A stretch of DNA of 64,000 bases from Palleronia aestuarii (lineage in GTDB: Bacteria; Pseudomonadota; Alphaproteobacteria; Rhodobacterales; Rhodobacteraceae). Where the stretch lies: NCBI RefSeq assembly GCF_003253995.1, contig NZ_QKZL01000009.1, positions 1 through 64,000 on the forward strand, in the 5' to 3' direction. The notes beneath the pieces are model-generated. The model ran no database searches. It saw only the letters and a program-made list of their open reading frames with translations, and was not told where the DNA came from. Below are positions 1 to 64,000 of the stretch, one piece after another. Position numbers and translations under genes: made by a program. Numbering within the stretch: the first letter of the stretch is position 1; every line of letters begins with the position of its first letter.

Positions 1-1
1 A

Positions 2-82
2 CGGGAAACGTTGCCGCGTGAACAGCCGGCGAACGGTATCCCGTCGCCGAACAATCTTGGCGCGATGAGGCATCGTTCGTAG
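2..82 (+). CDS. 3' end of an ORF entering from the left edge
   Basis: One frame is open from the left edge to a TAG at 80-82, giving a 26-residue C-terminal tail (ending GAMRHRS). The tniQ-like gene starts 9 bases later, which is operon-like spacing. In Tn7- and Tn5053-type elements the gene before tniQ/tnsD usually encodes the AAA+ regulator TnsC/TniB, so this may be its C-terminus. The fragment is too short to show any motif; the assignment rests on position only. Confidence 0.3.
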   Translation, partial: RETLPREQPANGIPSPNNLGAMRHRS

Positions 83-91
83 ACAGGGTCC

Positions 92-1945
92 ATGATGTCC
101 GCCCTGCCCCTGCGCCCCGTCCCGGTTCCCCGCGAGACGTTGCCCTCCTTCGTGTCACGCATGGCCGCGAAGAACTTCACCTCAGTGATGGAGTTCGCGC
201 AGGACATGGGTTTCACCTTCAGGGCTGTCCTGCTTCTCGACCCCGCGGTGCTGGACAGCATCGCCCGACTGGGCGGTCTCGATGACGACCGGATGGCCGA
301 CCTCGTCTCGTGGACGGGGACAGCTATCGGGGACGTACGGACGACTTTCCGAAGTGAGGTCTTCGTGTCCCGCGCATTGCGGAACCCGCAGGTTCGAGGA
401 TGTCCGATCTGCCTGCGGGAGGACGCGGACGCCCATGACGGCCGGGCCGTCGAGGCCATGGCGATGCGTGGTCATTGGCAGCTGCGCCATGCGATGACCT
501 GTGTCGCCCACGATCATCCGTTGATCCCGCTATGGCAGCGCGGTCCTGTGCCGGAGCGCTTCGACACGGTCGCGCGCCTGGCCGAGATCGAAGGCGACAT
601 CCGGTCCGGTGCCCTGGATCGTCGACGGCGGACGCCGACCGCCTACGATCTCTGGCTCGACGCGCGGCTGGCCACGGGGGACGACGGGACGTGGCTCGCT
701 GGCCATCCGCTCTACGCGGGAACGACCTTCTGCCATCTGCTGGGCCAGGCGCTGCTACGCCTGGGCGATCACGTGGATACAGAGGAAACGGAAGCGCAAT
801 GGATCGCCCACGATCTCGGCTTCCAGGTGGCGCGTGGTGGCGAAACCGCTATCGCGAATGCGCTCGCTCACCTCGCGGCGAACACCGATCACTACAATGA
901 CCTGCCAAACAAGACCTTCAAACCGCTATACCATCGACTGTCGACCGACCTGCGGGACGACCCGGACTTCGCACCGTTCCGGGCCCTCATGCGCGACAGG
1001 ATCCTCGCGACCTGGCCGATGGCAGCCGGCGATGACGTGCTCGGCGAACGGCTCGAGGTCCGGCGGCTTCATTCCCTGCGATCCGCCGCCCGCGAGATCG
1101 GCGTGGGGTCACAGTTCCTCGAGCAGTTCCTCGTCCGGCATGGCGCGATCGCGCCGGATGACGACCGGCCCGATACCCGGAAAACGTTCGACGCCGCGGC
1201 CTACGCCGATCTGCTGGCCGAGATCCCGACGCTCGTCGGGCCGAAGGAGATGCGCCGCGCCATCAGCGCAACACTGCCACAGTTCCGGGCCCTCGTCGAC
1301 GCCGGCCTTCTCGTGCCACGCATCGACATTTCGACGGTCAAGTTCCCGTGGCGGCTGTCGGACGGGGCGCGCCTCCTCGACCTTCTACGCGCCGGTGCGA
1401 CCCGGATCGATCCGGCCGATCGAGACTGGGAGCATATCAACCGCGCGCGGATCCGGACTGGCGTCGATCTGCGAAGGATTGTCGAGGCGATCGAGGAGAA
1501 GCGATTGCGGGTCGGGCATCGACCCGATCTTGCAGGGTATGCCGGTATCTTCGTTTGCAGGAACGACGTCGACGTCCTGAAGGACCACCGGTCTCGGCGA
1601 CAAAGACCGGAGTTTCCAAGCGCGGGCGAGTTCGGCCGATCGATCGGATTGCGGAACCGGGCTGATTTCCAAAGGCTCGTGGATGATGGTCATACACCGG
1701 GCACGCCGCTCCCGAACCCGAGGACGCACCGCGTACATGTCTATATTACGGAGGAAGACGCTGCGGCATTCCATGCAAAGTTCATGACGATCTCCACGAT
1801 CATCCGCGAAACCGGTCTGCACCGGAACTCCGCGAACTCCTTGATCGAGAAACGCGGTGTCGAGCGTTTCCGACCCGCCGGCGAGGATTACGGTCCGGTC
1901 TATCTCCGGGCAGATGTCGAACGGGCGCTATCCCTGCGACCTTGA
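92..1945 (+). CDS. tniQ: TniQ/TnsD-like transposition target-selection protein
   Basis: A 617-residue protein with an N-terminal TniQ domain (about residues 7-160). It carries the family zinc-binding pattern: C104-x2-C107 (CPIC), a conserved GHW, then C137-x2-H140. The remaining 450 residues are a long C-terminal region with helix-turn-helix-like stretches, for example residues 565-595, as in TnsD proteins that read an attachment site; short TniQ proteins of Tn5053 or CRISPR-associated elements lack this. ATG codons at 92 and 95 are both possible starts, with a weak GACAGG upstream. The gene points toward tRNA-Arg, and its 3' end lies about 130 bp from a transposon-like terminus. By family knowledge it selects the insertion target. 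That the target is the tRNA gene is inferred from position. Confidence 0.85.
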   Translation: MMSALPLRPVPVPRETLPSFVSRMAAKNFTSVMEFAQDMGFTFRAVLLLDPAVLDSIARLGGLDDDRMADLVSWTGTAIGDVRTTFRSEVFVSRALRNPQVRGCPICLREDADAHDGRAVEAMAMRGHWQLRHAMTCVAHDHPLIPLWQRGPVPERFDTVARLAEIEGDIRSGALDRRRRTPTAYDLWLDARLATGDDGTWLAGHPLYAGTTFCHLLGQALLRLGDHVDTEETEAQWIAHDLGFQVARGGETAIANALAHLAANTDHYNDLPNKTFKPLYHRLSTDLRDDPDFAPFRALMRDRILATWPMAAGDDVLGERLEVRRLHSLRSAAREIGVGSQFLEQFLVRHGAIAPDDDRPDTRKTFDAAAYADLLAEIPTLVGPKEMRRAISATLPQFRALVDAGLLVPRIDISTVKFPWRLSDGARLLDLLRAGATRIDPADRDWEHINRARIRTGVDLRRIVEAIEEKRLRVGHRPDLAGYAGIFVCRNDVDVLKDHRSRRQRPEFPSAGEFGRSIGLRNRADFQRLVDDGHTPGTPLPNPRTHRVHVYITEEDAAAFHAKFMTISTIIRETGLHRNSANSLIEKRGVERFRPAGEDYGPVYLRADVERALSLRP

Positions 1946-2035
1946 GGGAATGTAGGCGGTAAGATGCCCGCCGGGAACCGCAGGTCCGCACAGTCGAACG
2001 CGGCGAATTTAGCGCCAGGACCATTGCACTCGAGT

Positions 2036-2079
2036 CCGTTTTTTGTCGTAAAAACGGAGAACCGTTGTCGGACGTCACA
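2036..2079 (-). repeat. transposon end with two tandem 22-bp TnsB-type sites
   Basis: On the minus strand the motif CGACAA followed by a CGG occurs twice, with the CGACA cores 22 bases apart (2070-2066 and 2048-2044). The outer copy follows a terminal TGTGACGTC. TnsB-family transposases bind repeated sites of about 20-22 bp at element ends. A weaker CGAC..CGG follows near 1996. This is read by eye; no other end was available for comparison. Confidence 0.5.
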
Positions 2080-2098
2080 CAGCAGCACGAGAACAGAT

Positions 2099-2175
2099 TG
2101 GCGACCCCGGAAGGACTCGAACCCTCAGCCTATTGATTAGAAGTCAATTGCTCTATCCAGTTGAGCTACGGGGCC
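2099..2175 (-). tRNA. tRNA-Arg (anticodon UCU)
   Basis: The minus strand folds as a standard cloverleaf of 77 nt including an encoded CCA. The acceptor stem is GGCCCCG paired with CGGGGTC, with a G discriminator base. The D-arm begins TAGCTCAACTGGA, the anticodon loop is CTTCTAA with anticodon TCT, and the T-arm is GGTTCGAGTCC. Its 3' end faces the Tn7-like terminus, consistent with use as an attachment target. Confidence 0.97.
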
Positions 2176-2332
2176 TAGGCGCTGGCGGGCCGGGCGCAGT
2201 GCCTGTCTACACGCCAGACGAAGCTCAGTTCAACATGGAACTTGGGCGGCATGCGCCGCCGATGCCCCGGAGCATTGGAACCTCGTCTTTCATTCGCCGG
2301 TTGAGGGGATGACTGAAGGAGAGGACCGTTTC

Positions 2333-2845
2333 ATGCTTCGCATCGCCCTGCCCGTGGCTCTACTAGCCGCTTCGACGGCTTTCGCCCAACCAACACCCGA
2401 GATCGCCGCCCGCTCTGAATTGCAGAACATCGATGGGGAGAGCATCGGAACCGTGACCCTGAACTCGACGACATCCGGCCAGATCCTCGTCATCGTGGCG
2501 GCAACGGACATTCCGGAGGGCTCGCATGGCATCCACCTGCACGAGACCGGTGACTGCTCGGCGGACGATTTCTCTTCCGCGGGCGGGCATATCGCCGGTG
2601 ACGCGTCGCACGGGGTCATGTCCGAGGACGGCCCGCATCCGGGCGACCTGCCCAATGCCGTCGTCTCGTCCGACGGGGCGATGAACGTGGAGGTGTTCAA
2701 CAACCTTATCGAGATGGACGAGATGATCTTCGACGAGGATGGCGCGGCCTTCATCATCCACAGCGGCCCGGACGATTACGCGAGCCAGCCCTCCGGGGAA
2801 TCCGGCGACCGGATCGCCTGCGGTGTCTTCGAACGGATCGAATGA
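2333..2845 (+). CDS. sodC: periplasmic Cu/Zn superoxide dismutase
   Basis: A 170-residue protein that converts superoxide to oxygen and hydrogen peroxide in the periplasm. The first 18 residues are a Sec signal peptide with likely cleavage after AFA. Metal ligands match the family: H68 and H70 (GIHLHETGDC), bridging H86 (SAGGH), H93, H102 and D105 (HPGDLPN), and H143. C75 and C163 should form the conserved disulfide, and R160 (GDRIACG) is the active-site arginine. An ATG 24 bases upstream is in frame, but the start here gives a proper signal peptide and follows AAGGAG at 2316-2321. Monocistronic. Confidence 0.95.
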   Translation: MLRIALPVALLAASTAFAQPTPEIAARSELQNIDGESIGTVTLNSTTSGQILVIVAATDIPEGSHGIHLHETGDCSADDFSSAGGHIAGDASHGVMSEDGPHPGDLPNAVVSSDGAMNVEVFNNLIEMDEMIFDEDGAAFIIHSGPDDYASQPSGESGDRIACGVFERIE

Positions 2846-2911
2846 CGGCCGCGTCCCGACGGGAAAGCCATCGGGGCGGTGCCGATCCCTATTTCGCCGC
2901 CCCATGTCAGG

Positions 2912-3418
2912 TCAGGTCAGGAACCTGACCATCATGACGCCGTCGTAATAGGCTCCCTCGTGCTTGAGGGCACGCGGCTCGATCCCGCAGCGTTCGAAAC
3001 CGCGTGCCTCGTAGAGCCCGATCGCGGACTGGTTTCCTCCCGTCACGATAAGGACAAGTTGCTCGACACGGTGGCGCGCCTCCGCGATCAGCGCATCGAG
3101 AAGCGATCCGCCGATCCCCAGACCCTGCCGGGTCGGATCGACGTAGAATCCCGATACGATCCCCCTGTGGCGCAGCTTGCCGCCCTCGCCTTGCGCAAAG
3201 ACGATCATGCCGACGATGCACCGGTCGTCGAAGGCCGCGAAAACGCAGTTGGTCCGCAGGCGTTCGCGAAGCTCTTCCTCGGATCGCTCCGCTTCCACCT
3301 CGTAGGTCGAGCCGAAACTCGTCGGGGCCTCGCTCAGCGCTATGAGGTGAAAGGCCCGGTAGGCCTGCACGTCCGCCTCGTCGAGCACTCTGATCCGCAG
3401 CGCCGGATCGCAATCCAT
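2912..3418 (-). CDS. GNAT-family N-acetyltransferase
   Basis: A 168-residue GNAT fold protein that should transfer an acetyl group from acetyl-CoA to an unknown amine. The acetyl-CoA loop is visible as DPTRQGLGIGGSLL (Q/RxxGxG/A pattern), followed by the NQSAIGLYEARGFE motif typical of the C-terminal half. The frame is open another 78 codons upstream. The ATG at 3418 was chosen because the fold begins there and AGGACGGAG precedes it. It is divergent from the cyo operon with about 230 bp between. Substrate cannot be inferred. Confidence 0.85.
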   Translation of the reverse strand: MDCDPALRIRVLDEADVQAYRAFHLIALSEAPTSFGSTYEVEAERSEEELRERLRTNCVFAAFDDRCIVGMIVFAQGEGGKLRHRGIVSGFYVDPTRQGLGIGGSLLDALIAEARHRVEQLVLIVTGGNQSAIGLYEARGFERCGIEPRALKHEGAYYDGVMMVRFLT

Positions 3419-3650
3419 GTCGTGGCCGCTCCGTCCTGAATTCCGGCTCAGATTATCCGGGCGCCCGGCGGTGGCAACCGTGGGATCGATGCGATAGAGG
3501 GCAAAACTAGTTAACGCATCGCTTGCAGATCGCTTCGGGCTGCGCAGTATGGTCGCAGTTGCGGTTCTAATGCGGTCCCGCGGGAACAGTGCCGGGCCGG
3601 TGCGTCGTTTCAATCTGGTCATGGCCCTGAAGAACGGGAGGCTCGGCCCC

Positions 3651-4751
3651 ATGAGATCGATTCACGTCCGGGCCGGCAGTCTCGCCGCGATTTCGGCCCC
3701 GGTCGCGATGTTGGGCGACCCGGCGCTGGCGGCCGGGTTCCTGCGCCCCATCGGCCCCATCGCGGAGATGCAGCTCCTCGAGTTGATCTGGGCCTCGGTG
3801 ATCGTCCTGATCGCGGTCCTGCCGGTTTTCGTCGGCGTGCCGGTGATCCTGTGGCGCTACCGGCGATCGAACAACCAAGCGACCTACAGTCCACAATGGC
3901 ATTTCAACACCAAGCTCGAAATCCTGATGTGGGGGGTTCCCACGGCGATCGTCGTGGCCTTCGGCATCTGGCTCGCACAAGGGGTGTTCCGGATCGACCC
4001 CTACCGGACGATCGACGCGGAGATGGCCCGCGGCATGGAGTTCGAGATTGCGGGACCGACGGTGCGGATCGACATCGTGGGCCTGGATTGGAAATGGCTC
4101 TATCTCTATCCCGACGAAGGCGTGGCGAGCGTGGGGGAGATGGTCATTCCGGTCCATCGCCCCGTCGAGATCCGGCTGACGAGCGACACGGTGATGCAAA
4201 GTTTCATGGCCCCTGCCCTCGCGGGGCAAATTTACGCCATGGCCGGGATGGAGACGCAGCTGAACCTGATCGCGAGCGAGGAGGGCGAGACGCTGGCGGA
4301 GAACACGCAATATAACGGCACCGGTTTCCCGCAGCAGCGCGGCCCCGTGCGCGCGGTCGCCGAGGATGCGTATGACGCCTGGATCGCGAGCGCCCGGACG
4401 GCCCCGCCGCTCGACGACCGGACCTACGGCCTGCTCGCCAAGAGCGGCGATCTCGCGGCGGCGCGCGACGATCTGGACCGGGAGGGGTCGGGACCCTTCG
4501 CCTTCACGCTCCCGGACGGGGCCCTCTTCGGACGCGTCCTCGCACGCTACATGACCGGAGAGCCGGTCCCACCGGAGACGCAGCCGGGCTCGCCGACCTA
4601 CGATCCGGAGGCGGCCCGCCTGCCCGCGGCCCCGCACGGGGCGGGCCGGAGCGTCGCCTGCACCCCAACGGGGCCCGATGCCGACGCCGTGGAATGCCCG
4701 TTCCCGGACGATACCCACGACAATCACATGCCGGGGATGGATCATGAATAA
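3651..4751 (+). CDS. cyoA: cytochrome bo3-type ubiquinol oxidase subunit II
   Basis: Subunit II of a heme-copper quinol oxidase in the inner membrane, 366 residues. After a signal-like N-terminus come two transmembrane helices (about residues 40-65 and 88-108) and a periplasmic cupredoxin domain. The block DWKWLYLYPDEG and the SQIYAMAGM-like GQIYAMAGMET are CyoA signatures. The CuA ligands of cytochrome c oxidases are absent, which points to quinol as donor. The C-terminal tail is rich in His, Asp and Met (HDNHMPGMDHE), as in E. coli CyoA. The start at 3651 follows GGGAG at 3636; an upstream ATG at 3621 is possible. No lipobox cysteine is seen. First gene of cyoABCD. Confidence 0.93.
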   Translation: MRSIHVRAGSLAAISAPVAMLGDPALAAGFLRPIGPIAEMQLLELIWASVIVLIAVLPVFVGVPVILWRYRRSNNQATYSPQWHFNTKLEILMWGVPTAIVVAFGIWLAQGVFRIDPYRTIDAEMARGMEFEIAGPTVRIDIVGLDWKWLYLYPDEGVASVGEMVIPVHRPVEIRLTSDTVMQSFMAPALAGQIYAMAGMETQLNLIASEEGETLAENTQYNGTGFPQQRGPVRAVAEDAYDAWIASARTAPPLDDRTYGLLAKSGDLAAARDDLDREGSGPFAFTLPDGALFGRVLARYMTGEPVPPETQPGSPTYDPEAARLPAAPHGAGRSVACTPTGPDADAVECPFPDDTHDNHMPGMDHE

Positions 4752-6822
4752 TCTTCTCGGCCGCCTCACTTGGGACGACGTGAAACTCTTCGAGGTCTTC
4801 GAGGAGTTCAGCATCGATTCCGCCGTTGCCTCCGGCGCCGCCTGGGTCGCGGTGCTGGGCCTCGTCGCCGTCCTGGCCTGGATCACCCTCGCGCGGCGGT
4901 GGGTCTGGCTCTGGCGCGAATGGCTGACCTCGGTCGATCATAAGAAGATCGGCATCATGTACATCATCCTGGGCTTCGTGATGATGGCGCGCGGCATCGC
5001 CGAAGGGGTCGTCATGCGAACCCACCAGGCGACCGCCCTCGACGGCGGGTTCCTGTCGAACCACCATTGGGCGGAACTCTTCTCCACCCATGGCACCGTC
5101 ATGATCTTCTTCGTGGGCATGCCGTTCATCACCGGGTTCATGAACTACCTGATCCCGCTACAGATCGGCGCCCGGGACATGGCCTTCCCGCTTCTCAACC
5201 AGGTCAGCCTGGGGCTCACCACGACGGGCGCGATCCTCGTCATGGCCTCGCTCGTGCTGGGCGCGTTCGAGACCGGCGGCTGGACCGCCTATCCACCCTT
5301 CACGGGCGCGGATTTCGATCCCGGACCGGGCCCGGATTACTGGATCTGGGCGATCGTCCTGTCGGGCTTCGGTTCCATGTTTTCAGGGCTGAACTTCGCG
5401 GTGACGATCTACAAGATGCGCGCGCCCGGCATGCACTACCTGCGGATGCCGGTCTTCTGCTGGACCGCGCTCTGCACGTCGATCCTCCTCGTCTTCGCGC
5501 TGCCGCCGCTGACGGTCGCGGGGCTCATGCAGGCGCTCGACCGGGTCGCGGGGTTCCACTTCTTCACCAACGACCTCGGCGGCAACATGATGAACTACGC
5601 CAACCTCTTCTGGATGTTCGGCCATCCCGAGGTCTACATCCTGATCCTGCCCGCCTACGGCATCTTTTCCGAGCTCACCTCCACCTTCGCGGCCAAGCGG
5701 CTCTACGGCTATACCTCGCTGGTGCTCGCCACGATGTCGATCGCGGTGATCAGCTTCTGCGTCTGGCTCCACCACTTCTTCACGATGGGACAGTCGCCGA
5801 CGATCAACGTGGCCTTCGGCATCGCCACCGCGATCATCGCCATCCCCACGGGCGTGAAGGTCTATGTCTGGATGGCCACGCTCTGGAGGGGGCGGATCCG
5901 GATGACGACGCCGATGGTCTACATGGCGGGCTTCTTCATCCTCTTCACCATCGGCGGCTTCTCCGGCATCATCCTCGCCAATCCGGCCATCAACTGGCAG
6001 GTCCACAACACCCAGTTCATCGTCGCGCATTTCCACAACGTGCTTCTGCCGGGGCTAATCTTCGGCATCTTCGCGGGCATCCACATCTGGTTCCCGAAGG
6101 CCTTCGGCTTCCGCCTCGACGAACGGGCCGGCACGATCACGGCGGTCCTCTGGATCGTCGGCTTCGCGATGACTTTCCTGCCGCTCTACGTGGTCGGGCT
6201 GATGGGCTATCCGCGGCGCTCCGCGGCCTTCGCCGATCCGGCCTTCCTGCCCTACATGATCGTCTGCCTGCTAGGCGCGTTCGTCCTGCTCGCGGCCTTC
6301 GCGGGGCTCTTCGTGACGCTCTGGATTTCGATCCGCAACCGCGAGGCGCTTCTCGTGCCGCTTGGCGATCCGTGGGACGGGCGGACGCTCGAATGGGCCA
6401 CGCCCGCGCCGCCGCCGCACTGGAACTTCCCAGTGATCCCAGAGGTGAACGCGCGCGACGCTTTCGCGCGGGAGAAGGCCGAGGGCAAGCCCTACGTCGT
6501 GCCCCAGGAATACCGCGACATCCACATGCCGCCCAACACGTCCTCGGGGTTCTGGGTGATGCTGGCCACGACCGGGTTCGGCTTCGGGATGACCTGGCAT
6601 ATCTGGTGGCTTGCGGTGGCCTCGGTGATTTCGATCCTCGTGTGGTACTTCATCCATTCCTTCCGCGACCATCCCGAGGTCGTCATCCCCGCGGTCGAGG
6701 TCCGCCGCGTGAACCAGGCCTGGATCGAGGCGATCGACCTCGGCAAGCCGATCACACGCGACCACGAAACCGGTACGAAGAACCGCGGCTATGCCGCGAC
6801 CGACATGGTTATCGCCTCATGA
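4744..6822 (+). CDS. cyoB: cytochrome bo3-type ubiquinol oxidase subunit I
   Basis: The catalytic, proton-pumping subunit (692 residues, about 15 membrane helices) that reduces oxygen to water. Heme and copper ligands are present: H116 and H431 for low-spin heme b, H294 with Y298 (GHPEVY) and H343/H344 (LHHFFT) for CuB, and H429 (AHFHN) for the high-spin heme. The K-channel lysine sits in IPTGVK. At the quinol site R83 and H108 match E. coli R71 and H98, but the positions of D75 and Q101 are Glu here (E87, E111). The start overlaps the cyoA stop by 8 bases. Confidence 0.97.
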   Translation: MNNLLGRLTWDDVKLFEVFEEFSIDSAVASGAAWVAVLGLVAVLAWITLARRWVWLWREWLTSVDHKKIGIMYIILGFVMMARGIAEGVVMRTHQATALDGGFLSNHHWAELFSTHGTVMIFFVGMPFITGFMNYLIPLQIGARDMAFPLLNQVSLGLTTTGAILVMASLVLGAFETGGWTAYPPFTGADFDPGPGPDYWIWAIVLSGFGSMFSGLNFAVTIYKMRAPGMHYLRMPVFCWTALCTSILLVFALPPLTVAGLMQALDRVAGFHFFTNDLGGNMMNYANLFWMFGHPEVYILILPAYGIFSELTSTFAAKRLYGYTSLVLATMSIAVISFCVWLHHFFTMGQSPTINVAFGIATAIIAIPTGVKVYVWMATLWRGRIRMTTPMVYMAGFFILFTIGGFSGIILANPAINWQVHNTQFIVAHFHNVLLPGLIFGIFAGIHIWFPKAFGFRLDERAGTITAVLWIVGFAMTFLPLYVVGLMGYPRRSAAFADPAFLPYMIVCLLGAFVLLAAFAGLFVTLWISIRNREALLVPLGDPWDGRTLEWATPAPPPHWNFPVIPEVNARDAFAREKAEGKPYVVPQEYRDIHMPPNTSSGFWVMLATTGFGFGMTWHIWWLAVASVISILVWYFIHSFRDHPEVVIPAVEVRRVNQAWIEAIDLGKPITRDHETGTKNRGYAATDMVIAS

Positions 6823-7436
6823 GCACGCAGGAGAACATCCATCCGGGGATGAACCTCGGCTACGAGGGCGAGACGCACGTGGCGGAGCTGAAGGTCTTCG
6901 GCTTCTGGGTCTTCCTGATGAGCGATCTGGTCACCTTCGGCCTCGTCTTCGCCATCTTCGGAACGATGGTGGGCGCGACGGCCGGTGGTCCGGGGCCCGA
7001 GGACGTGACGAACCTCAGGAGCGTCGCGCTCCAGACGGCGCTCCTTCTCGGCTCCTCGTTCGCCTTCTCATGGGCGAGCCTGTCGATGAAGTATCACGAG
7101 ACGCGGCTCCGGACGCTCGGCTGGCTCGCCATCGCCGCGACCTCGGCGCTCTGCTTCCTGATCGTGGAGTTCCTCGATTTCCGGCATTGGCTGGAGATCG
7201 GCGCCGTGCCGCAACGCTCGGGCTATCTCAGCGCGCTCTGGGCGCTCGTGGGGCTGCACGGGCTACACGTCTTCGCGGGGCTTCTCTGGATGGCGGCGAT
7301 GACGGGGCAGATCATCGTCTTCGGCCTGACCGACATCGTGAAGAGCCGGGTGACGCGGATGGGCCTCTACTGGCACTTCCTCGACATCGTCTGGGTCGGG
7401 ATCTTCTCCATGGTCTTTCTCGCGGGGGTCGCATGA
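6819..7436 (+). CDS. cyoC: cytochrome bo3-type ubiquinol oxidase subunit III
   Basis: A 205-residue, five-helix membrane subunit of the heme-copper oxidase subunit III family. It begins with a short cytoplasmic tail and a first helix containing GFWVFLMSD, a family hallmark, and ends with YWHFLDIVWVGIFS, the last-helix signature. It stabilises the catalytic subunit. The ATG lies in an ATGA overlap with the cyoB stop, so translation is probably coupled. Confidence 0.95.
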   Translation: MSTQENIHPGMNLGYEGETHVAELKVFGFWVFLMSDLVTFGLVFAIFGTMVGATAGGPGPEDVTNLRSVALQTALLLGSSFAFSWASLSMKYHETRLRTLGWLAIAATSALCFLIVEFLDFRHWLEIGAVPQRSGYLSALWALVGLHGLHVFAGLLWMAAMTGQIIVFGLTDIVKSRVTRMGLYWHFLDIVWVGIFSMVFLAGVA

Positions 7437-7774
7437 GACGGATCGCCGAAAAGCTGATGCTCACCTCGAAGAACGAGGAGGAGCGAGACGAACGACGGTA
7501 TTACGGGATCGGCCTGATCCTCTCCGTCGTCCTGACCGTGGCGTCCTTCGCGAGCGTGATGACGGGGCTTCTGCCTCGGCCGTGGATCTTCCCCGCGCTC
7601 GTCGTGCTCGCGCTCTCGCAGATCGTCGTGCATCTGCGGATCTTCCTGCATATCGATCTGAGCCGTCAGAAGCGGGAGGACCTCCAGGTGCTGCTCTTCA
7701 CGCTGCTCCTGCTCGGGATCATGGCCTTCGGGACGCTCTGGATCCTCCGCGATCTCGCCCACCGCATGATGTAG
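7433..7774 (+). CDS. cyoD: cytochrome bo3-type ubiquinol oxidase subunit IV
   Basis: A 113-residue protein with three predicted membrane helices, the size and position of CyoD. The motif QIVVHLRIFLHID is the conserved second-helix signature. CyoD assists assembly and CuB insertion. It overlaps cyoC in an ATGA arrangement and is the last gene of the operon; no heme O synthase gene (cyoE) follows, so that function must be encoded elsewhere. The gene converges on the MFS exporter with 9 bases between stops. Confidence 0.93.
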   Translation: MRRIAEKLMLTSKNEEERDERRYYGIGLILSVVLTVASFASVMTGLLPRPWIFPALVVLALSQIVVHLRIFLHIDLSRQKREDLQVLLFTLLLLGIMAFGTLWILRDLAHRMM

Positions 7775-7783
7775 CCGCGCGGA

Positions 7784-8983
7784 TCAGGCGGGGGTCGGAC
7801 GCAAGGTCGCGCCGGGCATCCCCCGGTGCCGTGCATGGAACGCCGCGAGGCCCAGCGCCGCAATGCCTCCGAGCGCGAGCGCGGCCCCGACCCAACCGGT
7901 CGCGCGGTAGCCGTAGCCGCCCGCGAGCGCCAGCCCGGCAAGGAACGGGCCGAGCGCATTCGCGAAATTGAACGCCGCGTGGATCATCACCGCGGCAAGC
8001 GATTGCGCGTTTCCCGCCACGTCCATCATTCGCATCTGCAGCGGGATCACCAATCCCGCCGTCGCGCCCAGGAGGAACATCGCCCCCGTGACGAGCGGCC
8101 AGTGCGACAGGACGGACGCATAGAGGAGCGGCACGACAACCATGCCCACGAGGAGCACGAAGGCGCCGCCGAACTGCGACCATCCCGCGAGACGGCCGGC
8201 CAGGACATTGCCGATCGTGGCCCCAACGCCGAAGGCCGAGAGCGCCACGGGAATAGCCCAGGCGGGCGCGCCCGCGACCTCGATCATCGCGGCCGAGAGG
8301 TAGGCATAGACCGCGAAGATGCTGCCGAAGCCGATCGCGCCGACGAGAAGGGTGAGCAGGACCGCGGGATTGACGAGCGCGCCGAGCTCGCCCAGGGGGC
8401 TCGCCGCGGGATCGACGGCATCGCGCGGGGCCACGCGCCAGAGCGCCGCGCAGGACATGAGCGCGATCGCGGCGGTGATCACGAAGCACCAGCGCCAGCC
8501 GAAAGCCTGGCCGATCGCGCCCGCGACGGGCACGCCCACGACATTCGCGAGCGTGAGCCCCATCAGCACCTGTGCAACCCCGGCACTGCGCCGTTCGGGC
8601 GGCAGCATCCGTGCGGCAAGAAGCATGGCGATCCCGAGATAGGCCCCGTGAGGCAATCCCGCCAGCGCCCGCGACGCGATGAGCGTGCGGATGTCGGGCG
8701 CCATCGCCGTCAGCGCATTCGCGACCGCGAAAACACCGATCAACCCGAGCAGGATCGATTTCCGCGACAGCCGCGCACCGAGGATGGCGATGACCGGCGC
8801 ACCGACCACGACGCCGAGCGCGTAGGCGCTGATCGCGTGGCCCGCCATGGGTTCGGTGACGCCCAGCCCCGCGGCGAAATAGGGCAGCAGCCCCATCGAC
8901 GCGAACTCGGAAATCCCGATCGCGAAGGCCCCGAGGCCCAGCGAGAGGATGGTCAGGCGCGATCGGACGATATCTCGGTCCAT
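7784..8983 (-). CDS. MFS transporter, drug:H+ antiporter-1 type
   Basis: A 399-residue membrane protein with 12 predicted helices. Loop 2-3 carries the MFS motif A variant GAPVIAILGARLSRKS, and the N-terminus matches the AraJ/PbuE-like branch of small-molecule exporters. It probably exports a sugar, nucleoside or drug using the proton gradient; the substrate cannot be told from sequence. The frame extends far upstream, but the start at 8983 follows AAAGGA and begins directly before the first helix. Confidence 0.88.
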   Translation of the reverse strand: MDRDIVRSRLTILSLGLGAFAIGISEFASMGLLPYFAAGLGVTEPMAGHAISAYALGVVVGAPVIAILGARLSRKSILLGLIGVFAVANALTAMAPDIRTLIASRALAGLPHGAYLGIAMLLAARMLPPERRSAGVAQVLMGLTLANVVGVPVAGAIGQAFGWRWCFVITAAIALMSCAALWRVAPRDAVDPAASPLGELGALVNPAVLLTLLVGAIGFGSIFAVYAYLSAAMIEVAGAPAWAIPVALSAFGVGATIGNVLAGRLAGWSQFGGAFVLLVGMVVVPLLYASVLSHWPLVTGAMFLLGATAGLVIPLQMRMMDVAGNAQSLAAVMIHAAFNFANALGPFLAGLALAGGYGYRATGWVGAALALGGIAALGLAAFHARHRGMPGATLRPTPA

Positions 8984-9176
8984 TGGATGTCCTTTCGGGA
9001 AGCGCGCACGGATCTCGCCGCACTGCAGCAAAGGCATAGCAGACGAACCCGGCCCCCCGGCAATGCCCGTCGGCGCATACTGGGATTGCATCCCGCGCAT
9101 GATGACGCGCGCAGGCTGGACCCGGAGGCGGCGATCTGCCACTTCCCATCGCAGACCGGAGATCACGGACGGATCC

Positions 9177-9872
9177 ATGACGCTCTTCGACCGATTGCTG
9201 CTCCTCGGTCCGCTCGACGCGATCGGCGTCGCAGCGCTGTTCATAGGCTGGGCGGCGATCGGGTGGTGGATCGAACGGCCGGAGGCGCGGCACCCGTCGG
9301 TCACCGTCCTGATGATGGGGTACCGGCGCGACTGGATGGTCCAGATGATCACGCGCCAGCCGCGGATCTTCGACGCCGCGATCCTCGCGACGCTGCGGCA
9401 GGGGACGTCGTTCTTCGCGTCCACCTGCGTCATCGCCATCGGCGGCGTGCTGGCCCTCATCGGCAACGCGGAACGGCTCGTGGGGGTCGCCGCAGAGTTG
9501 GGAGAGATCGGCCTGCCGCCCGTCATCTGGCAGATCAAGCTCGCTTTCATCGCCCTCCTCCTCACCAATGCCTTCCTGCGCTTCGTCTGGTCGAACCGGC
9601 TTTTCGGCTATTGCGCGGTCGTCATGGCCGCGGTCCCGAACGCCCATGACGATCCGCGAACGCTGCCGCGGGCGCGCAAGGCGGCGGAGCTCAACATCCG
9701 CGCCGCGTGGAATTTCAATCGCGGATTGAGGGCGATGTATTTCGCGCTGGCCTCGCTCGCCTGGCTCGTCGGGGCCGTCCCGCTGGTCATCGCGACGCTC
9801 GCCACGCTCTGGGTGCTCTGGTCCCGCGAATTCCACTCGAAACCTCGCGAGATTCTGATCGGTTCCGACTGA
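9177..9872 (+). CDS. DUF599 family membrane protein
   Basis: A 231-residue protein with four predicted membrane segments. Features typical of DUF599 are MMGYRRDWM after the first helix, the SFFAST segment, a conserved AAELNIRAAWNFNRGLRAMYF block near residue 170 and a final helix. The family's function is unknown. The frame is open upstream, but the ATG at 9177 directly precedes the first hydrophobic helix. It is divergent from the MFS exporter across 193 bp in which no convincing promoter was found. Confidence 0.85.
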   Translation: MTLFDRLLLLGPLDAIGVAALFIGWAAIGWWIERPEARHPSVTVLMMGYRRDWMVQMITRQPRIFDAAILATLRQGTSFFASTCVIAIGGVLALIGNAERLVGVAAELGEIGLPPVIWQIKLAFIALLLTNAFLRFVWSNRLFGYCAVVMAAVPNAHDDPRTLPRARKAAELNIRAAWNFNRGLRAMYFALASLAWLVGAVPLVIATLATLWVLWSREFHSKPREILIGSD

Positions 9873-9903
9873 CCCGGGAGCCTCGTGGTGGTAATAAGGC
9901 CGG

Positions 9904-10272
9904 GTGAACCTGCCCTTTACCCTGACGGCCGTGATTCTCGGCTGCGCCACCCCGGCCTCAGCCGATCCCGCCGAGATCGTCGATGCCGTCGCACGGCCCG
10001 ATGCCTCCGGCTGGACGATCTCCGTCACAATCCGCCACGCCGATACCGGGTGGGAAGATTTCGCCGACGGATGGCGGGTGGAGCTTGCCGACGGCACGAT
10101 CCTCGCCACGCGCAAGATCCGGCATCCCCATGTCGTCGAACAGCCGTTCACGCGGTCGGAGATGGGGATCGCGATCCCACCGGACGCCGGCTCCGTCCGG
10201 ATCCGGGCGCGGACCTCGCCCGAAGGCTGGGGCGGCCAGACGGTCGAGCTTCGCATCCCCGACCATTCCTAG
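9904..10272 (+). CDS. conserved secreted protein of unknown function
   Basis: A 122-residue protein starting at a GTG preceded by AAGG. The first 20 residues form a signal peptide with likely cleavage after ASA. The mature part is a small beta-rich domain with the motif HPHVVEQPFTRS, which I recognise from uncharacterised alphaproteobacterial proteins. It lies 31 bases after the DUF599 gene and may share its transcript. No catalytic residues were recognised. Confidence 0.7.
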   Translation: MNLPFTLTAVILGCATPASADPAEIVDAVARPDASGWTISVTIRHADTGWEDFADGWRVELADGTILATRKIRHPHVVEQPFTRSEMGIAIPPDAGSVRIRARTSPEGWGGQTVELRIPDHS

Positions 10273-10293
10273 AGTCTAGATGGCGGGTCCGCC

Positions 10294-12348
10294 CTAGCGG
10301 CGCCCTTCCCTTAGCCAGGCACCGATCGTCAGGGCAGCGGCAAGGATCAACCAGGCCCAGGCCGGCAGGATCGGACGCGCGGTTACGTCGGCCGTGAGGT
10401 AGGCGCCCCTGGGCGTGATCCCGATCCAGCCCCGCCCTGCCGCCGGACGCCCCTCGCGCACCTGCCGCAGATCGGGCAGGCCGTCGGAGATCGTATCGAT
10501 CCCGCCCCGCCGTGCCTCCACCAGCGGCTCGAGCGCTCCACCGCTCGCGACCGTCTCCTCGAATTCGCGCGGCGCGGAGGGACCGAGCGCGATCACCGTC
10601 TCCTCGTCTCCCTCGCTCAGACGGTAGAGCCCGATCTCCGGTCCCGTGAACGCGCCCTGGAACCGCCCCGGGGAGACCTCCTCGAGCGGCACTTCGGTTA
10701 CCGTACCGTCGGGGCCCGTCACCTCCACCGGGGCGACCTCGTCGCCGAGGGTCCTGCGGGTGATCGTTACCTCCTGCCCCTCCGCGCTGGCTTCGAGCGC
10801 CTCCTCCTCGAGTTCGGGCTCCTTCATCATCCAGTGCGCGAGGCGGCGCAGCAGTTCGAGCTGCGGTCCGCCGCCCTCGAAACCGCGCGACCAGAGCCAG
10901 GCGTGGTCCGAGCCCAGAAGTGCCACGCGCCCCTCGCCCACGCGGTCGAGCACCATGAGCGGGCTGTCGTTCACGCCGGTCATCACGACCTGCCCCCGCA
11001 GCGGCTCCAGCTCGATTTGGCGCAGCCACCGGCCCCAATCGGGATCCTCTCCACCGCCGCCCAGACCTTGCGTGACCGGATGCTTGCGGCCGATCTCGCT
11101 CAGGCGCGGCAGGAAGGGCTCCTCGATCACCCGGCTTGTCGGCGCGGCGGGCAGGGCATCGCCCAGGGGAGAGCGGTAGAGCGAGGCCGCGGAAGCGAAA
11201 TCGGGCCCCGCGGCGATGAGCACGGCGCCGCCATCCTCGATATAGGCCCGGACGTTGTCGAGATAGAGCGCGGGCAGGATCCCGCGCCGCTGGTAGCGGT
11301 CGAAGATGATCAGGTCGAACTCTTCGATCTTGTCGAGAAACAGCTCCCGCGTCGGAAAGGCGATGAGAGAAAGCTCGTCCACGGGCACCCCGTCCTGCTT
11401 CTCCGGCGGGCGCAGGATGGTGAAATGAACGAGATCGACAGAGCTGTCGGACTTGAGAAGGTTGCGCCAGGTCCGCTCGCCCGGATGCGGCTCGCCCGAG
11501 ACGAGCAGCACGCGCAGCCGGTCGCGCACGCCGTTGATCTGCACGACGGCCGCGTTGTTGCGGTCGGTAAGCTCTCCCTCGACGGCGGGAACCTCGAACT
11601 GGATCACGTTGCGCCCGGCATGGGGCAGATCCACCGGCAGCTCCAGCTCCTCTCCGACCGGCACGGTGAAACTCTGCGGCTCGCCCCCGTCGACCGCGAT
11701 GGTGATCTCCACCGGGCCCTCCTCGTCCGCGGGCACATCCCCCTGGTTCTCGATCATCAACCGAAGGAGCACGGGCTCGCCCAGGATGGCGAAGGCGGGC
11801 GCGGTGGTGACGACGAGGCGGCGGTCCCAATCCTCGGGCTCACCGGTCATCAGGAGGTGGAGGGGCGCAGGCAGGGACGGCGCCCGCTCGATATCGTGGA
11901 GCCGGCCATCGCTGATGAGGACGGCCCCGGCGAGCCGGGCCTGCGGCTCCTCGGCCATCGCCTCGGCGAGCGCGGTCATCAGGAGGCTGCCCTCGTCGCC
12001 CTCCCCGTCGCCCATGCGGACGATCCGAAGCTCCGTGTTCTCGAGCGCCGCGATCTCGGCCTCGAGCCCCGCGAGCGCGGCTTCCGTCTGCTCGGGCCGT
12101 GTCGAGATCCGCTGGCTCGCGCTCTCGTCGACGATGGCGATCACGATGTCGGACAGCGGTGCGCGGTCCTCCTGACGGAAAGACGGACCCGCGAGCGCGG
12201 CTAGCAGTGCGACGCTGGCGAGCCCCCTGAGCCACCAGCCCGAGAGCCCGCGCCAGAGCGCCAGCCCCGTGGCGATCACCCCGACGACACAGAGCGCCGC
12301 GAGGATCGCAAGGGGCACGAGCGGGTCGAGGATGATGGTTCCGGTCAC
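10294..12348 (-). CDS. large membrane-anchored protein of the MoxR/DUF58 cluster (glutamine amidotransferase-like)
   Basis: A 684-residue protein with two N-terminal membrane helices (about 8-28 and 35-55), a von Willebrand A-like stretch (IVIAIVDESASQ), a beta-rich middle, a flavodoxin/amidotransferase-like segment (about residues 280-390, LRVLLVSGEPHPGERTW) and a C-terminal helix. This architecture accompanies DUF4159 genes in alphaproteobacteria. The classical Cys nucleophile of class I amidotransferases was not seen, so the domain is probably non-catalytic. It starts at a GTG after AGGAG. Last gene of the moxR operon, separated from DUF4159 by 50 bp containing a hairpin. Confidence 0.8.
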   Translation of the reverse strand: MTGTIILDPLVPLAILAALCVVGVIATGLALWRGLSGWWLRGLASVALLAALAGPSFRQEDRAPLSDIVIAIVDESASQRISTRPEQTEAALAGLEAEIAALENTELRIVRMGDGEGDEGSLLMTALAEAMAEEPQARLAGAVLISDGRLHDIERAPSLPAPLHLLMTGEPEDWDRRLVVTTAPAFAILGEPVLLRLMIENQGDVPADEEGPVEITIAVDGGEPQSFTVPVGEELELPVDLPHAGRNVIQFEVPAVEGELTDRNNAAVVQINGVRDRLRVLLVSGEPHPGERTWRNLLKSDSSVDLVHFTILRPPEKQDGVPVDELSLIAFPTRELFLDKIEEFDLIIFDRYQRRGILPALYLDNVRAYIEDGGAVLIAAGPDFASAASLYRSPLGDALPAAPTSRVIEEPFLPRLSEIGRKHPVTQGLGGGGEDPDWGRWLRQIELEPLRGQVVMTGVNDSPLMVLDRVGEGRVALLGSDHAWLWSRGFEGGGPQLELLRRLAHWMMKEPELEEEALEASAEGQEVTITRRTLGDEVAPVEVTGPDGTVTEVPLEEVSPGRFQGAFTGPEIGLYRLSEGDEETVIALGPSAPREFEETVASGGALEPLVEARRGGIDTISDGLPDLRQVREGRPAAGRGWIGITPRGAYLTADVTARPILPAWAWLILAAALTIGAWLREGRR

Positions 12349-12367
12349 GCGAAACTCCTGATGTCAT

Positions 12368-12390
12368 GCCCCGCCTGGTTCCGGCGGGGC
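12368..12390. other. intercistronic hairpin in the moxR operon
   Basis: A perfect 8-bp stem, GCCCCGCC with GGCGGGGC, and a 7-nt loop between the DUF4159 stop and the GTG of the next gene. There is no U-tract, so an mRNA-processing or stability element is more likely than a terminator. Confidence 0.35.
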
Positions 12391-12398
12391 GGTCGGCG

Positions 12399-15179
12399 CT
12401 ACTGCCCGAGCCGGTCGAGCAACGCGGGGACGTGGACCTGGTCCGATTTGTAGTTCCCCGTCAGCACATGCATGACAAGGTTCACCCCGAAGCGCAGCGC
12501 GATCTCACGCTGTCGTTCCCCCGCATAGCCGCGCCCGATCGGAAACATCCGCCCGCCCGCCTCGTCGACGGCCCAAGCGGCAGCCCAGTCGTTGCCGCCG
12601 ATCACGACCGGGGTGACGTTGTCGTTGAGGTTCCGGAACGGCATCCCCTCCATCGCCTGCGCATCGGCGGGCGCCGCCTCGACCCAGACGTCGCGGCTGT
12701 TGTAGCGGCCCGGGAAATCCTGCGTGAGATAGAAGGCGCGGGTGAGCACGTGATCCTCGGGAAGCCTTTCGAGCGGCGGAATGTCGAGCGGTGCGGCCAG
12801 TTCCTGCAGCCGCACCCCCGCGGGAGAGGCACCGCCATAGCTCGTCACGTCCGCGTCGCGCGTGTCGAAGAGGATCATGCCCCCGCTCCTGAGATAGGTA
12901 TCGAGCCGGGCATAGGCCGCGTCAGACGGCGTCGGCTGGTCCGGCGTGACCGGCCAGTAGAGGAACGGGAAGAAGGCGAGCTCGTCGGTCTCGAGATCGA
13001 CGCCGATCGGGTCCGTGGGCTCGACGGAGGTGCGCGCGAAGAGCGTCTGCGACAGGCCGCGCAGCCCCGCTTCCGCGACCCGGTCGACCTCCGCATCGCC
13101 CGTCAGGACATGCGCGAGCACCACGTCCATCGTGGAGGCGAGGGCGAAGGCCTCCTCTTCCGGCGTCGAGGCGCCCGTCGCCCCGTCCTGCGCGCGGGCC
13201 TCGGTGACGGGCAGGAGGAGTGCGAGCGCGAGCAGGGTCGCGACCGCCCGCGCCCCCCGGAGCCGCCCGGCGATGAGCAGCGAGGCGAGTATGTCGATGG
13301 CGAGAAGCACCACGGCCAGGCTCAGGAGCCAGCCTTTCAGATCGCGCTCCGCGGCCACCGCGAAACCCTCGACGGGGATCCGGTCGGGCCAGATCGCGGG
13401 CGCGAGGATCGTCTCGGGTCCGATCACGTTGAGCGCGACGCGGCGATCCTCCCCGGCATAGAGGCCGGGCGGGGTTTCCGCGGAGGGCACGGCCTCGGCC
13501 AGCACCTCGCCCGGAACGCCCGGGAAAGTGCCCGCCTCGTCGATCCGCCCGAACGCATCGAGAACGCTGTCGACGGTCCAGGTCGTGCCCGCGAGTTCCT
13601 CCGCCGTGGGCCGCGCGGGACGCGTCGAGACCGCGAGCCGCTCGAGCATCGACACGAAGAGGCCCGAAAGCGGCAGGTTCGACCATTCCGCGTTCGCGGT
13701 GACGTGAAAGAGGACGACCTGCCCCTGCCCCACGCGTTCACGTGTCACGAGCGGGGTGCCGTCGGCGAGCGAGGCGATGGTGCGGTCGGCAAGCGCCGGA
13801 TCGGGCTCCGCCATCACTTGCGCGGAGACGCTGACGTCCAGTGGCACGGGCAGACCGTAGAATGGCGAGGTCTCCGTGAAGGTCCGCAGCGTCTTGGGTT
13901 CGCCCCAGCTCATCGCGCCGCCAATACTGCGCCCACCCGCCCTCAGGCGGACGGGCATGAGCGGATCGTCCTGGCCCTGCGCCACGTCGCTCGCCGCGAC
14001 GCGCGGACCGGCGAAGCGCAGCAGGAGCCCGCCCGTCTCGACCCAGTCGCGCACCGCCTCGGCCTGCCCCGCGGGCAGCGTCGCGACATCGGCCAGGACG
14101 ATGACGTCGGGATTGGCGAGGAGCACGTCCGACAGCGATCCGTCGATCAGGTCGGCCACTGGCGCCAGCGCCTGTTCGAGGTAATGGGTGGACGAGAGAA
14201 GCTCGAGCCCCTCGCGATCGTCGCGTCCCGCGATAAGGGCGACCTCGCGACGGCGGAGCGCGTCGTCGGTGAGGCTGACGGCGGCGGCCGACCGCATCCC
14301 CTCGATCTCGAACCGGGTGATCCGATTGCGCAGTTCCGGCGGCAGCGACAGCGCCAGGGGGGCCTCGGTCGCGCCGTCCTCGAACGCGATGTCCTGCCGC
14401 GCAAGCTCCCGATCCACCCCGTTCGGGTCGAGCCCGTGGGCGGTGATCGTCAGGTCCGCCAGACCGTCGTCGCGGTCGCGGATCGCCTCGAGCGCGATGG
14501 CGCCGTCCTCGAAGGCGGCCGGGCGGAGACCGCGGATCGGCCGGGGCGACTGGAAGACCCGCACCGTCCCATGTGTCTCGAGCGCCGCGAGCACGTCGTC
14601 GCGCCAGGGATGGTCGAGCCCGTCGGAGAGCCAGATCGTGTCGAACTCCCCGTCGCGCGCATCGGCCCATTCCGCGGCCCCTTCGGGCAGCCAGGCCTGC
14701 GGCGTGAGCCCGGGCAGCTGCGCGATCCAGTCGCCCGCGGCGCGGAACGGCAGGCCGTCTCCGGGCGGATCGGTGAGCGTCACGACGGCCGCGGTCCGGT
14801 CGTCGCGCGCGGCTTCGGCCAGCGCCTCCTCCGCCCGGTCGAGACGCCGCGGCCAGTCCCGCGCATCGGCCCAACCGCCATCCATGAGGACGAGAAGCGG
14901 CCCCGTCCCCGGCTCTCGCGCGTCGGGGTTCAGGACCGGCCCGGCGAAGGCCAGGATTGCCGCGGCGAGCGCGAGACAGCGCAGGAGCAGGAGCCACCAG
15001 GGCGTCCGGTCCGATTGCGCCTCGTCGTCGCGAAGCCCCAGCAGCAATGCCACGCCGGGAAAGCGGCGCCGGATCGGCGCGGGCGGCACGGCGCGCAGGA
15101 TGATCCAGAGGATCGGCAGCGCAATGAGCCCGAGGAGGAGCCAGGGTGCGGTGAAGCCCAAAGGTCCGAGCACCAGCAT
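12399..15179 (-). CDS. BatA-like/DUF4159 domain membrane protein
   Basis: A 926-residue protein. The N-terminus (FTAPWLLLGLIALPILWIILR and a second helix near residue 65-85) is the BatA-type aerotolerance domain, followed by a VWA-like region without a clear metal-ion site. Helices follow near residues 610-660. The C-terminal 210 residues are DUF4159, with the motif FFPFLYWPV and the amidotransferase-like FDTRD. The stop of the upstream DUF58 gene is directly adjacent. The cluster's job is thought to be cell-envelope or complex assembly driven by the MoxR ATPase; this protein probably forms the membrane part. Confidence 0.88.
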   Translation of the reverse strand: MLVLGPLGFTAPWLLLGLIALPILWIILRAVPPAPIRRRFPGVALLLGLRDDEAQSDRTPWWLLLLRCLALAAAILAFAGPVLNPDAREPGTGPLLVLMDGGWADARDWPRRLDRAEEALAEAARDDRTAAVVTLTDPPGDGLPFRAAGDWIAQLPGLTPQAWLPEGAAEWADARDGEFDTIWLSDGLDHPWRDDVLAALETHGTVRVFQSPRPIRGLRPAAFEDGAIALEAIRDRDDGLADLTITAHGLDPNGVDRELARQDIAFEDGATEAPLALSLPPELRNRITRFEIEGMRSAAAVSLTDDALRRREVALIAGRDDREGLELLSSTHYLEQALAPVADLIDGSLSDVLLANPDVIVLADVATLPAGQAEAVRDWVETGGLLLRFAGPRVAASDVAQGQDDPLMPVRLRAGGRSIGGAMSWGEPKTLRTFTETSPFYGLPVPLDVSVSAQVMAEPDPALADRTIASLADGTPLVTRERVGQGQVVLFHVTANAEWSNLPLSGLFVSMLERLAVSTRPARPTAEELAGTTWTVDSVLDAFGRIDEAGTFPGVPGEVLAEAVPSAETPPGLYAGEDRRVALNVIGPETILAPAIWPDRIPVEGFAVAAERDLKGWLLSLAVVLLAIDILASLLIAGRLRGARAVATLLALALLLPVTEARAQDGATGASTPEEEAFALASTMDVVLAHVLTGDAEVDRVAEAGLRGLSQTLFARTSVEPTDPIGVDLETDELAFFPFLYWPVTPDQPTPSDAAYARLDTYLRSGGMILFDTRDADVTSYGGASPAGVRLQELAAPLDIPPLERLPEDHVLTRAFYLTQDFPGRYNSRDVWVEAAPADAQAMEGMPFRNLNDNVTPVVIGGNDWAAAWAVDEAGGRMFPIGRGYAGERQREIALRFGVNLVMHVLTGNYKSDQVHVPALLDRLGQ

Positions 15180-16066
15180 CTAGTGATCCCGCTCGAGCGC
15201 GGAATAGCACCAGAGAAGCGCCTGCGTCGCGGCCGTATCGGTATGGTGGACGTGGTACTGCCAGCCGGTGCGCCTCGCGAGATCGGCAAGCTCCGCCTTC
15301 CGCGCGGCGAGCCGGTCGAGATAGCGCGACCTCAGATCGCCGGCCTTCAGCGTCTCGTGCCGCACGGCCCCGCCCATCGATTCGAAGATCGTCCGGCCGT
15401 CGAAGGGGAACGCTTCCTCCTGCGGGTCGAGTACCTGCAAGACGATCCCGCTCACCCCGCGATCGGCCGCGGCGGTGAGCGCGTCCCTCAGGGCCGCGAT
15501 GTCGCCAAGGTAATCCGAAACGAAGACCGCGCGCGACCGTGCGGGCATCTCCCGCGCGTTGGGCGCGCCGTATTCCTCCGTCCCGTACGCGCCGAGCGCC
15601 TGGGCGATGCGCAGAAGCTGCAACTGCCCGGTCCGGGGCGGCAGATCGTGATCCGACAGCCCCACCCGCTCGCCACCGTGGTTGAGAAGGATCGCGAGAG
15701 CCAGCGCCAGCTCGCAGGCTCGATGCCGCTTCTCGGGCACGTTCCGATTGGATGCGAAGGCCATCGACCGCGACAGATCGACCCAGAGCATGACGGATTG
15801 CGCCGCCTGCCATTCCTTCTGGCGCACGAAATGCGCGTCCGACCGGCCCGAGCGGCGCCAGTCGATCGACCGGGATTCGTCGCCCGTCATCACCGGGCGG
15901 TACTGCCAGAACTCGTCGCCTTGCCCCGGGCGCCGCCGTCCGTGGCTGCCGAGAAGAACGGATTGCGCCAGGTGCTGCGCCCCTGCGAGAAGCGGCGGAA
16001 ACGTCTCCGCGAGCGCCTCGGCGCGCGAGCGCAGCTGCGCCGCGTCGCGGGGGGCGGGGGTGACGC

Positions 16067-16070
<4 letters not shown>
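15180..16070 (-). CDS. DUF58 domain protein
   Basis: A 296-residue soluble protein with the DUF58 hallmark DESRSIDWRRSGRSD near residue 65, followed by a VWA-like fold beginning LWVDLSRSM (an incomplete DxSxS metal-site motif). DUF58 proteins are routine partners of MoxR ATPases. The ATG overlaps the moxR stop by 4 bases and the stop directly abuts the DUF4159 start, so the genes are tightly coupled. Confidence 0.92.
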
Positions 16071-17068
<998 letters not shown>

Positions 17069-17155
17069 GACATTGCTCCCGCTCGTGGCTATGTTGACCG
17101 ATATGATGAAGACCTATCCTTCCCGGCACAAATGGCAAAAGGAGGGCCGAGACAA

Positions 17156-17719
17156 ATGACCGTGATGCCCGACGCCCCCCGCCTCGAAGAGAGCGCGCGT
17201 GCCGCGTCGAAAGGCGGTCTGCCGCCGGTCGAGAAATGGGATCCGCCCTTCTGCGGCGATCTCGATATGGAGATCCGGCGCGACGGGACCTGGCATTATC
17301 TCGGCACGCCCATCGGACGGGCGGGGCTCGTGCGGCTCTTCTCCACCATCCTCAAGCGCGAGGGCGACGCCTATTTCCTCGTCACGCCAGTGGAAAAGGT
17401 GGGGATTCGCGTGGAGGACGCGCCCTTCGTCGCCGTCGATTTCGAGCGGAAGGGCGAGGCGCTCGTCTTCGAGACGAACGTGGGCGACCACGTGGAAGCC
17501 GGTCCCGATCACGCCATCCGCGTCGAACGGGATGCGGAGACAGGTGAGCCCTCCCCGTATCTTCACGTTCGCCGCAATCTCGAAGCGCTGATCGACCGCA
17601 AGAGCTTCTACCGTCTCGTCGAGATCGGGGAGACGCGGGAGCACGAGGGGCGCAACTGGTTCGGGCTTTCCTCGTCCGGGTCCTTCTTCCCGATCATTCC
17701 GGCCGACGAACTGCCCTGA
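17156..17719 (+). CDS. DUF1285 family protein
   Basis: A 187-residue soluble protein with the family blocks PPVEKWDPPFCGDLDM, HYLGTPIGR and DRKSFYRLVE. The function of DUF1285 is unknown. The gene commonly flanks moxR in alphaproteobacteria, as here. A strong AAAAGGAGGG lies 10 bases before the ATG at 17156, which fixes the start although the frame is open for nearly 1 kb upstream. Its stop touches the stop of the convergent gene without a gap. Confidence 0.88.
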   Translation: MTVMPDAPRLEESARAASKGGLPPVEKWDPPFCGDLDMEIRRDGTWHYLGTPIGRAGLVRLFSTILKREGDAYFLVTPVEKVGIRVEDAPFVAVDFERKGEALVFETNVGDHVEAGPDHAIRVERDAETGEPSPYLHVRRNLEALIDRKSFYRLVEIGETREHEGRNWFGLSSSGSFFPIIPADELP

Positions 17720-18370
17720 TCACCGCGGGTCCGAGGCCGTCTTCAGGTTGCCGGCTTCCTCGCGGAGCGATTTCTCAAGGACTTCGCGCAAGCGCCGCCT
17801 GTCGCGCCGCCGCGTGATCTGTTCAGTCAGGGCCATGTTGGGGACGAACCGCCTGTCGCCATCGGCCCACCCCACGATGAAGCGGCGCCGGCCGGCGACG
17901 AGCAGCATCGAATGGCCCGATCCGCAGAGCACCGTGAGATCCATCCGGTCGACCCGATCGATCTCGTCGTCACGTCCGACATGACGGAGCGCCCGTTCGA
18001 GGATCTGGTCGAAACTGCCGATATCCACGAACTCGCCGCTCCCGATCGGCCCCTGGTTGGTGCCCTCGGACGGCCTGGAAAGGGTGGTCTTGTCGACTTC
18101 CTCCCGGTCCGTGACGAAGGCCCGAAACGTCTCGTCGCCGATCCGCAGGTCCGCGATGACGGAGGTGAGGTAGATCGGCTCCCCGCCCATGTTGCAGACA
18201 AGGCATTGCGCCCCCGTCCCCACCCCCGCACCGCGGTTGATGAGGACGAGCGGGCGCCGCTGCCGGATGTAGCCCAAGACGAAGACCTGCAGGTAGGCGA
18301 TCCAGATGACCGCCATCACTGCCTGCAGGACGATCCCGATCCATGCCTCGTTCTCGACCACCCATTCCAT
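17720..18370 (-). CDS. single-pass membrane protein of unknown function
   Basis: A 216-residue protein with one N-terminal membrane helix (about residues 10-33), then a soluble domain of about 150 residues rich in beta-strand-like sequence (CLVCNMGGEPIYLTSV) and a basic C-terminal helix from residue 180 (RRRDRRRLREVL). I do not recognise a named family. It lies 18 bp downstream of the peroxiredoxin-like gene on the same strand and could be co-transcribed. Confidence 0.65.
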   Translation of the reverse strand: MEWVVENEAWIGIVLQAVMAVIWIAYLQVFVLGYIRQRRPLVLINRGAGVGTGAQCLVCNMGGEPIYLTSVIADLRIGDETFRAFVTDREEVDKTTLSRPSEGTNQGPIGSGEFVDIGSFDQILERALRHVGRDDEIDRVDRMDLTVLCGSGHSMLLVAGRRRFIVGWADGDRRFVPNMALTEQITRRRDRRRLREVLEKSLREEAGNLKTASDPR

Positions 18371-18388
18371 CGACGCGGCGCCCTTCCC

Positions 18389-18940
18389 TCAGGCGGCCTT
18401 CGTGCCGCGGGCGGGATAATCCTTCTCCGCGACGGTGTCGGCCGATTTCAGGAGCAGGCCGAGATCGGGACGCGCGAAGGGCATGTTGGCGATGTTGGAG
18501 AGATAGAGCCGCCCGTCCGGCCGGACCCAGAACACGGCCGGTTCCGCGAACGTGTCCGTCTCGCTCTCCTGGATCGAGGACGAGAGATAGAGACCCCAGG
18601 CCTTCGCCTGCTCCTCGCTCAGATCAAACCCCATCGGGATGTTGTCGAGGCCCCAATCGTCATACGCTTTCTGCGCTTTCTCCTTGCCGTCCATCGAGAT
18701 CGTGATGACCGAGAAGCCCTTGGCGACGAAATCGTCGAAATGCGATTTCAGCTCCTGCAGGTAGCTCTTGCAGATCGGGCAATGCAGACCGCGATAGACC
18801 ACGATCATCGTGAAAGCGTCGGGGCTCTGCGTCGAGAGTTCCCAATCGGTCCCGATGATGAGGGGGACCTTGAGGTCGGGTGCGGTTTCGTCGGGCATCG
18901 GCGTCGTGGGCATCTGCGGTCCATTCCTGGCTGCTTCCAT
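18389..18940 (-). CDS. peroxiredoxin-like (AhpC/TSA) family protein
   Basis: A 183-residue thioredoxin-fold protein. The active-site region is YRGLHCPICKSY, a CxxC where a classical peroxiredoxin would have a single peroxidatic cysteine in a TxxC context, so it belongs to the peroxiredoxin-like/redoxin group. It probably reduces peroxides or disulfides in the cytosol; there is no signal peptide. The ATG at 18940 follows GAAGG; a TTG one codon upstream and an ATG at 18913 are alternatives. Confidence 0.85.
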   Translation of the reverse strand: MEAARNGPQMPTTPMPDETAPDLKVPLIIGTDWELSTQSPDAFTMIVVYRGLHCPICKSYLQELKSHFDDFVAKGFSVITISMDGKEKAQKAYDDWGLDNIPMGFDLSEEQAKAWGLYLSSSIQESETDTFAEPAVFWVRPDGRLYLSNIANMPFARPDLGLLLKSADTVAEKDYPARGTKAA

Positions 18941-19123
18941 CAAATCTGACCTTCAGCGCACCGGACGCGTCCTTGTTCCCCGACCGCGCGCTCCGGTCGC
19001 ACGGGATCGACAGGACAGGTTATCCATCACCATGCGTGATGCGATCATCGCCAAACATTCGTTTTCAAAATAACCGGCTCTCACCTAGATCGCGATCAGA
19101 CATACATCCGATCGGAGATCGCC

Positions 19124-19345
19124 ATGACCTACGCCGACACGTTCCATCCAACCCCCACCGCGCCGCGGAAGTCCGCCTTCGAAGGACGGGGCGACCTCAT
19201 CCGCGTCGCCCTGATCCTGATGCTGTTTCTGAACGTCAGCCTCGCCGTCATGCTCGCCGCCCGCGCGCCCGGGTCCGACTGGCAGGCGACGCCTGCCCCG
19301 GCCGTGCAATGGCACGGCAATTCGACCGGCGCGCCGTCGCGCTAG
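19124..19345 (+). CDS. small single-pass membrane protein
   Basis: A 73-residue protein with a hydrophilic N-terminus, one membrane helix (about residues 26-46, LIRVALILMLFLNVSLAVML) and a short Pro/Gly-rich tail. GGAG lies 8 bases before the ATG. The frame follows GC-rich codon use and the helix is well formed, so it is probably real, but no family was recognised. Convergent with polA. Confidence 0.55.
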   Translation: MTYADTFHPTPTAPRKSAFEGRGDLIRVALILMLFLNVSLAVMLAARAPGSDWQATPAPAVQWHGNSTGAPSR

Positions 19346-19369
19346 GCCCGGGGGCCGGGGCGCGCGCGG

Positions 19370-22156
19370 TCAGTGCGCCTCGGCCCAGCTCCGACCCTGA
19401 CCCGCATCGACCTCGAGCGGCACGCTGAGATCGACGGCCGGCATCGCGGCCCCTTCCATCACTTCCCGCGCGACGGCGATCAGCGCATCCTCCGAACCCT
19501 CGTCGACCTCGAAGATCAGTTCGTCGTGGACCTGCAGAAGCATGGTCGCGGGCAGACTCGCGGTCGCCGCCTCCATCCGGATCATCGCGCGACGGATCAC
19601 GTCGGCCGCCGTCCCCTGGATGGGTGCGTTGATCGCCGCGCGTCGCGCGAACCCCGCGCCCGGCCCCTTGGCGTTGATCTCGGGCGTGTTGATCTTCCGC
19701 CCGAACAGTGTCTCGACATGGCCGCGATCCTTCGCGAAGCGGATCGTGTCGTCCATGTAGCCCTTGATGCCGGGGAAGCGCTCGAAATACCGGTCGATGA
19801 AGCCCTGCGCCTCCTCGCGCGGGATCCGCAGGTTGCGCGCGAGACCGAAGCCCGAGATTCCGTAGATCACGCCGAAATTGATCGCCTTGGCCTGTCGCCG
19901 GATCTCGGGCGTCATCTCCTCCATCGGCACGCCGAACATTTCCGACGCGGTGAGCGCGTGGATATCCTGCCCCTCCCGGAAGGCCTGCTTCAGCTCCTCG
20001 ATCCCCGCGATATGGGCGAGGATGCGCAACTCGATCTGGCTGTAGTCGAGCGAGACGAGCGTGCGGCCCGCGGGCGCCACGAACGCCTCCCGGATCCGCC
20101 GCCCCTCCTCCGTCCGGACGGGGATGTTCTGCAGGTTCGGATCGGTGGAGGCGAGGCGTCCGGTATTCGCCCCCGCGATGGAATAGGAGGTGTGGACCCG
20201 GCCCGTCGCGGGGTCGATCTTTTCCTGCAGCGCATCCGTATAGGTCGATTTCAGCTTGGAGACCTGCCGCCAGTCGAGCACCCGGCCCGGCAATTCGTGC
20301 TCCGTCGCCAGATCCTCGAGAATGTCCGCCCCGGTGCCGTAGGCGCCCGTCTTGCCCTTCTTGCCGCCGGGCAGGCCGAGCTTGTCGAACAGGATCTCGC
20401 CCAGTTGCTTCGGGGAGCCGACCTTGAAGTCCTCCCCCGCCAGCTCCCGGATCTCCTCCTCGAGCCCCGCCATCTTCTGCGCGAAGGCGCCCGACATGCG
20501 CGAGAGCGTCTCCCGGTCGACCTCGATCCCCGCCATCTCCATCCTGGCCAGGACCGGGATGAGTGGCCGTTCCAGCGTCTCGTAGACGGTCGTGACCCGC
20601 GCGCGGTGAAGCTGCGGCTTGAACGCCTGCCAAAGCCGGATCGTGATGTCGGCATCCTCCGCCGCGTAGTTCACCGCCTTGTCGACCGCGACGCCGTCGA
20701 AGGTGATCTGCGACTTGCCGGTCCCGATCAGCGACTTGATGGGGATCGGGACGTGCCCGAGATAGCGCTCCGACAGCACGTCCATCCCGTGCCCGTGCAG
20801 CCCCGCATGCATGGCGTAGGAGAGCAGCATCGTGTCGTCCACGGGCGCGATGTCGATGCCGTTCCGGGCGAGGATCTTGGCGTCGTACTTGATGTTCTGC
20901 CCGATCTTCAGGACCGACGGATCCTCGAGAAGCGGCTTAAGGAGCTCCAGCGCGCGCGCCATCGGGATCTGCCCCTCCGCGAGCGCGTCGGTGGCGAAGA
21001 GATCGGCCTCCGGGTTGGTCTTGTGGGCGAGCGGCACGTAGCACGCCTCCCCCGGCGCCACGGCGAGCGAGACGCCCACGAGCAGCGCCTGCATCTCGTT
21101 CAGGGCCGTCGTCTCGGTGTCGACGGCGACATAGCCACGCGCATGGGCCTTCGCGATCCAGGCTTCGAGCGCCGCCTCGTCGCGCACCCATTCGTAGGTC
21201 TCGGGGAAGTCTGCCTGCGCCTCGGGCTCGACCGTCTCCGGCGCCTCCTCGGGGATCGCGGGCGCCTCCTTTCCGAGCTCGTCGGAGACGCGGCGGACGA
21301 TCGTGCGGAACTCCATCGCCGTCAGGAACGCGAGCAGGTCGTCGGCCACCGGCTCCACCACCTCGAGAGAATCGAGGTCGTAGGACAGCTCCATGTCGCA
21401 ATCGAGCTGCACCAGCTTCTTCGAGAGCCGGATCTGCTCGGCATGCTCGATCAGCGTCTGCCGCCGCTTGGGCTGCGGCACGTCCTCCGCGCGCTCGAGA
21501 AGCGTCTCCAGATCGCCGAACTCGTTGATGAGGAGCGCCGCGGTCTTGATCCCGATCCCCGGCGCGCCCGGCACGTTGTCCACCGAATCGCCCGCTAGCG
21601 CCTGCACGTCCACCACCCGTTCCGGGCCGACGCCGAACTTCGCCTCGACCCCCTCCCGGTCGATGCGGACGTTCTTCATCGCGTCGAACATCTCCACGCC
21701 GCCGCCCACGAGCTGCATGAGGTCCTTGTCGGAGCTGATGATCGTCACCCGGCCGCCGGCCTCCCGCGCGCGGCAGGCGAGCGTGGCGATGATGTCGTCG
21801 GCCTCGAACCCCTCCTCCTCGAGGCAGGCGATGTTGAAGGCCCGCGTCGCCTCCCGCGTCAGCGGGATCTGCGGGCGCAGCTCCTCCGGCATCTCGTCGC
21901 GATTGGCCTTGTACTGATCGTAGAGATGGTTGCGGAACGTGATCGAGCCCTTGTCGAAGACGACCGCCGCATGGGTCGGCGCGTCCGGCCCCTTGTTGTC
22001 CTGGATCATCTTCCAGAGCATGTTGACGAAGCCCGACACCGCCCCCACCGGCAGCCCGTCCGACTTCCGCGTGAGCGGCGGCAGCGCGTGGTAGGCGCGG
22101 AAGATGAAGGCCGATCCGTCGACCAGATGCAGGTGATGGCCCTTGCCGAACGCCAT
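19370..22156 (-). CDS. polA: DNA polymerase I
   Basis: A 928-residue three-domain enzyme for Okazaki-fragment processing and repair. The 5'-3' nuclease domain is at residues 1-290 (LVDGSAFIFRAYHA, SSDKDLMQLV, GDSVDNVPG). The 3'-5' proofreading domain keeps its metal ligands (VAVDTETT at about 345, later YAAEDADIT), so proofreading should be active. The polymerase domain has motif A (LVSLDYSQIELR), motif B (RRQAKAINFGVIYG) and motif C (LLQVHDELIFEV). The ATG is preceded by GGGAGA. Full length for the family. Confidence 0.98.
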   Translation of the reverse strand: MAFGKGHHLHLVDGSAFIFRAYHALPPLTRKSDGLPVGAVSGFVNMLWKMIQDNKGPDAPTHAAVVFDKGSITFRNHLYDQYKANRDEMPEELRPQIPLTREATRAFNIACLEEEGFEADDIIATLACRAREAGGRVTIISSDKDLMQLVGGGVEMFDAMKNVRIDREGVEAKFGVGPERVVDVQALAGDSVDNVPGAPGIGIKTAALLINEFGDLETLLERAEDVPQPKRRQTLIEHAEQIRLSKKLVQLDCDMELSYDLDSLEVVEPVADDLLAFLTAMEFRTIVRRVSDELGKEAPAIPEEAPETVEPEAQADFPETYEWVRDEAALEAWIAKAHARGYVAVDTETTALNEMQALLVGVSLAVAPGEACYVPLAHKTNPEADLFATDALAEGQIPMARALELLKPLLEDPSVLKIGQNIKYDAKILARNGIDIAPVDDTMLLSYAMHAGLHGHGMDVLSERYLGHVPIPIKSLIGTGKSQITFDGVAVDKAVNYAAEDADITIRLWQAFKPQLHRARVTTVYETLERPLIPVLARMEMAGIEVDRETLSRMSGAFAQKMAGLEEEIRELAGEDFKVGSPKQLGEILFDKLGLPGGKKGKTGAYGTGADILEDLATEHELPGRVLDWRQVSKLKSTYTDALQEKIDPATGRVHTSYSIAGANTGRLASTDPNLQNIPVRTEEGRRIREAFVAPAGRTLVSLDYSQIELRILAHIAGIEELKQAFREGQDIHALTASEMFGVPMEEMTPEIRRQAKAINFGVIYGISGFGLARNLRIPREEAQGFIDRYFERFPGIKGYMDDTIRFAKDRGHVETLFGRKINTPEINAKGPGAGFARRAAINAPIQGTAADVIRRAMIRMEAATASLPATMLLQVHDELIFEVDEGSEDALIAVAREVMEGAAMPAVDLSVPLEVDAGQGRSWAEAH

Positions 22157-22219
22157 GGCGCGTCTCCCCTATCTCTCCCGCCGGGTTCTTGCACGAAGCG
22201 GCGCGCGCCGCCATCCCGC

Positions 22220-22924
22220 TCAGCCGCAGAGACGCTCGCGGATCTCCACGTCGCCGGTGCGGTCAGGCGCGGGACGCGGCGCCTTGCGCATCTCGGGGCG
22301 TTCGTCGGGCCGGTAGCCGTAGGACTTGGGATAATCGCCGACCCGCCCGAGCTCCCGCCCCTCGAAACGCGGATCGCGGGTGGCGTAATCGCGCCGTGTC
22401 CCGTCGCCGTAGCGGCGGTAGTCGCGGAAGTCGTATCCCTCGACCTCCCGCTCCTCGGGGTCCACCGACGGGGCCTGCGGCACCCCCGCGACCACCCGCT
22501 CCTGGCAGAGGTCGAGCGCGCGGGAGGCCATGCGCCCCTCCTCGCGCAGGTCGATGAGATGGCCGGATTTCCGCGCCAGCCCCTCGACCGCGAAGGTCAG
22601 CGGCTCGGGAAAGGAGAATCGCCGCGTCTCCGCCCCGAAAAGCGTTTCCTCGTCCACCCACTCGGTCCCGGTCGCGAAATCGAGCTCGTAGGTGCCGGGC
22701 GGCACGAGGATGCGGAAGAACCGCCCGCCCTCGATATAGCCCGCGACGGCCGCCTCCCCCGTTTCCGCGTCGCGCATGACGAGGACGGTGTCGCGCCCCG
22801 GATCGGTGCGGATCTGCAGCGGAAAGACCAGCGGCAGCCCCGTGCGGTTCCACATGAGCCCATGATCGGGCGCGGCGGCGGCGGCCCCGGCGAAGAGCAG
22901 CCAGAGAAGGAGGGCGAGCCTCAA
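22220..22924 (-). CDS. secreted protein of unknown function
   Basis: A 234-residue protein if it starts at the TTG at 22924, which overlaps the preceding stop (TTGA) and gives an ideal signal peptide ([17 protein letters not shown]) with GGAGGG upstream. An ATG at 22978 in frame would add 18 residues and overlap the zinc-finger gene by 58 bases. The mature part has a beta-rich domain followed by a charged Arg/Asp/Tyr-rich tail (residues about 160-225). No family was recognised. Probably co-transcribed with the zinc-finger gene. Confidence 0.65.
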
Positions 22925-23139
22925 TGCCCGCCGCCCGCACCCTCCGCCAGGACGAAGCGCTTGTCGCAATAGCCGCATTCGACCCAGCCCCGCTCCTCGG
23001 GGATCTGGAGCCAGACGCGGGGATGGGTCATCTCCCCGTCGCAGCTTACGCGGGTGGTCGTCACCTCGACCGTCTCGGGTTCGTCATAGGCCCCGGTGGG
23101 CGGGAGTGGACCTTGGTTGTCCACGGGCTTCTCGGACAT
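22921..23139 (-). CDS. zinc-finger protein (zf-CHCC, NDUFS6-like)
   Basis: A 72-residue protein whose C-terminal half has the spacing of the zf-CHCC domain: a Cys in VSCDGE, a His in MTHPRVW, then the CGYC pair before DKRFVL. In mitochondria this domain is the NDUFS6 subunit of complex I; the free-standing bacterial form occurs across alphaproteobacteria. Zinc binding is likely. A link to complex I here is inference from the family only. Divergent from the ABC ATPase gene. Confidence 0.88.
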
Positions 23140-23243
23140 GGGCGGGCATCCTCAGGCTTGCCCCGCCACGGGGCGGGGTCTAGGTCAGGCGCGATGATAG
23201 TGATCCGCCCTGCCGAGACAAGGGCGCGAGGAAAGGCCCCCCA

Positions 23244-24185
23244 ATGTCCGACGCGGCAATCGAGATCGAAGGCTTGCGCAAGGTCTACGCGGCAACCGGC
23301 CGCGAGCCGGAGAAGGAAGCGCTGAAGGGAATCGATCTCGAGATCCCGCAAGGCTCCATCTTCGGATTGCTCGGCCCCAACGGCGCGGGCAAGTCGACGC
23401 TCATCAATATCCTCGCGGGCCTCGTCGTGAAGACCTCCGGGAAGGTGCGGATCTGGGGCTTCGACCAGGACGTCAATCCGCGGCAATCGCGCGCGGCCAT
23501 CGGCGTCATGCCGCAGGAGCTGAACCTCGACCCGTTCTTCACCCCCCGCGCCTCCCTCGACGTGCAGGCGGGTCTCTACGGTGTGCCCCGGCGCGAGCGG
23601 CGCACCGACGAGATCCTCGAAATGATCGGGTTGTCCGACAAGGCGGAGGCCTATGCCCGCAACCTCTCCGGCGGGATGCGGCGGCGCCTTCTCCTCGGCA
23701 AGGCGCTCGTGCACGATCCGCAGATCCTCGTCCTCGACGAGCCCACCGCGGGCGTCGATATCGAGCTGCGCCAGATGCTCTGGAAGAACGTCCGCCGCCT
23801 CAACGAGGAGCGGGGAATGACCATCATCCTGACCACGCATTACCTCGAGGAGGCGGAGGCGATGTGCGACGAGATCGCCATCATCCACCACGGCGACCTT
23901 CTCGTGCGCGACACGACGCGCAACATGATCAGCCGGATCGACGCCAAGACCCTGGTGATCGAGCCGGTGGAGACGCCGCCCGCCGACATCGCCCTGCCCG
24001 ACGGCGTGACGCTCGACCGGCGCGCCGACGGGCGGCTCGCGCTCAACTACGCCAAGACGAAGACCCGGCCGGGCGACATCCTCGCCGCGCTGCAGGAGGC
24101 GGGCGTCGTCATCGCCGACGTCTCCATCGAGGAGCCGCATCTTGAGGACGTGTTCCTCGACCTCACGCGGTCCGACGCCGCCTGA
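23244..24185 (+). CDS. ABC transporter ATP-binding protein, ABC-2 type
   Basis: A 313-residue ATPase subunit. It has Walker A GPNGAGKST (about 49-57), the signature LSGGM, Walker B LVLDEPTAGVD and the H-loop TTHYLEEAE. The C-terminal 80 residues form the extra domain of DrrA/NodI-type ATPases that work with ABC-2 permeases. No permease gene lies within reach on either side, so the partner must be encoded elsewhere or the gene is an orphan. The next gene, 79 bp on, is unrelated. Confidence 0.92.
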   Translation: MSDAAIEIEGLRKVYAATGREPEKEALKGIDLEIPQGSIFGLLGPNGAGKSTLINILAGLVVKTSGKVRIWGFDQDVNPRQSRAAIGVMPQELNLDPFFTPRASLDVQAGLYGVPRRERRTDEILEMIGLSDKAEAYARNLSGGMRRRLLLGKALVHDPQILVLDEPTAGVDIELRQMLWKNVRRLNEERGMTIILTTHYLEEAEAMCDEIAIIHHGDLLVRDTTRNMISRIDAKTLVIEPVETPPADIALPDGVTLDRRADGRLALNYAKTKTRPGDILAALQEAGVVIADVSIEEPHLEDVFLDLTRSDAA

Positions 24186-24264
24186 GCCCGCGCGGGAACT
24201 TCCTCCCGCGCCCGTGGCTTGGGAGGGGCCGGCGTGGATCCGGCCCGACGGGAGGACAGATGCG

Positions 24265-24651
24265 ATGATGAACAGCGAAACGATCCAGCAGATCCCCACC
24301 GACAATCCCGACCTCTACGCCTTCCGCGTGACGGGCGAGGTCACGGGCGCGGACATGGAGGCGATGGCGGAATACATGAACGCCGCCTTCGATACGCACG
24401 AGAAAGTGTCGATGCTCCTCCTCTTCGAAAACTACCACGGCAGCGAGACGGGCGCGGGCCTCGACTGGGATTCGGTGAAATCGCGGTTCCGGTCGCTCTC
24501 GAAGGTCGACAAGTACGCGGTGGTGGGCGCCCCCGACGGGGCGGCGCGCATGATCGACATGATGGACAAGGTGATCCCGGTCGACGCCCGCACGTTCACC
24601 GCGGGCGAGGCGGACGCCGCCTGGCGCTTCGTGGGCGCCAGGCCCGCCTGA
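24265..24651 (+). CDS. SpoIIAA/STAS-like protein (DUF3478)
   Basis: A 128-residue soluble protein of the SpoIIAA-like superfamily. A beta-strand opening (YAFRVTGEVTGADM) precedes a helix, then a core strand KVSMLLLFENY and the block DKYAVVGAPDGAARM near residue 75. Members are small cytosolic proteins often linked to membrane lipid or stress responses; the precise role is unknown. GGAGG lies 9 bases before the ATG. The gene converges on the monooxygenase gene with 1 base between. Confidence 0.82.
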   Translation: MMNSETIQQIPTDNPDLYAFRVTGEVTGADMEAMAEYMNAAFDTHEKVSMLLLFENYHGSETGAGLDWDSVKSRFRSLSKVDKYAVVGAPDGAARMIDMMDKVIPVDARTFTAGEADAAWRFVGARPA

Positions 24652-24652
24652 T

Positions 24653-24946
24653 CTATCCGTCGATCCGCGTCATCTCGTGGATCACCGTGCTCTCGACCAG
24701 CGCGGCGTTGGCGGACTTGTGGTGGGCGATGTGGTCCGACGCGTTGTGCCGCTCCCAGAGCGCCCGGCTCTCCCATGCCTCGTGGAAGAGGAAATGGTCG
24801 GGATCGTCGTTGTCGCGGTGCAGGTCGTAATGCACGCACCCCTCCTCGCCGAGCGTCGGCGGGACGAGCGCGCGGAGCGCCGTTTCGAGCGCGTCACCCT
24901 GCCCGGGCGTGGCGCGGATGTCGGCGACGATGACGAGGTGGCTCAT
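24653..24946 (-). CDS. antibiotic biosynthesis monooxygenase (ABM) family protein
   Basis: A 97-residue protein with the ferredoxin-like ABM fold. Family features are GxxxxLExALRALVPPT, the EEGCVHYDLHR block and FLFHEAWESRALWERHNASDHI. Similar to YgiN, a quinol monooxygenase, and LsrG; the actual substrate cannot be told. It follows the HIT gene by 10 bases on the same strand, suggesting one transcript. Confidence 0.9.
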   Translation of the reverse strand: MSHLVIVADIRATPGQGDALETALRALVPPTLGEEGCVHYDLHRDNDDPDHFLFHEAWESRALWERHNASDHIAHHKSANAALVESTVIHEMTRIDG

Positions 24947-24956
24947 GGCACGCTCC

Positions 24957-25337
24957 TCAGGCGGGGTTCAGCATCCGGCCGAGCGGCTGCCCGCCCGTGA
25001 TGTGAAGGTGATAATGCGGCACTTCCTGGCCGCCATGTGACCCCGCGTTCGAGATCACGCGGTAGCCCTGCCCCCCATCCGTGAGCGAGAGACCCGCATC
25101 CGCGATGATCCGCGCCGTGGCGCGGGCGAAGTCGGCGAGCTCGGCTTCCGAGGCCTCGGCGCAGAAATGGTCGTAGCTCGCATAGGCGCCCTTCGGGATC
25201 ACAAGCACGTGGACGGCCGCCTGCGGCGTTATGTCGTTGAAGGCGAGCGTGTGCTCGGTCTCGAGCACCGTGTCGTTGGGGATCTCGCCCCGCAGGATCT
25301 TCGCGAAAATGTTCTGATTATCATAGTCGAATGGCAT
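24957..25337 (-). CDS. HIT family (histidine triad) hydrolase
   Basis: A 126-residue cytosolic nucleotide hydrolase of the HINT branch. The N-terminal FAKILRGEIPNDTVLE and the catalytic triad VPHYHLHITGG (HxHxH) are intact. It is likely to hydrolyse purine nucleoside phosphoramidates. A GGGAGG directly upstream of the ATG at 25337 fixes the start; the frame itself is open further. Confidence 0.95.
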   Translation of the reverse strand: MPFDYDNQNIFAKILRGEIPNDTVLETEHTLAFNDITPQAAVHVLVIPKGAYASYDHFCAEASEAELADFARATARIIADAGLSLTDGGQGYRVISNAGSHGGQEVPHYHLHITGGQPLGRMLNPA

Positions 25338-25514
25338 GCCGCCTCCCTGATCACCGCGCCCGGCCGCCGGGCCCGCAAAGCTGTCCCGATCCAGTCTAGC
25401 GACCCGCCACCGGACCTCCAGCCCCTTCGCGGCGGGCGCGGACCCGAGGGCCATTCGGAATTCGTTAGCCATTCTGGCGAAGGGGTAGAGGCTCAACACT
25501 CAGCCGGAGCCATC

Positions 25515-26681
25515 ATGCGCCTCTACCAGTTCCTCGCCGCCCGTCCCCTGCCGAAAACGTTCATGGGCAAGATCATGCTCGTGAGCTTCGTGGGCGTGCA
25601 CATACCGATCTTCGGCGCCGTGGCCTTCGTGCTCGTCTACACGGGCGAGGAGATCTCGCAGCAGCTCCCGATCCTCGCCGCCATGCTCGTGGCGACGCTC
25701 GCGGGCACGATCGCCACGATGTTCGCCATGTCGGCGCTGATGGCCCCGATCCGCACCGCCACCAACGCGCTCGAGACCTTCCTGCGCCACCGCGAGATCC
25801 CGTCCCTGCCGGTGCGCTACACCGACGAGGCGGGCATCCTGCTGCGCGGGGTGCAGGAAAGCATCACCCGCCTCGACAACGCCCTGACCACGGCCCGGCT
25901 CCAGAACGACGGGGTGGACCAGTCCGGCAAGTTCCAGGTCATCTCCGGGCTCAGCCACGACATCCGCACGCCCCTCAACCACATCCTCGGCTTCGCCCAG
26001 CTCCTGCGCGCGGAGGCGATCGGGCCGCTCGGCACGGAGAACTATTCCGAACTCGCCGACATGGTCTCGCAATCGGGCGAGGATCTTGTGTCGCTTCTGC
26101 AGACCGTCCTCGACCTCTCGGCCGCCGAGGCGGAGCAGCCGGAGGACGGCGCGCTCGACCAGCTCGACGCCGCGGCGCTCCTGCGCGACACCGTGGCGCT
26201 CGAGCATCTGCACGCGGAACTGCGCGGCGTGCACATGACCCTCGACGCGCCCGAGACGGCGGTGTTCATGGGCCGGACGGAAAGCCTGCGGCAGGCGGTC
26301 TCCTGCATGCTCCAGATCGCCATCGAGACGAGCGCCGCGGAAGAGGCGCCGGGCCCGATCGCCGTGCGGCTCGACGAGGATCTCTCCGGCCGCTTCGTCG
26401 TCAGCGTCCACGACGGCGGGCGCGCCTTGGCCGCGGGGGACATTCCGCCCGAGCTGGAGGGGCTGGCGGTCTCCGCGTCGGGCGGGGCGATCGCGCCCGA
26501 GGGCGTCCGCTCGGCCTCGCCGATCGCGCTGCGCCTGTCGCTCGTCCATACCCTCGCCCGCGTCATGGGCGGCACGCTGGAGCTGCGGACGGGAGCGGAC
26601 GGGCAGAAAGAGCAGCGCCTGACGCTCGACCGCGCCCGGCCCGCCGCGACCGCCGGGCAGACGCGCGCCGCGGCGGCCTGA
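25515..26681 (+). CDS. sensor histidine kinase-like protein with a degenerate ATPase domain
   Basis: A 388-residue membrane protein: two N-terminal helices (about 18-42 and 51-75), a HAMP-like linker, and a HisKA domain with H-box SGLSHDIRTPLNHILGF (H148). The following domain has the length of an HATPase_c module, but its N-box reads SCMLQIAIETSA without the conserved Asn, and the G1 box is reduced to VHDGGRAL. Phosphorylation of H148 by its own ATPase is therefore doubtful; it could be a phosphotransfer or scaffold protein. No response regulator gene is adjacent. Start at the ATG after CCGGAG. Confidence 0.8.
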   Translation: MRLYQFLAARPLPKTFMGKIMLVSFVGVHIPIFGAVAFVLVYTGEEISQQLPILAAMLVATLAGTIATMFAMSALMAPIRTATNALETFLRHREIPSLPVRYTDEAGILLRGVQESITRLDNALTTARLQNDGVDQSGKFQVISGLSHDIRTPLNHILGFAQLLRAEAIGPLGTENYSELADMVSQSGEDLVSLLQTVLDLSAAEAEQPEDGALDQLDAAALLRDTVALEHLHAELRGVHMTLDAPETAVFMGRTESLRQAVSCMLQIAIETSAAEEAPGPIAVRLDEDLSGRFVVSVHDGGRALAAGDIPPELEGLAVSASGGAIAPEGVRSASPIALRLSLVHTLARVMGGTLELRTGADGQKEQRLTLDRARPAATAGQTRAAAA

Positions 26682-26686
26682 GCGCG

Positions 26687-27676
26687 CTAGACGAGGCCCT
26701 CGCGATCGAAGACGGCGAGAAGATCGGTCTCCGGGCGCGGCCCGACATGGCCGATCACCTCCGCCGCGGCCGCGACGCCCATCCGCCCGCAGGTCTCGAG
26801 CGGCGCGCCCCGCACGTAGCCGTAGAGAAAGCCCGCGGCGAACTGGTCGCCCGCACCCGTCGCGTCGACGGGCGTCACGCGGCGGACCGGCGCCTCCAGC
26901 CGCTCGCCGCCCCGCCGGAGGATCACCGCCTCGCCCGACCGGGTGCAGACCACCGTTTCCGCGGCCGACGCGGCCCGGTCGAGCGCGGTCTCGAGATCGC
27001 TCTGGTAGAGCGTCGTCCACTCCGCCTCGTTGCCGATCACCACGTCGAGCTCCTCGGCGATGAGCGCCTGGAAATCCGCGCGATGGCGCTCCGCGCAGAA
27101 CGGATCGCTGAGCGTGAGCCCGGCGCGGCCGCCTGCCCGCCGCGCAAGCCGCGCGGCCTCCCGGAACGCGGTCTTCCCCTCCTCCTTGTCGAAGAGATAA
27201 CCCTCGAGGAAGACGAGCCCCGCGCCCTCGAACACCGCCTCGTCCACGTCTGCGGCGGAGATGTCGACGCCTGCCCCGAGATAGGTGTTCATCGACCGCT
27301 CCCCGTCCGGCGAGACGAAGATCATGCAGCGCGACGTGGGCAGCGCGGCATCCGGAACCGGCGGGTTCGGGAAAACGATCCCGTCCGCCTCCATCCCCGC
27401 GGCATAGCTGCGGCCGAGCGCGTCGCCCTTCACCTTGCCGATGAACGCCGTCGCGAGGCCCATCTTTCCAAGCCCCGCGATCGTGTTCGCGACCGAGCCG
27501 CCCGGTGTCTGCACGCGTTCCGTCATCGCGGCATAGAGAAGCTCCGCCCGCTCGCGCTCCACGAGCTGCATGATCCCCTTCTCGATCCCCATGTGGTCGA
27601 GGAACGCGTCGTCGGCGGGCGCGATCACGTCGACGATCGCGTTGCCGATGCCGATCACGTCAAAGCTCTTCGTCAT
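26687..27676 (-). CDS. PfkB-family carbohydrate/adenosine kinase
   Basis: A 329-residue ribokinase-fold kinase. PfkB signature 1 is seen as GGSVANTIAGLGKMG, and signature 2 as DATGAGDQFAAGF with catalytic Asp. The N-terminal VIGIGNAIVDVIA is typical of the adenosine-kinase-like branch in alphaproteobacteria. It phosphorylates a nucleoside or sugar with ATP; the substrate is inferred, adenosine being most likely. GAAGGAGACAGG precedes the ATG at 27676. Convergent with the kinase-like gene by 5 bases. Confidence 0.9.
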   Translation of the reverse strand: MTKSFDVIGIGNAIVDVIAPADDAFLDHMGIEKGIMQLVERERAELLYAAMTERVQTPGGSVANTIAGLGKMGLATAFIGKVKGDALGRSYAAGMEADGIVFPNPPVPDAALPTSRCMIFVSPDGERSMNTYLGAGVDISAADVDEAVFEGAGLVFLEGYLFDKEEGKTAFREAARLARRAGGRAGLTLSDPFCAERHRADFQALIAEELDVVIGNEAEWTTLYQSDLETALDRAASAAETVVCTRSGEAVILRRGGERLEAPVRRVTPVDATGAGDQFAAGFLYGYVRGAPLETCGRMGVAAAAEVIGHVGPRPETDLLAVFDREGLV

Positions 27677-27740
27677 CCTGTCTCCTTCGGTGTCTCTCTG
27701 AGGGGCGAGGCCCCGGATCAAGTCCGGGGCAGGTCCCGGA

Positions 27741-28412
27741 TCAGCTCCGGGGCCGGGCGGGCTTCGGCTCGGGCGTCTTGTCCTCGAAGGGGCAGAGATC
27801 GCGGATCAGGCAGGCGGGGCATTTGGGCTTCCGCGCCACGCAGACATAGCGGCCGTGCAGGATCAGCCAGTGATGGGCGTGGCGCTGGAACTCCGCGGGC
27901 ACGTTGTCCTCGATCGCGCGCTCGACGGCCACCACGTCGCGGCCCGGCGCCACCCGCGTGCGGTTGCCGACGCGGAAGATATGGGTGTCCACGGCCTGCG
28001 CCGGATGCCCCCACCACATGTTGAGCACCACGTTCGCGGTCTTGCGCCCCACGCCGGGCAGGCTCTCGAGCGCCGCGCGCGAGGACGGCACCTCACCGCC
28101 GTATTCCTCCACGAGGATCCGCGAGAGCTTCATCACGTTGCGCGCCTTGTTGCGGTAGAGCCCGATCGACTTGATATGCGCGATCAGCCCCTCCTCGCCC
28201 AGATCCAGCATCTTCTGCGGCGTGTCGACCACGGGGAAAAGCGACGCGGTCGCCCGGTTCACCCCGGCATCCGTCGCCTGCGCCGACAACGCGACCGCCA
28301 CGACCAGCGTGTAGGCGTTGGTGTGGTGCAACTCCCCCAACGGCTCCGGCTCCGCCGCCTGGAACCGGGAGAAGATCGTGCGGATCGTGTGGTAATCGAG
28401 GGCGGTCGCCAT
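27741..28412 (-). CDS. nth: endonuclease III (DNA glycosylase/AP lyase)
   Basis: A 223-residue base-excision repair enzyme for oxidised pyrimidines. The helix-hairpin-helix LPGVGRKTANVVL carries the catalytic Lys, and VDTHIFRV carries the catalytic Asp. The 4Fe-4S cluster motif is complete: C-x6-C-x2-C-x5-C in CVARKPKCPACLIRDLC. The C-terminal tail after the cluster is short and basic. The frame is open far upstream; the ATG at 28412 begins at the family's usual N-terminus. Confidence 0.96.
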   Translation of the reverse strand: MATALDYHTIRTIFSRFQAAEPEPLGELHHTNAYTLVVAVALSAQATDAGVNRATASLFPVVDTPQKMLDLGEEGLIAHIKSIGLYRNKARNVMKLSRILVEEYGGEVPSSRAALESLPGVGRKTANVVLNMWWGHPAQAVDTHIFRVGNRTRVAPGRDVVAVERAIEDNVPAEFQRHAHHWLILHGRYVCVARKPKCPACLIRDLCPFEDKTPEPKPARPRS

Positions 28413-28535
28413 GGGCCACGGATATGGCCGATCGACCGGGGGCGGGCAAGCGCCGCGGCGCGCGATTGCGCAAAATCCGGGTCGCGGCCCGCGCCGCCGC
28501 CGCCTAGGTTCCATGGCATCCGAAGGAGGTCCGCC

Positions 28536-29393
28536 ATGCTCGACACGCAGCGAAGCTATCACTGGCCGCTCATGGCCCGCGCCATCGAGCGGATCGACAG
28601 CGCCGAGGGGCGCGCCCTCAGCCTCGAGGAGATCGCGGCTGAGATGAACCTCTCCCCCGCCCATTTCCAGCGCCTCTTCAGCCGCTGGGTCGGGGTCTCG
28701 CCGAAGCGGTTCCAGCAATTCCTGACGCTCGGCCATGCCAAGTCGCTCCTCGCGGAGCGCTTCACGACGCTTCAAACGGCGGACGCCGTGGGCCTGTCCG
28801 GCGGCGGCCGGCTCCACGACCTGTTTCTCAGGTGGGAGGCAATGAGCCCCGGCGATTACGCTCGGCGCGGCGCGGGACTCACGCTCCGCTGGGGCTGGCA
28901 CGACAGCCCCTTCGGGCCCGTCCTCATCATGTCGACGGAGACGGGCATCTGCGGGCTCGCCTTCGCGGCGGAGACGGGTCGGGAGGCGGCATACGCCGAT
29001 CTCGCCGCCCGCTGGCCCGAGGCGCGCTTCGTCGAGGACGCGGCCGCGCAGGCCGGCTGGGCGGAGGCGGCCTTCGCCACCGGCGCGCACGAGACGCTCC
29101 CGCTCCACCTCATCGGGGCCCCGTTCCAGATCAAGGTCTGGGAAGCGCTCCTCGCGATCCCGTCCGGTCATGTCACGACCTACGGAGAGATCGCCTCGGC
29201 GATCGGCAAGCCCCGCGCCGTCCGGGCGGTCGGAACAGCCGTCGGACGCAATCCCGTCTCCTGGCTCATCCCCTGCCACCGCGCGCTCCGGGCCACCGGC
29301 GGCCTCGGCGGCTACCATTGGGGGTTGAGCGTCAAGCGGGCGATGCTGGCCGACGAAGCGGCCCGGCTCGACGATGCCATCGCGACACCGTGA
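28536..29393 (+). CDS. AraC-domain / O6-methylguanine-DNA methyltransferase fusion
   Basis: A 285-residue protein that resembles Ada without its zinc-binding N-terminal domain. Residues 10-105 are an AraC-type helix-turn-helix region (LSLEEIAAEMNLSPAHFQRLFSRW). The C-terminal half is the methyltransferase: FQIKVWEALLAIPSGHVTTYGE and the acceptor cysteine in IPCHR. It repairs O6-alkylguanine and may regulate its own gene. GAAGGAGGT lies 5 bases before the ATG. Divergent from nth, so two DNA-repair genes share a 123-bp intergenic region. Confidence 0.93.
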   Translation: MLDTQRSYHWPLMARAIERIDSAEGRALSLEEIAAEMNLSPAHFQRLFSRWVGVSPKRFQQFLTLGHAKSLLAERFTTLQTADAVGLSGGGRLHDLFLRWEAMSPGDYARRGAGLTLRWGWHDSPFGPVLIMSTETGICGLAFAAETGREAAYADLAARWPEARFVEDAAAQAGWAEAAFATGAHETLPLHLIGAPFQIKVWEALLAIPSGHVTTYGEIASAIGKPRAVRAVGTAVGRNPVSWLIPCHRALRATGGLGGYHWGLSVKRAMLADEAARLDDAIATP

Positions 29394-29498
29394 CGGGCAT
29401 TTCGTACCGCATCGTGCCTTTCCTCGTGCGGGACGCGTTTCCATCGCCTAATATGTCGGCCTCCGAGATGTGCATCCACGAGACCTGCGAGGACTGAC

Positions 29499-30149
29499 AT
29501 GATTTTGAGAAGAACCCCGCTGCTGGCCGCCTCCATGGGCCTTCTGGCGCTGGGCGCCTGCGTCAATTCCCAGACGGGGCAGCGCGACAATGCCCGGACC
29601 GGTGCGCTGATCGGCGCGGGCGTCGGTGCGCTCGCCGGCGGCCTCGACGGCAGCCACGACAGCGCGCTGCGCAGCGCCGCCATCGGCGCGGCCATCGGGG
29701 CGGGCACGGGCGCCGTCGCCGGCTCGTTCCTCGACCGGCAGGCGCAGGAGCTGCGCAACGATTTCAGCCAGGAAATCGACGTCATCAACACCGGCAACGA
29801 GCTGATCGTGCGGATGCCGCAGGACATCCTCTTCGCGGTGGACAGCGCCTCCGTCGGGCCGACGCTGCAAGGCGATCTCCGCGTGCTCGGCAACAGCCTC
29901 AACCGCTATCCCTCCTCCAACATCGAGGTGCAGGGCCATACCGACAATACCGGCTCCGCGGCCTACAACCAGAACCTGAGCGAGCGCCGCGCCGAATCCG
30001 TGGCCGCGATCCTCGAGGCCAACGGCGTCTCGCCCCGCCGCGTCTCCTCCGTGGGCTACGGAGAGAACCAGCCGCTGGCCTCCAACCTGTCTCCCCAGGG
30101 CCGCGCGCAGAACCGCCGCGTGCAGATCATCATCCGCCCGACGAGCTGA
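29499..30149 (+). CDS. OmpA-family lipoprotein with glycine zipper
   Basis: A 216-residue outer-membrane lipoprotein. The lipobox LALGAC gives a lipidated Cys at residue 21. A glycine-zipper segment (about 37-78, repeated GAxxGAxxG) could insert in the membrane. The C-terminal OmpA domain, with NIEVQGHTDNTG and LSERRAESVAAIL, binds peptidoglycan. It is similar to YiaD/Pal-type proteins that tether the outer membrane. A strong terminator follows. Confidence 0.93.
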   Translation: MILRRTPLLAASMGLLALGACVNSQTGQRDNARTGALIGAGVGALAGGLDGSHDSALRSAAIGAAIGAGTGAVAGSFLDRQAQELRNDFSQEIDVINTGNELIVRMPQDILFAVDSASVGPTLQGDLRVLGNSLNRYPSSNIEVQGHTDNTGSAAYNQNLSERRAESVAAILEANGVSPRRVSSVGYGENQPLASNLSPQGRAQNRRVQIIIRPTS

Positions 30150-30170
30150 GATCAGACTGCCTATAGTGAA

Positions 30171-30209
30171 GAAAAAGGCCCCGGACGTCACCGTCCGGGG
30201 CCTTTCTCA
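30171..30209. terminator. bidirectional intrinsic terminator
   Basis: A perfect 13-bp GC-rich stem (30175-30187 with 30192-30204, core GGCCCCGGACG), 4-nt loop, followed by TTTCTC on the plus strand and by TTTTTC on the minus strand. It separates the converging OmpA-lipoprotein gene and the FO operon and should stop both. Confidence 0.92.
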
Positions 30210-30233
30210 TTCAGATGCCCTGAGGCCGCGGCG

Positions 30234-30791
30234 TCAGTGCAGCTTGGCGTCGACCGTGGAGATCGATTCGTCGATGAGCCGGTTCTGCCGCTCCGCGTCC
30301 ATCTGCCGGATCAGCACGTCGCGCGCCGCGGCGATCGCCACGTCGACCGCCCGGTTGCGGACATCGCGCACCGCCTGTTCCTCCGCCGAAGCGATCTGCT
30401 CCTGCGCGGCGCGCTTGCGCCGCTCGAGGGCCGCTTCCATGTCGGCGAGCGCCTTGTCGGCCGAGGCCTGCGCATCCTTGCGCGCGGCCGAGACGATGCG
30501 GTCGGCCTGGTCCTGCACGTCCTTCTGCTTGCGCTCGTAGGTGGCGAGCAGCGTCTGCGCCTCCTCGCGCAGCTCCCGCGCTTCCGCGAGATCGGAGCGG
30601 ATGCCCTCCGCGCGATTGTCGAGCATCTTGCCCACCGTGCCCGGCACCCGGTACCACAGCAGGATGCCGATGAAGACCAGGAAGCCCAGCAGCACGACGA
30701 AATCGGTGTTGTTGAGGCTGAAGAAGGGCCCGGTCGCGGCGAGTGCCGGACCGGGGATCAGAAGCGCTGTACCTGTCGCAAGACGTCTCAT
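30234..30791 (-). CDS. atpF: ATP synthase FO subunit b
   Basis: A 185-residue peripheral-stalk subunit. A signal-like N-terminus precedes one membrane helix (about 28-47, [19 protein letters not shown]), followed by a long charged coiled-coil helix rich in Ala, Glu, Gln and Arg that reaches the F1 head. Last gene of the FO operon. Its ATG overlaps the atpF' stop (ATGA). Confidence 0.95.
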
Positions 30792-31342
30792 CGGCTGCGC
30801 TCCTCCATTCTCTCGTCCACCGCCGCGTTGACCGCTTCGCTGTCCGCCTGTCCGCCGAGCGCGGCGACGAGCGCCTCCGCGGTCTCCTTCGCGACCTCCT
30901 CGACATTGGCCATCGCGCTGTCGCGGATCTCCGCGATGCGCGTTTCGCTCTCGGCGACCTGTTCCGCGATCTCGCGGTCGGCCTCCTCCTGCTTCTCGTC
31001 GAGGGTGGCCTGCATCTCGGCGCGGTTCTTCTCGGCGATCCGCTGGGCTTCCGCCCGCGCATCGGCGAGCGCCTTGTCGTAGGCCTTCTCCGCGTCCGCC
31101 GCCTTGAGCTTCAGCTCTTCCGCGGCGGCGATATCGTTGGTGATCGTGCCCTGCCGTTCGGCCAGGACCGCCCCGATCCGCGGCAGCGCAACGCGCGCAA
31201 GCACGAAATAGATCGCGACGAGCGCGATGATCAGCCAGAAGATCTGGTTCGGAAAGGTCGAAAGGTCGAGCTGCGGCATGCCGGTGCCATCGGCAACGGC
31301 ATCGCCCGTTCCGAGGACCGATTCTACTTCTTCGTGCTCCAT
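30788..31342 (-). CDS. atpF': ATP synthase FO subunit b' (second stalk subunit)
   Basis: A 184-residue paralogue of subunit b, found in photosynthetic bacteria and alphaproteobacteria, which pairs with b to form a heterodimeric stalk. About 25 N-terminal residues precede [24 protein letters not shown], the b' membrane helix, then a long coiled coil (residues 55-175). Also named AtpG or AtpX in some annotations. Confidence 0.95.
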
Positions 31343-31400
31343 CGCGCGCTCCGTCTGGGTGAGCCCGCCGCCAGGACCTGGTCCGGCGGCGGAACCGGGA

Positions 31401-31637
31401 TCAGGCGGCGAACATCAGCAGCAGCGCGATGAGGAACGAGAAGATCCCGAGCGCTTCCGCGAAGGCGATGCCGATGAAGAGCGTCGCGGTCTGGCCGGCC
31501 GCGGCGGAGGGGTTGCGCAGCGCACCCGAGAGGAAGTTCGCGGCCACGTTGCCGACGCCGAGCGCCGCGATGCCCGCACCGAGGCCCGCGATCCCGGCCC
31601 CGATGAACTGGCCCATGCTTGCGATATCGCCTTCCAT
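31401..31637 (-). CDS. atpE: ATP synthase FO subunit c
   Basis: A 78-residue proteolipid of two membrane helices joined by a polar loop (RNPSAA). The proton-carrying acidic residue is E61 in the second helix (FAEALGIF). The glycine-rich first helix ([17 protein letters not shown]) allows tight packing in the c-ring. AAGGAG precedes the ATG. Confidence 0.97.
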
Positions 31638-31694
31638 GATCTTTCTCCTTGAATTGGAAGCGTTGGTGGTCCGGTCGGCGCCGTGGCGGGACCG

Positions 31695-32498
31695 TCAGTG
31701 GGACGGATGCAGCGCATCCTTCAGATAGACGCAGGTCAGCATCACGAAGACGTAGGCCTGGATGAACGCGACCAGCACCTCGAGCGCGTAGATCGCCGTG
31801 ATCGCGAGCACCGGCACGAAGGCGAAGAGGCCGAGCGCCCCGGCGAAGCCCGCGAAGACCTTGAGGACCGCGTGGCCGGCCATGATATTGCCCGCAAGCC
31901 GGATCGAATGGCTCACCGGCCGCACGAAATACGAGATCAGCTCGATCAGGGCCAGGACCGGCCGCAGGATCAGCGGCGCCTCCGACACCCAGAAGAGGCC
32001 GAGAAAGCCCATGCCGTGCTTGACGAAACCGAGGATCGTCACGCCGAAGAAGACGAGGAGCGCCAGAACCGCGGTCACGGCGATGTGGCTCGTCGGCGCG
32101 AAGGAGGTGGGGATCAGCGCCAGCAGGTTCGCCATCACGATGAACATGAAGAGCGTCATGACATAGGGGAAGTACTTGATCCCGTCGCGGCCCGTCACGT
32201 CGTGGACCATCTTGTAGACGAAACCGTAGGACAGCTCGGCCATCGATTGCGCGCGGGTCGGCACGACGTTGCGCCCCCGCGTGGTCACGACGAGCAGCAG
32301 GACGGTGCAGAGAACGGCGAGCGCCATCCAGACCGTGGCGTTCGTCACGGTGAACATGCCGACGGGTCCATCGGAGAAGAACGGCTGGACCACGAACTGG
32401 TCCATCGGGTGGATGTTGAACCCGCTATGCTCCACGCCGTCATGGCTCGCATAGCCCTCGGCAGTGCCTGCGGCCATCTCGGCTCCGTCCTGCGCCAT
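31695..32498 (-). CDS. atpB: ATP synthase FO subunit a
   Basis: A 267-residue membrane subunit forming the proton half-channels. The essential arginine is in the helix [16 protein letters not shown], and the C-terminal helix includes [17 protein letters not shown]. The open frame extends 70 codons further; the ATG at 32498 matches the family start and follows atpI by 2 bases. The order atpI-atpB-atpE-atpF'-atpF is the standard alphaproteobacterial FO operon. Confidence 0.97.
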
Positions 32499-32500
32499 CT

Positions 32501-32827
32501 TCAGCCCTCTTCCCTGTCGCGCGGCGCCCTCTCGGCGTCGGCCTGGATCTCCTTCGCGGTGCGCAGCATCACGTTCACGCCGGCCGCAAGGCCCAGAAGC
32601 ACGAACAGCACCAGAAAGAGGGGCAGCGTCCCGAAAAGGGTATCGAGCCCGTATCCGATGCCGAGGCCGATCAGAAGACCCGCCACGAGTTCCGTCACCA
32701 TCCTCCACGCCATGTTGGCCATGGAGTAATGTTCGTCAGACCGGGGCCCCGGATCCTGCGCGCGCCGCGCGGCCGCGAGGCGCTTCTCTAGCGCCTCCAT
32801 CCGTGCGCGGGTCGCGTCATCGACCAT
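32501..32827 (-). CDS. atpI: ATP synthase assembly protein I
   Basis: A 108-residue protein with two membrane helices (about 45-65 and 70-92) and the alphaproteobacterial AtpI signature [24 protein letters not shown]. It assists c-ring assembly. The ATG at 32827 is preferred; an in-frame GTG at 32857 would add 10 residues. First gene of the FO operon; its promoter should lie in 32828-33020, shared with the divergent ArsR gene. Confidence 0.9.
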
Positions 32828-33020
32828 GCGAAGACCCCCGATCGTTCGGCCGGACACTAGGAAGCCGGCCTGCGGGTGTCAAGCAGGCGATCCTTCCCCT
32901 CAAGCAACTGATAAGTATCGTATTTATTTGCCGAGGTGTCCGGAAAGCGCGATCCGTGATGCGCGGCGCACATTCAACCGCGAAGTTGACCATCGCGACG
33001 CTCTGTGGGACGGAAACGGG

Positions 33021-33356
33021 ATGAACGTCACGCTCGACATGGTCTTCTCGGCGCTCGCGGACCCCACGCGACGGCGCATCCTCGCGATGCTGCTGGAGGA
33101 CGACATGGCGGTGAGCGATGTGGCGGCGCCGTTCGAGATGTCGCTCGCCGCGATCTCGAAACATCTCGCGATCCTCGGCCGGGCGCGCCTGATCGTACAG
33201 GAGCGCCGCGGCCGGGTCGTATGGTGCAAGCTGGACCCGAGCGCGCTTCGCGCGGCCACGGTCTGGATGCAGGGATTCGGGCAGTTCGAACCGGTCGAAC
33301 TCGATGCCTACGAGCGTTTCCTCGCGGCGGAGGCGCTCACAGGCGCGCCCGAATGA
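33021..33356 (+). CDS. ArsR-family transcriptional regulator
   Basis: A 111-residue winged-helix repressor. The N-terminus VFSALADPTRRRILAMLLEDD and recognition helix MSLAAISKHLAIL are typical ArsR/SmtB features. The metal-binding Cys pair of ArsR is absent (the only Cys is in VWCKLD), so it probably senses something other than a soft metal; this type often sits with SRPBCC (AHSA1) genes, which are not present here. Divergent from atpI. Confidence 0.9.
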   Translation: MNVTLDMVFSALADPTRRRILAMLLEDDMAVSDVAAPFEMSLAAISKHLAILGRARLIVQERRGRVVWCKLDPSALRAATVWMQGFGQFEPVELDAYERFLAAEALTGAPE

Positions 33357-33363
33357 TCGGCTA

Positions 33364-33432
33364 TCAGAGAACGAAGCCGACGATGGCCACGATGATGACG
33401 ACGAGGCCGACGAGATAGATGATACGATTCAT
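33364..33432 (-). CDS. 22-residue single-pass membrane miniprotein
   Basis: On the minus strand, ATG at 33432 to TGA at 33364-33366 encodes MNRIIYLVGLVVIIVAIVGF followed by VL. The whole chain after the Arg is one hydrophobic helix. A GGAG lies 10 bases upstream of the ATG. I recall similar 20-25-residue miniproteins starting MNRIIYLVGL in Rhodobacterales genomes, usually unannotated because of length. Function unknown. It is convergent with the ArsR gene, stops 7 bases apart. Confidence 0.65.
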   Translation of the reverse strand: MNRIIYLVGLVVIIVAIVGFVL

Positions 33433-33488
33433 GGTCTTCTCCGGGATTTGTTCGGACCAACCCGCATCGCAGGACACGGTTCCAAGAT

Positions 33489-33514
33489 TAAAAAAAGGCG
33501 CCTGAGCGCCTCTT
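33489..33514 (-). terminator. intrinsic terminator
   Basis: On the minus strand a 6-bp stem AGGCGC/GCGCCT with loop TCAG is followed by an uninterrupted run of T (complement of 33489-33495). It lies 48 bases downstream of the poly-Asp secreted-protein gene and should end its transcript before the 22-residue miniprotein gene. Confidence 0.88.
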
Positions 33515-33558
33515 TCCTTCGTTCGTAACTGCCGTTCCCGACGGGTCGGGTGACGGGA

Positions 33559-33858
33559 TCAGTTGTCCGTCGACGTCGTGGTGGAGCCGTTGTCGTCGTC
33601 GTCGTCATCGTCGGCGATCGCCGCGATGATGCCGGCCGCGGCGATGACGCCACCGATGGCCGCGACGGTTCCGAGCGTGCCGAGACCGCCGACGCCGGAG
33701 CTGCCCGGGTTGCTCGGGGCAAGGGTCACGACTGCGCATTCCGGGGCATTGGGCGTGACGTTGCAATCGACCACCGGTGCCAGACTTCCGGCCAGTGCGG
33801 TCTGCGAGAAGAGAACGACGGCGGAAGTAGCGCCAGCGATAACGTTGCGAACTTTCAT
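33559..33858 (-). CDS. small secreted protein with Gly/Ala helix and poly-Asp tail
   Basis: A 99-residue protein. Residues 1-23 are a signal peptide (cleavage after ALA). Two cysteines (C32, C41) could form a disulfide. A Gly/Ala/Ile-rich hydrophobic stretch (about 53-82) is followed by seven consecutive Asp and a Ser/Thr-rich end. The hydrophobic-then-acidic order suggests a membrane-associated protein with an acidic, possibly cation-binding tail. No family recognised. It has its own terminator and a leader inverted repeat. Confidence 0.7.
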   Translation of the reverse strand: MKVRNVIAGATSAVVLFSQTALAGSLAPVVDCNVTPNAPECAVVTLAPSNPGSSGVGGLGTLGTVAAIGGVIAAAGIIAAIADDDDDDDNGSTTTSTDN

Positions 33859-33890
33859 TGATGCCCCCTTTGGGATGTATTCTACAAATC

Positions 33891-33910
33891 GATCTCTAGT
33901 CGCAGAGATC
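33891..33910. promoter_or_regulatory. inverted repeat upstream of the poly-Asp protein gene
   Basis: GATCTCT and AGAGATC are separated by 6 bases, a perfect 7-bp dyad 33 bases upstream of the ATG. It could be an operator or a 5' leader hairpin. No named regulator is assigned. Confidence 0.35.
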
Positions 33911-34023
33911 CGGCCACGCAAGCGCCCCGCGAGCCGATATGGCAGGACTACAACACTTTTTTTCGGGCATTTGTCAGTTTTCTTATCGGCGTTGGCGGCA
34001 TCGCGCCGATGCTGTCATTCTGC

Positions 34024-34920
34024 TCATTCGACCTCGAAATTCGACCAGCCTTTCGCCTCTGACTTGAGAAATGCAAGGAAAGATTGAACCTTCGTGGTCC
34101 GGTGCAGGTCCATGTGGGTCACGAGCCAGAAGTGCGCCGTCCATTCCGGACGCGGCGCCATGACCCGCACGAGCGTCTCGCCCGGAGGCGCGTCGTGCGT
34201 CGAGATGAAACCGATTCCCGCCCCCGCCTCGACCGCATCACGCAGCACCCGGTCGTCGGTCGCCCGGAAGACGAGTCGCTCTGCGGGCACCGTCTCATGC
34301 AGCCAACGGTAGAACGGCGCGGGCGTCTCCGGGTTGTCGTGGACGATGAAATCGTGCGTCGCGAGGTCCGCGTCGCTTTCGGGCATGCCGCGGCGTTCGA
34401 GATAATCGCGCGTGGCGTACAGCGCGAAATGGGCCTCGCCGAAGGGCTGAACGACGTTGTCGGGCTCCTCGGACGCCGCGCCCGCCCGGATCGCGACGTG
34501 CGCCTCCCCGTATTGCAGCCGGTAGAGGCGCTCGCTCGTCAGCGACCGGACGACGAGGCCCGGATGGCGCGCCTGGAACTTGACCAGGATCGGCGTGAGG
34601 AGAGCCGAGAAGGTGGCAAGCGACGTGATGACGAGCTCGCCCGCGACGCTCTCCCCCGCGCCGCGGATCCGGCCCGAGAGCTGGGTGAACTGATCCTCCG
34701 TCGCCTGGGCCACGCGCAAGAGGTCCGCGCCGGCCTCCGTCGGGGTGTAGCCCCGCGCGTGCCGCTGGAAGAGCCGGACCCCCATCCGTCCCTCCAGCGC
34801 ATCCACGTGCCGGATCACCGTGGAATGATGGACGCCCAGCGCCTCCGCGGCACCGCTCACCGTGCCGATCCGCGCGACGTGGAACGCCGTCCGGATCTCG
34901 TCCCAGTTCGTGATCGACAT
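34024..34920 (-). CDS. LysR-family transcriptional regulator
   Basis: A 298-residue regulator. The helix-turn-helix is near residues 18-40 (GTVSGAAEALGVHHSTVIRHVDALE) and the effector-binding domain covers residues 90-290. The sequence resembles the branch with a short HTH spacing found in Rhodobacterales. Ligand unknown. GGAGAGG precedes the ATG at 34920; two ATGs upstream in frame lack such a site. LysR genes usually regulate a divergent neighbour, here the small secreted-protein gene at 35075. Confidence 0.9.
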   Translation of the reverse strand: MSITNWDEIRTAFHVARIGTVSGAAEALGVHHSTVIRHVDALEGRMGVRLFQRHARGYTPTEAGADLLRVAQATEDQFTQLSGRIRGAGESVAGELVITSLATFSALLTPILVKFQARHPGLVVRSLTSERLYRLQYGEAHVAIRAGAASEEPDNVVQPFGEAHFALYATRDYLERRGMPESDADLATHDFIVHDNPETPAPFYRWLHETVPAERLVFRATDDRVLRDAVEAGAGIGFISTHDAPPGETLVRVMAPRPEWTAHFWLVTHMDLHRTTKVQSFLAFLKSEAKGWSNFEVE

Positions 34921-35074
34921 CGCCTCTCCGTCCGCCTGGCCCCCAAGCTCCGCCTGACTGTGCATCAGAACACGGTTGCCGTGCAATCGGGGACCTTTTG
35001 AGCAGCAGCGCAGGGCCTACCTGTCATCCAGACGGCGCGGCCCCGGCCCGCCACAATGAACAAGGACTTATATC

Positions 35075-35329
35075 ATGAACCGTCTCATACTCGCCGCCAC
35101 CGCCGCCGCGACCCTCGGCATGGCCCCCGCCTACGCGCAGAACCTCACGCAGGTCCCGGTCCAGTACCCGTTCCTCGCCAACAACGCCAATTCCAACGCC
35201 CCGGCGCCCAGCACGAGCGGCGCCACCGCGGCGGAGATCTCGGCCAACCAGGCGGCCGGGCAGTACTTCTCCGACGAGACCAACCTCAGCCCCCGCGCAA
35301 TCGTGATCCTGCAGCGCATCGCGCTGTAG
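35075..35329 (+). CDS. small secreted protein of unknown function
   Basis: An 84-residue protein with a clear signal peptide (cleavage after AYA at residue 21) and a mature part of about 63 residues rich in Asn, Ala, Ser and Thr, with the closing block SPRAIVILQRIAL. AAGGA precedes the ATG and a terminator follows. No family recognised. It lies divergent to the LysR gene, which may control it. Confidence 0.65.
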   Translation: MNRLILAATAAATLGMAPAYAQNLTQVPVQYPFLANNANSNAPAPSTSGATAAEISANQAAGQYFSDETNLSPRAIVILQRIAL

Positions 35330-35344
35330 GATTGAGCGCCCCAG

Positions 35345-35374
35345 GGGCCGCCCGAACGGGGCGGCCCTTCTTCT
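35345..35374 (+). terminator. probable intrinsic terminator
   Basis: A 9-bp perfect stem (GGGCCGCCC with GGGCGGCCC), a 5-nt loop, then TTCTTCT. The U-tract is interrupted by C, so strength is uncertain. Follows the small secreted-protein gene. Confidence 0.65.
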
Positions 35375-35428
35375 AGCCGGTTCCGGTCTATGGTATGACG
35401 GCCTCCGAACGCCCATCAGGAGACCCCC

Positions 35429-35932
35429 ATGACCCCGCTCTACCGCAATATCGCCATCGCCGCCGCGCTGATCGTCCTGCCGGCCGCGGCCACCGCCGCC
35501 GCGGGTCCCGACCGGGTCCGCGCCCTTCCCGGACGGATCGGAACGCGGGTCCGCGACTGGTGGGAGGACGACAATCTCGAAGGCAACTTCAAGCGTCTCG
35601 CCGCCCGGCTCGACGACCTGACCGACCAGATCGAGAGCTACGCGCGCCCAACGCCGGAGCCGTCGGGCATGGTCGGCCGCATCATGGCGCTCCTCGGCGT
35701 GGCCGTCCTGGTTCCCGCCGCGATCACCGCGCTCGTCGCCCCCGACCGCGTGCGCGAGGTCCGCGACCGGGCCGATGCGTGGTGGAAGGGCGACGACGAG
35801 GTCGATCCCGAGGCCGAGCTTCGCGGCCTGTCCGAACGGCTCGAATCCCTTACGGGCGATCTGGAGCGGCAGCGCCGCAACTCGTTCGACACCGTGACCG
35901 AGGCCGCCCGCAAGGCCCGCGACGACAGCTGA
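35429..35932 (+). CDS. membrane protein with an internally duplicated WW-acidic motif
   Basis: A 167-residue protein. A signal peptide or anchor (residues 1-24) is followed by a segment with PDRVR, then WWEDD and a helix ending ARLDDLTDQIE. A second membrane helix (about 80-104) is followed by a repeat of the same pattern: PDRVR, WWKGDD and SERLESLTGDLE. It therefore looks like a duplication of a helix-plus-amphipathic-helix unit. AGGAG lies 8 bases before the ATG. No named family recognised. Confidence 0.65.
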   Translation: MTPLYRNIAIAAALIVLPAAATAAAGPDRVRALPGRIGTRVRDWWEDDNLEGNFKRLAARLDDLTDQIESYARPTPEPSGMVGRIMALLGVAVLVPAAITALVAPDRVREVRDRADAWWKGDDEVDPEAELRGLSERLESLTGDLERQRRNSFDTVTEAARKARDDS

Positions 35933-35942
35933 TCCACGCCGG

Positions 35943-35971
35943 TTGACTTCCGGGGCGGCGCGGCGTATCCG
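35943..35971 (+). promoter_or_regulatory. candidate sigma-70-type promoter of ffh
   Basis: TTGACT (35943-35948), a 17-base spacer and TATCCG (35966-35971). It is the best-spaced candidate upstream of ffh and would give a leader of about 130 nt. Confidence 0.45.
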
Positions 35972-35980
35972 CGCCCAGAT

Positions 35981-36060
35981 CCGGAAGCCCGCCAGACTTC
36001 CGGTCCCGGCCTTGCGCCGGGATCGCCTCCCGCCAGCGCGTTGCGCCCGCGGGAGCGATC
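35981..36060 (+). promoter_or_regulatory. structured leader of ffh
   Basis: Three hairpins can be drawn: CCGGAAG/CTTCCGG (35981-36003, 9-nt loop), CCCGGC/GCCGGG (36004-36022), and a long rod of about 15 bp between 36021 and 36060 with an apical GCGC/GCGC. The last two overlap by 2 bases, so they compete slightly. A conserved ffh leader would fit autoregulation of SRP, but this is unproven. Confidence 0.4.
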
Positions 36061-36106
36061 GTCGTTTGGCGAGGCCCATTCGGGGCATTGATGCAAGGGG
36101 ACGCGG

Positions 36107-37606
36107 ATGTTCGAGAACCTGTCAGATCGCCTGGGCGGCGTCTTCGACCGGCTGTCGAAGCAGGGCGCCCTGTCCGACGAGGACGTGAAGACTGCGCTGA
36201 GGGAAGTGCGCGTCGCGCTTCTCGAGGCCGACGTCTCCCTCCCCGTGGCCCGCGATTTCGTGAAGGCCGTGCAGGAGAAGGCGACGGGCCAGTCCGTCAC
36301 CCGCTCCGTCACGCCGGGCCAGCAGGTCGTCAAGATCGTCCATGACGAGCTCGTCCATGTCCTCGGCGGCGACGACGAGACGCCGGGCGGCCTCATGATC
36401 GACCAGATCCCCGCGCCGATCCTGATGGTGGGCCTGCAGGGCTCGGGCAAGACCACGACGACGGCCAAGCTCGCCCTGCGCCTCAAGGACCGCGAGAAGA
36501 AGCGCGTCCTGATGGCCTCGCTCGACACCAACCGCCCCGCGGCGATGGAGCAGCTCGCGATCCTCGGCAAGCAGGTCGGCGTCGATACGCTGCCCATCGT
36601 CAAGGGCGAGAGCCCGGTGCAGATCGCCAGGCGCGCCAAGCAGCAGGCGACGCTCGGCGGCTACGACGTCTACATGCTCGACACTGCCGGCCGTCTCCAT
36701 ATCGACGCCGAGCTCATCGCGCAGGCCGCGGAGGTGCGCGACGTCGCCCAGCCGCGCGAGACGCTCCTCGTCGTCGATGGCCTGACGGGCCAGGACGCGG
36801 TCAACGTCGCAACCGAGTTCGATGAGAAGATCGGCGTCTCGGGCGTCGTTCTGACCCGGATGGACGGCGACGGCCGCGGCGGCGCGGCGCTCTCGATGCG
36901 CGCGGTGACCGGCAAGCCCATCAAGTTCGTGGGCCTCGGCGAGAAGATGGACGCGCTCGAGACCTTCGAGGCGGAGCGCATCGCCGGCCGCATCCTCGGC
37001 ATGGGCGACATCGTCGCCCTCGTCGAGAAGGCCCAGGCCACGATCGAGGCCGAGCAGGCGGAGCGCATGATGAAGCGCTTCCAGAAGGGTCAGTTCAACA
37101 TGAACGACCTGAAGTCCCAGCTCGAGCAGATGCTGAAGATGGGCGGCATGGAACAGATGATGGGCATGATCCCCGGCATGGGGAAGATGGCCAAGCAGGC
37201 GGAGGCGTCGGGCTTCGACGATGGCGTTCTCAAGCGCCAGATCGCCCTGATCCAGTCGATGACGAAGAAGGAGCGGGCCAATCCGCAGCTTCTCCAGGCC
37301 AGCCGCAAGAAGCGGATCGCGGCCGGTTCCGGCCTTGAGGTGCGCGATCTCAATCAGCTTTTGAAGATGCATCGGCAGATGGCCGACATGATGAAGAAGA
37401 TGGGCAAGGGCGGCATGCTGAAAAAGGCGATGGGCGCCATGTTCGGCAAGGGCGGCCCGTCGGAAGAGCAGATCAAGGCCGCGCAGGCGCAGATGGGCAA
37501 GATGGGCGGCCCCGGCGGCATGGGCGGCTTTCCGGGCGGCGGCAACCCGTTCGGCGGCGGCGGCGCCCTGCCCCCCGGCCTGTCGGGATTCGGCAAGAAG
37601 CGATGA
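36107..37606 (+). CDS. ffh: signal recognition particle protein Ffh
   Basis: A 499-residue GTPase that, with 4.5S RNA, directs nascent membrane proteins to FtsY. The N domain (1-95) is followed by the G domain: G1 GLQGSGKTTTTAKLA (about 109), DTAGR, TRMDGDGRGGAALS and GLGEKMDALETF. The M domain has Met-rich helices and the RNA-binding SRKKRIAAGSG. The C-terminus is an extended Gly/Met/Pro tail. AAGGGGA precedes the ATG. The stop overlaps the next gene's start (ATGA). Confidence 0.98.
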   Translation: MFENLSDRLGGVFDRLSKQGALSDEDVKTALREVRVALLEADVSLPVARDFVKAVQEKATGQSVTRSVTPGQQVVKIVHDELVHVLGGDDETPGGLMIDQIPAPILMVGLQGSGKTTTTAKLALRLKDREKKRVLMASLDTNRPAAMEQLAILGKQVGVDTLPIVKGESPVQIARRAKQQATLGGYDVYMLDTAGRLHIDAELIAQAAEVRDVAQPRETLLVVDGLTGQDAVNVATEFDEKIGVSGVVLTRMDGDGRGGAALSMRAVTGKPIKFVGLGEKMDALETFEAERIAGRILGMGDIVALVEKAQATIEAEQAERMMKRFQKGQFNMNDLKSQLEQMLKMGGMEQMMGMIPGMGKMAKQAEASGFDDGVLKRQIALIQSMTKKERANPQLLQASRKKRIAAGSGLEVRDLNQLLKMHRQMADMMKKMGKGGMLKKAMGAMFGKGGPSEEQIKAAQAQMGKMGGPGGMGGFPGGGNPFGGGGALPPGLSGFGKKR

Positions 37607-38154
37607 GCGACGGACGAACATCCGCCGTGCCACCCGAAGCCGGCCTGCCGACGCTTGAGACGGAGCGGCTGATCCTGCGCGGCCCGCGTCCGGAAGATTT
37701 CGGGCCGATGCGCGACTTCTTCGCGTCCGATCGGTCCCGCTTCGTCGGCGGTCCCCGATCGGAACTCGACGCATGGCGCTCCTTCGCGTCGCGCTGGGGC
37801 CATATCGCGATCAACGGCTTCGGCGTGTTCAGCGTCACCGTGAAGGGATCGGACACCTGCATCGGTCAGATCGGCCCGATCTTCATGCCCGGATGGGCGG
37901 AGCCGGAGATCGGCTGGTCGCTCTTCTCCGGCGAAGGCCACGGCTACGCGTTCGAGGCGGCGATGGCCGCGCGCGACCATGCCTACCGCGATCTCGGCTG
38001 GACCACCGCGATCAGCTATATCGACGTGGAGAACGCCCGGTCGCAGGCGCTGGCCCGGCGCATGGGCTGCGTCGAGGATCCGTCGGTGCCGCACCCCTTC
38101 GACAAGGACGTCTGCGCCTGGCGTCATCCCGCCCCGTCGGAGGCCATGTCGTGA
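37603..38154 (+). CDS. GNAT-family N-acetyltransferase (RimJ/RimL-like), copy 1
   Basis: A 183-residue acetyltransferase of the Acetyltransf_3 branch. It opens with LETERLILRGPRPEDF and has PEIGWSLFSGEGHGYAFEAA, the acetyl-CoA region, then YIDVENARSQALARRMG. It shares the same organisation and about half its residues with the next gene, so the two arose by tandem duplication. Translation is probably coupled to ffh (ATGA) and to copy 2 (GTGA). Confidence 0.9.
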   Translation: MSDGRTSAVPPEAGLPTLETERLILRGPRPEDFGPMRDFFASDRSRFVGGPRSELDAWRSFASRWGHIAINGFGVFSVTVKGSDTCIGQIGPIFMPGWAEPEIGWSLFSGEGHGYAFEAAMAARDHAYRDLGWTTAISYIDVENARSQALARRMGCVEDPSVPHPFDKDVCAWRHPAPSEAMS

Positions 38155-38666
38155 TCAATCACCTGACCACCGAAACGCTGATCCTGCGCCGGCCCGTCGC
38201 GGCCGATCTCGATCCCTACGTCGCCTTCTTCACCTCCGAGCGCTCCCGCTTCGCCGAGGGCCCGGTCACCGACGATCAGGCCTGGCGCATGTTCGGCACC
38301 GAACTCGGTCATTGGGAGCTGCGCGGCTTCGGCATGTTCACCGTGACCTCGAAGGACGATGCGGCGACGCCCCTCGGTCTCGTCGGCCCCTGGTTTCCCG
38401 CCGGCTGGCCGGAGCCCGAGATCGGCTGGCTGCTCTGGCCCGAGGCGGAGGGACGCGGCATCGGTCTCGAGGCCGGCAAGGCCGTGCGCGACCACGTGTT
38501 CCGCGATCTCGGCTGGACCACCGCCGTCAGCTATATCGAGCGCGGCAACGACCGCTCCGCGGCGCTCGCCCGCCGGCTCGGCGCCGAGATCGATCCGACC
38601 GCGAAATCGAAGAATGCCGACACGCTCGTCTACCGCCATCCCCTGCCCCGAGAGGTGGCGGCATGA
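38151..38666 (+). CDS. GNAT-family N-acetyltransferase (RimJ/RimL-like), copy 2
   Basis: A 171-residue paralogue of the preceding gene: TTETLILRRPVAADL, PEIGWLLWPEAEGRGIGLEAG (acetyl-CoA loop RGIGLE), YIERGNDRSAALARRLG. The best start is the GTG at 38151, which overlaps the previous stop (GTGA); the frame is open upstream but inside copy 1. RimJ/RimL-like enzymes acetylate N-termini of ribosomal or other proteins, an attractive role beside ffh and rpsP, but the substrate is unknown. Confidence 0.88.
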   Translation: MINHLTTETLILRRPVAADLDPYVAFFTSERSRFAEGPVTDDQAWRMFGTELGHWELRGFGMFTVTSKDDAATPLGLVGPWFPAGWPEPEIGWLLWPEAEGRGIGLEAGKAVRDHVFRDLGWTTAVSYIERGNDRSAALARRLGAEIDPTAKSKNADTLVYRHPLPREVAA

Positions 38667-38854
38667 CGGAAGGTTGCAGGATCGGGCGAGGCGCCGGACG
38701 TTGCGGCGCACGGGGGAGATCGTATGCACGGCTGCTGCACATCGTCCGCACGTTCGGTGCACAGCGTCCGCACGGGCGATGCACGCGCGGTGCACGCCGC
38801 CTGTACGCATGCTGCACGCCCCGTGTACGTCCCGTGTACGAGGTGTGCACATGA
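38663..38854 (+). CDS. possible 63-residue Arg/Cys-rich ORF spanning the 11-bp array
   Basis: An ORF begins at an ATG overlapping the GNAT stop (ATGA at 38663) and ends at a TGA overlapping the chorismate mutase ATG (ATGA at 38851), so it fits exactly between two genes with coupled junctions at both ends. AGAGGTGG lies 5 bases before its ATG. The product has 7 Cys and many Arg, with no recognised domain. Its C-terminal two thirds is encoded by the 11-bp repeats. The frame is also open upstream, so chance cannot be excluded; it could be a leader or coupling peptide. Confidence 0.35.
   Translation: MTEGCRIGRGAGRCGARGRSYARLLHIVRTFGAQRPHGRCTRGARRLYACCTPRVRPVYEVCT
38719..38850 (+). repeat. array A: 12 tandem units of 11 bp, core TGYACG
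   Basis: From 38719 to 38850 the tetramer GCAC or GTAC recurs every 11 bases without interruption, 12 times. Units follow NNNNNNYGYAC with the next unit usually starting in G; examples are GCCCCGTGTAC, GTCCCGTGTAC and GCGCGGTGCAC. The spacers vary while the core is kept, which is unlike a simple microsatellite and more like a row of protein sites on one helix face. The last unit (GAGGTGTGCAC) provides the GAGG of the ribosome-binding site and touches the ATG of chorismate mutase. Confidence 0.9.
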
Positions 38855-39153
38855 ATGACGTCGTCGCCCGCGCCGCGGAACTGCTCGCCGATCACCGCGA
38901 AAGCATCGACCGGCTGGACGCGATCCTCATCTATACTTTGGGGGAGCGGTTCAAGCACACACAACAGGTTGGCCAGCTAAAGGCCGAACACGACCTTCCG
39001 CCCAGCGATCCGGACCGCGAGGCCGTCCAGATCGCCCGGCTCGAAGATTTGGCGCGGCGGGCCGATCTCGACCCCGACTTCGCCAAGAAATTCCTGGCCT
39101 TCATCATCGAGGAGGTCATCCAGCACCATAAGAAAATATCAGGAGAACAATGA
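38851..39153 (+). CDS. chorismate mutase (AroQ class)
   Basis: A 100-residue all-helical enzyme converting chorismate to prephenate for phenylalanine and tyrosine synthesis. Residues equivalent to the E. coli AroQ active site are kept with constant offset: R16, R33, K44, D53, R56 and E57 ([25 protein letters not shown]). It is a free-standing mutase without prephenate dehydratase. The ATG directly follows array A, and the ribosome site of rpsP lies in its last codons, so it is probably co-transcribed with the rpsP genes. Confidence 0.93.
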
Positions 39154-39154
39154 C

Positions 39155-39520
39155 ATGGCTATGAAGATCCGTCTCGCCCGCGGTGGCTCGAAGAAGCGTC
39201 CGCACTATTCCATCGTCGCCGCCGACAGCCGCATGGCCCGCGACGGCCGCTTCCTCGAGAAGCTCGGCACCTACAACCCCCTCCTGCCCAAGGACAGCGA
39301 AGACCGCGTGAAGATGGACACCGCCCGCGTCCAGCACTGGCTCGACCGCGGCGCCCAGCCCACCGACCGCATCGCCCGCTTCCTCGAGGCCGCCGGCCTG
39401 CGCGACAAGACCGCCCGCAGCAACCCGCAGAAGGCCGAGCCGGGCAAGAAGGCCCAGGAGCGCGCGAAGGAGAAGGCCGACAAGGCCGCCGCCGCGACGG
39501 CAGAGGAAAATGCCGAATAA
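39155..39520 (+). CDS. rpsP: 30S ribosomal protein S16
   Basis: A 121-residue protein with the S16 core in the first 80 residues ([42 protein letters not shown]) and a Lys/Ala/Glu-rich C-terminal extension usual in alphaproteobacteria. AGGAG is located inside the end of the chorismate mutase gene. First of the conserved rpsP-rimM-trmD-rplS series. Confidence 0.98.
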
Positions 39521-39542
39521 TCAGACCCTTGATGCCAATATA

Positions 39543-39565
39543 ACCGGGGCGAGTGTTGCCCCGGT
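39543..39565 (+). promoter_or_regulatory. hairpin between rpsP and rimM
   Basis: An 8-bp stem, ACCGGGGC with GCCCCGGT, and a 7-nt loop, followed by GAAAGG rather than a U-tract. It could lower read-through or act as an RNA-processing site setting ribosomal protein above rimM/trmD expression, as known for this operon in E. coli; here it is inference. Confidence 0.4.
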
Positions 39566-39598
39566 GAAAGGCGGCAGTCTCTTGCGGCGGGCGACGAG

Positions 39599-40150
39599 AT
39601 GACGGAGTTGATCTGCGTCGGTGCGATCGCGGGCGCGTTCGGCGTCCGCGGCGAGGTTCGCCTCAAGAGCTTCTGTTCCGAACCGGAGGCCATCGCCGAT
39701 TACAGCCCTCTCGTCACGGAAGACGAACGCCGGTCCTTCGAAGTCGACCTGACGGGCCGGGTCAAGGGCGGCTTCACCGCGCGGCTTTCCGGCATCGACA
39801 GCAAGGAAGCCGCGGAGACCCTGCGCGGAACCACGCTCCATGCGCCGCGCGACCGACTCCCCCCCCTGCCCGACGACGAGTTCTACCATGCCGATCTGAT
39901 CGGCCTCGCCGTTCTCGACACGGGCGGCGCGACGCTCGGCCATGTGCGCGAGATCCTCAATCACGGTGCGACAGACCTTCTCGAGATCGCGACGCCCGGA
40001 CATTCCGACACGATACTTCTGCCGTTCACGCGGGATGCGGTGCCGACCGTGGATCTTCCGTCGAAGCGGATCATCGCGGACCCGCCGGACGGTCTCTTCC
40101 CCGATCCCGAGAGTGACCCGCGACAACGAGACGACGAGGCACCGTCGTGA
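39599..40150 (+). CDS. rimM: 16S rRNA processing protein RimM
   Basis: A 183-residue assembly factor for the 30S head that binds S19. The N-terminal RimM domain begins [21 protein letters not shown], and the C-terminal PRC-barrel has [12 protein letters not shown] and [14 protein letters not shown]. Acidic tail. Position between rpsP and trmD is standard. Confidence 0.97.
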
Positions 40151-40202
40151 CCGATCCCCACGTCCCACGGTCTTGGCCTACTCGGCGGAAGGTCAGCGGC
40201 TC

Positions 40203-41039
40203 ATGAATGACGAAGTCCCAGAGCCGCAACGCATACCGCGTTCGCATGGCCGTCTTTCGAACCGCCCGCGCGCCACGCCTAGCGCGTTGATGACGGACCG
40301 GCCGCATCTCGTGGGCGCCTGGGAGGCGCGGGTCGTCACCCTCCTGCCGCAGACGTTTCCCGGCATGCTCGGCGCGTCTCTCGTCGGGAAAGCACTGCAG
40401 GACGGGCTCTGGCGGCTCGAGCCGATCGACCTCAGGAGTTTCGGGGAAGGCCGTCACCGCAATGTGGACGACACGCCCGCAGGCGGGGGGGCCGGCATGG
40501 TTCTTCGCGCCGACATCGTCGACCGTGCGCTCGTCCATGCCGCGGAGGGAACACCAGCCGACCGCGCGCGCTGGCCAGTCGTTCACCTTTCCCCGCGTGG
40601 TCGCCGCTTCGACCAGCAGATGGCACAGAGATGGTCGCAGACGGACGGGATCACGCTGCTCTGCGGTCGGTTCGAGGGCGTAGACCAGCGCGTTCTCGAT
40701 GCGCATGCCGTGGAGGAGGTGAGCCTTGGCGATTTTGTCATGACCGGCGGGGAGATCGCGGCGCAGGCGATGATCGATTCCACGGTGCGCCTCCTGCCCG
40801 GCGTGCTCGGCAACGCCGCGTCGACCGTCGAGGAAAGCCATTCCGACGGCCTGCTCGAGCATCCGCACTACACCCGGCCCGCTGAATGGCTCGGCATGGC
40901 TATCCCGGATGTCCTGCTCTCCGGAAACCATGCCGCGATCGCGGCGTGGCGGCGGGACCGTGCGGAAGAACTGACGCGCGAACGGCGCCCCGATCTCTGG
41001 CACGCCCATGAGACGCGGGCGCTGCACGAAGAGGAGTAA
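40203..41039 (+). CDS. trmD: tRNA (guanine-37-N1)-methyltransferase
   Basis: A 278-residue SPOUT-class methyltransferase using S-adenosylmethionine to modify G37 and prevent frameshifting. The N-terminal extension (residues 1-30, PRSHGRLSN) is a Rhodobacterales feature, so the ATG at 40203 is preferred over 40290. The knot region is clear: DDTPAGGGAGMVL, CGRFEGVDQR, GDFVMTGGEIAAQAM and GLLEHPHYTRP. Confidence 0.96.
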   Translation: MNDEVPEPQRIPRSHGRLSNRPRATPSALMTDRPHLVGAWEARVVTLLPQTFPGMLGASLVGKALQDGLWRLEPIDLRSFGEGRHRNVDDTPAGGGAGMVLRADIVDRALVHAAEGTPADRARWPVVHLSPRGRRFDQQMAQRWSQTDGITLLCGRFEGVDQRVLDAHAVEEVSLGDFVMTGGEIAAQAMIDSTVRLLPGVLGNAASTVEESHSDGLLEHPHYTRPAEWLGMAIPDVLLSGNHAAIAAWRRDRAEELTRERRPDLWHAHETRALHEEE

Positions 41040-41048
41040 TCCTAGGCA

Positions 41049-41295
41049 CTTGCCCCGTCCCGCTTGACGGTCTATAGGGTCGCCACCGGTGCTTTCGCGA
41101 GTCGACCGGGACCTCTGCCATGTCCATCGGACCGCCGGTTCTTCGCCGCGGCAGACGGCATCGCGGACGGCGTCGAAGAACGGACCACCTGATCTCTGGC
41201 GGGCGCGATCGAGCGAACCCGGACGAAGACCGAGAGCTCTGAGGCGGCATCATCAGGATCGCGGACCAACCGCGGACGAACATGGAGTGGATCGG
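41049..41295 (+). promoter_or_regulatory. candidate promoter and long structured leader of rplS
   Basis: The 256 bp between trmD and rplS has no convincing gene. TTGCCC (41049) and TATAGG (41073) are spaced by 18 bases and could be a promoter. The leader contains a long stem-loop closed by GTTCTTCG (41138-41145) and CGAAGAAC (41174-41181). A regulatory role in L19 synthesis is plausible but not shown. Confidence 0.4.
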
Positions 41296-41685
41296 ATGAA
41301 CCTGATCGCGCAACTGGAAGCCGAGCAAGTCGCTGAACTTGCCAAGGACATTCCGGATTTCAAGGCCGGCGACACGATTCGCGTCGGCTACAAGGTGACC
41401 GAGGGTACGCGGACCCGCGTGCAGAACTACGAAGGCGTTTGCATCAGCCGCAAGAACGGCGCGGGCATCGCGGGCAGCTTCACCGTGCGGAAAATTTCCT
41501 TCGGCGAAGGCGTTGAGCGGGTCTTTCCGCTGCATTCGACCAACATCGACTCGATCACGGTCGTGCGGCGCGGCAAGGTTCGCCGGGCGAAGCTCTACTA
41601 CCTCCGCGCCCGCCGCGGCAAGTCTGCCCGGATTGCGGAAGTCACGAATTACCGCGCGCCCAAGACCAAAAGCGTCGAAGCCTGA
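41296..41685 (+). CDS. rplS: 50S ribosomal protein L19
   Basis: A 129-residue protein at the 30S-50S interface. The L19 core is unmistakable: [37 protein letters not shown], and [21 protein letters not shown]. The ATG at 41296 begins [11 protein letters not shown], the usual alphaproteobacterial start. rpmE follows by 12 bases. Confidence 0.98.
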
Positions 41686-41697
41686 GGAGCGGATCAG

Positions 41698-41919
41698 ATG
41701 AAGAAAGACACCCATCCCGATTACCACGTCATCGACGTCAAGATGACCAATGGCGACGTGGTCCAAATGCGCTCGACCTGGGGATCCGAAGGGGACCAGC
41801 TCGCCCTCGACATCGACCCGAGCGTTCACCCGGCCTGGACTGGCGGCTCGACCCGTCTCATGGATACCGGCGGTCGCGTCTCGAAATTCAAGAAGAAGTA
41901 CGAAGGTCTGGGCTTCTGA
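41698..41919 (+). CDS. rpmE: 50S ribosomal protein L31 (zinc-free form)
   Basis: A 73-residue L31 beginning [19 protein letters not shown]. The CxxC zinc ligands of the C+ form are replaced ([16 protein letters not shown] has no Cys), so this is the C- type that does not need zinc. It is probably the last gene of the unit, as a strong terminator follows. Confidence 0.95.
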
Positions 41920-41938
41920 AGCCCACCCCGACGTCTCG

Positions 41939-41966
41939 AACGCCGCCCCAGAGGGCGGCGTTTTCG
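41939..41966 (+). terminator. intrinsic terminator after rpmE
   Basis: A 10-bp stem (AACGCCGCCC... with its complement, 41939-41948 and 41953-41962), a 4-nt loop and TTTTCGTTT. Ends the rplS-rpmE transcript. Confidence 0.9.
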
Positions 41967-42313
41967 TTTCTGCAAAGTGCAGCGTCGTCTGCTATTCGTT
42001 TCTACCCGATCGGATGATTACGTCTGCTCACCGGCGAAACAGGATGACTGGCGGAACAAGAACCCCGAACGTCATGCTTATGCCGGGTACGGACAGAACG
42101 CAGCGTACCCACAACTCACCAAAATGCTTTTGCAATGACGCCGTGATGACCGCTCTTGGACGGCGCACCGGCTGACCCATCGCTCCGGGTGATCAGGGCA
42201 ATTCGAGCGCTGAAAGGTATTTTCGAGCCCGCTTACGCGTCCCGACCCGTAGCAAGACGACATGGGCAAGCCTACGCCCAACAATAAATCAATCTGCCAA
42301 GCAGTATGCGTTC
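41967..42313. other. intergenic region, nothing recognised
   Basis: About 350 bp between the rpmE terminator and the end of the F1 operon. Open frames across it are short, lack ribosome sites and show no family similarity. Its base composition is less GC-rich than the flanks. No RNA gene, repeat or element end was recognised. Confidence 0.4.
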
Positions 42314-42336
42314 GGCGGGCGCATTCCGCGTCCGCC
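42314..42336 (-). terminator. possible terminator of the F1 operon
   Basis: A hairpin GGCGG/CCGCC extended past one mismatch by CGC/GCG with a 5-nt loop, 12 bases downstream of the atpC stop. There is no U-tract, so it may be Rho-dependent or a stability hairpin. Confidence 0.35.
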
Positions 42337-42348
42337 GCAAAGTGACGC

Positions 42349-42786
42349 CTAGAGCGACGGCTCTTTCGGCGAGAGGCCGATATGCGTTCCCATCGCCATC
42401 ATGTCCGAGAGGAGCTTGGCGGCGTCGTCGACCGGACCGGGCTTGTTCTCGAACTCGTCCTTGGCCTGCTTGTGGGCACGCGCCGCCTCCTCGATCATGC
42501 GATCGAGATGTTCCTGGCTCATCTCCTCGCGGGAGAGGCTTTCCTCGGCCAGAACGGATACGCCTTCCGGGTTAATTTCCGCAAAACCGCCCGTGACGAC
42601 GAACTCTCGGACCCCGTCGGTTCCCTCGACGTGCAGAACGCCGGGACGCAGGGTGGTGATCGTCGGGACGTGGTCAGGCATCGCGGTCAGGTCGCCTTCC
42701 GTCCCCGGTATCCGGACCGCGCGGGCCTCGAACGAGGCGACGAGCCGTTCCGGGCTCACCAGGTCGAATTTCATCGTGTCGGCCAT
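42349..42786 (-). CDS. atpC: ATP synthase F1 subunit epsilon
   Basis: A 145-residue rotor subunit. The N-terminal beta-sandwich ([49 protein letters not shown]) is followed by a helical C-terminal part that can inhibit ATP hydrolysis. Last gene of the F1 operon. Confidence 0.96.
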
Positions 42787-42835
42787 CGTAATACTCCCAG
42801 AGCGGGGCCACGCGCGGCGTGGCCCGCGGGCTTCC

Positions 42836-45158
<2,323 letters not shown>

Positions 45159-45179
45159 AGGCTCGCTCCTTTCGGACGA

Positions 45180-46717
<1,538 letters not shown>

Positions 46718-46718
<1 letters not shown>

Positions 46719-47284
46719 TATCCGACCTCTCTCATGGTGTTCTGGAGTGCGTTCAGCTTCGAGCGGATCGAGGTGTCGATCATCTTCGAGCCGACCTTGA
46801 CGACGAGACCGCCGATGAGACTCTCATCGACGCTCAGATTGATGTTCACGTCCCGACCGACCGAGGATTTCAGCGTCTCGGCGAGCTTGCGGCGCTGCTC
46901 GTCGGTCAGTTCCGTGGCGGCGGTCACGTCGGCGGTGATCTCGCCCTTCTCCTCGGTGATCCGGCGGCGCAGGTCGCGCACGAGTTCGGGGAGCACGAAG
47001 AGCCTGCGCTTCGACGCCATCAGGCGGAGCGTGTTGGCCATGTAGGACGACAATTCCATCCGCTCGGCGATCGCAGAGATCGCGGCCTGCTGCTCGTCGC
47101 GCGCATAGAGCGGCGAGTGGATCAGGTCGCGGAAATCCTCGCTGTCGTTCAGAGACGAGGAGATCGTGTCGGTATCGGCGCGAAGCTGATCGAGCGACCC
47201 GTCCTCCTTGGCCAGCTCGAAGATGGCAATGGCATAGCGCGAAGCGATGCCAGTCGAGATTGATGCCGGTTCGGACACGTCCAC
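46718..47284 (-). CDS. atpH: ATP synthase F1 subunit delta
   Basis: A 188-residue subunit linking the F1 head to the stalk. N-terminal helical domain ([20 protein letters not shown]) and C-terminal motif [25 protein letters not shown]. First gene of the F1 operon; the promoter should lie in 47285-47407, where TTGACG on the minus strand is a weak -35 candidate. Confidence 0.96.
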
Positions 47285-47407
47285 CCTTTCGATCGTCTTG
47301 CCGCCCCGACTGCCCTGCGGGGCTGAACAAGGCGAATTGGTCCCGTGCCGAGGGCACGCGTCAAAATCGAAGTTGCTCTAGCAGAGGCATTAAGACCCCG
47401 CAACCGC

Positions 47408-48190
47408 CTAAGCCCGCTTGAGCGGAACCACCCCGCCGGACATCGATCTGGCCTGCCCCGGCACCGGCTGGGTCGCGGCATCGAGAACCTTGAGCGGACG
47501 ACGCGCCGCATTGCGCAGTCCGCCGGACCGCGCCGGGACCTGTTTCGCGGCCTCTACGATGAGCACGCCGCCGGCGAACCGCCCCGTGATCGAGCGACCG
47601 GTCCGCTCCAGAAGCCCGCCCGTTCGCATCCAGAAGGGCTGCTCGGACGGCGGCTGGAAAAGGGCGGCCGCATGACCATCGGGGTTGAAATCATGCTCTC
47701 GCAGCAAGGTTTCCAGCTGCGTGAGCGAATAGGGCCGGCCGAAACCGAAGGGCGTGCGGTCGTGGCGCGACCAGAGACCGGCCCGGTTCGGCACGATGAA
47801 GAGCGCCCGCCCCCCGGGCCCGAGCGTGCGGTAGCATTCGGCGAGGAGCGCCGAGGGGTTCTGCGAGGTTTCGAGCCCGTGCAGGAGGACGAGCCGGTCG
47901 ATCTGCCCGGTCTGGATCGGCCAGAGCGTTTCCTCGCAAAGCACGGAGACATTGGGGCGGCCCGGCGGCCAGGGCATGACGCCCTGCTGCCCGGGCATCA
48001 GCGCGATCACCCGGCGCGCGTCGGCAAGAAAGGGTCTGAGCAGCGGCGCGGCGAAGCCGAACCCCGCGACCGTCTGGCCCCGCGCATCCGGCCAGAAGCG
48101 CACCACCTGATCACGGATCGCCCTCTGCGCCGCACGGCCCAGGCGCGTGCGGTAATAGAACGTCCTCAGATCAAGCACGTCGAGATGCAT
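47408..48190 (-). CDS. class I SAM-dependent methyltransferase
   Basis: A 260-residue protein of the Methyltransf_11 type. The SAM-binding first strand is weak ([15 protein letters not shown]), but the middle is typical: [39 protein letters not shown]. Rhodobacterales proteins with this sequence usually neighbour gloB, as here (divergent, 63 bp). The substrate is unknown. The weakened G-x-G motif leaves SAM binding somewhat uncertain. Confidence 0.82.
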
Positions 48191-48253
48191 TGCCGGCTCC
48201 CCCCGGTGCCTTAGTCTCTAGGGAGATACTAGGGACGAACGAGGCCGATCACC

Positions 48254-49018
48254 ATGCCCATCGAGATCGTGACGATACCGTGTCGAACGGACAATTATGC
48301 GTTCCTCCTCCATGCCGGGGGCCGCACCGCACTCGTCGACGCGCCGGAGGCCGCGCCGGTGCTCTCGGCCCTCGACGAACGGGGCTGGTCGCTCGACGAG
48401 GTCTGGATCACCCACCATCACGGCGATCACGTGGAGGGATTGCCGGGCCTGAAGGACGCGCATCCCGACCTGATCGTCCTCGGGGCCGCCGCCGATGCGG
48501 GGCGGCTCCCGCCTCTCGATCGGGAACTCGCCCCCGGGGAGCCCTTCGATTTCGCGGGGCATCGCGTGGACGTGATCGACGTTCCCGGCCACACGGTCGG
48601 GCATGTGGCCTTTCACGTCCCTGACGCGAACGCCGCCTTCACGGCCGACAGCCTGATGGCGCTCGGCTGCGGACGTCTTTTCGAGGGCACGCCTGCGATG
48701 ATGTGGGACAGCCTGCAGCGGATTGCCGCGCTTCCCGACGAAACGATGATCCATTCCGGGCACGAATATACCGAGACGAATGCACGTTTCGCCCTGACGA
48801 TCGAGCCGGAGAACCCCAATCTCGTCAGGCGTGCGCGCGAGGTCGAGGAGGCGCGGGCGGCGGGTCGCGCGACCGTTCCCTCTTCGCTCGCCGAGGAAAA
48901 GGCCACCAACCCGTTCCTCAGGGCCCACTTGCGGGAGCTGAAGTCCGCCATATCTATGGAAAAAGCCGAGGACGAGGAGGTCTTCGCGGAGGTTCGCTCG
49001 CGAAGGGACAGTTTCTGA
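48254..49018 (+). CDS. gloB: hydroxyacylglutathione hydrolase (glyoxalase II)
   Basis: A 254-residue metallo-beta-lactamase-fold enzyme that hydrolyses S-lactoylglutathione in methylglyoxal detoxification. The metal motif is THHHGDHVEG (residues 54-63), later ligands are in VPGHTVGH and FTADSL, and the C-terminal HSGHEYTETNARFA binds glutathione. Confidence 0.95.
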   Translation: MPIEIVTIPCRTDNYAFLLHAGGRTALVDAPEAAPVLSALDERGWSLDEVWITHHHGDHVEGLPGLKDAHPDLIVLGAAADAGRLPPLDRELAPGEPFDFAGHRVDVIDVPGHTVGHVAFHVPDANAAFTADSLMALGCGRLFEGTPAMMWDSLQRIAALPDETMIHSGHEYTETNARFALTIEPENPNLVRRAREVEEARAAGRATVPSSLAEEKATNPFLRAHLRELKSAISMEKAEDEEVFAEVRSRRDSF

Positions 49019-49189
49019 TCGGCTGGAAGTTTCATCACTTCCACGACGCTTCGTCACGCTTGCACGAATTGTGACCGGATCGGGGCAGAAATCTCTTGAA
49101 GGCACGTTGCAAACAACGAACCTTTAACCCTGAGAGACCACGGTGGAGTTGCTTAAAGGAGCATCCGCCAAACATAGAGGAGCGCGCCC

Positions 49190-51511
49190 GTGCCTTCATT
49201 CTCCACGACGCTCGAACAAGCAATTCATGCCGCGCTCGCCCTGGCGAATTCGCGACGCCATGAACTTGCCACCCTGGAACATCTCCTGCTGGCCCTGACG
49301 GACGAGCCCGACGCGGCGAAGGTGATGCGAGCCTGTTCGGTGGACCTGGGGGATCTGAAGCAGACGCTTGTCGATTTCATCGATGACGATCTGTCGACGC
49401 TCGTGACCGAGGTCGACGGATCGGAGGCGGTGCCCACGGCCGCATTCCAGCGCGTGATCCAGCGCGCCGCAATCCACGTCCAGTCCTCTGGACGGACGGA
49501 GGTGACCGGTGCCAACGTGCTCGTCGCGATCTTCGCGGAACGCGAATCGAACGCAGCCTACTTCCTGCAGGAGCAGGACATGACCCGGTACGACGCGGTG
49601 AACTTCATCGCCCACGGCGTCGCGAAGGATTCCAGCCATGCCGAGCCGCGTCCGATTTCGGGCGCCTCGGACTCTGAAGAGGAATCGGTGCAGGTGGAAG
49701 AGGGTGACGGAAAGGAATCGGCGCTGGCCAAGTACTGCGTCGATCTGAACGCGAAATCGGCCAAGGGTGACGTCGACCCGCTGATCGGTCGCGAACACGA
49801 GGTCGAGCGCTGCGTCCAGGTTCTCTGCCGACGGCGCAAGAACAATCCGCTGCTCGTGGGTGATCCCGGCGTCGGCAAGACCGCCATCGCCGAGGGGCTC
49901 GCGCGCAAGATCACCCAGGGCGAGACGCCGGAGGTGCTCTCGAACACCACGATCTACTCCCTCGACATGGGCGCGCTTCTGGCGGGCACCCGCTATCGCG
50001 GCGATTTCGAGGAGCGGTTGAAGGCCGTGATGTCGGAGATGGAGGAGCACGAGGACGCGGTCCTCTTCATCGACGAGATCCATACCGTGATCGGCGCCGG
50101 AGCCACCTCCGGCGGCGCGATGGACGCGTCGAACCTCCTGAAGCCCGCGCTGCAAGGCGGCAAGCTGCGCTGCATGGGCTCGACCACCTACAAGGAGTTC
50201 CGGCAGCATTTCGAGAAGGACCGCGCGCTCAGCCGCCGGTTCCAGAAGATCGACGTGAACGAGCCGTCGGTGGAAGATAGCGTGAAGATCCTCAAGGGCC
50301 TGAAGCCCTATTTCGAGGATCACCACGACATCAAGTACACCCACGACGCGATCCGCACGGCGGTGGAGCTTTCGGCGCGTTACATCAACGACCGCAAGCT
50401 GCCCGACAAGGCGATCGACGTGATCGACGAGGCCGGCGCGGCCCAGCATCTCGTGGCGGAATCGAAGCGCCGCAAGACGATCGGCACGCGCGAGATCGAA
50501 GCCGTGGTGGCAAAGATCGCCCGCATCCCGCCGAAAAACGTCTCCAAGGACGATGCGGAGGTGCTGAAGGATCTCGAGAGCACGCTGAAGCGCGTGGTCT
50601 TCGGGCAGGACGCGGCGATCACCGCGCTCTCCTCGGCGATCAAGCTCGCCCGTGCCGGTCTCAGGGAGCCGGAGAAGCCCATCGGCAACTACCTCTTCGC
50701 CGGGCCCACGGGCGTCGGCAAGACGGAGGTGGCCAAGCAGCTTTCCGACAGCCTCGGCGTCGAACTCCTGCGCTTCGACATGTCGGAGTACATGGAGAAG
50801 CACGCCGTTTCCCGCCTCATCGGCGCGCCTCCGGGCTATGTCGGTTTCGACCAGGGCGGGATGCTCACCGACGGGGTGGACCAGCATCCGCATTGCGTGC
50901 TGCTTCTCGACGAGATCGAGAAGGCGCATCCGGACGTGTTCAACATCCTTCTGCAGGTGATGGACCACGGCAAGCTCACCGATCATAACGGTCGGTCCGT
51001 CGATTTCCGCAACGTGATCCTGATCATGACCTCTAATGCGGGGGCGTCCGACATGGCGCGGGAAGCGATCGGTTTCGGCCGCGACAAGCGCGAGGGCGAG
51101 GACACGGCAGCCATCGAGCGGCTCTTCACGCCGGAATTCCGCAACCGGCTCGATGCGGTGATCAGTTTCGGCGCCCTGCCGAAGGAGGTCATCCTGCAGG
51201 TTGTCGAGAAGTTCGTCCTGCAGCTCGAGGCGCAGCTCATGGACCGCAACGTCCATATCGAGCTCACCCCCGCCGCTGCCGAATGGCTGGCCGACAAGGG
51301 CTACGACGACAAGATGGGCGCCCGCCCGCTCGGTCGCGTGATCCAGGAGAACATCAAGAAGCCGCTCGCGGAGGAGCTTCTCTTCGGCAGGCTTGCCAAG
51401 GGTGGCATGGTGCTCGTCGCGGTGAAGGACGGGGAGATCGAACTGCAGATCGACCCGCCCGAGACGAAGCGACTTTCGTCGAAGAAGCCGCCTCTCCTAA
51501 CGGCCGAATGA
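49190..51511 (+). CDS. clpA: ATP-dependent Clp protease ATPase subunit ClpA
   Basis: A 773-residue Hsp100 unfoldase that feeds substrates to ClpP. The N domain (1-145) is followed by an acidic linker, AAA-1 (GDPGVGKT near 224, VLFIDEIHTVIG) and AAA-2 (GPTGVGKTEV near 506, LLLDEIEKAHPDV). The IGL-type loop needed for ClpP docking could not be pinned down. The start is GTG with AGAGGA upstream. clpS, often next to clpA, is not adjacent here. Confidence 0.97.
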   Translation: MPSFSTTLEQAIHAALALANSRRHELATLEHLLLALTDEPDAAKVMRACSVDLGDLKQTLVDFIDDDLSTLVTEVDGSEAVPTAAFQRVIQRAAIHVQSSGRTEVTGANVLVAIFAERESNAAYFLQEQDMTRYDAVNFIAHGVAKDSSHAEPRPISGASDSEEESVQVEEGDGKESALAKYCVDLNAKSAKGDVDPLIGREHEVERCVQVLCRRRKNNPLLVGDPGVGKTAIAEGLARKITQGETPEVLSNTTIYSLDMGALLAGTRYRGDFEERLKAVMSEMEEHEDAVLFIDEIHTVIGAGATSGGAMDASNLLKPALQGGKLRCMGSTTYKEFRQHFEKDRALSRRFQKIDVNEPSVEDSVKILKGLKPYFEDHHDIKYTHDAIRTAVELSARYINDRKLPDKAIDVIDEAGAAQHLVAESKRRKTIGTREIEAVVAKIARIPPKNVSKDDAEVLKDLESTLKRVVFGQDAAITALSSAIKLARAGLREPEKPIGNYLFAGPTGVGKTEVAKQLSDSLGVELLRFDMSEYMEKHAVSRLIGAPPGYVGFDQGGMLTDGVDQHPHCVLLLDEIEKAHPDVFNILLQVMDHGKLTDHNGRSVDFRNVILIMTSNAGASDMAREAIGFGRDKREGEDTAAIERLFTPEFRNRLDAVISFGALPKEVILQVVEKFVLQLEAQLMDRNVHIELTPAAAEWLADKGYDDKMGARPLGRVIQENIKKPLAEELLFGRLAKGGMVLVAVKDGEIELQIDPPETKRLSSKKPPLLTAE

Positions 51512-51558
51512 CGTCGCCGCGCCCCTTGTGGGGTGCGGCACCGAGCTCGAGATGACCG

Positions 51559-51590
51559 AACCGCCCCGCGATCCCCGTCGTGGGGCGGTT
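51559..51590. terminator. weak terminator-like hairpin after clpA
   Basis: A 9-bp stem, AACCGCCCC with GGGGCGGTT, and a 14-nt loop between the converging clpA and MotB-like genes. No U-tract on either strand. Confidence 0.4.
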
Positions 51591-51634
51591 GCTCGTTCGG
51601 CGTTCGAGAAGTTTCACCCTCGGCGCGGACGGGC

Positions 51635-53500
51635 CTAGCGCTCCGTCAACTTCATCTCGATCCGCCGGTTCTGCGCCCGCGCTTCCGGCGAGGACCCTTC
51701 GGCGACCGGGCGGTAGGCACCGAAGCCCGTTGGGGCGAGGCGACGGGCGGGAAACCCCAGATCGTCGGACATGAAGCGGACGACCGACAGCGCGCGGGCC
51801 TGACTCAATTCCCAATTGTCGGCGTAACGGCCATTCCCGGAAATCGGCACGTCGTCGGTATGCCCGTCCACGCGGATCACCCAGTCGATACCCGGCGGGA
51901 TGTCGTCCGAAATCTCCTCGAGGATCGATGCCACCCGGCGCACCTGATCGCGTCCCTCGTCGGACAGCCGCGCGGAGCCCGACGGGAACAGCACCTCGCT
52001 GTCGAAGACGAAACGGTCGCCGGAAACCGCGATCCCCTCCCGATCCCCGACAACCTCCCGGAGCTTGCCGAAGAATTCGGAGCGGTACGTCTCCAGACGC
52101 TCCCGCTCCGCCTCCTCGAGTTCCGCGCGGCGCCGCTGTTCGGCCGCCTCCCGCGCCAGGGCCGCATTGAGCTGGTTTCCGAGGGATTCGATCTCGAGAT
52201 CCTGCTCCGAGCCCGCGCTCTGCTCGGCGTCGAGGAGTGTCTGCATCGCGGAGAGCTCTTCGCGCAACCGCCCGACCTGCGCATTGAGGAGCGCCACTTC
52301 GCGGCGTGCCTCTGCCGACACCTCTTCCTCGTCCGCCAGGGCCGAGCGCGCCTGTGACAGCAGTACGGCGCGGGTCTCCGCCTCGGACAATCGCGTCTCC
52401 GCCGCCTCCTCCGCCGCAAGGCGCTCGGCCAGTGCGGCTTCGAGCCTGTCGCGGAGCGTGGCAAGCTCGGTCTCCCGCGCCCCGATCCGCTCGGCGGCGG
52501 CCTCGCGTTCGGTCTCCCTCTCCTCCGACAGGGCGGTAATGCGCTCGTCGAGCCGATCTCGTTCGGCCGCCAGATCGGCGCGCGTCGCAAGCGCCGCGGC
52601 AAGCCGGGTCCGTTCCGCGTCGAGCGTCGCGGCGAGTTCGGCGCCATCCGATCGCGCCCCGGCGAGATCCGCCTCCAGGTCTTCCTGCGCGAGAAGCGCC
52701 GCGGCGAGCCGGGCGTCGAGATCGGCTTCCGCGCTCCGCGCCGCCGCGAGTAGCGTCAGTGTCTCCTCCGCCCGTGCGCGTTCGGCATCGAGTGCGAGGG
52801 CAGCGGCCGAAAGCTCGGTTTCCGAGGCCTCGAGACGTGCGCGCAGGACCTCCGCCGCAGCCGCCTCTGTGAGCCGCGCGGCCTCGCTCTCCGACAGGTT
52901 GGCGGTCAGGGTCTCCACCTCCTCCCCGCGCGCCGAGAGATCCTCGCGCAGATCGGCCGTCAGTGCCTCGAGCGCATCGGCGCGCGCGGCGGCGAGGCGC
53001 GCACGCTCCGCTTCCTCGTCGATTTCGTCGCGGGCGGCGGAGAGTGCGCTGGCGAGACGGTCCCCCTCGGCAGACAGCTCGGCGCCGCGCGTCTCGAGAC
53101 CGGAGATGCGCGCCCTGTCTCGCTCCCGCTCTGCCATGAGCGCGTCCATCCTCTCCTCGAAGCCCGCGATCCGGCCCGCCTGGTCGGCTGTCGTGGCCTC
53201 AAGCGCGTCAATCCGTTGCGAGCGGTCGTCTAGAACAGCAAGCAGGTCGTCGCGCTCCCCCTCCAGCGCCTCGGTCCGCGCGGTCGCGAGCCCCAGCGCC
53301 TCCGTGAGGCCCGCGACCTCCTCGGACAGCGTGCCGAGGCGGGTCTGCTGCCCCGAGATTTCCTCGCGCAGGACGAACTGCACGACCATGAAGATCGTCA
53401 GGAGGAACATCATCACGAGGAGGAGCGCGGTCATCGCATCGACGAAGCCCGGCCAGATCGAGGCCGTCACGCGATGGGTCGATCGCCGCATGAGCGCCAT
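51635..53500 (-). CDS. MotB/OmpA-like protein with a very long coiled coil
   Basis: A 621-residue inner-membrane protein. One N-terminal helix (about 18-43) has an Asp (D21, in GFVDAMTALLLVMMF) in the position of the proton-binding Asp of MotB. Residues 50-450 are an almost uninterrupted Ala/Glu/Arg/Leu coiled coil. The C-terminal OmpA/MotB domain has FDSEVLFPSGSARLS, VDGHTDDVP and LSQARALSVVRFM and should bind peptidoglycan. With the next gene it looks like a proton-driven stator of ExbBD/TolQR/MotAB type, not flagellar by context. Confidence 0.85.
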   Translation of the reverse strand: MALMRRSTHRVTASIWPGFVDAMTALLLVMMFLLTIFMVVQFVLREEISGQQTRLGTLSEEVAGLTEALGLATARTEALEGERDDLLAVLDDRSQRIDALEATTADQAGRIAGFEERMDALMAERERDRARISGLETRGAELSAEGDRLASALSAARDEIDEEAERARLAAARADALEALTADLREDLSARGEEVETLTANLSESEAARLTEAAAAEVLRARLEASETELSAAALALDAERARAEETLTLLAAARSAEADLDARLAAALLAQEDLEADLAGARSDGAELAATLDAERTRLAAALATRADLAAERDRLDERITALSEERETEREAAAERIGARETELATLRDRLEAALAERLAAEEAAETRLSEAETRAVLLSQARSALADEEEVSAEARREVALLNAQVGRLREELSAMQTLLDAEQSAGSEQDLEIESLGNQLNAALAREAAEQRRRAELEEAERERLETYRSEFFGKLREVVGDREGIAVSGDRFVFDSEVLFPSGSARLSDEGRDQVRRVASILEEISDDIPPGIDWVIRVDGHTDDVPISGNGRYADNWELSQARALSVVRFMSDDLGFPARRLAPTGFGAYRPVAEGSSPEARAQNRRIEMKLTER

Positions 53501-53503
53501 CGG

Positions 53504-54688
53504 CTATCCCTGACGTTCCGTGAGATCGGCACGCGCCGGCGGGCGGGTCAGCATCCGGCCGAGCGTACGGATCTCCTGGCCAAGCTCCGCCGTCATTTCC
53601 TGCCGCCCGGCGGATATCTCCTCGAGAAGCCGCAGCATCTGCACGTCGATGGACCGCAGGCGCATCCGGCTCTCCGCATCGATCCCGCCCGCCTCGTTCA
53701 CCGCCTCGAAGCTCGCGGCCAGCCGCTCCTGACCGTCGGCGACACGCATCAGCGCGTGCCCGAGCGCAGTGTCGCGGTCGATCCGCTCCGCGATCCTCTC
53801 GAGATTGCCCGCGAGGATGCCGAGCTGATCGTCCACCGCCGCGCGCGCCTGGTCGGAGGCGGCGAACATGTCCTGCAGCCGGTCGATCTGGCTCGACATG
53901 TGCTCCATGATTAGGACGGCGTTGGCCTCCTCCGACCCGCTGTCGTCCCCGGCCGCGAGCCCGATCCGGGTAATCGAGCTCAGCCATTCCTCGAGTTCGC
54001 GGAAAAAGCGGTTCTGTCCGTGTCCCGCGAAGAGTTCCAGGAGGCCCACGACCAGCGATCCGGCGAGGCCGAGCAGCGAGGAAGCGAAGGCCACGCCCAT
54101 CCCGCCCAATTGCCGCTCGAGCCCGCTCATCAGTCGCCCGAACACCTCGAGACCGTCCTCGCCTTCCGTGGGGGCGAGGGTACGGATCGTGTCGACAATC
54201 GCGGGAACCGTGGTGGCCAAGCCGTAGAACGTGCCGAGAAGACCGAGGAAGATGAGCAGGTTGACGATGTAGCGGGTGATGTCCCGCGCCTCGTCGATCC
54301 GCGTCGCGACGCTGTCGAGGATGGAACGCGACGCGGTCGCCCCGATCTCCCGCCGCCGCCCGCGCGACCGCAAGAGCGTGGCCAGCGGCGCGAGAAGCCG
54401 CGGCGCGCTGGAGAATTGCGGATCGGGCCGGTCGGAGGCGTAATCCTCGAGCCAGCGGACCGACTGGATGATTTGGAATTCCTGCCAGAAGCAGGAGAGG
54501 ATCCCGATGACGAAGACGAGCGCGATGAACCCGTTCAGGAGAGGATTGGCGAGGAAGACCGGCGCGACGCTTGGATAGGCCAGCCAGCCGCCGATCCCGA
54601 CGAGGACGAGGACCCCGAGCATGAGCAGGATCTGTCGCGTCGGTTGCGTGAAGATCCGTCCTGCCCTGCGCTCCCTCGGGGCCGCCAT
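53504..54688 (-). CDS. MotA/TolQ/ExbB-like membrane protein
   Basis: A 394-residue protein with four predicted membrane segments (about 20-40, 52-70, 140-160, 205-230). The last pair (LLGTFYGLATTVPAI and GMGVAFASSLLGLAGSLVVGLLEL) matches the proton-channel core of MotA/TolQ/ExbB proteins. A cytoplasmic C-terminal region of about 160 residues is helical. AGGTGAGG precedes the ATG at 54688; a GTG inside that site would add 3 residues. Translated 3 bp upstream of the MotB-like gene, so the two form one complex. Confidence 0.85.
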   Translation of the reverse strand: MAAPRERRAGRIFTQPTRQILLMLGVLVLVGIGGWLAYPSVAPVFLANPLLNGFIALVFVIGILSCFWQEFQIIQSVRWLEDYASDRPDPQFSSAPRLLAPLATLLRSRGRRREIGATASRSILDSVATRIDEARDITRYIVNLLIFLGLLGTFYGLATTVPAIVDTIRTLAPTEGEDGLEVFGRLMSGLERQLGGMGVAFASSLLGLAGSLVVGLLELFAGHGQNRFFRELEEWLSSITRIGLAAGDDSGSEEANAVLIMEHMSSQIDRLQDMFAASDQARAAVDDQLGILAGNLERIAERIDRDTALGHALMRVADGQERLAASFEAVNEAGGIDAESRMRLRSIDVQMLRLLEEISAGRQEMTAELGQEIRTLGRMLTRPPARADLTERQG

Positions 54689-54754
54689 GCGCCTCACCTG
54701 TTGTCGTGCGTCAAGCCTCGTTAGTAACGGAAGCGGCGGTATACGCCAAGACTT

Positions 54755-55303
54755 TCACTCCATTGTGGTTTTCAGTTCCCGGACACGCGCGGTCAGCCAT
54801 TCGAGATCGGGATCGGCGATGCCGAGTTCGGCCAGATGCGCGGTCGTGTTGTAGAGGTACTCGTCGTTCGGACCGCGATCCCCGGTCGCGGTTGCAATGA
54901 TCTGCGCCTGTTCCTCGAGCGCAAGACCGCTGCAATACTGCGCATGGTCCGGATCGATGACATAGGCGAGCGCGCGGATGCTCTGCCCGTTCTCATCCAT
55001 CAGGCTCACGTGCCGCTCCAGATAAGCCGAGGAGATCAGCTCTCGTTCGCGCAGAGCCGCGAGGGTCGCCTCCTCCGCGCCCTCCGCGACACGGATCGCC
55101 ACGCCCTTGCAAGCGGTGCCCGGATCGGCATCGAGCGCGAGGACAAGACCCGGCTCCGCGACCGATCCGCGATGATGGATCGAGCGCATGCAGAAGCTTC
55201 GCGCATAGTCCGGCAAGGTGGCGATCCGCCGCTCGGCCACCGGAAATCCCGGATTCCAGACAAGCGATCCGTATCCGAAGACCCACATTCCGTCCGCTGC
55301 CAT
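54755..55303 (-). CDS. chaC: gamma-glutamylcyclotransferase, ChaC type
   Basis: A 182-residue enzyme that cleaves glutathione to 5-oxoproline and Cys-Gly. The signature FGYGSLVWNPGF at the N-terminus contains the YGSL substrate loop, and the catalytic Glu is in LRERE. The ATG at 55303 is chosen for its AAAGGA site and because the ORF's extra 20 upstream residues fall outside the family. Confidence 0.92.
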   Translation of the reverse strand: MAADGMWVFGYGSLVWNPGFPVAERRIATLPDYARSFCMRSIHHRGSVAEPGLVLALDADPGTACKGVAIRVAEGAEEATLAALRERELISSAYLERHVSLMDENGQSIRALAYVIDPDHAQYCSGLALEEQAQIIATATGDRGPNDEYLYNTTAHLAELGIADPDLEWLTARVRELKTTME

Positions 55304-55379
55304 CGCTGGTCCTTTCATGCCGGCGCCTGTAGACACCAGACATGGATATGATGGAAGGCCCACAGCGGGCTGCTACGCC

Positions 55380-56366
55380 ATGATCCGGATCGTCTGGATC
55401 GTCCTTGCAGCGGCGATCGCATGGTCCGTCTGGTGGTTCGTCGGATCGACCGCGCTGGAACGCCAGTTGCGGTCGGGGATCGAGGAAATGCGGGCGGCGG
55501 GCTGGGAGATCGCGCTCGACGATCTGTCGGTCCGGGGCTTTCCCAACCGCTTCGACACGACGTTCGACACCATCCGCGCGACCGATCCGGATCGAAACGT
55601 CACTTGGGAAGCGCCGTTCTTCCAGATCCTTGCGCTGAGCTACCGACCGAACAGGATCATCGCCATCCTGCCCGACACCCAGAGGATCGAGGGTGATTTT
55701 GGCACGGTCGATGTCGCGACGGATCGCGCGCGCGGATCGGTCCTTTTCCGGCCCAATACCGCCCTCACCCTCGATCATAGCGAGTTCGTCATCGAGGAGC
55801 TCGACCTCGCGGGGCCGGAAGGGCGGTACACGATGGAGGAGCTGCTTTTCGCGACCCGACTGCCCGTGGGCTCCGACGACGGCAGCGTGCAGAATGTCGG
55901 CCTCACGATCCGAAATCTCGATCTCTCCGGCGGGTTGGAAGAGACACCGGGGCCCGCGCGGATCGACTACGCGACCCTCAATGCCGATATCTCGCTCGAT
56001 GCGCCCCTCGACCGGCACGCATTCTCGGAACCGCCCCGGATCACGGGCATGGAACTTACCACGTTCCGGATCGACTGGGGCGAGGTGCGGCTCACCGCCG
56101 AGGGTTCGGTCGAGATCGGCGCGGATGGACGACCCGAGGGCGTCATCGATGTCGAACTGGAAAACTGGGAGGCGGCACTCGACCGCGCGGCGGCGCTGGG
56201 TCTCGTCGAGCAGGACGACGTGGCCGGGATCCGGCAGGCCGCGGGGCTTCTTTCCGGGTTCGGAGGCGGCGGGGAGACCATGGCGCTGCCGCTGACCTTT
56301 CGCGATGGACAGATGACCTTCGGTCCCGTGCCGCTCGGCCCCGCACCGCGCCTGCCGCCTAGCTGA
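55380..56366 (+). CDS. DUF2125 family protein
   Basis: A 328-residue protein with an N-terminal membrane anchor (residues 3-23), then a periplasmic domain typical of DUF2125: GWEIALDDLSVRGFPNRFDTTF near 45-65 and LTFRDGQMTFGPVPLGPAP at the end. The fold resembles AsmA-like lipid-transfer or bridge proteins; function unknown. No good ribosome site precedes the ATG. Its last 8 bases overlap the stop of nadK on the other strand. Confidence 0.87.
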   Translation: MIRIVWIVLAAAIAWSVWWFVGSTALERQLRSGIEEMRAAGWEIALDDLSVRGFPNRFDTTFDTIRATDPDRNVTWEAPFFQILALSYRPNRIIAILPDTQRIEGDFGTVDVATDRARGSVLFRPNTALTLDHSEFVIEELDLAGPEGRYTMEELLFATRLPVGSDDGSVQNVGLTIRNLDLSGGLEETPGPARIDYATLNADISLDAPLDRHAFSEPPRITGMELTTFRIDWGEVRLTAEGSVEIGADGRPEGVIDVELENWEAALDRAAALGLVEQDDVAGIRQAAGLLSGFGGGGETMALPLTFRDGQMTFGPVPLGPAPRLPPS

Positions 56367-57120
56367 ACTGCTCCCGGATCAAGCGCTCCTCGAGCCCGTG
56401 ACCGGGATCGAAGAGGATCGAATGCACGATGCTGGGCTCGCTCCGGACCTCGACGGAGACCACGTCGCGGACCGACCGTCCGTCCGCATCGGCCATGACC
56501 GGACGCTTCTCCCCCTCGAGCGCGTCGAACCGGACGACGGCGTTCTTCGGCAGAAGCGCACCGCGCCAGCGCCGCGGGCGAAAGGCGGCCATCGCGGTAA
56601 GCGCGAGCACATCCGCGCCGATGGGCAGGATCGGCCCGTGCGCGGAGTAATTGTAGGCGGTGGACCCTGCCGGCGTCGAGACGAGCGCCCCGTCGCAGAC
56701 GAGTTCGTCGAGGCGGACACGGCCATCGACGCTGATCCGGAGCTTGGCCGCCTGCGGACCCGCGCGCAGAAGCGAGACCTCATTGATCGCGAGCGCCTCG
56801 CGCACCGTCCCGTCCACCCGCGTGGCCCGCATGGAGAGCGGGTTGATCGTCTCGAGCTGTGCCGCATCGAGCCGCTCCATCAAGTCTTCCTCGTGGAACT
56901 CGTTCATCAGGAAGCCGATGGTGCCGCAATTCATCCCGTAGACAGGCGCGTCGAGCGTCCGCGTGTCGTGCAGCGTCCGCAGCATGTGTCCGTCGCCGCC
57001 GAGCGCGACGATGACCTCCGCTTCCGGGAGCGGGACGGTGCCGTAGCGCGTCTCGAGCCGGGCGAGCGCGTCCTGCGCCGCATCGGCGTCGCTGGCCAGG
57101 ATGGCGATGGTTTTCGGCAT
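56359..57120 (-). CDS. nadK: NAD kinase
   Basis: A 253-residue enzyme phosphorylating NAD to NADP. The catalytic GGDGHML, the NE motif (LAINEVSLLR), and the glycine-rich VSTPAGSTAYNYSAHGPI are all present. The long open frame continues across glyA on the opposite strand, but the ATG at 57120 gives the family N-terminus (KTIAILASD). Divergent from glyA. Confidence 0.96.
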   Translation of the reverse strand: MPKTIAILASDADAAQDALARLETRYGTVPLPEAEVIVALGGDGHMLRTLHDTRTLDAPVYGMNCGTIGFLMNEFHEEDLMERLDAAQLETINPLSMRATRVDGTVREALAINEVSLLRAGPQAAKLRISVDGRVRLDELVCDGALVSTPAGSTAYNYSAHGPILPIGADVLALTAMAAFRPRRWRGALLPKNAVVRFDALEGEKRPVMADADGRSVRDVVSVEVRSEPSIVHSILFDPGHGLEERLIREQFS

Positions 57121-57270
57121 GTGGTGTTCCCGCGTCCTCCGCCGCGGCACGGTGACGGCCCGCGGCACGGATGACAAGGCTCGCCTCCCCGTTCCCCTTA
57201 CGGAAATCTCTTTTGCACTAGGCCGATTTGGTGTACGCGCGGCGCACCATCCGCCCGAAGGAGCTCGCCC

Positions 57271-58566
57271 ATGAATGCCCCGCACCGCGACGACGGCTTT
57301 TTCACCAAGAGCCTTGCCGAAATCGATCCCGATCTCGCCGCCGCGATGGGCGACGAACTTACCCGGCAGCGCGACGAGATCGAGCTCATCGCGTCGGAGA
57401 ACATTACCTCCCTCGCGGTCCTGCAGGCGCAGGGCAGCGTGCTGACGAACAAGTACGCCGAGGGCTATCCCGGTCGGCGCTACTACGGCGGCTGCCAGCA
57501 TGTCGACGTGGTCGAGGATCTGGCGATCTCCCGCGCGACGAAGCTCTTCGGCTGCGGCTATGCCAACGTACAGCCCAATTCCGGCTCCCAGGCGAACCAG
57601 GGCGTCTTCACCGCGCTTCTGCAGCCCGGCGACACGATCCTCGGTATGAGCCTCGACGCGGGCGGGCACCTGACCCACGGGGCGAAGCCCAATCAGTCGG
57701 GCAAGTGGTTCAACGCCGTCCAGTACGGCGTGACCCGCGATACGCTCCTGCCCGATTATGAGCAGATCGAGGCGCTGGCGCAGGAACACCAACCGAAGAT
57801 GATCATCGCAGGCGGCTCCGCCATCCCGCGGGTGATCGATTTCGCCCGGATGCGCGAGATCGCGGATGCGGTCGGCGCCTATCTCCTCGTCGACATGGCT
57901 CATTTCGCGGGCCTCGTGGCGGCGGGCGAGTACCCCTCGCCGTTCCCCCATGCCCATGTCGCGACGACGACCACCCACAAGACGCTGCGCGGACCGCGCG
58001 GCGGCATGATCCTGACCGACGACGAGGCGCTGGCGAAGAAGTTCAACTCCGCGATCTTCCCGGGCATTCAGGGCGGTCCGCTCATGCACGTGATCGCGGG
58101 CAAGGCCGTGGCCTTCGGCGAGGCGCTCGAGCCCGGTTTCAAGTCCTACCAGCAGCAGGTGATCCGCAACGCCCAGGCGCTCGCCGACCAGCTCGTGAAG
58201 GGCGGGCTCGACATCGTCACGGGCGGGACCGACAGCCACCTTCTCCTCGTCGACCTGCGCCCCAAGGGCGTGAAGGGCAATGCCACCGAGACCGCGCTCG
58301 GCCGTGCCCATATCACCTGCAACAAGAACGGCATCCCCTTCGACGACGAGAAACCTACGGTGACGTCGGGCATCCGCCTCGGGTCGCCGGCCGGGACGAC
58401 GCGCGGCTTCGGCGAGCCCGAATTCCGCCAGATCGCCGACTGGATCGTCGCGGTGGTGGACGGTCTCGCGGCCAATGGTGCCGACGGCAATTCGGAGATC
58501 GAGACGCGTGTCCGGAACGAAGTGACGGAGCTTTGCGCCCGTTTCCCCATCTATCCCGGCCTCTGA
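57271..58566 (+). CDS. glyA: serine hydroxymethyltransferase
   Basis: A 431-residue PLP enzyme interconverting serine and glycine with tetrahydrofolate. The PLP lysine is K237 in [14 protein letters not shown]. The N-terminal [10 protein letters not shown] and [16 protein letters not shown] and the C-terminal [11 protein letters not shown] and [15 protein letters not shown] are diagnostic. AAGGAG precedes the ATG. Two 11-bp-spaced GTAC/GCAC motifs lie 23-38 bases upstream. Confidence 0.99.
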
Positions 58567-58588
58567 CTGTCCGGGACCGATCGACGCG

Positions 58589-59365
58589 ATGCTGAACACG
58601 CTCGTCAGCGGCGATGAGGGCGCGCCCCCTCTCCTCATCGCCCATGGCCTCTTCGGGTCGGCCCGGAACTGGGGCGCGGTCCAGAAGCGGCTGTCCGACA
58701 CGTACCGCGTCACGGCGGCCGACATGCGCAACCATGGCGACTCGCCCTGGGAAGACGCGCACGACTATCCCAGCATGGCCGACGATCTGGCCGCGCTCCT
58801 CGATGCGCCGAGCTTCGTTCTCGGTCACTCGATGGGCGGCAAGGCCGCGATGGCGCTCGCGCTGCGTCACCCCGACCTCGTCGCCGGGCTGATCGTCGCG
58901 GATATCGCGCCGGTCACGTACGAGCATACGCAGACGCATCTGATCGACGCGATGCGAACGCTCGACCTGTCCGCGATCGAAAGCCGCCGCGAGGCGGATG
59001 CCCAACTCTCCGCGCAGATCGACGAGCCGGGCGTGCGCGCGTTCCTCCTCCAGTCCCTCGACGTGCCCGGCAAACGCTGGAAGCTGAACCTCGACGTGCT
59101 CGAGCGCGAGATGCCGAAGATAATCGGCTGGCCGGAGATCGACGCACAATTCGACGGACCGACCCTCTTTCTTTCCGGCGCGAAGAGCGACTACGTCCTA
59201 CCGGAGTATCGCGAGCGGGCCCGCGCACTCTTTCCGAACGCGCGTTTTGCCGAGATCAAGGATGCGGGCCACTGGCTCCATGCAGAGAAGCCCCGCGACG
59301 TCGAGACGACGGTCCGCGGCTTTTTCGGCGACATCACGCGTATGCCGTCCGACCACCGAGTTTGA
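58589..59365 (+). CDS. alpha/beta hydrolase (YbfF-like esterase)
   Basis: A 258-residue hydrolase. The oxyanion region LIAHGLFGSARNW, the nucleophile elbow GHSMGG (Ser near residue 77), an acid in the FLSGAKSDYV loop and the catalytic His in AGHWLHAEKP form the usual triad. ADMRNHGDSPW is typical of YbfF-like acyl esterases. It follows glyA by 22 bases and may be co-transcribed. Substrate unknown. Confidence 0.92.
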   Translation: MLNTLVSGDEGAPPLLIAHGLFGSARNWGAVQKRLSDTYRVTAADMRNHGDSPWEDAHDYPSMADDLAALLDAPSFVLGHSMGGKAAMALALRHPDLVAGLIVADIAPVTYEHTQTHLIDAMRTLDLSAIESRREADAQLSAQIDEPGVRAFLLQSLDVPGKRWKLNLDVLEREMPKIIGWPEIDAQFDGPTLFLSGAKSDYVLPEYRERARALFPNARFAEIKDAGHWLHAEKPRDVETTVRGFFGDITRMPSDHRV

Positions 59366-59436
59366 GTGGGGAAGCGGAGGAACATCTTTTCGGTGGCCGC
59401 GGTTGGTGTCCGTTCATGACCAAAGGAGAACCCGGT

Positions 59437-59574
59437 ATGACCCTCACGACCCGCATCCTCGCCATCCTCGGCCTTTTCGTCCTTGGAGCATGCGAAACCG
59501 TTGGAGGCGCCGGCCAGGACATCCAGACGGCCGGGCAAGCCATCGAGCGGGAAAGCAACGAGGTCCAGTACTGA
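59437..59574 (+). CDS. entericidin A/B family lipoprotein, copy 1
   Basis: A 45-residue small lipoprotein: signal peptide with lipobox VLGAC (Cys at about residue 19), then ETVGGAGQDIQTAGQAIERE, the entericidin motif. AAAGGAGAA precedes the ATG at 59437; the longer upstream frame is not needed. Entericidins form an antidote/toxin pair in E. coli, but most homologues are single envelope-stress lipoproteins. A second copy lies at 61557. Confidence 0.9.
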   Translation: MTLTTRILAILGLFVLGACETVGGAGQDIQTAGQAIERESNEVQY

Positions 59575-59586
59575 GCACGGATGCGG

Positions 59587-59614
59587 AGGGGCGGAACCGC
59601 CCCTTCGCTTTTCA
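59587..59614. terminator. probable bidirectional terminator
   Basis: A 7-bp stem AGGGGCG with CGCCCCT and loop GAAC, followed by TTCGCTTTTC on the plus strand. Located between the converging entericidin and cytochrome b561 genes. Confidence 0.65.
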
Positions 59615-59616
59615 CG

Positions 59617-60105
59617 TCAGGTGGAGGGCGCTCTTCCGGCCATGCGGCGGAGGACACCGTCGCCCTTGGAGACGTGCCAGAGGGCGCCTGCGACGTGGGC
59701 CGCGATGAGGACGAGCAGAACGGTCCAGGCATTGCCGTGGAGCCACGCGGCGGTCTCCGACAGCGTCAGGGCGGCGTAGAGGCCGGCGAGCGGCATCGCG
59801 ATCAGGACGGCGTAGAAGAGGAAGTGATTGGCCCGCGAGATCCACTGGATGGCCGACGGTTCGGTGTCGGGCGGGGGCGGGGCGCCGCGGGTGGAGCGCA
59901 GGTAGAGACGGAAGAGCATGGTGAGCAGGATGGTCGTGCCGATCATCCCGTGGACGTAGGCGGTGCCGGTCCAGGACCCGCCGGACTCGGCGACCGCGTC
60001 GAAGGCATGTTCCATGCCGCTGCCGGTAAAATACTGAAATATGACGAGAAATAGGACCAGCCAGTGCGCGCCGCGCTGGGCTGAACTGTAGGTTTGTTGT
60101 GCCAT
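59617..60105 (-). CDS. cytochrome b561
   Basis: A 162-residue diheme membrane protein with four helices. Likely heme ligands are H14 (RGAHWLVL), H52 (YVHGMIG) and the His pair in AAHVAGALWHV near 141-147. Cytochrome b561 passes electrons between membrane quinols and periplasmic acceptors. AAGGA precedes the ATG at 60105. The frame extends upstream across the 58-residue gene and array B, which is a shadow. Confidence 0.92.
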   Translation of the reverse strand: MAQQTYSSAQRGAHWLVLFLVIFQYFTGSGMEHAFDAVAESGGSWTGTAYVHGMIGTTILLTMLFRLYLRSTRGAPPPPDTEPSAIQWISRANHFLFYAVLIAMPLAGLYAALTLSETAAWLHGNAWTVLLVLIAAHVAGALWHVSKGDGVLRRMAGRAPST

Positions 60106-60263
60106 CGCGATGTCCTTCCAACGATGACGGATCAACGGGACGTGAGGCCGATCGTTCCTGATGCGGCATTCGGGCGCAGATCGGGGAACATCGGGCGCCG
60201 AGGCGGCGTTGGCCCGCTGTTGGAACCGCGAAGACGCGGATCCCGTATCCCCCGGAGAAACAG

Positions 60264-60440
60264 ATGAAAAACCCTTGGATGAGCGCCTATCTTTCGGCGG
60301 CGAACCAGATGACGTCCGCCGCGCGCGGGCAGGTCGGGGCGGAGATGAGCCGGCAGCAGACGGAAATGATGCGCGCCTGGACGGAGATGTGGATGGGGAT
60401 GATGTTCCCCTGGATGAGCCAGTCCAACCGCCGCCGCTGA
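60264..60440 (+). CDS. 58-residue Met/Trp-rich small protein
   Basis: ATG at 60264 after CGGAG, stop TGA at 60438-60440. The product has 11 Met and 4 Trp in 58 residues, beginning MKNPWMSAYLSAANQM and ending WMSQSNRRR. The spacing of Met, Trp and Ala suggests one amphipathic helix (about 8-48) with a Met-rich face. There is no signal peptide or continuous membrane helix. It might coat a hydrophobic surface such as a granule or membrane, as phasins do, but no family match is claimed. Array B begins at the base after its stop. Confidence 0.7.
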   Translation: MKNPWMSAYLSAANQMTSAARGQVGAEMSRQQTEMMRAWTEMWMGMMFPWMSQSNRRR

Positions 60441-60572
60441 CGTACACCGGCCGTACACCGGGCGTCGGGCTTACGTACACGGGACGTACCTCCCGCGTGC
60501 AGCGCCCGTGCGGCACGGGTACGGCTTGCGTACACGGCACGTACCGACGACGTGCACCGGACGTACACAGGC
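60441..60572 (-). repeat. array B: 12 tandem units of 11 bp, core CGYAC (plus) / TGYACG (minus)
   Basis: Twelve consecutive 11-bp units, nearly all starting CGTAC or CGTGC on the plus strand, for example CGTACACCGGC, CGTACACGGGA and CGTGCACCGGA. Units 3 and 8 are degenerate (CGTCG, GGTAC) but keep the register. Read on the minus strand the consensus is the same as array A, and the unit TCCCGTGTACG occurs exactly in both. It begins immediately after a stop codon and ends 71 bases before a ribbon-helix-helix gene. Confidence 0.9.
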
Positions 60573-60643
60573 GGCGTACGCACGATTAACCACGGTTGAA
60601 GCCGCGCGCGCCACAAGGGGGAACCGCAACCCGGAGAACCCCG

Positions 60644-61066
60644 ATGAGCCGTCCCACCGACAAAGACCGTGAGCTCGCCGCCCTTCTGGGAAAGTCCCAG
60701 ACCGAGGTGCGGGCGAGCCTGCCCCATGCCTGGGACGCGATCCCGACCTTTCACCAGCCGGGCAAGTCGCGGATCACGATCCGCGTGGATCAGGACGTGG
60801 TGGCGTTCTTTCGCGCCATGGGGATGGGCTGGCAGTCCCGCGCGAACGCGGTGCTGCGCGCCTTCGTGCTGAGCCGGCAGGGCGGCATGGCGGAGGCCCC
60901 GGCACCGCCGCCCGCCCCCGCCCCTGCCCCGGCGCAGGCGGCGCCCGATGGCGGGGTGCAGGGGTTCCTCGCCCGCTGCCGCCGGGTGCGCGAGGTCCTG
61001 CGCGTCGAGGGGATCGAGGCGGATACGGAGCTGGTGGGCAAGATCGTCAAGGCCGCGGAGGGGTGA
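60644..61066 (+). CDS. ribbon-helix-helix protein, BrnA antitoxin-like
   Basis: A 140-residue protein. Residues 41-78 (KSRITIRVDQDVVAFFRAMG and the following QSRANAVLRAFVL) match the ribbon-helix-helix domain of BrnA-type antitoxins. The N-terminal 40 residues resemble BrnA leaders. Unlike BrnA, a Pro/Ala linker (residues 84-100) joins a C-terminal helical segment. No BrnT-like toxin gene is adjacent on either side, so it may act as a solitary DNA-binding protein. CGGAG precedes the ATG at 60644. Array B lies just upstream. Confidence 0.75.
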   Translation: MSRPTDKDRELAALLGKSQTEVRASLPHAWDAIPTFHQPGKSRITIRVDQDVVAFFRAMGMGWQSRANAVLRAFVLSRQGGMAEAPAPPPAPAPAPAQAAPDGGVQGFLARCRRVREVLRVEGIEADTELVGKIVKAAEG

Positions 61067-61135
61067 GGCCCCGCTTCGCGCTGTTAACTTCCGCGGGACC
61101 CGCGCTATGTGGTTCGCGCACATGGAGGGATCAGA

Positions 61136-61501
61136 ATGATCACCACACGAAACGTCGTCCTCGCCGCGATCGCGGGCATCGTCGGCTGCATCGCCAATTC
61201 CATCGCCATCACCGCCGCGCTCGGCGCGCCACTTATGCCGCTCATCCTGAGCCCGGGGCGGGAATTCTTCTCCATCCTCTTCGCGATGCTCCTGATCCCG
61301 ATCTTCGCGCGGATGCAGGGGGCCGCGGCCTGGATCACCGGCATCGTCGTGCTCGACGCGATCGCGTCGCTGTCGGCGAAGCTCGTCTTCGGGGCGGGCG
61401 CGCCCTGGAGCCTCGTCCTGATCTTCAACGGGATCTACGCGATCGCGGCGGTCGCGGTCTATGCGTTCGGACGCGAGCGCACGCATACAGCGCGGGCTTG
61501 A
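61136..61501 (+). CDS. four-helix membrane protein of unknown function
   Basis: A 121-residue protein with four predicted membrane helices (about 7-27, 42-62, 66-86, 92-112) and short loops. I see similarity in layout to DUF6069-type small membrane proteins but no decisive motif. GGAGGG lies 7 bases before the ATG at 61136. Located between the ribbon-helix-helix gene and the second entericidin gene. Confidence 0.7.
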   Translation: MITTRNVVLAAIAGIVGCIANSIAITAALGAPLMPLILSPGREFFSILFAMLLIPIFARMQGAAAWITGIVVLDAIASLSAKLVFGAGAPWSLVLIFNGIYAIAAVAVYAFGRERTHTARA

Positions 61502-61556
61502 GCAGGGTGCGCGGAGGGGATAGTTTCCTCCGCGAACCGTCCAAGGAGACCTGCCG

Positions 61557-61691
61557 ATGTTCGTCCGTTCCGTCCTGATCCTGGGCCTCCTGGCCCTCAC
61601 CGCCTGCGAGACCGTCGGAGGCGCCGGGCGCGACATCCAGAGCGCGGGTCGGGTGCTCGAGCGGGAGAGCTACGAGGCGCAGCGGTATTGA
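61557..61691 (+). CDS. entericidin A/B family lipoprotein, copy 2
   Basis: A 44-residue lipoprotein: signal peptide with lipobox LALTAC (Cys at residue 17), then ETVGGAGRDIQSAGRVLERE, closely matching the copy at 59437. AAGGAG lies 9 bases before the ATG. The two copies share the ETVGGAG-DIQ-AG core and a C-terminal Gln/Tyr. Function in the envelope is inferred from the family. Confidence 0.9.
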   Translation: MFVRSVLILGLLALTACETVGGAGRDIQSAGRVLERESYEAQRY

Positions 61692-62981
61692 GCGGGACGG
61701 TTGGTGGGGGTGCGTGGAGGCGCGCCCCTGCGGGTTTAGCAGATTTATGACGTATTATGAATTGCCTAACATAGGCGTATATCACGTGATTTTAATGTGA
61801 TTTGTTGCTGACGAGTTTGAGAATTTTGCTGCGGAGCGGCAGATACATCGGAATATCCACATATTCGTGATCTACCGATAACAGTATTTCTCCCTTACTA
61901 TGTCGTAGCTTTACAACTAATTCGAGACGGTATTCAAATTGATGCGAATGATCTGGCGGCTTGATGAAGGAGCAATCTCTGAAGTCGTTTAGGAGGGTCG
62001 CATGCTCGAGATCAGATTCCTTAGATACGTTATATAACTTTTCCCTATACTCTATTTTATCGTAACGTTTTTCACAAAATATCTCTGGATTTGAAAGCTT
62101 CTTATCTGGATATTCTTCAAAATATGCCCCCTCGTCATTCCACCTCAATAACCCAAACAGACGATGCCTGAGCCGTAATGTCTTTGAGATATTGCATATC
62201 TCCTCTTCGAGGATATTGAGAAGCTTATAGACATTCTGGTCATTGATTTCCCAGCAGGCATCATAGCCGGAAACGAACTCTTTGGTAGTCATACAAAAAA
62301 TAAAAGTATTGTCAGCATAAAAATGCTGAATTGCATCTCCGCTAAGCAAAAGACGGCCACGCTGGATATGCCTTTGGCTGAAATGGTATGCATTAAAGAC
62401 AACATACCCTCCAATCCCAGAACGATCCATATCGGTTCGATTCGAACTACCCTGCATAAAGAGGTTCACACTTCCCAATACGTGAGAGGGCGGGTTAGTC
62501 AAAAACAAAGTGTTATTTACCCAATCCTCCGATACCTCCACCAGATCCTCGAAGCTAATTATATAATCGAATTTTCCCTCGTATACATCCTGCATTTCAC
62601 CGTGCTCTTTCCTTCTGTACCAATGCAATGTACCTATTCGAAGGGATTGGGCGCGATCAATTAAGTGCTCTACTCTACAGTATTTGCGAATCATGTGATT
62701 GCTTCAGAGTGTAACAAATGGCGCCCTAAAATCATCTCAACTCGTCGCATAACGGAATGCCGCAATCTTAATTTTTTCAGTCGCCTAAAAAACGCCACCT
62801 CCGTCTGCGCGGTCTTAGACTTTCGGTGCTTCGATCGGTTTACCAAAGCATCCGTTGCAAACGTCATTCATCCCGCGCGCTGCCCATCCACTCTACATCA
62901 TCACATTAACTCGCCCAACCGGGTGCTGCACGCAATTGTCTGCGCCAATCGCTTTCGCCCACTCGCCCTTAAGATGGACAG

Positions 62982-62985
<4 letters not shown>
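61692..62985. other. AT-rich accessory islet between entericidin copy 2 and lepA
   Basis: From about 61740 to 62980 the sequence changes to visibly AT-rich DNA with codons such as ATA, AAA and TTA that are nearly absent elsewhere in the window. It holds one gene (61792-62694) and about 290 bp of non-coding sequence before lepA. No integrase, transposase or direct repeats were found. The right border coincides with an 18-bp inverted repeat over the lepA stop. It looks horizontally acquired. Confidence 0.7.
61792..62694 (-). CDS. orphan AT-rich gene, unknown function (possibly DUF2971-like)
   Basis: A 300-residue soluble protein beginning MIRKYCRVEHLIDRAQSLRI and GTLHWYRRKE, an opening that resembles proteins of the DUF2971 type, which start with a Y-x-R/K-Y strand followed by an L-x-x-G/S-T-L segment. 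Aromatic and charged residues are frequent; no signal peptide or membrane helix. Base composition and codon use differ strongly from all neighbours. Such lone AT-rich genes next to core genes often belong to defence or other accessory functions, but nothing in the sequence proves that. Confidence 0.7.
   Translation of the reverse strand: MIRKYCRVEHLIDRAQSLRIGTLHWYRRKEHGEMQDVYEGKFDYIISFEDLVEVSEDWVNNTLFLTNPPSHVLGSVNLFMQGSSNRTDMDRSGIGGYVVFNAYHFSQRHIQRGRLLLSGDAIQHFYADNTFIFCMTTKEFVSGYDACWEINDQNVYKLLNILEEEICNISKTLRLRHRLFGLLRWNDEGAYFEEYPDKKLSNPEIFCEKRYDKIEYREKLYNVSKESDLEHATLLNDFRDCSFIKPPDHSHQFEYRLELVVKLRHSKGEILLSVDHEYVDIPMYLPLRSKILKLVSNKSH

Positions 62986-64000
<1,015 letters not shown>

Follow-up and report, generated by a model that had tools for sequence, protein, structure and literature searches.

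Phased 11-bp arrays recurring at common positions in Rhodobacteraceae suggest a chromosome-organising system linked to a BrnA-like ribbon-helix-helix protein

The 64-kb window of Palleronia aestuarii DNA analysed here (the whole stretch, 64,000 nucleotides) contains two arrays of short phased repeats. How would a bacterial chromosome use such elements, and which protein would read them? Array B (60441..60572, + strand) comprises 12 units of 11 bp with the consensus C-GT[A/G]CA-NNNNN, and array A (38720..38851, − strand) comprises 12 units with the same core and adjoins a type II chorismate mutase gene (CM_2, 38851..39153, +), to which it lies upstream and antisense. A sequence-only reading of the window had proposed that both belong to a family of sites spread over the genome and used by a single binding protein, with regulation, chromosome organisation or segregation as possible roles.

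Array structure and the genome-wide family

Arrays A and B lie on opposite strands with the common core C-GTRCA-N5 and a common 11-bp period. GT occupies unit positions 2-3 in all 12 units of array B, with GTRC in 11 and GTRCA in 7; array A, read on the − strand, has GT in 12/12, GTRC in 12/12 and GTRCA in 10/12 units. One unit is common to both, since CGTACACGGGA at 60474 (+, array B) is the reverse complement of TCCCGTGTACG at 38830 (+, array A). Over twelve successive 11-bp steps GTRC is found 12 times in array A and 11 times in array B, whereas 60 random 64-kb sequences drawn from a first-order Markov model reach 2-4 at best; in the real window, periods 7-19 other than 11 likewise reach a best phased GTRC count of 2-4. 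The description of array B as 12 units in phase with array A's core on the opposite strand, sharing one unit with it, is thus borne out (12/12 GT in phase, Markov maximum 4). That the window holds two 12-unit arrays also stands, with the amendments that array B continues into a degenerate 13th unit, GGCGTACGCAC (60573..60583, +), forming a weak 3' end, and that the genome holds 30 clusters and not two. A 142-codon open reading frame spans array B, and an interpretation as a coding repeat was rejected, as neighbouring lineages and non-coding copies give it no support.

A 66-column profile built from arrays A and B (R1) returned 77 matches at E≤1 in the P. aestuarii genome (G000), which fall into at least 30 clusters on 14 contigs with a best match per cluster of E≤1.4e-4; scoring covered 150 of the 2531 candidates from a first look, so that the true number may exceed 30. 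The data thus point to the proposed genome-wide family, with related families in relatives, and the outcome that would have spoken against it, two arrays only and none conserved, gave way to 30 clusters here and to arrays at common positions in relatives. Unit numbers were measured for 29 arrays, of which 27 are loci beyond A and B (L160 covers two adjacent clusters, one of them measured). Ten arrays have 11 units, nine have 12 and five have 13, such that 24/29 fall within 11-13 units; the others have 8, 8, 9, 10 and 15. The arrays are also polar, with one end strongest: units 1-3 approximate CGTACACSGGR, the middle units resemble CGTGCAGC, and the match weakens towards the 3' end. Among the 333 units GT is present in 327, GTRC in 290 and GTRCA in 235, the GT count being favoured because the matrix that placed the unit boundaries had arrays A and B as its training set.

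In the other 13 genomes of the genus (which includes G002, G003, G005, G008, G010 and G013) the same profile found 0-18 matches each. The strongest, at E 1.4e-4 to 1.9e-4, are in G009, G013 and G008, whose RHH loci carry GTGCA arrays; the remaining ten genomes gave best values of 0.004 (G010), 0.013 (G012) and, in eight, no better than 0.02. Outside the genus (G040, G014, G054, G068, G084 and G055), the profile matches Tranquillimonas rosea (G040) 37 times at E≤1, or 33 places after merging, most of the 20 loci inspected there showing one stereotyped element about five units long, and G054 has 21 matches at E≤0.3. Unit number appears alike within a genome and different between genomes, at about 12 in G000, 5 in G040 and 4 in G002, which implies a concerted change of length at dozens of unlinked loci.

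The ribbon-helix-helix gene beside array B

Directly downstream of array B lies a gene (60644..61066, +) for a 140-residue solo BrnA-like ribbon-helix-helix (RHH) protein. The RHH assignment comes from a profile match to PF14384 (BrnA) at E 3.1e-16 over residues 38-75. This protein is probably the cognate binder of the arrays, with array B its candidate operator or loading site, and it thus provides a strong candidate for the single binding protein that had been postulated. Residues R43, T45 and R47 are its putative beta-strand DNA contacts. In an alignment of the family P27 and W30 are among the invariant positions and strand residue 43 varies; arginine at this position accompanies GTRCA in most loci, with exceptions at L070 and L050, a trend seen by eye only, and an automatic tally gave 5/10 arginine loci with the windows of L001, L059 and L062 mis-centred.

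The protein resembles the antitoxin of BrnTA type II toxin-antitoxin modules in its match to the BrnA family. In contrast to such modules, the array-bearing genes examined lack an adjacent BrnT, and a Pfam scan of the four proteins neighbouring the window RHH gene found neither a BrnT nor a partner ATPase. Searching for BrnT by text pattern gave 1/96 loci and was too weak, and Pfam searches of chosen proteins were used instead. These confirmed BrnT upstream of L013 and L010, both of which are without a significant 11-bp array, and identified the upstream neighbours of the array-bearing loci L055, L053, L004 and L101 as a pseudouridine synthase, a pseudouridine synthase, a hydrolase and an ABM-domain protein, respectively. 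A second BrnA-family gene in G054 (L301) shows no lag-11 signal, and the frame upstream of it looks BrnT-like by eye.

Do relatives also carry an array in front of this gene? Lags of 7-25 (19 lags) were ranked upstream of the RHH start in 104 BrnA-family loci, and lag 11 came first in 26 of them (23 after removal of 3 duplicates) versus about 5.5 expected, with a shuffle p≤0.01 in 18 loci (16 distinct). By title or genome kinship the lag-11 loci belong to Rhodobacterales, except L075 (Falsiroseomonas) and L085 (an unplaced alphaproteobacterial MAG). Many Rhodobacteraceae orthologues therefore have an upstream 11-bp array, and its core is specific to the lineage: GTGCAC, GTACAT, GTATGACTC, GTCGGCAT, GTTATGRAAGA, GTAGGAGTC and others. 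Upstream arrays are weak at L005 (p=0.027) and L006 (p=0.15), and no significant one was found at the RHH-like loci L047, L057, L063, L020 and L011, all from members of the family or order.

Two smaller features surround array B. A TTAACC element (60586..60591, +) between the array and the RHH gene is possibly part of the RHH promoter; TTAACC or TTTACC follows the array at many RHH loci (L054, L055, L061, L008, L016) and is also present at the array-less loci L020 and L063, and we take this motif to resemble a CtrA half-site. On the other side, the last base of a 58-residue open reading frame (60264..60440, +, start MKNPWMSAYLSAANQM) abuts array B. It has no Pfam match, and similar frames precede arrays in G009, G006 and G002.

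Conserved addresses and changing cores

The arrays of different genomes occupy common positions. Genes were compared with the 119 proteins that flank arrays in G040, G002, G010 and G005, an orthologue requiring ≥40% identity and coverage of ≥60% of the shorter protein. Of the 54 genes beside 27 G000 arrays, 12 (at 9 loci) have such a counterpart, while none of 65 control genes from the window does. Across genera (G000 and G040) arrays recur at lpd, leuD and valS; within the genus they recur at bchL/bchM, a gltD-like gene, DNA ligase, an MsbA-like transporter, cspA-like genes and chorismate mutase. G002, G013 and G040 also have in common a convergent site whose neighbours were named by eye as der and TspO-like. 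Orientation agrees at the recurring loci, except at one cspA paralogue (L182), and position and orientation are kept while cores and unit numbers differ. Chorismate mutase illustrates this pattern: the gene occurs in 14 genomes, and in 4/12 loci inspected (G000, G003, G002 and G010; G003 by eye) an array lies upstream, all four antisense and with three core types among them. At L182 (G000), where an array sits near a cspA-like gene, the gene next to it appears by eye to be a frame for a ParA-like ATPase.

One address lies inside a gene. In G000, G040 and G002 an array sits in frame between two conserved motifs of valS at the identical place, and arrays at this one place are found in G014, G054 and G068 as well. 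The survey found valS in 60 of 61 family genomes; of 30 loci examined, 24 loops were located, one without a clear end. Array-less loops are mostly 17-19 residues long, with a few of 21-23, array-bearing loops span 22-29, and that of G000 has 49, so that length alone does not indicate an array. As read by eye, the valS cores are GTGCAC in G000, G040 and G054, GATGCACAT in G068, GTTATGRAAGA in G014, TGCAAGAAC-like in G084, CCATATGANTT in G055 and TCCCGTCGGAG in G002. In all six genomes where both could be seen by eye (G000, G040, G002, G014, G054 and G068) the valS core is that of the array upstream of the RHH gene, the RHH loci of G054 and G068 having been retrieved once their valS cores had been read. 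A further RHH gene in G002 (L006) follows a weak array whose core differs from that in valS, and in G049 a short array accompanies the RHH gene but valS has none. G084 and G055 have array-like valS inserts, and no RHH gene was found there with the queries A2, PF14384 and A6, which either speaks against the pairing rule or reflects divergence or gaps.

A second model (R2, core TCCCGTMGGAG) derives from six arrays, of which G002, G010 and G005 contributed five. At E≤0.05 it matched 36 places in G002, 21 in G010 and 11 in G005, and 0-4 in each of the other 21 of 24 genomes; 5 of these 68 matches arise by construction, because those arrays went into the model. The three genomes are those where the matching RHH type was found (L019, L015 and L016), and G012 has 4 weak matches and no RHH match. 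As far as sequence can tell, RHH type and array core co-vary between lineages at common positions.

Possible functions of the arrays

What would a protein do at some 30 such addresses? In the explanation we prefer, each array would be a track of 11-bp sites, spaced at about one helical turn, on which RHH dimers would line up next to one another along a single face of the helix. Binding would nucleate at the strong first units and extend cooperatively over the weaker ones, and the resulting nucleoprotein filament would comprise about 12 dimers in G000 and about 4-10 units in the relatives examined. Array B, as the copy next to the RHH gene, would set the level of the protein itself, whereas the other ~29 arrays would be dispersed anchoring sites that organise or mark the chromosome and not promoter operators. 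Binding by the RHH protein, cooperativity and autoregulation are here inferred, and the organising function is the most speculative part. We give a probability of about one half to an architectural RHH protein with dispersed cooperative loading sites that organises the chromosome, and prefer this role because arrays occur within coding sequence, at convergent sites and, in some genomes, at even spacing.

Several known systems share parts of this arrangement. MetJ is an RHH protein whose dimers cooperatively fill tandem met boxes, which are 8 bp long, few in copy and located in promoters of one pathway; the present arrays resemble these in being tandem boxes and differ in unit length, number and breadth of location. 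MatP/matS, Noc/NBS and SlmA/SBS have tens of short single sites per protein, restricted to or excluded from the terminus; the arrays are similarly dispersed in tens of copies, but are multi-unit and have a lineage-specific core. The closest parallels found are CdbA of Myxococcus xanthus and parS of pSM19035, the latter taken up below. CdbA is described as an RHH nucleoid-associated protein with multiple genomic sites, moderate binding specificity, a proposed role in chromosome organisation and a modest transcriptional effect (PMC7156744). The 30 clusters in G000, 37 matches in G040 and 21 in G054 are likewise many and dispersed as judged by sequence, but each site is a stereotyped multi-unit phased array.

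The main rival, which we consider unlikely though by no means negligible, is a dispersed regulon, in which the RHH protein would be a global transcription factor of MetJ-like logic and the arrays would be operators, or roadblocks and attenuators, of core-metabolism genes. An array does lie upstream of the RHH protein's own gene, and others adjoin leuD, hisB-hisH, ilvC, serC-serA, purC-purS, chorismate mutase, hisC and a gltD-like gene (named by eye and backed by Pfam). This hypothesis would also account for the location of about 11/29 G000 arrays beside amino-acid, valS or nucleotide genes, a raw count that uses some names given by eye. The antisense placement of all four chorismate mutase arrays is in its favour, as are the tandem gene pairs of G040, where 11/13 arrays run against the genes. 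However, gene context in G002, G010 and G005 argues otherwise. Among 27 clear intergenic cases in these three genomes, 8 are convergent and 1 is divergent, versus a background of 6 and 19 of 97 pairs, and the der/TspO-like site is convergent in three genomes. Context is neutral in G000 (4 convergent, 5 divergent and 14 tandem among 23 clear cases, 3 unclear, 1 inside) and nearly so in G040 (2 convergent, 3 divergent and 13 tandem among 18 clear, 1 unclear, 1 inside). Preferential placement upstream of gene starts, as expected of promoter operators, was not found in G002/G010/G005, G000 or G040. By gene calls arrays lie inside 10 of 40 frames in G002, G010 and G005, some of these cases probably being start-site errors, and the valS arrays are internal as well. 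Because arrays lie inside genes and between convergent genes, they are not mainly promoter operators. Of the roles offered by the sequence-only reading, promoter regulation thus appears to fit poorly, and organisation or segregation better. Further matches lie inside predicted frames that were named by eye as an E2-dehydrogenase linker (L238, G002), a phytoene-desaturase-like gene (L261, G010) and uvrA (L262, G005), the last of which may be a natural motif.

Less probable still is a role in segregation or division control, in which centromere-like or nucleoid-occlusion arrays would present their RHH filament to a division inhibitor or to an ATPase of the ParA type. ParB (omega) of plasmid pSM19035 is described as RHH dimers on contiguous 7-bp parS repeats, which lie at three promoters and overlap that of its own gene; it works with a ParA partner, and at least 4 units are needed for full ParA activation (PMC9499535). 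The arrays here, of about 4-13 putative RHH sites, likewise include contiguous short repeats upstream of an RHH gene, but they have 11-bp units at ~30 chromosomal sites, and no ParA was found beside the RHH gene. Spacing is even in three of five genomes. For contigs of known length the coefficient of variation of the gaps is 0.46 in G040 (p=0.0009, 28 arrays), 0.48 in G002 (p=0.002, 32 arrays) and 0.63 in G054 (p=0.03 for 21 arrays at a loose threshold, p=0.11 at E≤0.05), with a random expectation of about 0.86-0.91; even spacing is absent from G000 (1.13, 30 arrays) and G010 (1.34, 19 arrays). Against a segregation role are the lack of an ATPase among the four scanned RHH neighbours and the scatter of sites over many contigs without clustering. 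Counting against the architectural reading are the uneven spacing in G000 and G010 and an array orientation in which no replichore pattern was seen by eye; the GC skew of G054 (20 pieces of 12 kb, 19 from C1 and 1 from C2) is too weak and noisy to place origin or terminus.

That the arrays are selfish or mobile repeats, spread as parasites with an RHH protein that represses only its own copy, is very unlikely. Rickettsia palindromic elements do occur occasionally in frame inside genes, and the in-frame inserts in valS and the E2-dehydrogenase linker, together with a unit number alike within but not between genomes, would be in keeping with such an origin. Yet positions and orientations recur while the core follows the RHH type, and copies without selection should decay and not change in phase. 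Least credible of all is an RNA-level element, in which the repeats would act once transcribed, by folding into hairpins or by recruiting an RNA-binding protein. Self-complementarity of the GTGCAC core is in its favour, but this reading is set aside, as the cores at matching places in other lineages are not palindromic (GTTATGRAAGA, TCCCGTMGGAG) and arrays occur in both orientations relative to genes.

Returning to the chromosome-organising explanation, the presence of relatives' arrays at common spots despite a changed repeat suggests a system that has so far escaped description, and no account of such arrays was found in titles and abstracts among the literature matches listed, a set with subscription papers mostly outside it. 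We tentatively propose a Rhodobacteraceae system in which an antitoxin-derived RHH protein would co-evolve with 10-40 dispersed phased arrays, whose addresses, one of them in valS, would be kept across genera while specificity and length would be rewritten in concert. If true, alphaproteobacteria would have a dedicated chromosome system built on dispersed sites, for which the protein could be named and the sites given exactly, and the genomes would hold a natural record of a DNA-binding protein changing its specificity while dozens of sites change along with it, in place. In valS, which appears to carry a DNA-binding array in its loop (49 residues in G000 versus mostly 17-19 in array-less genes), coding sequence would yield to a DNA-level function. 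Binding, phase, the sites and residue 43 are directly testable predictions.

Two further features were noted. Between array B and a lepA-like frame at the window end, a 300-residue open reading frame without a Pfam match (61795-62694) lies in a stretch whose AT content looks higher than that around it. The array upstream of the RHH gene at L002 (G009, about 1787-1920) has a 22-bp period, in which GATGTGCA alternates with CGGGCC as two unit types.
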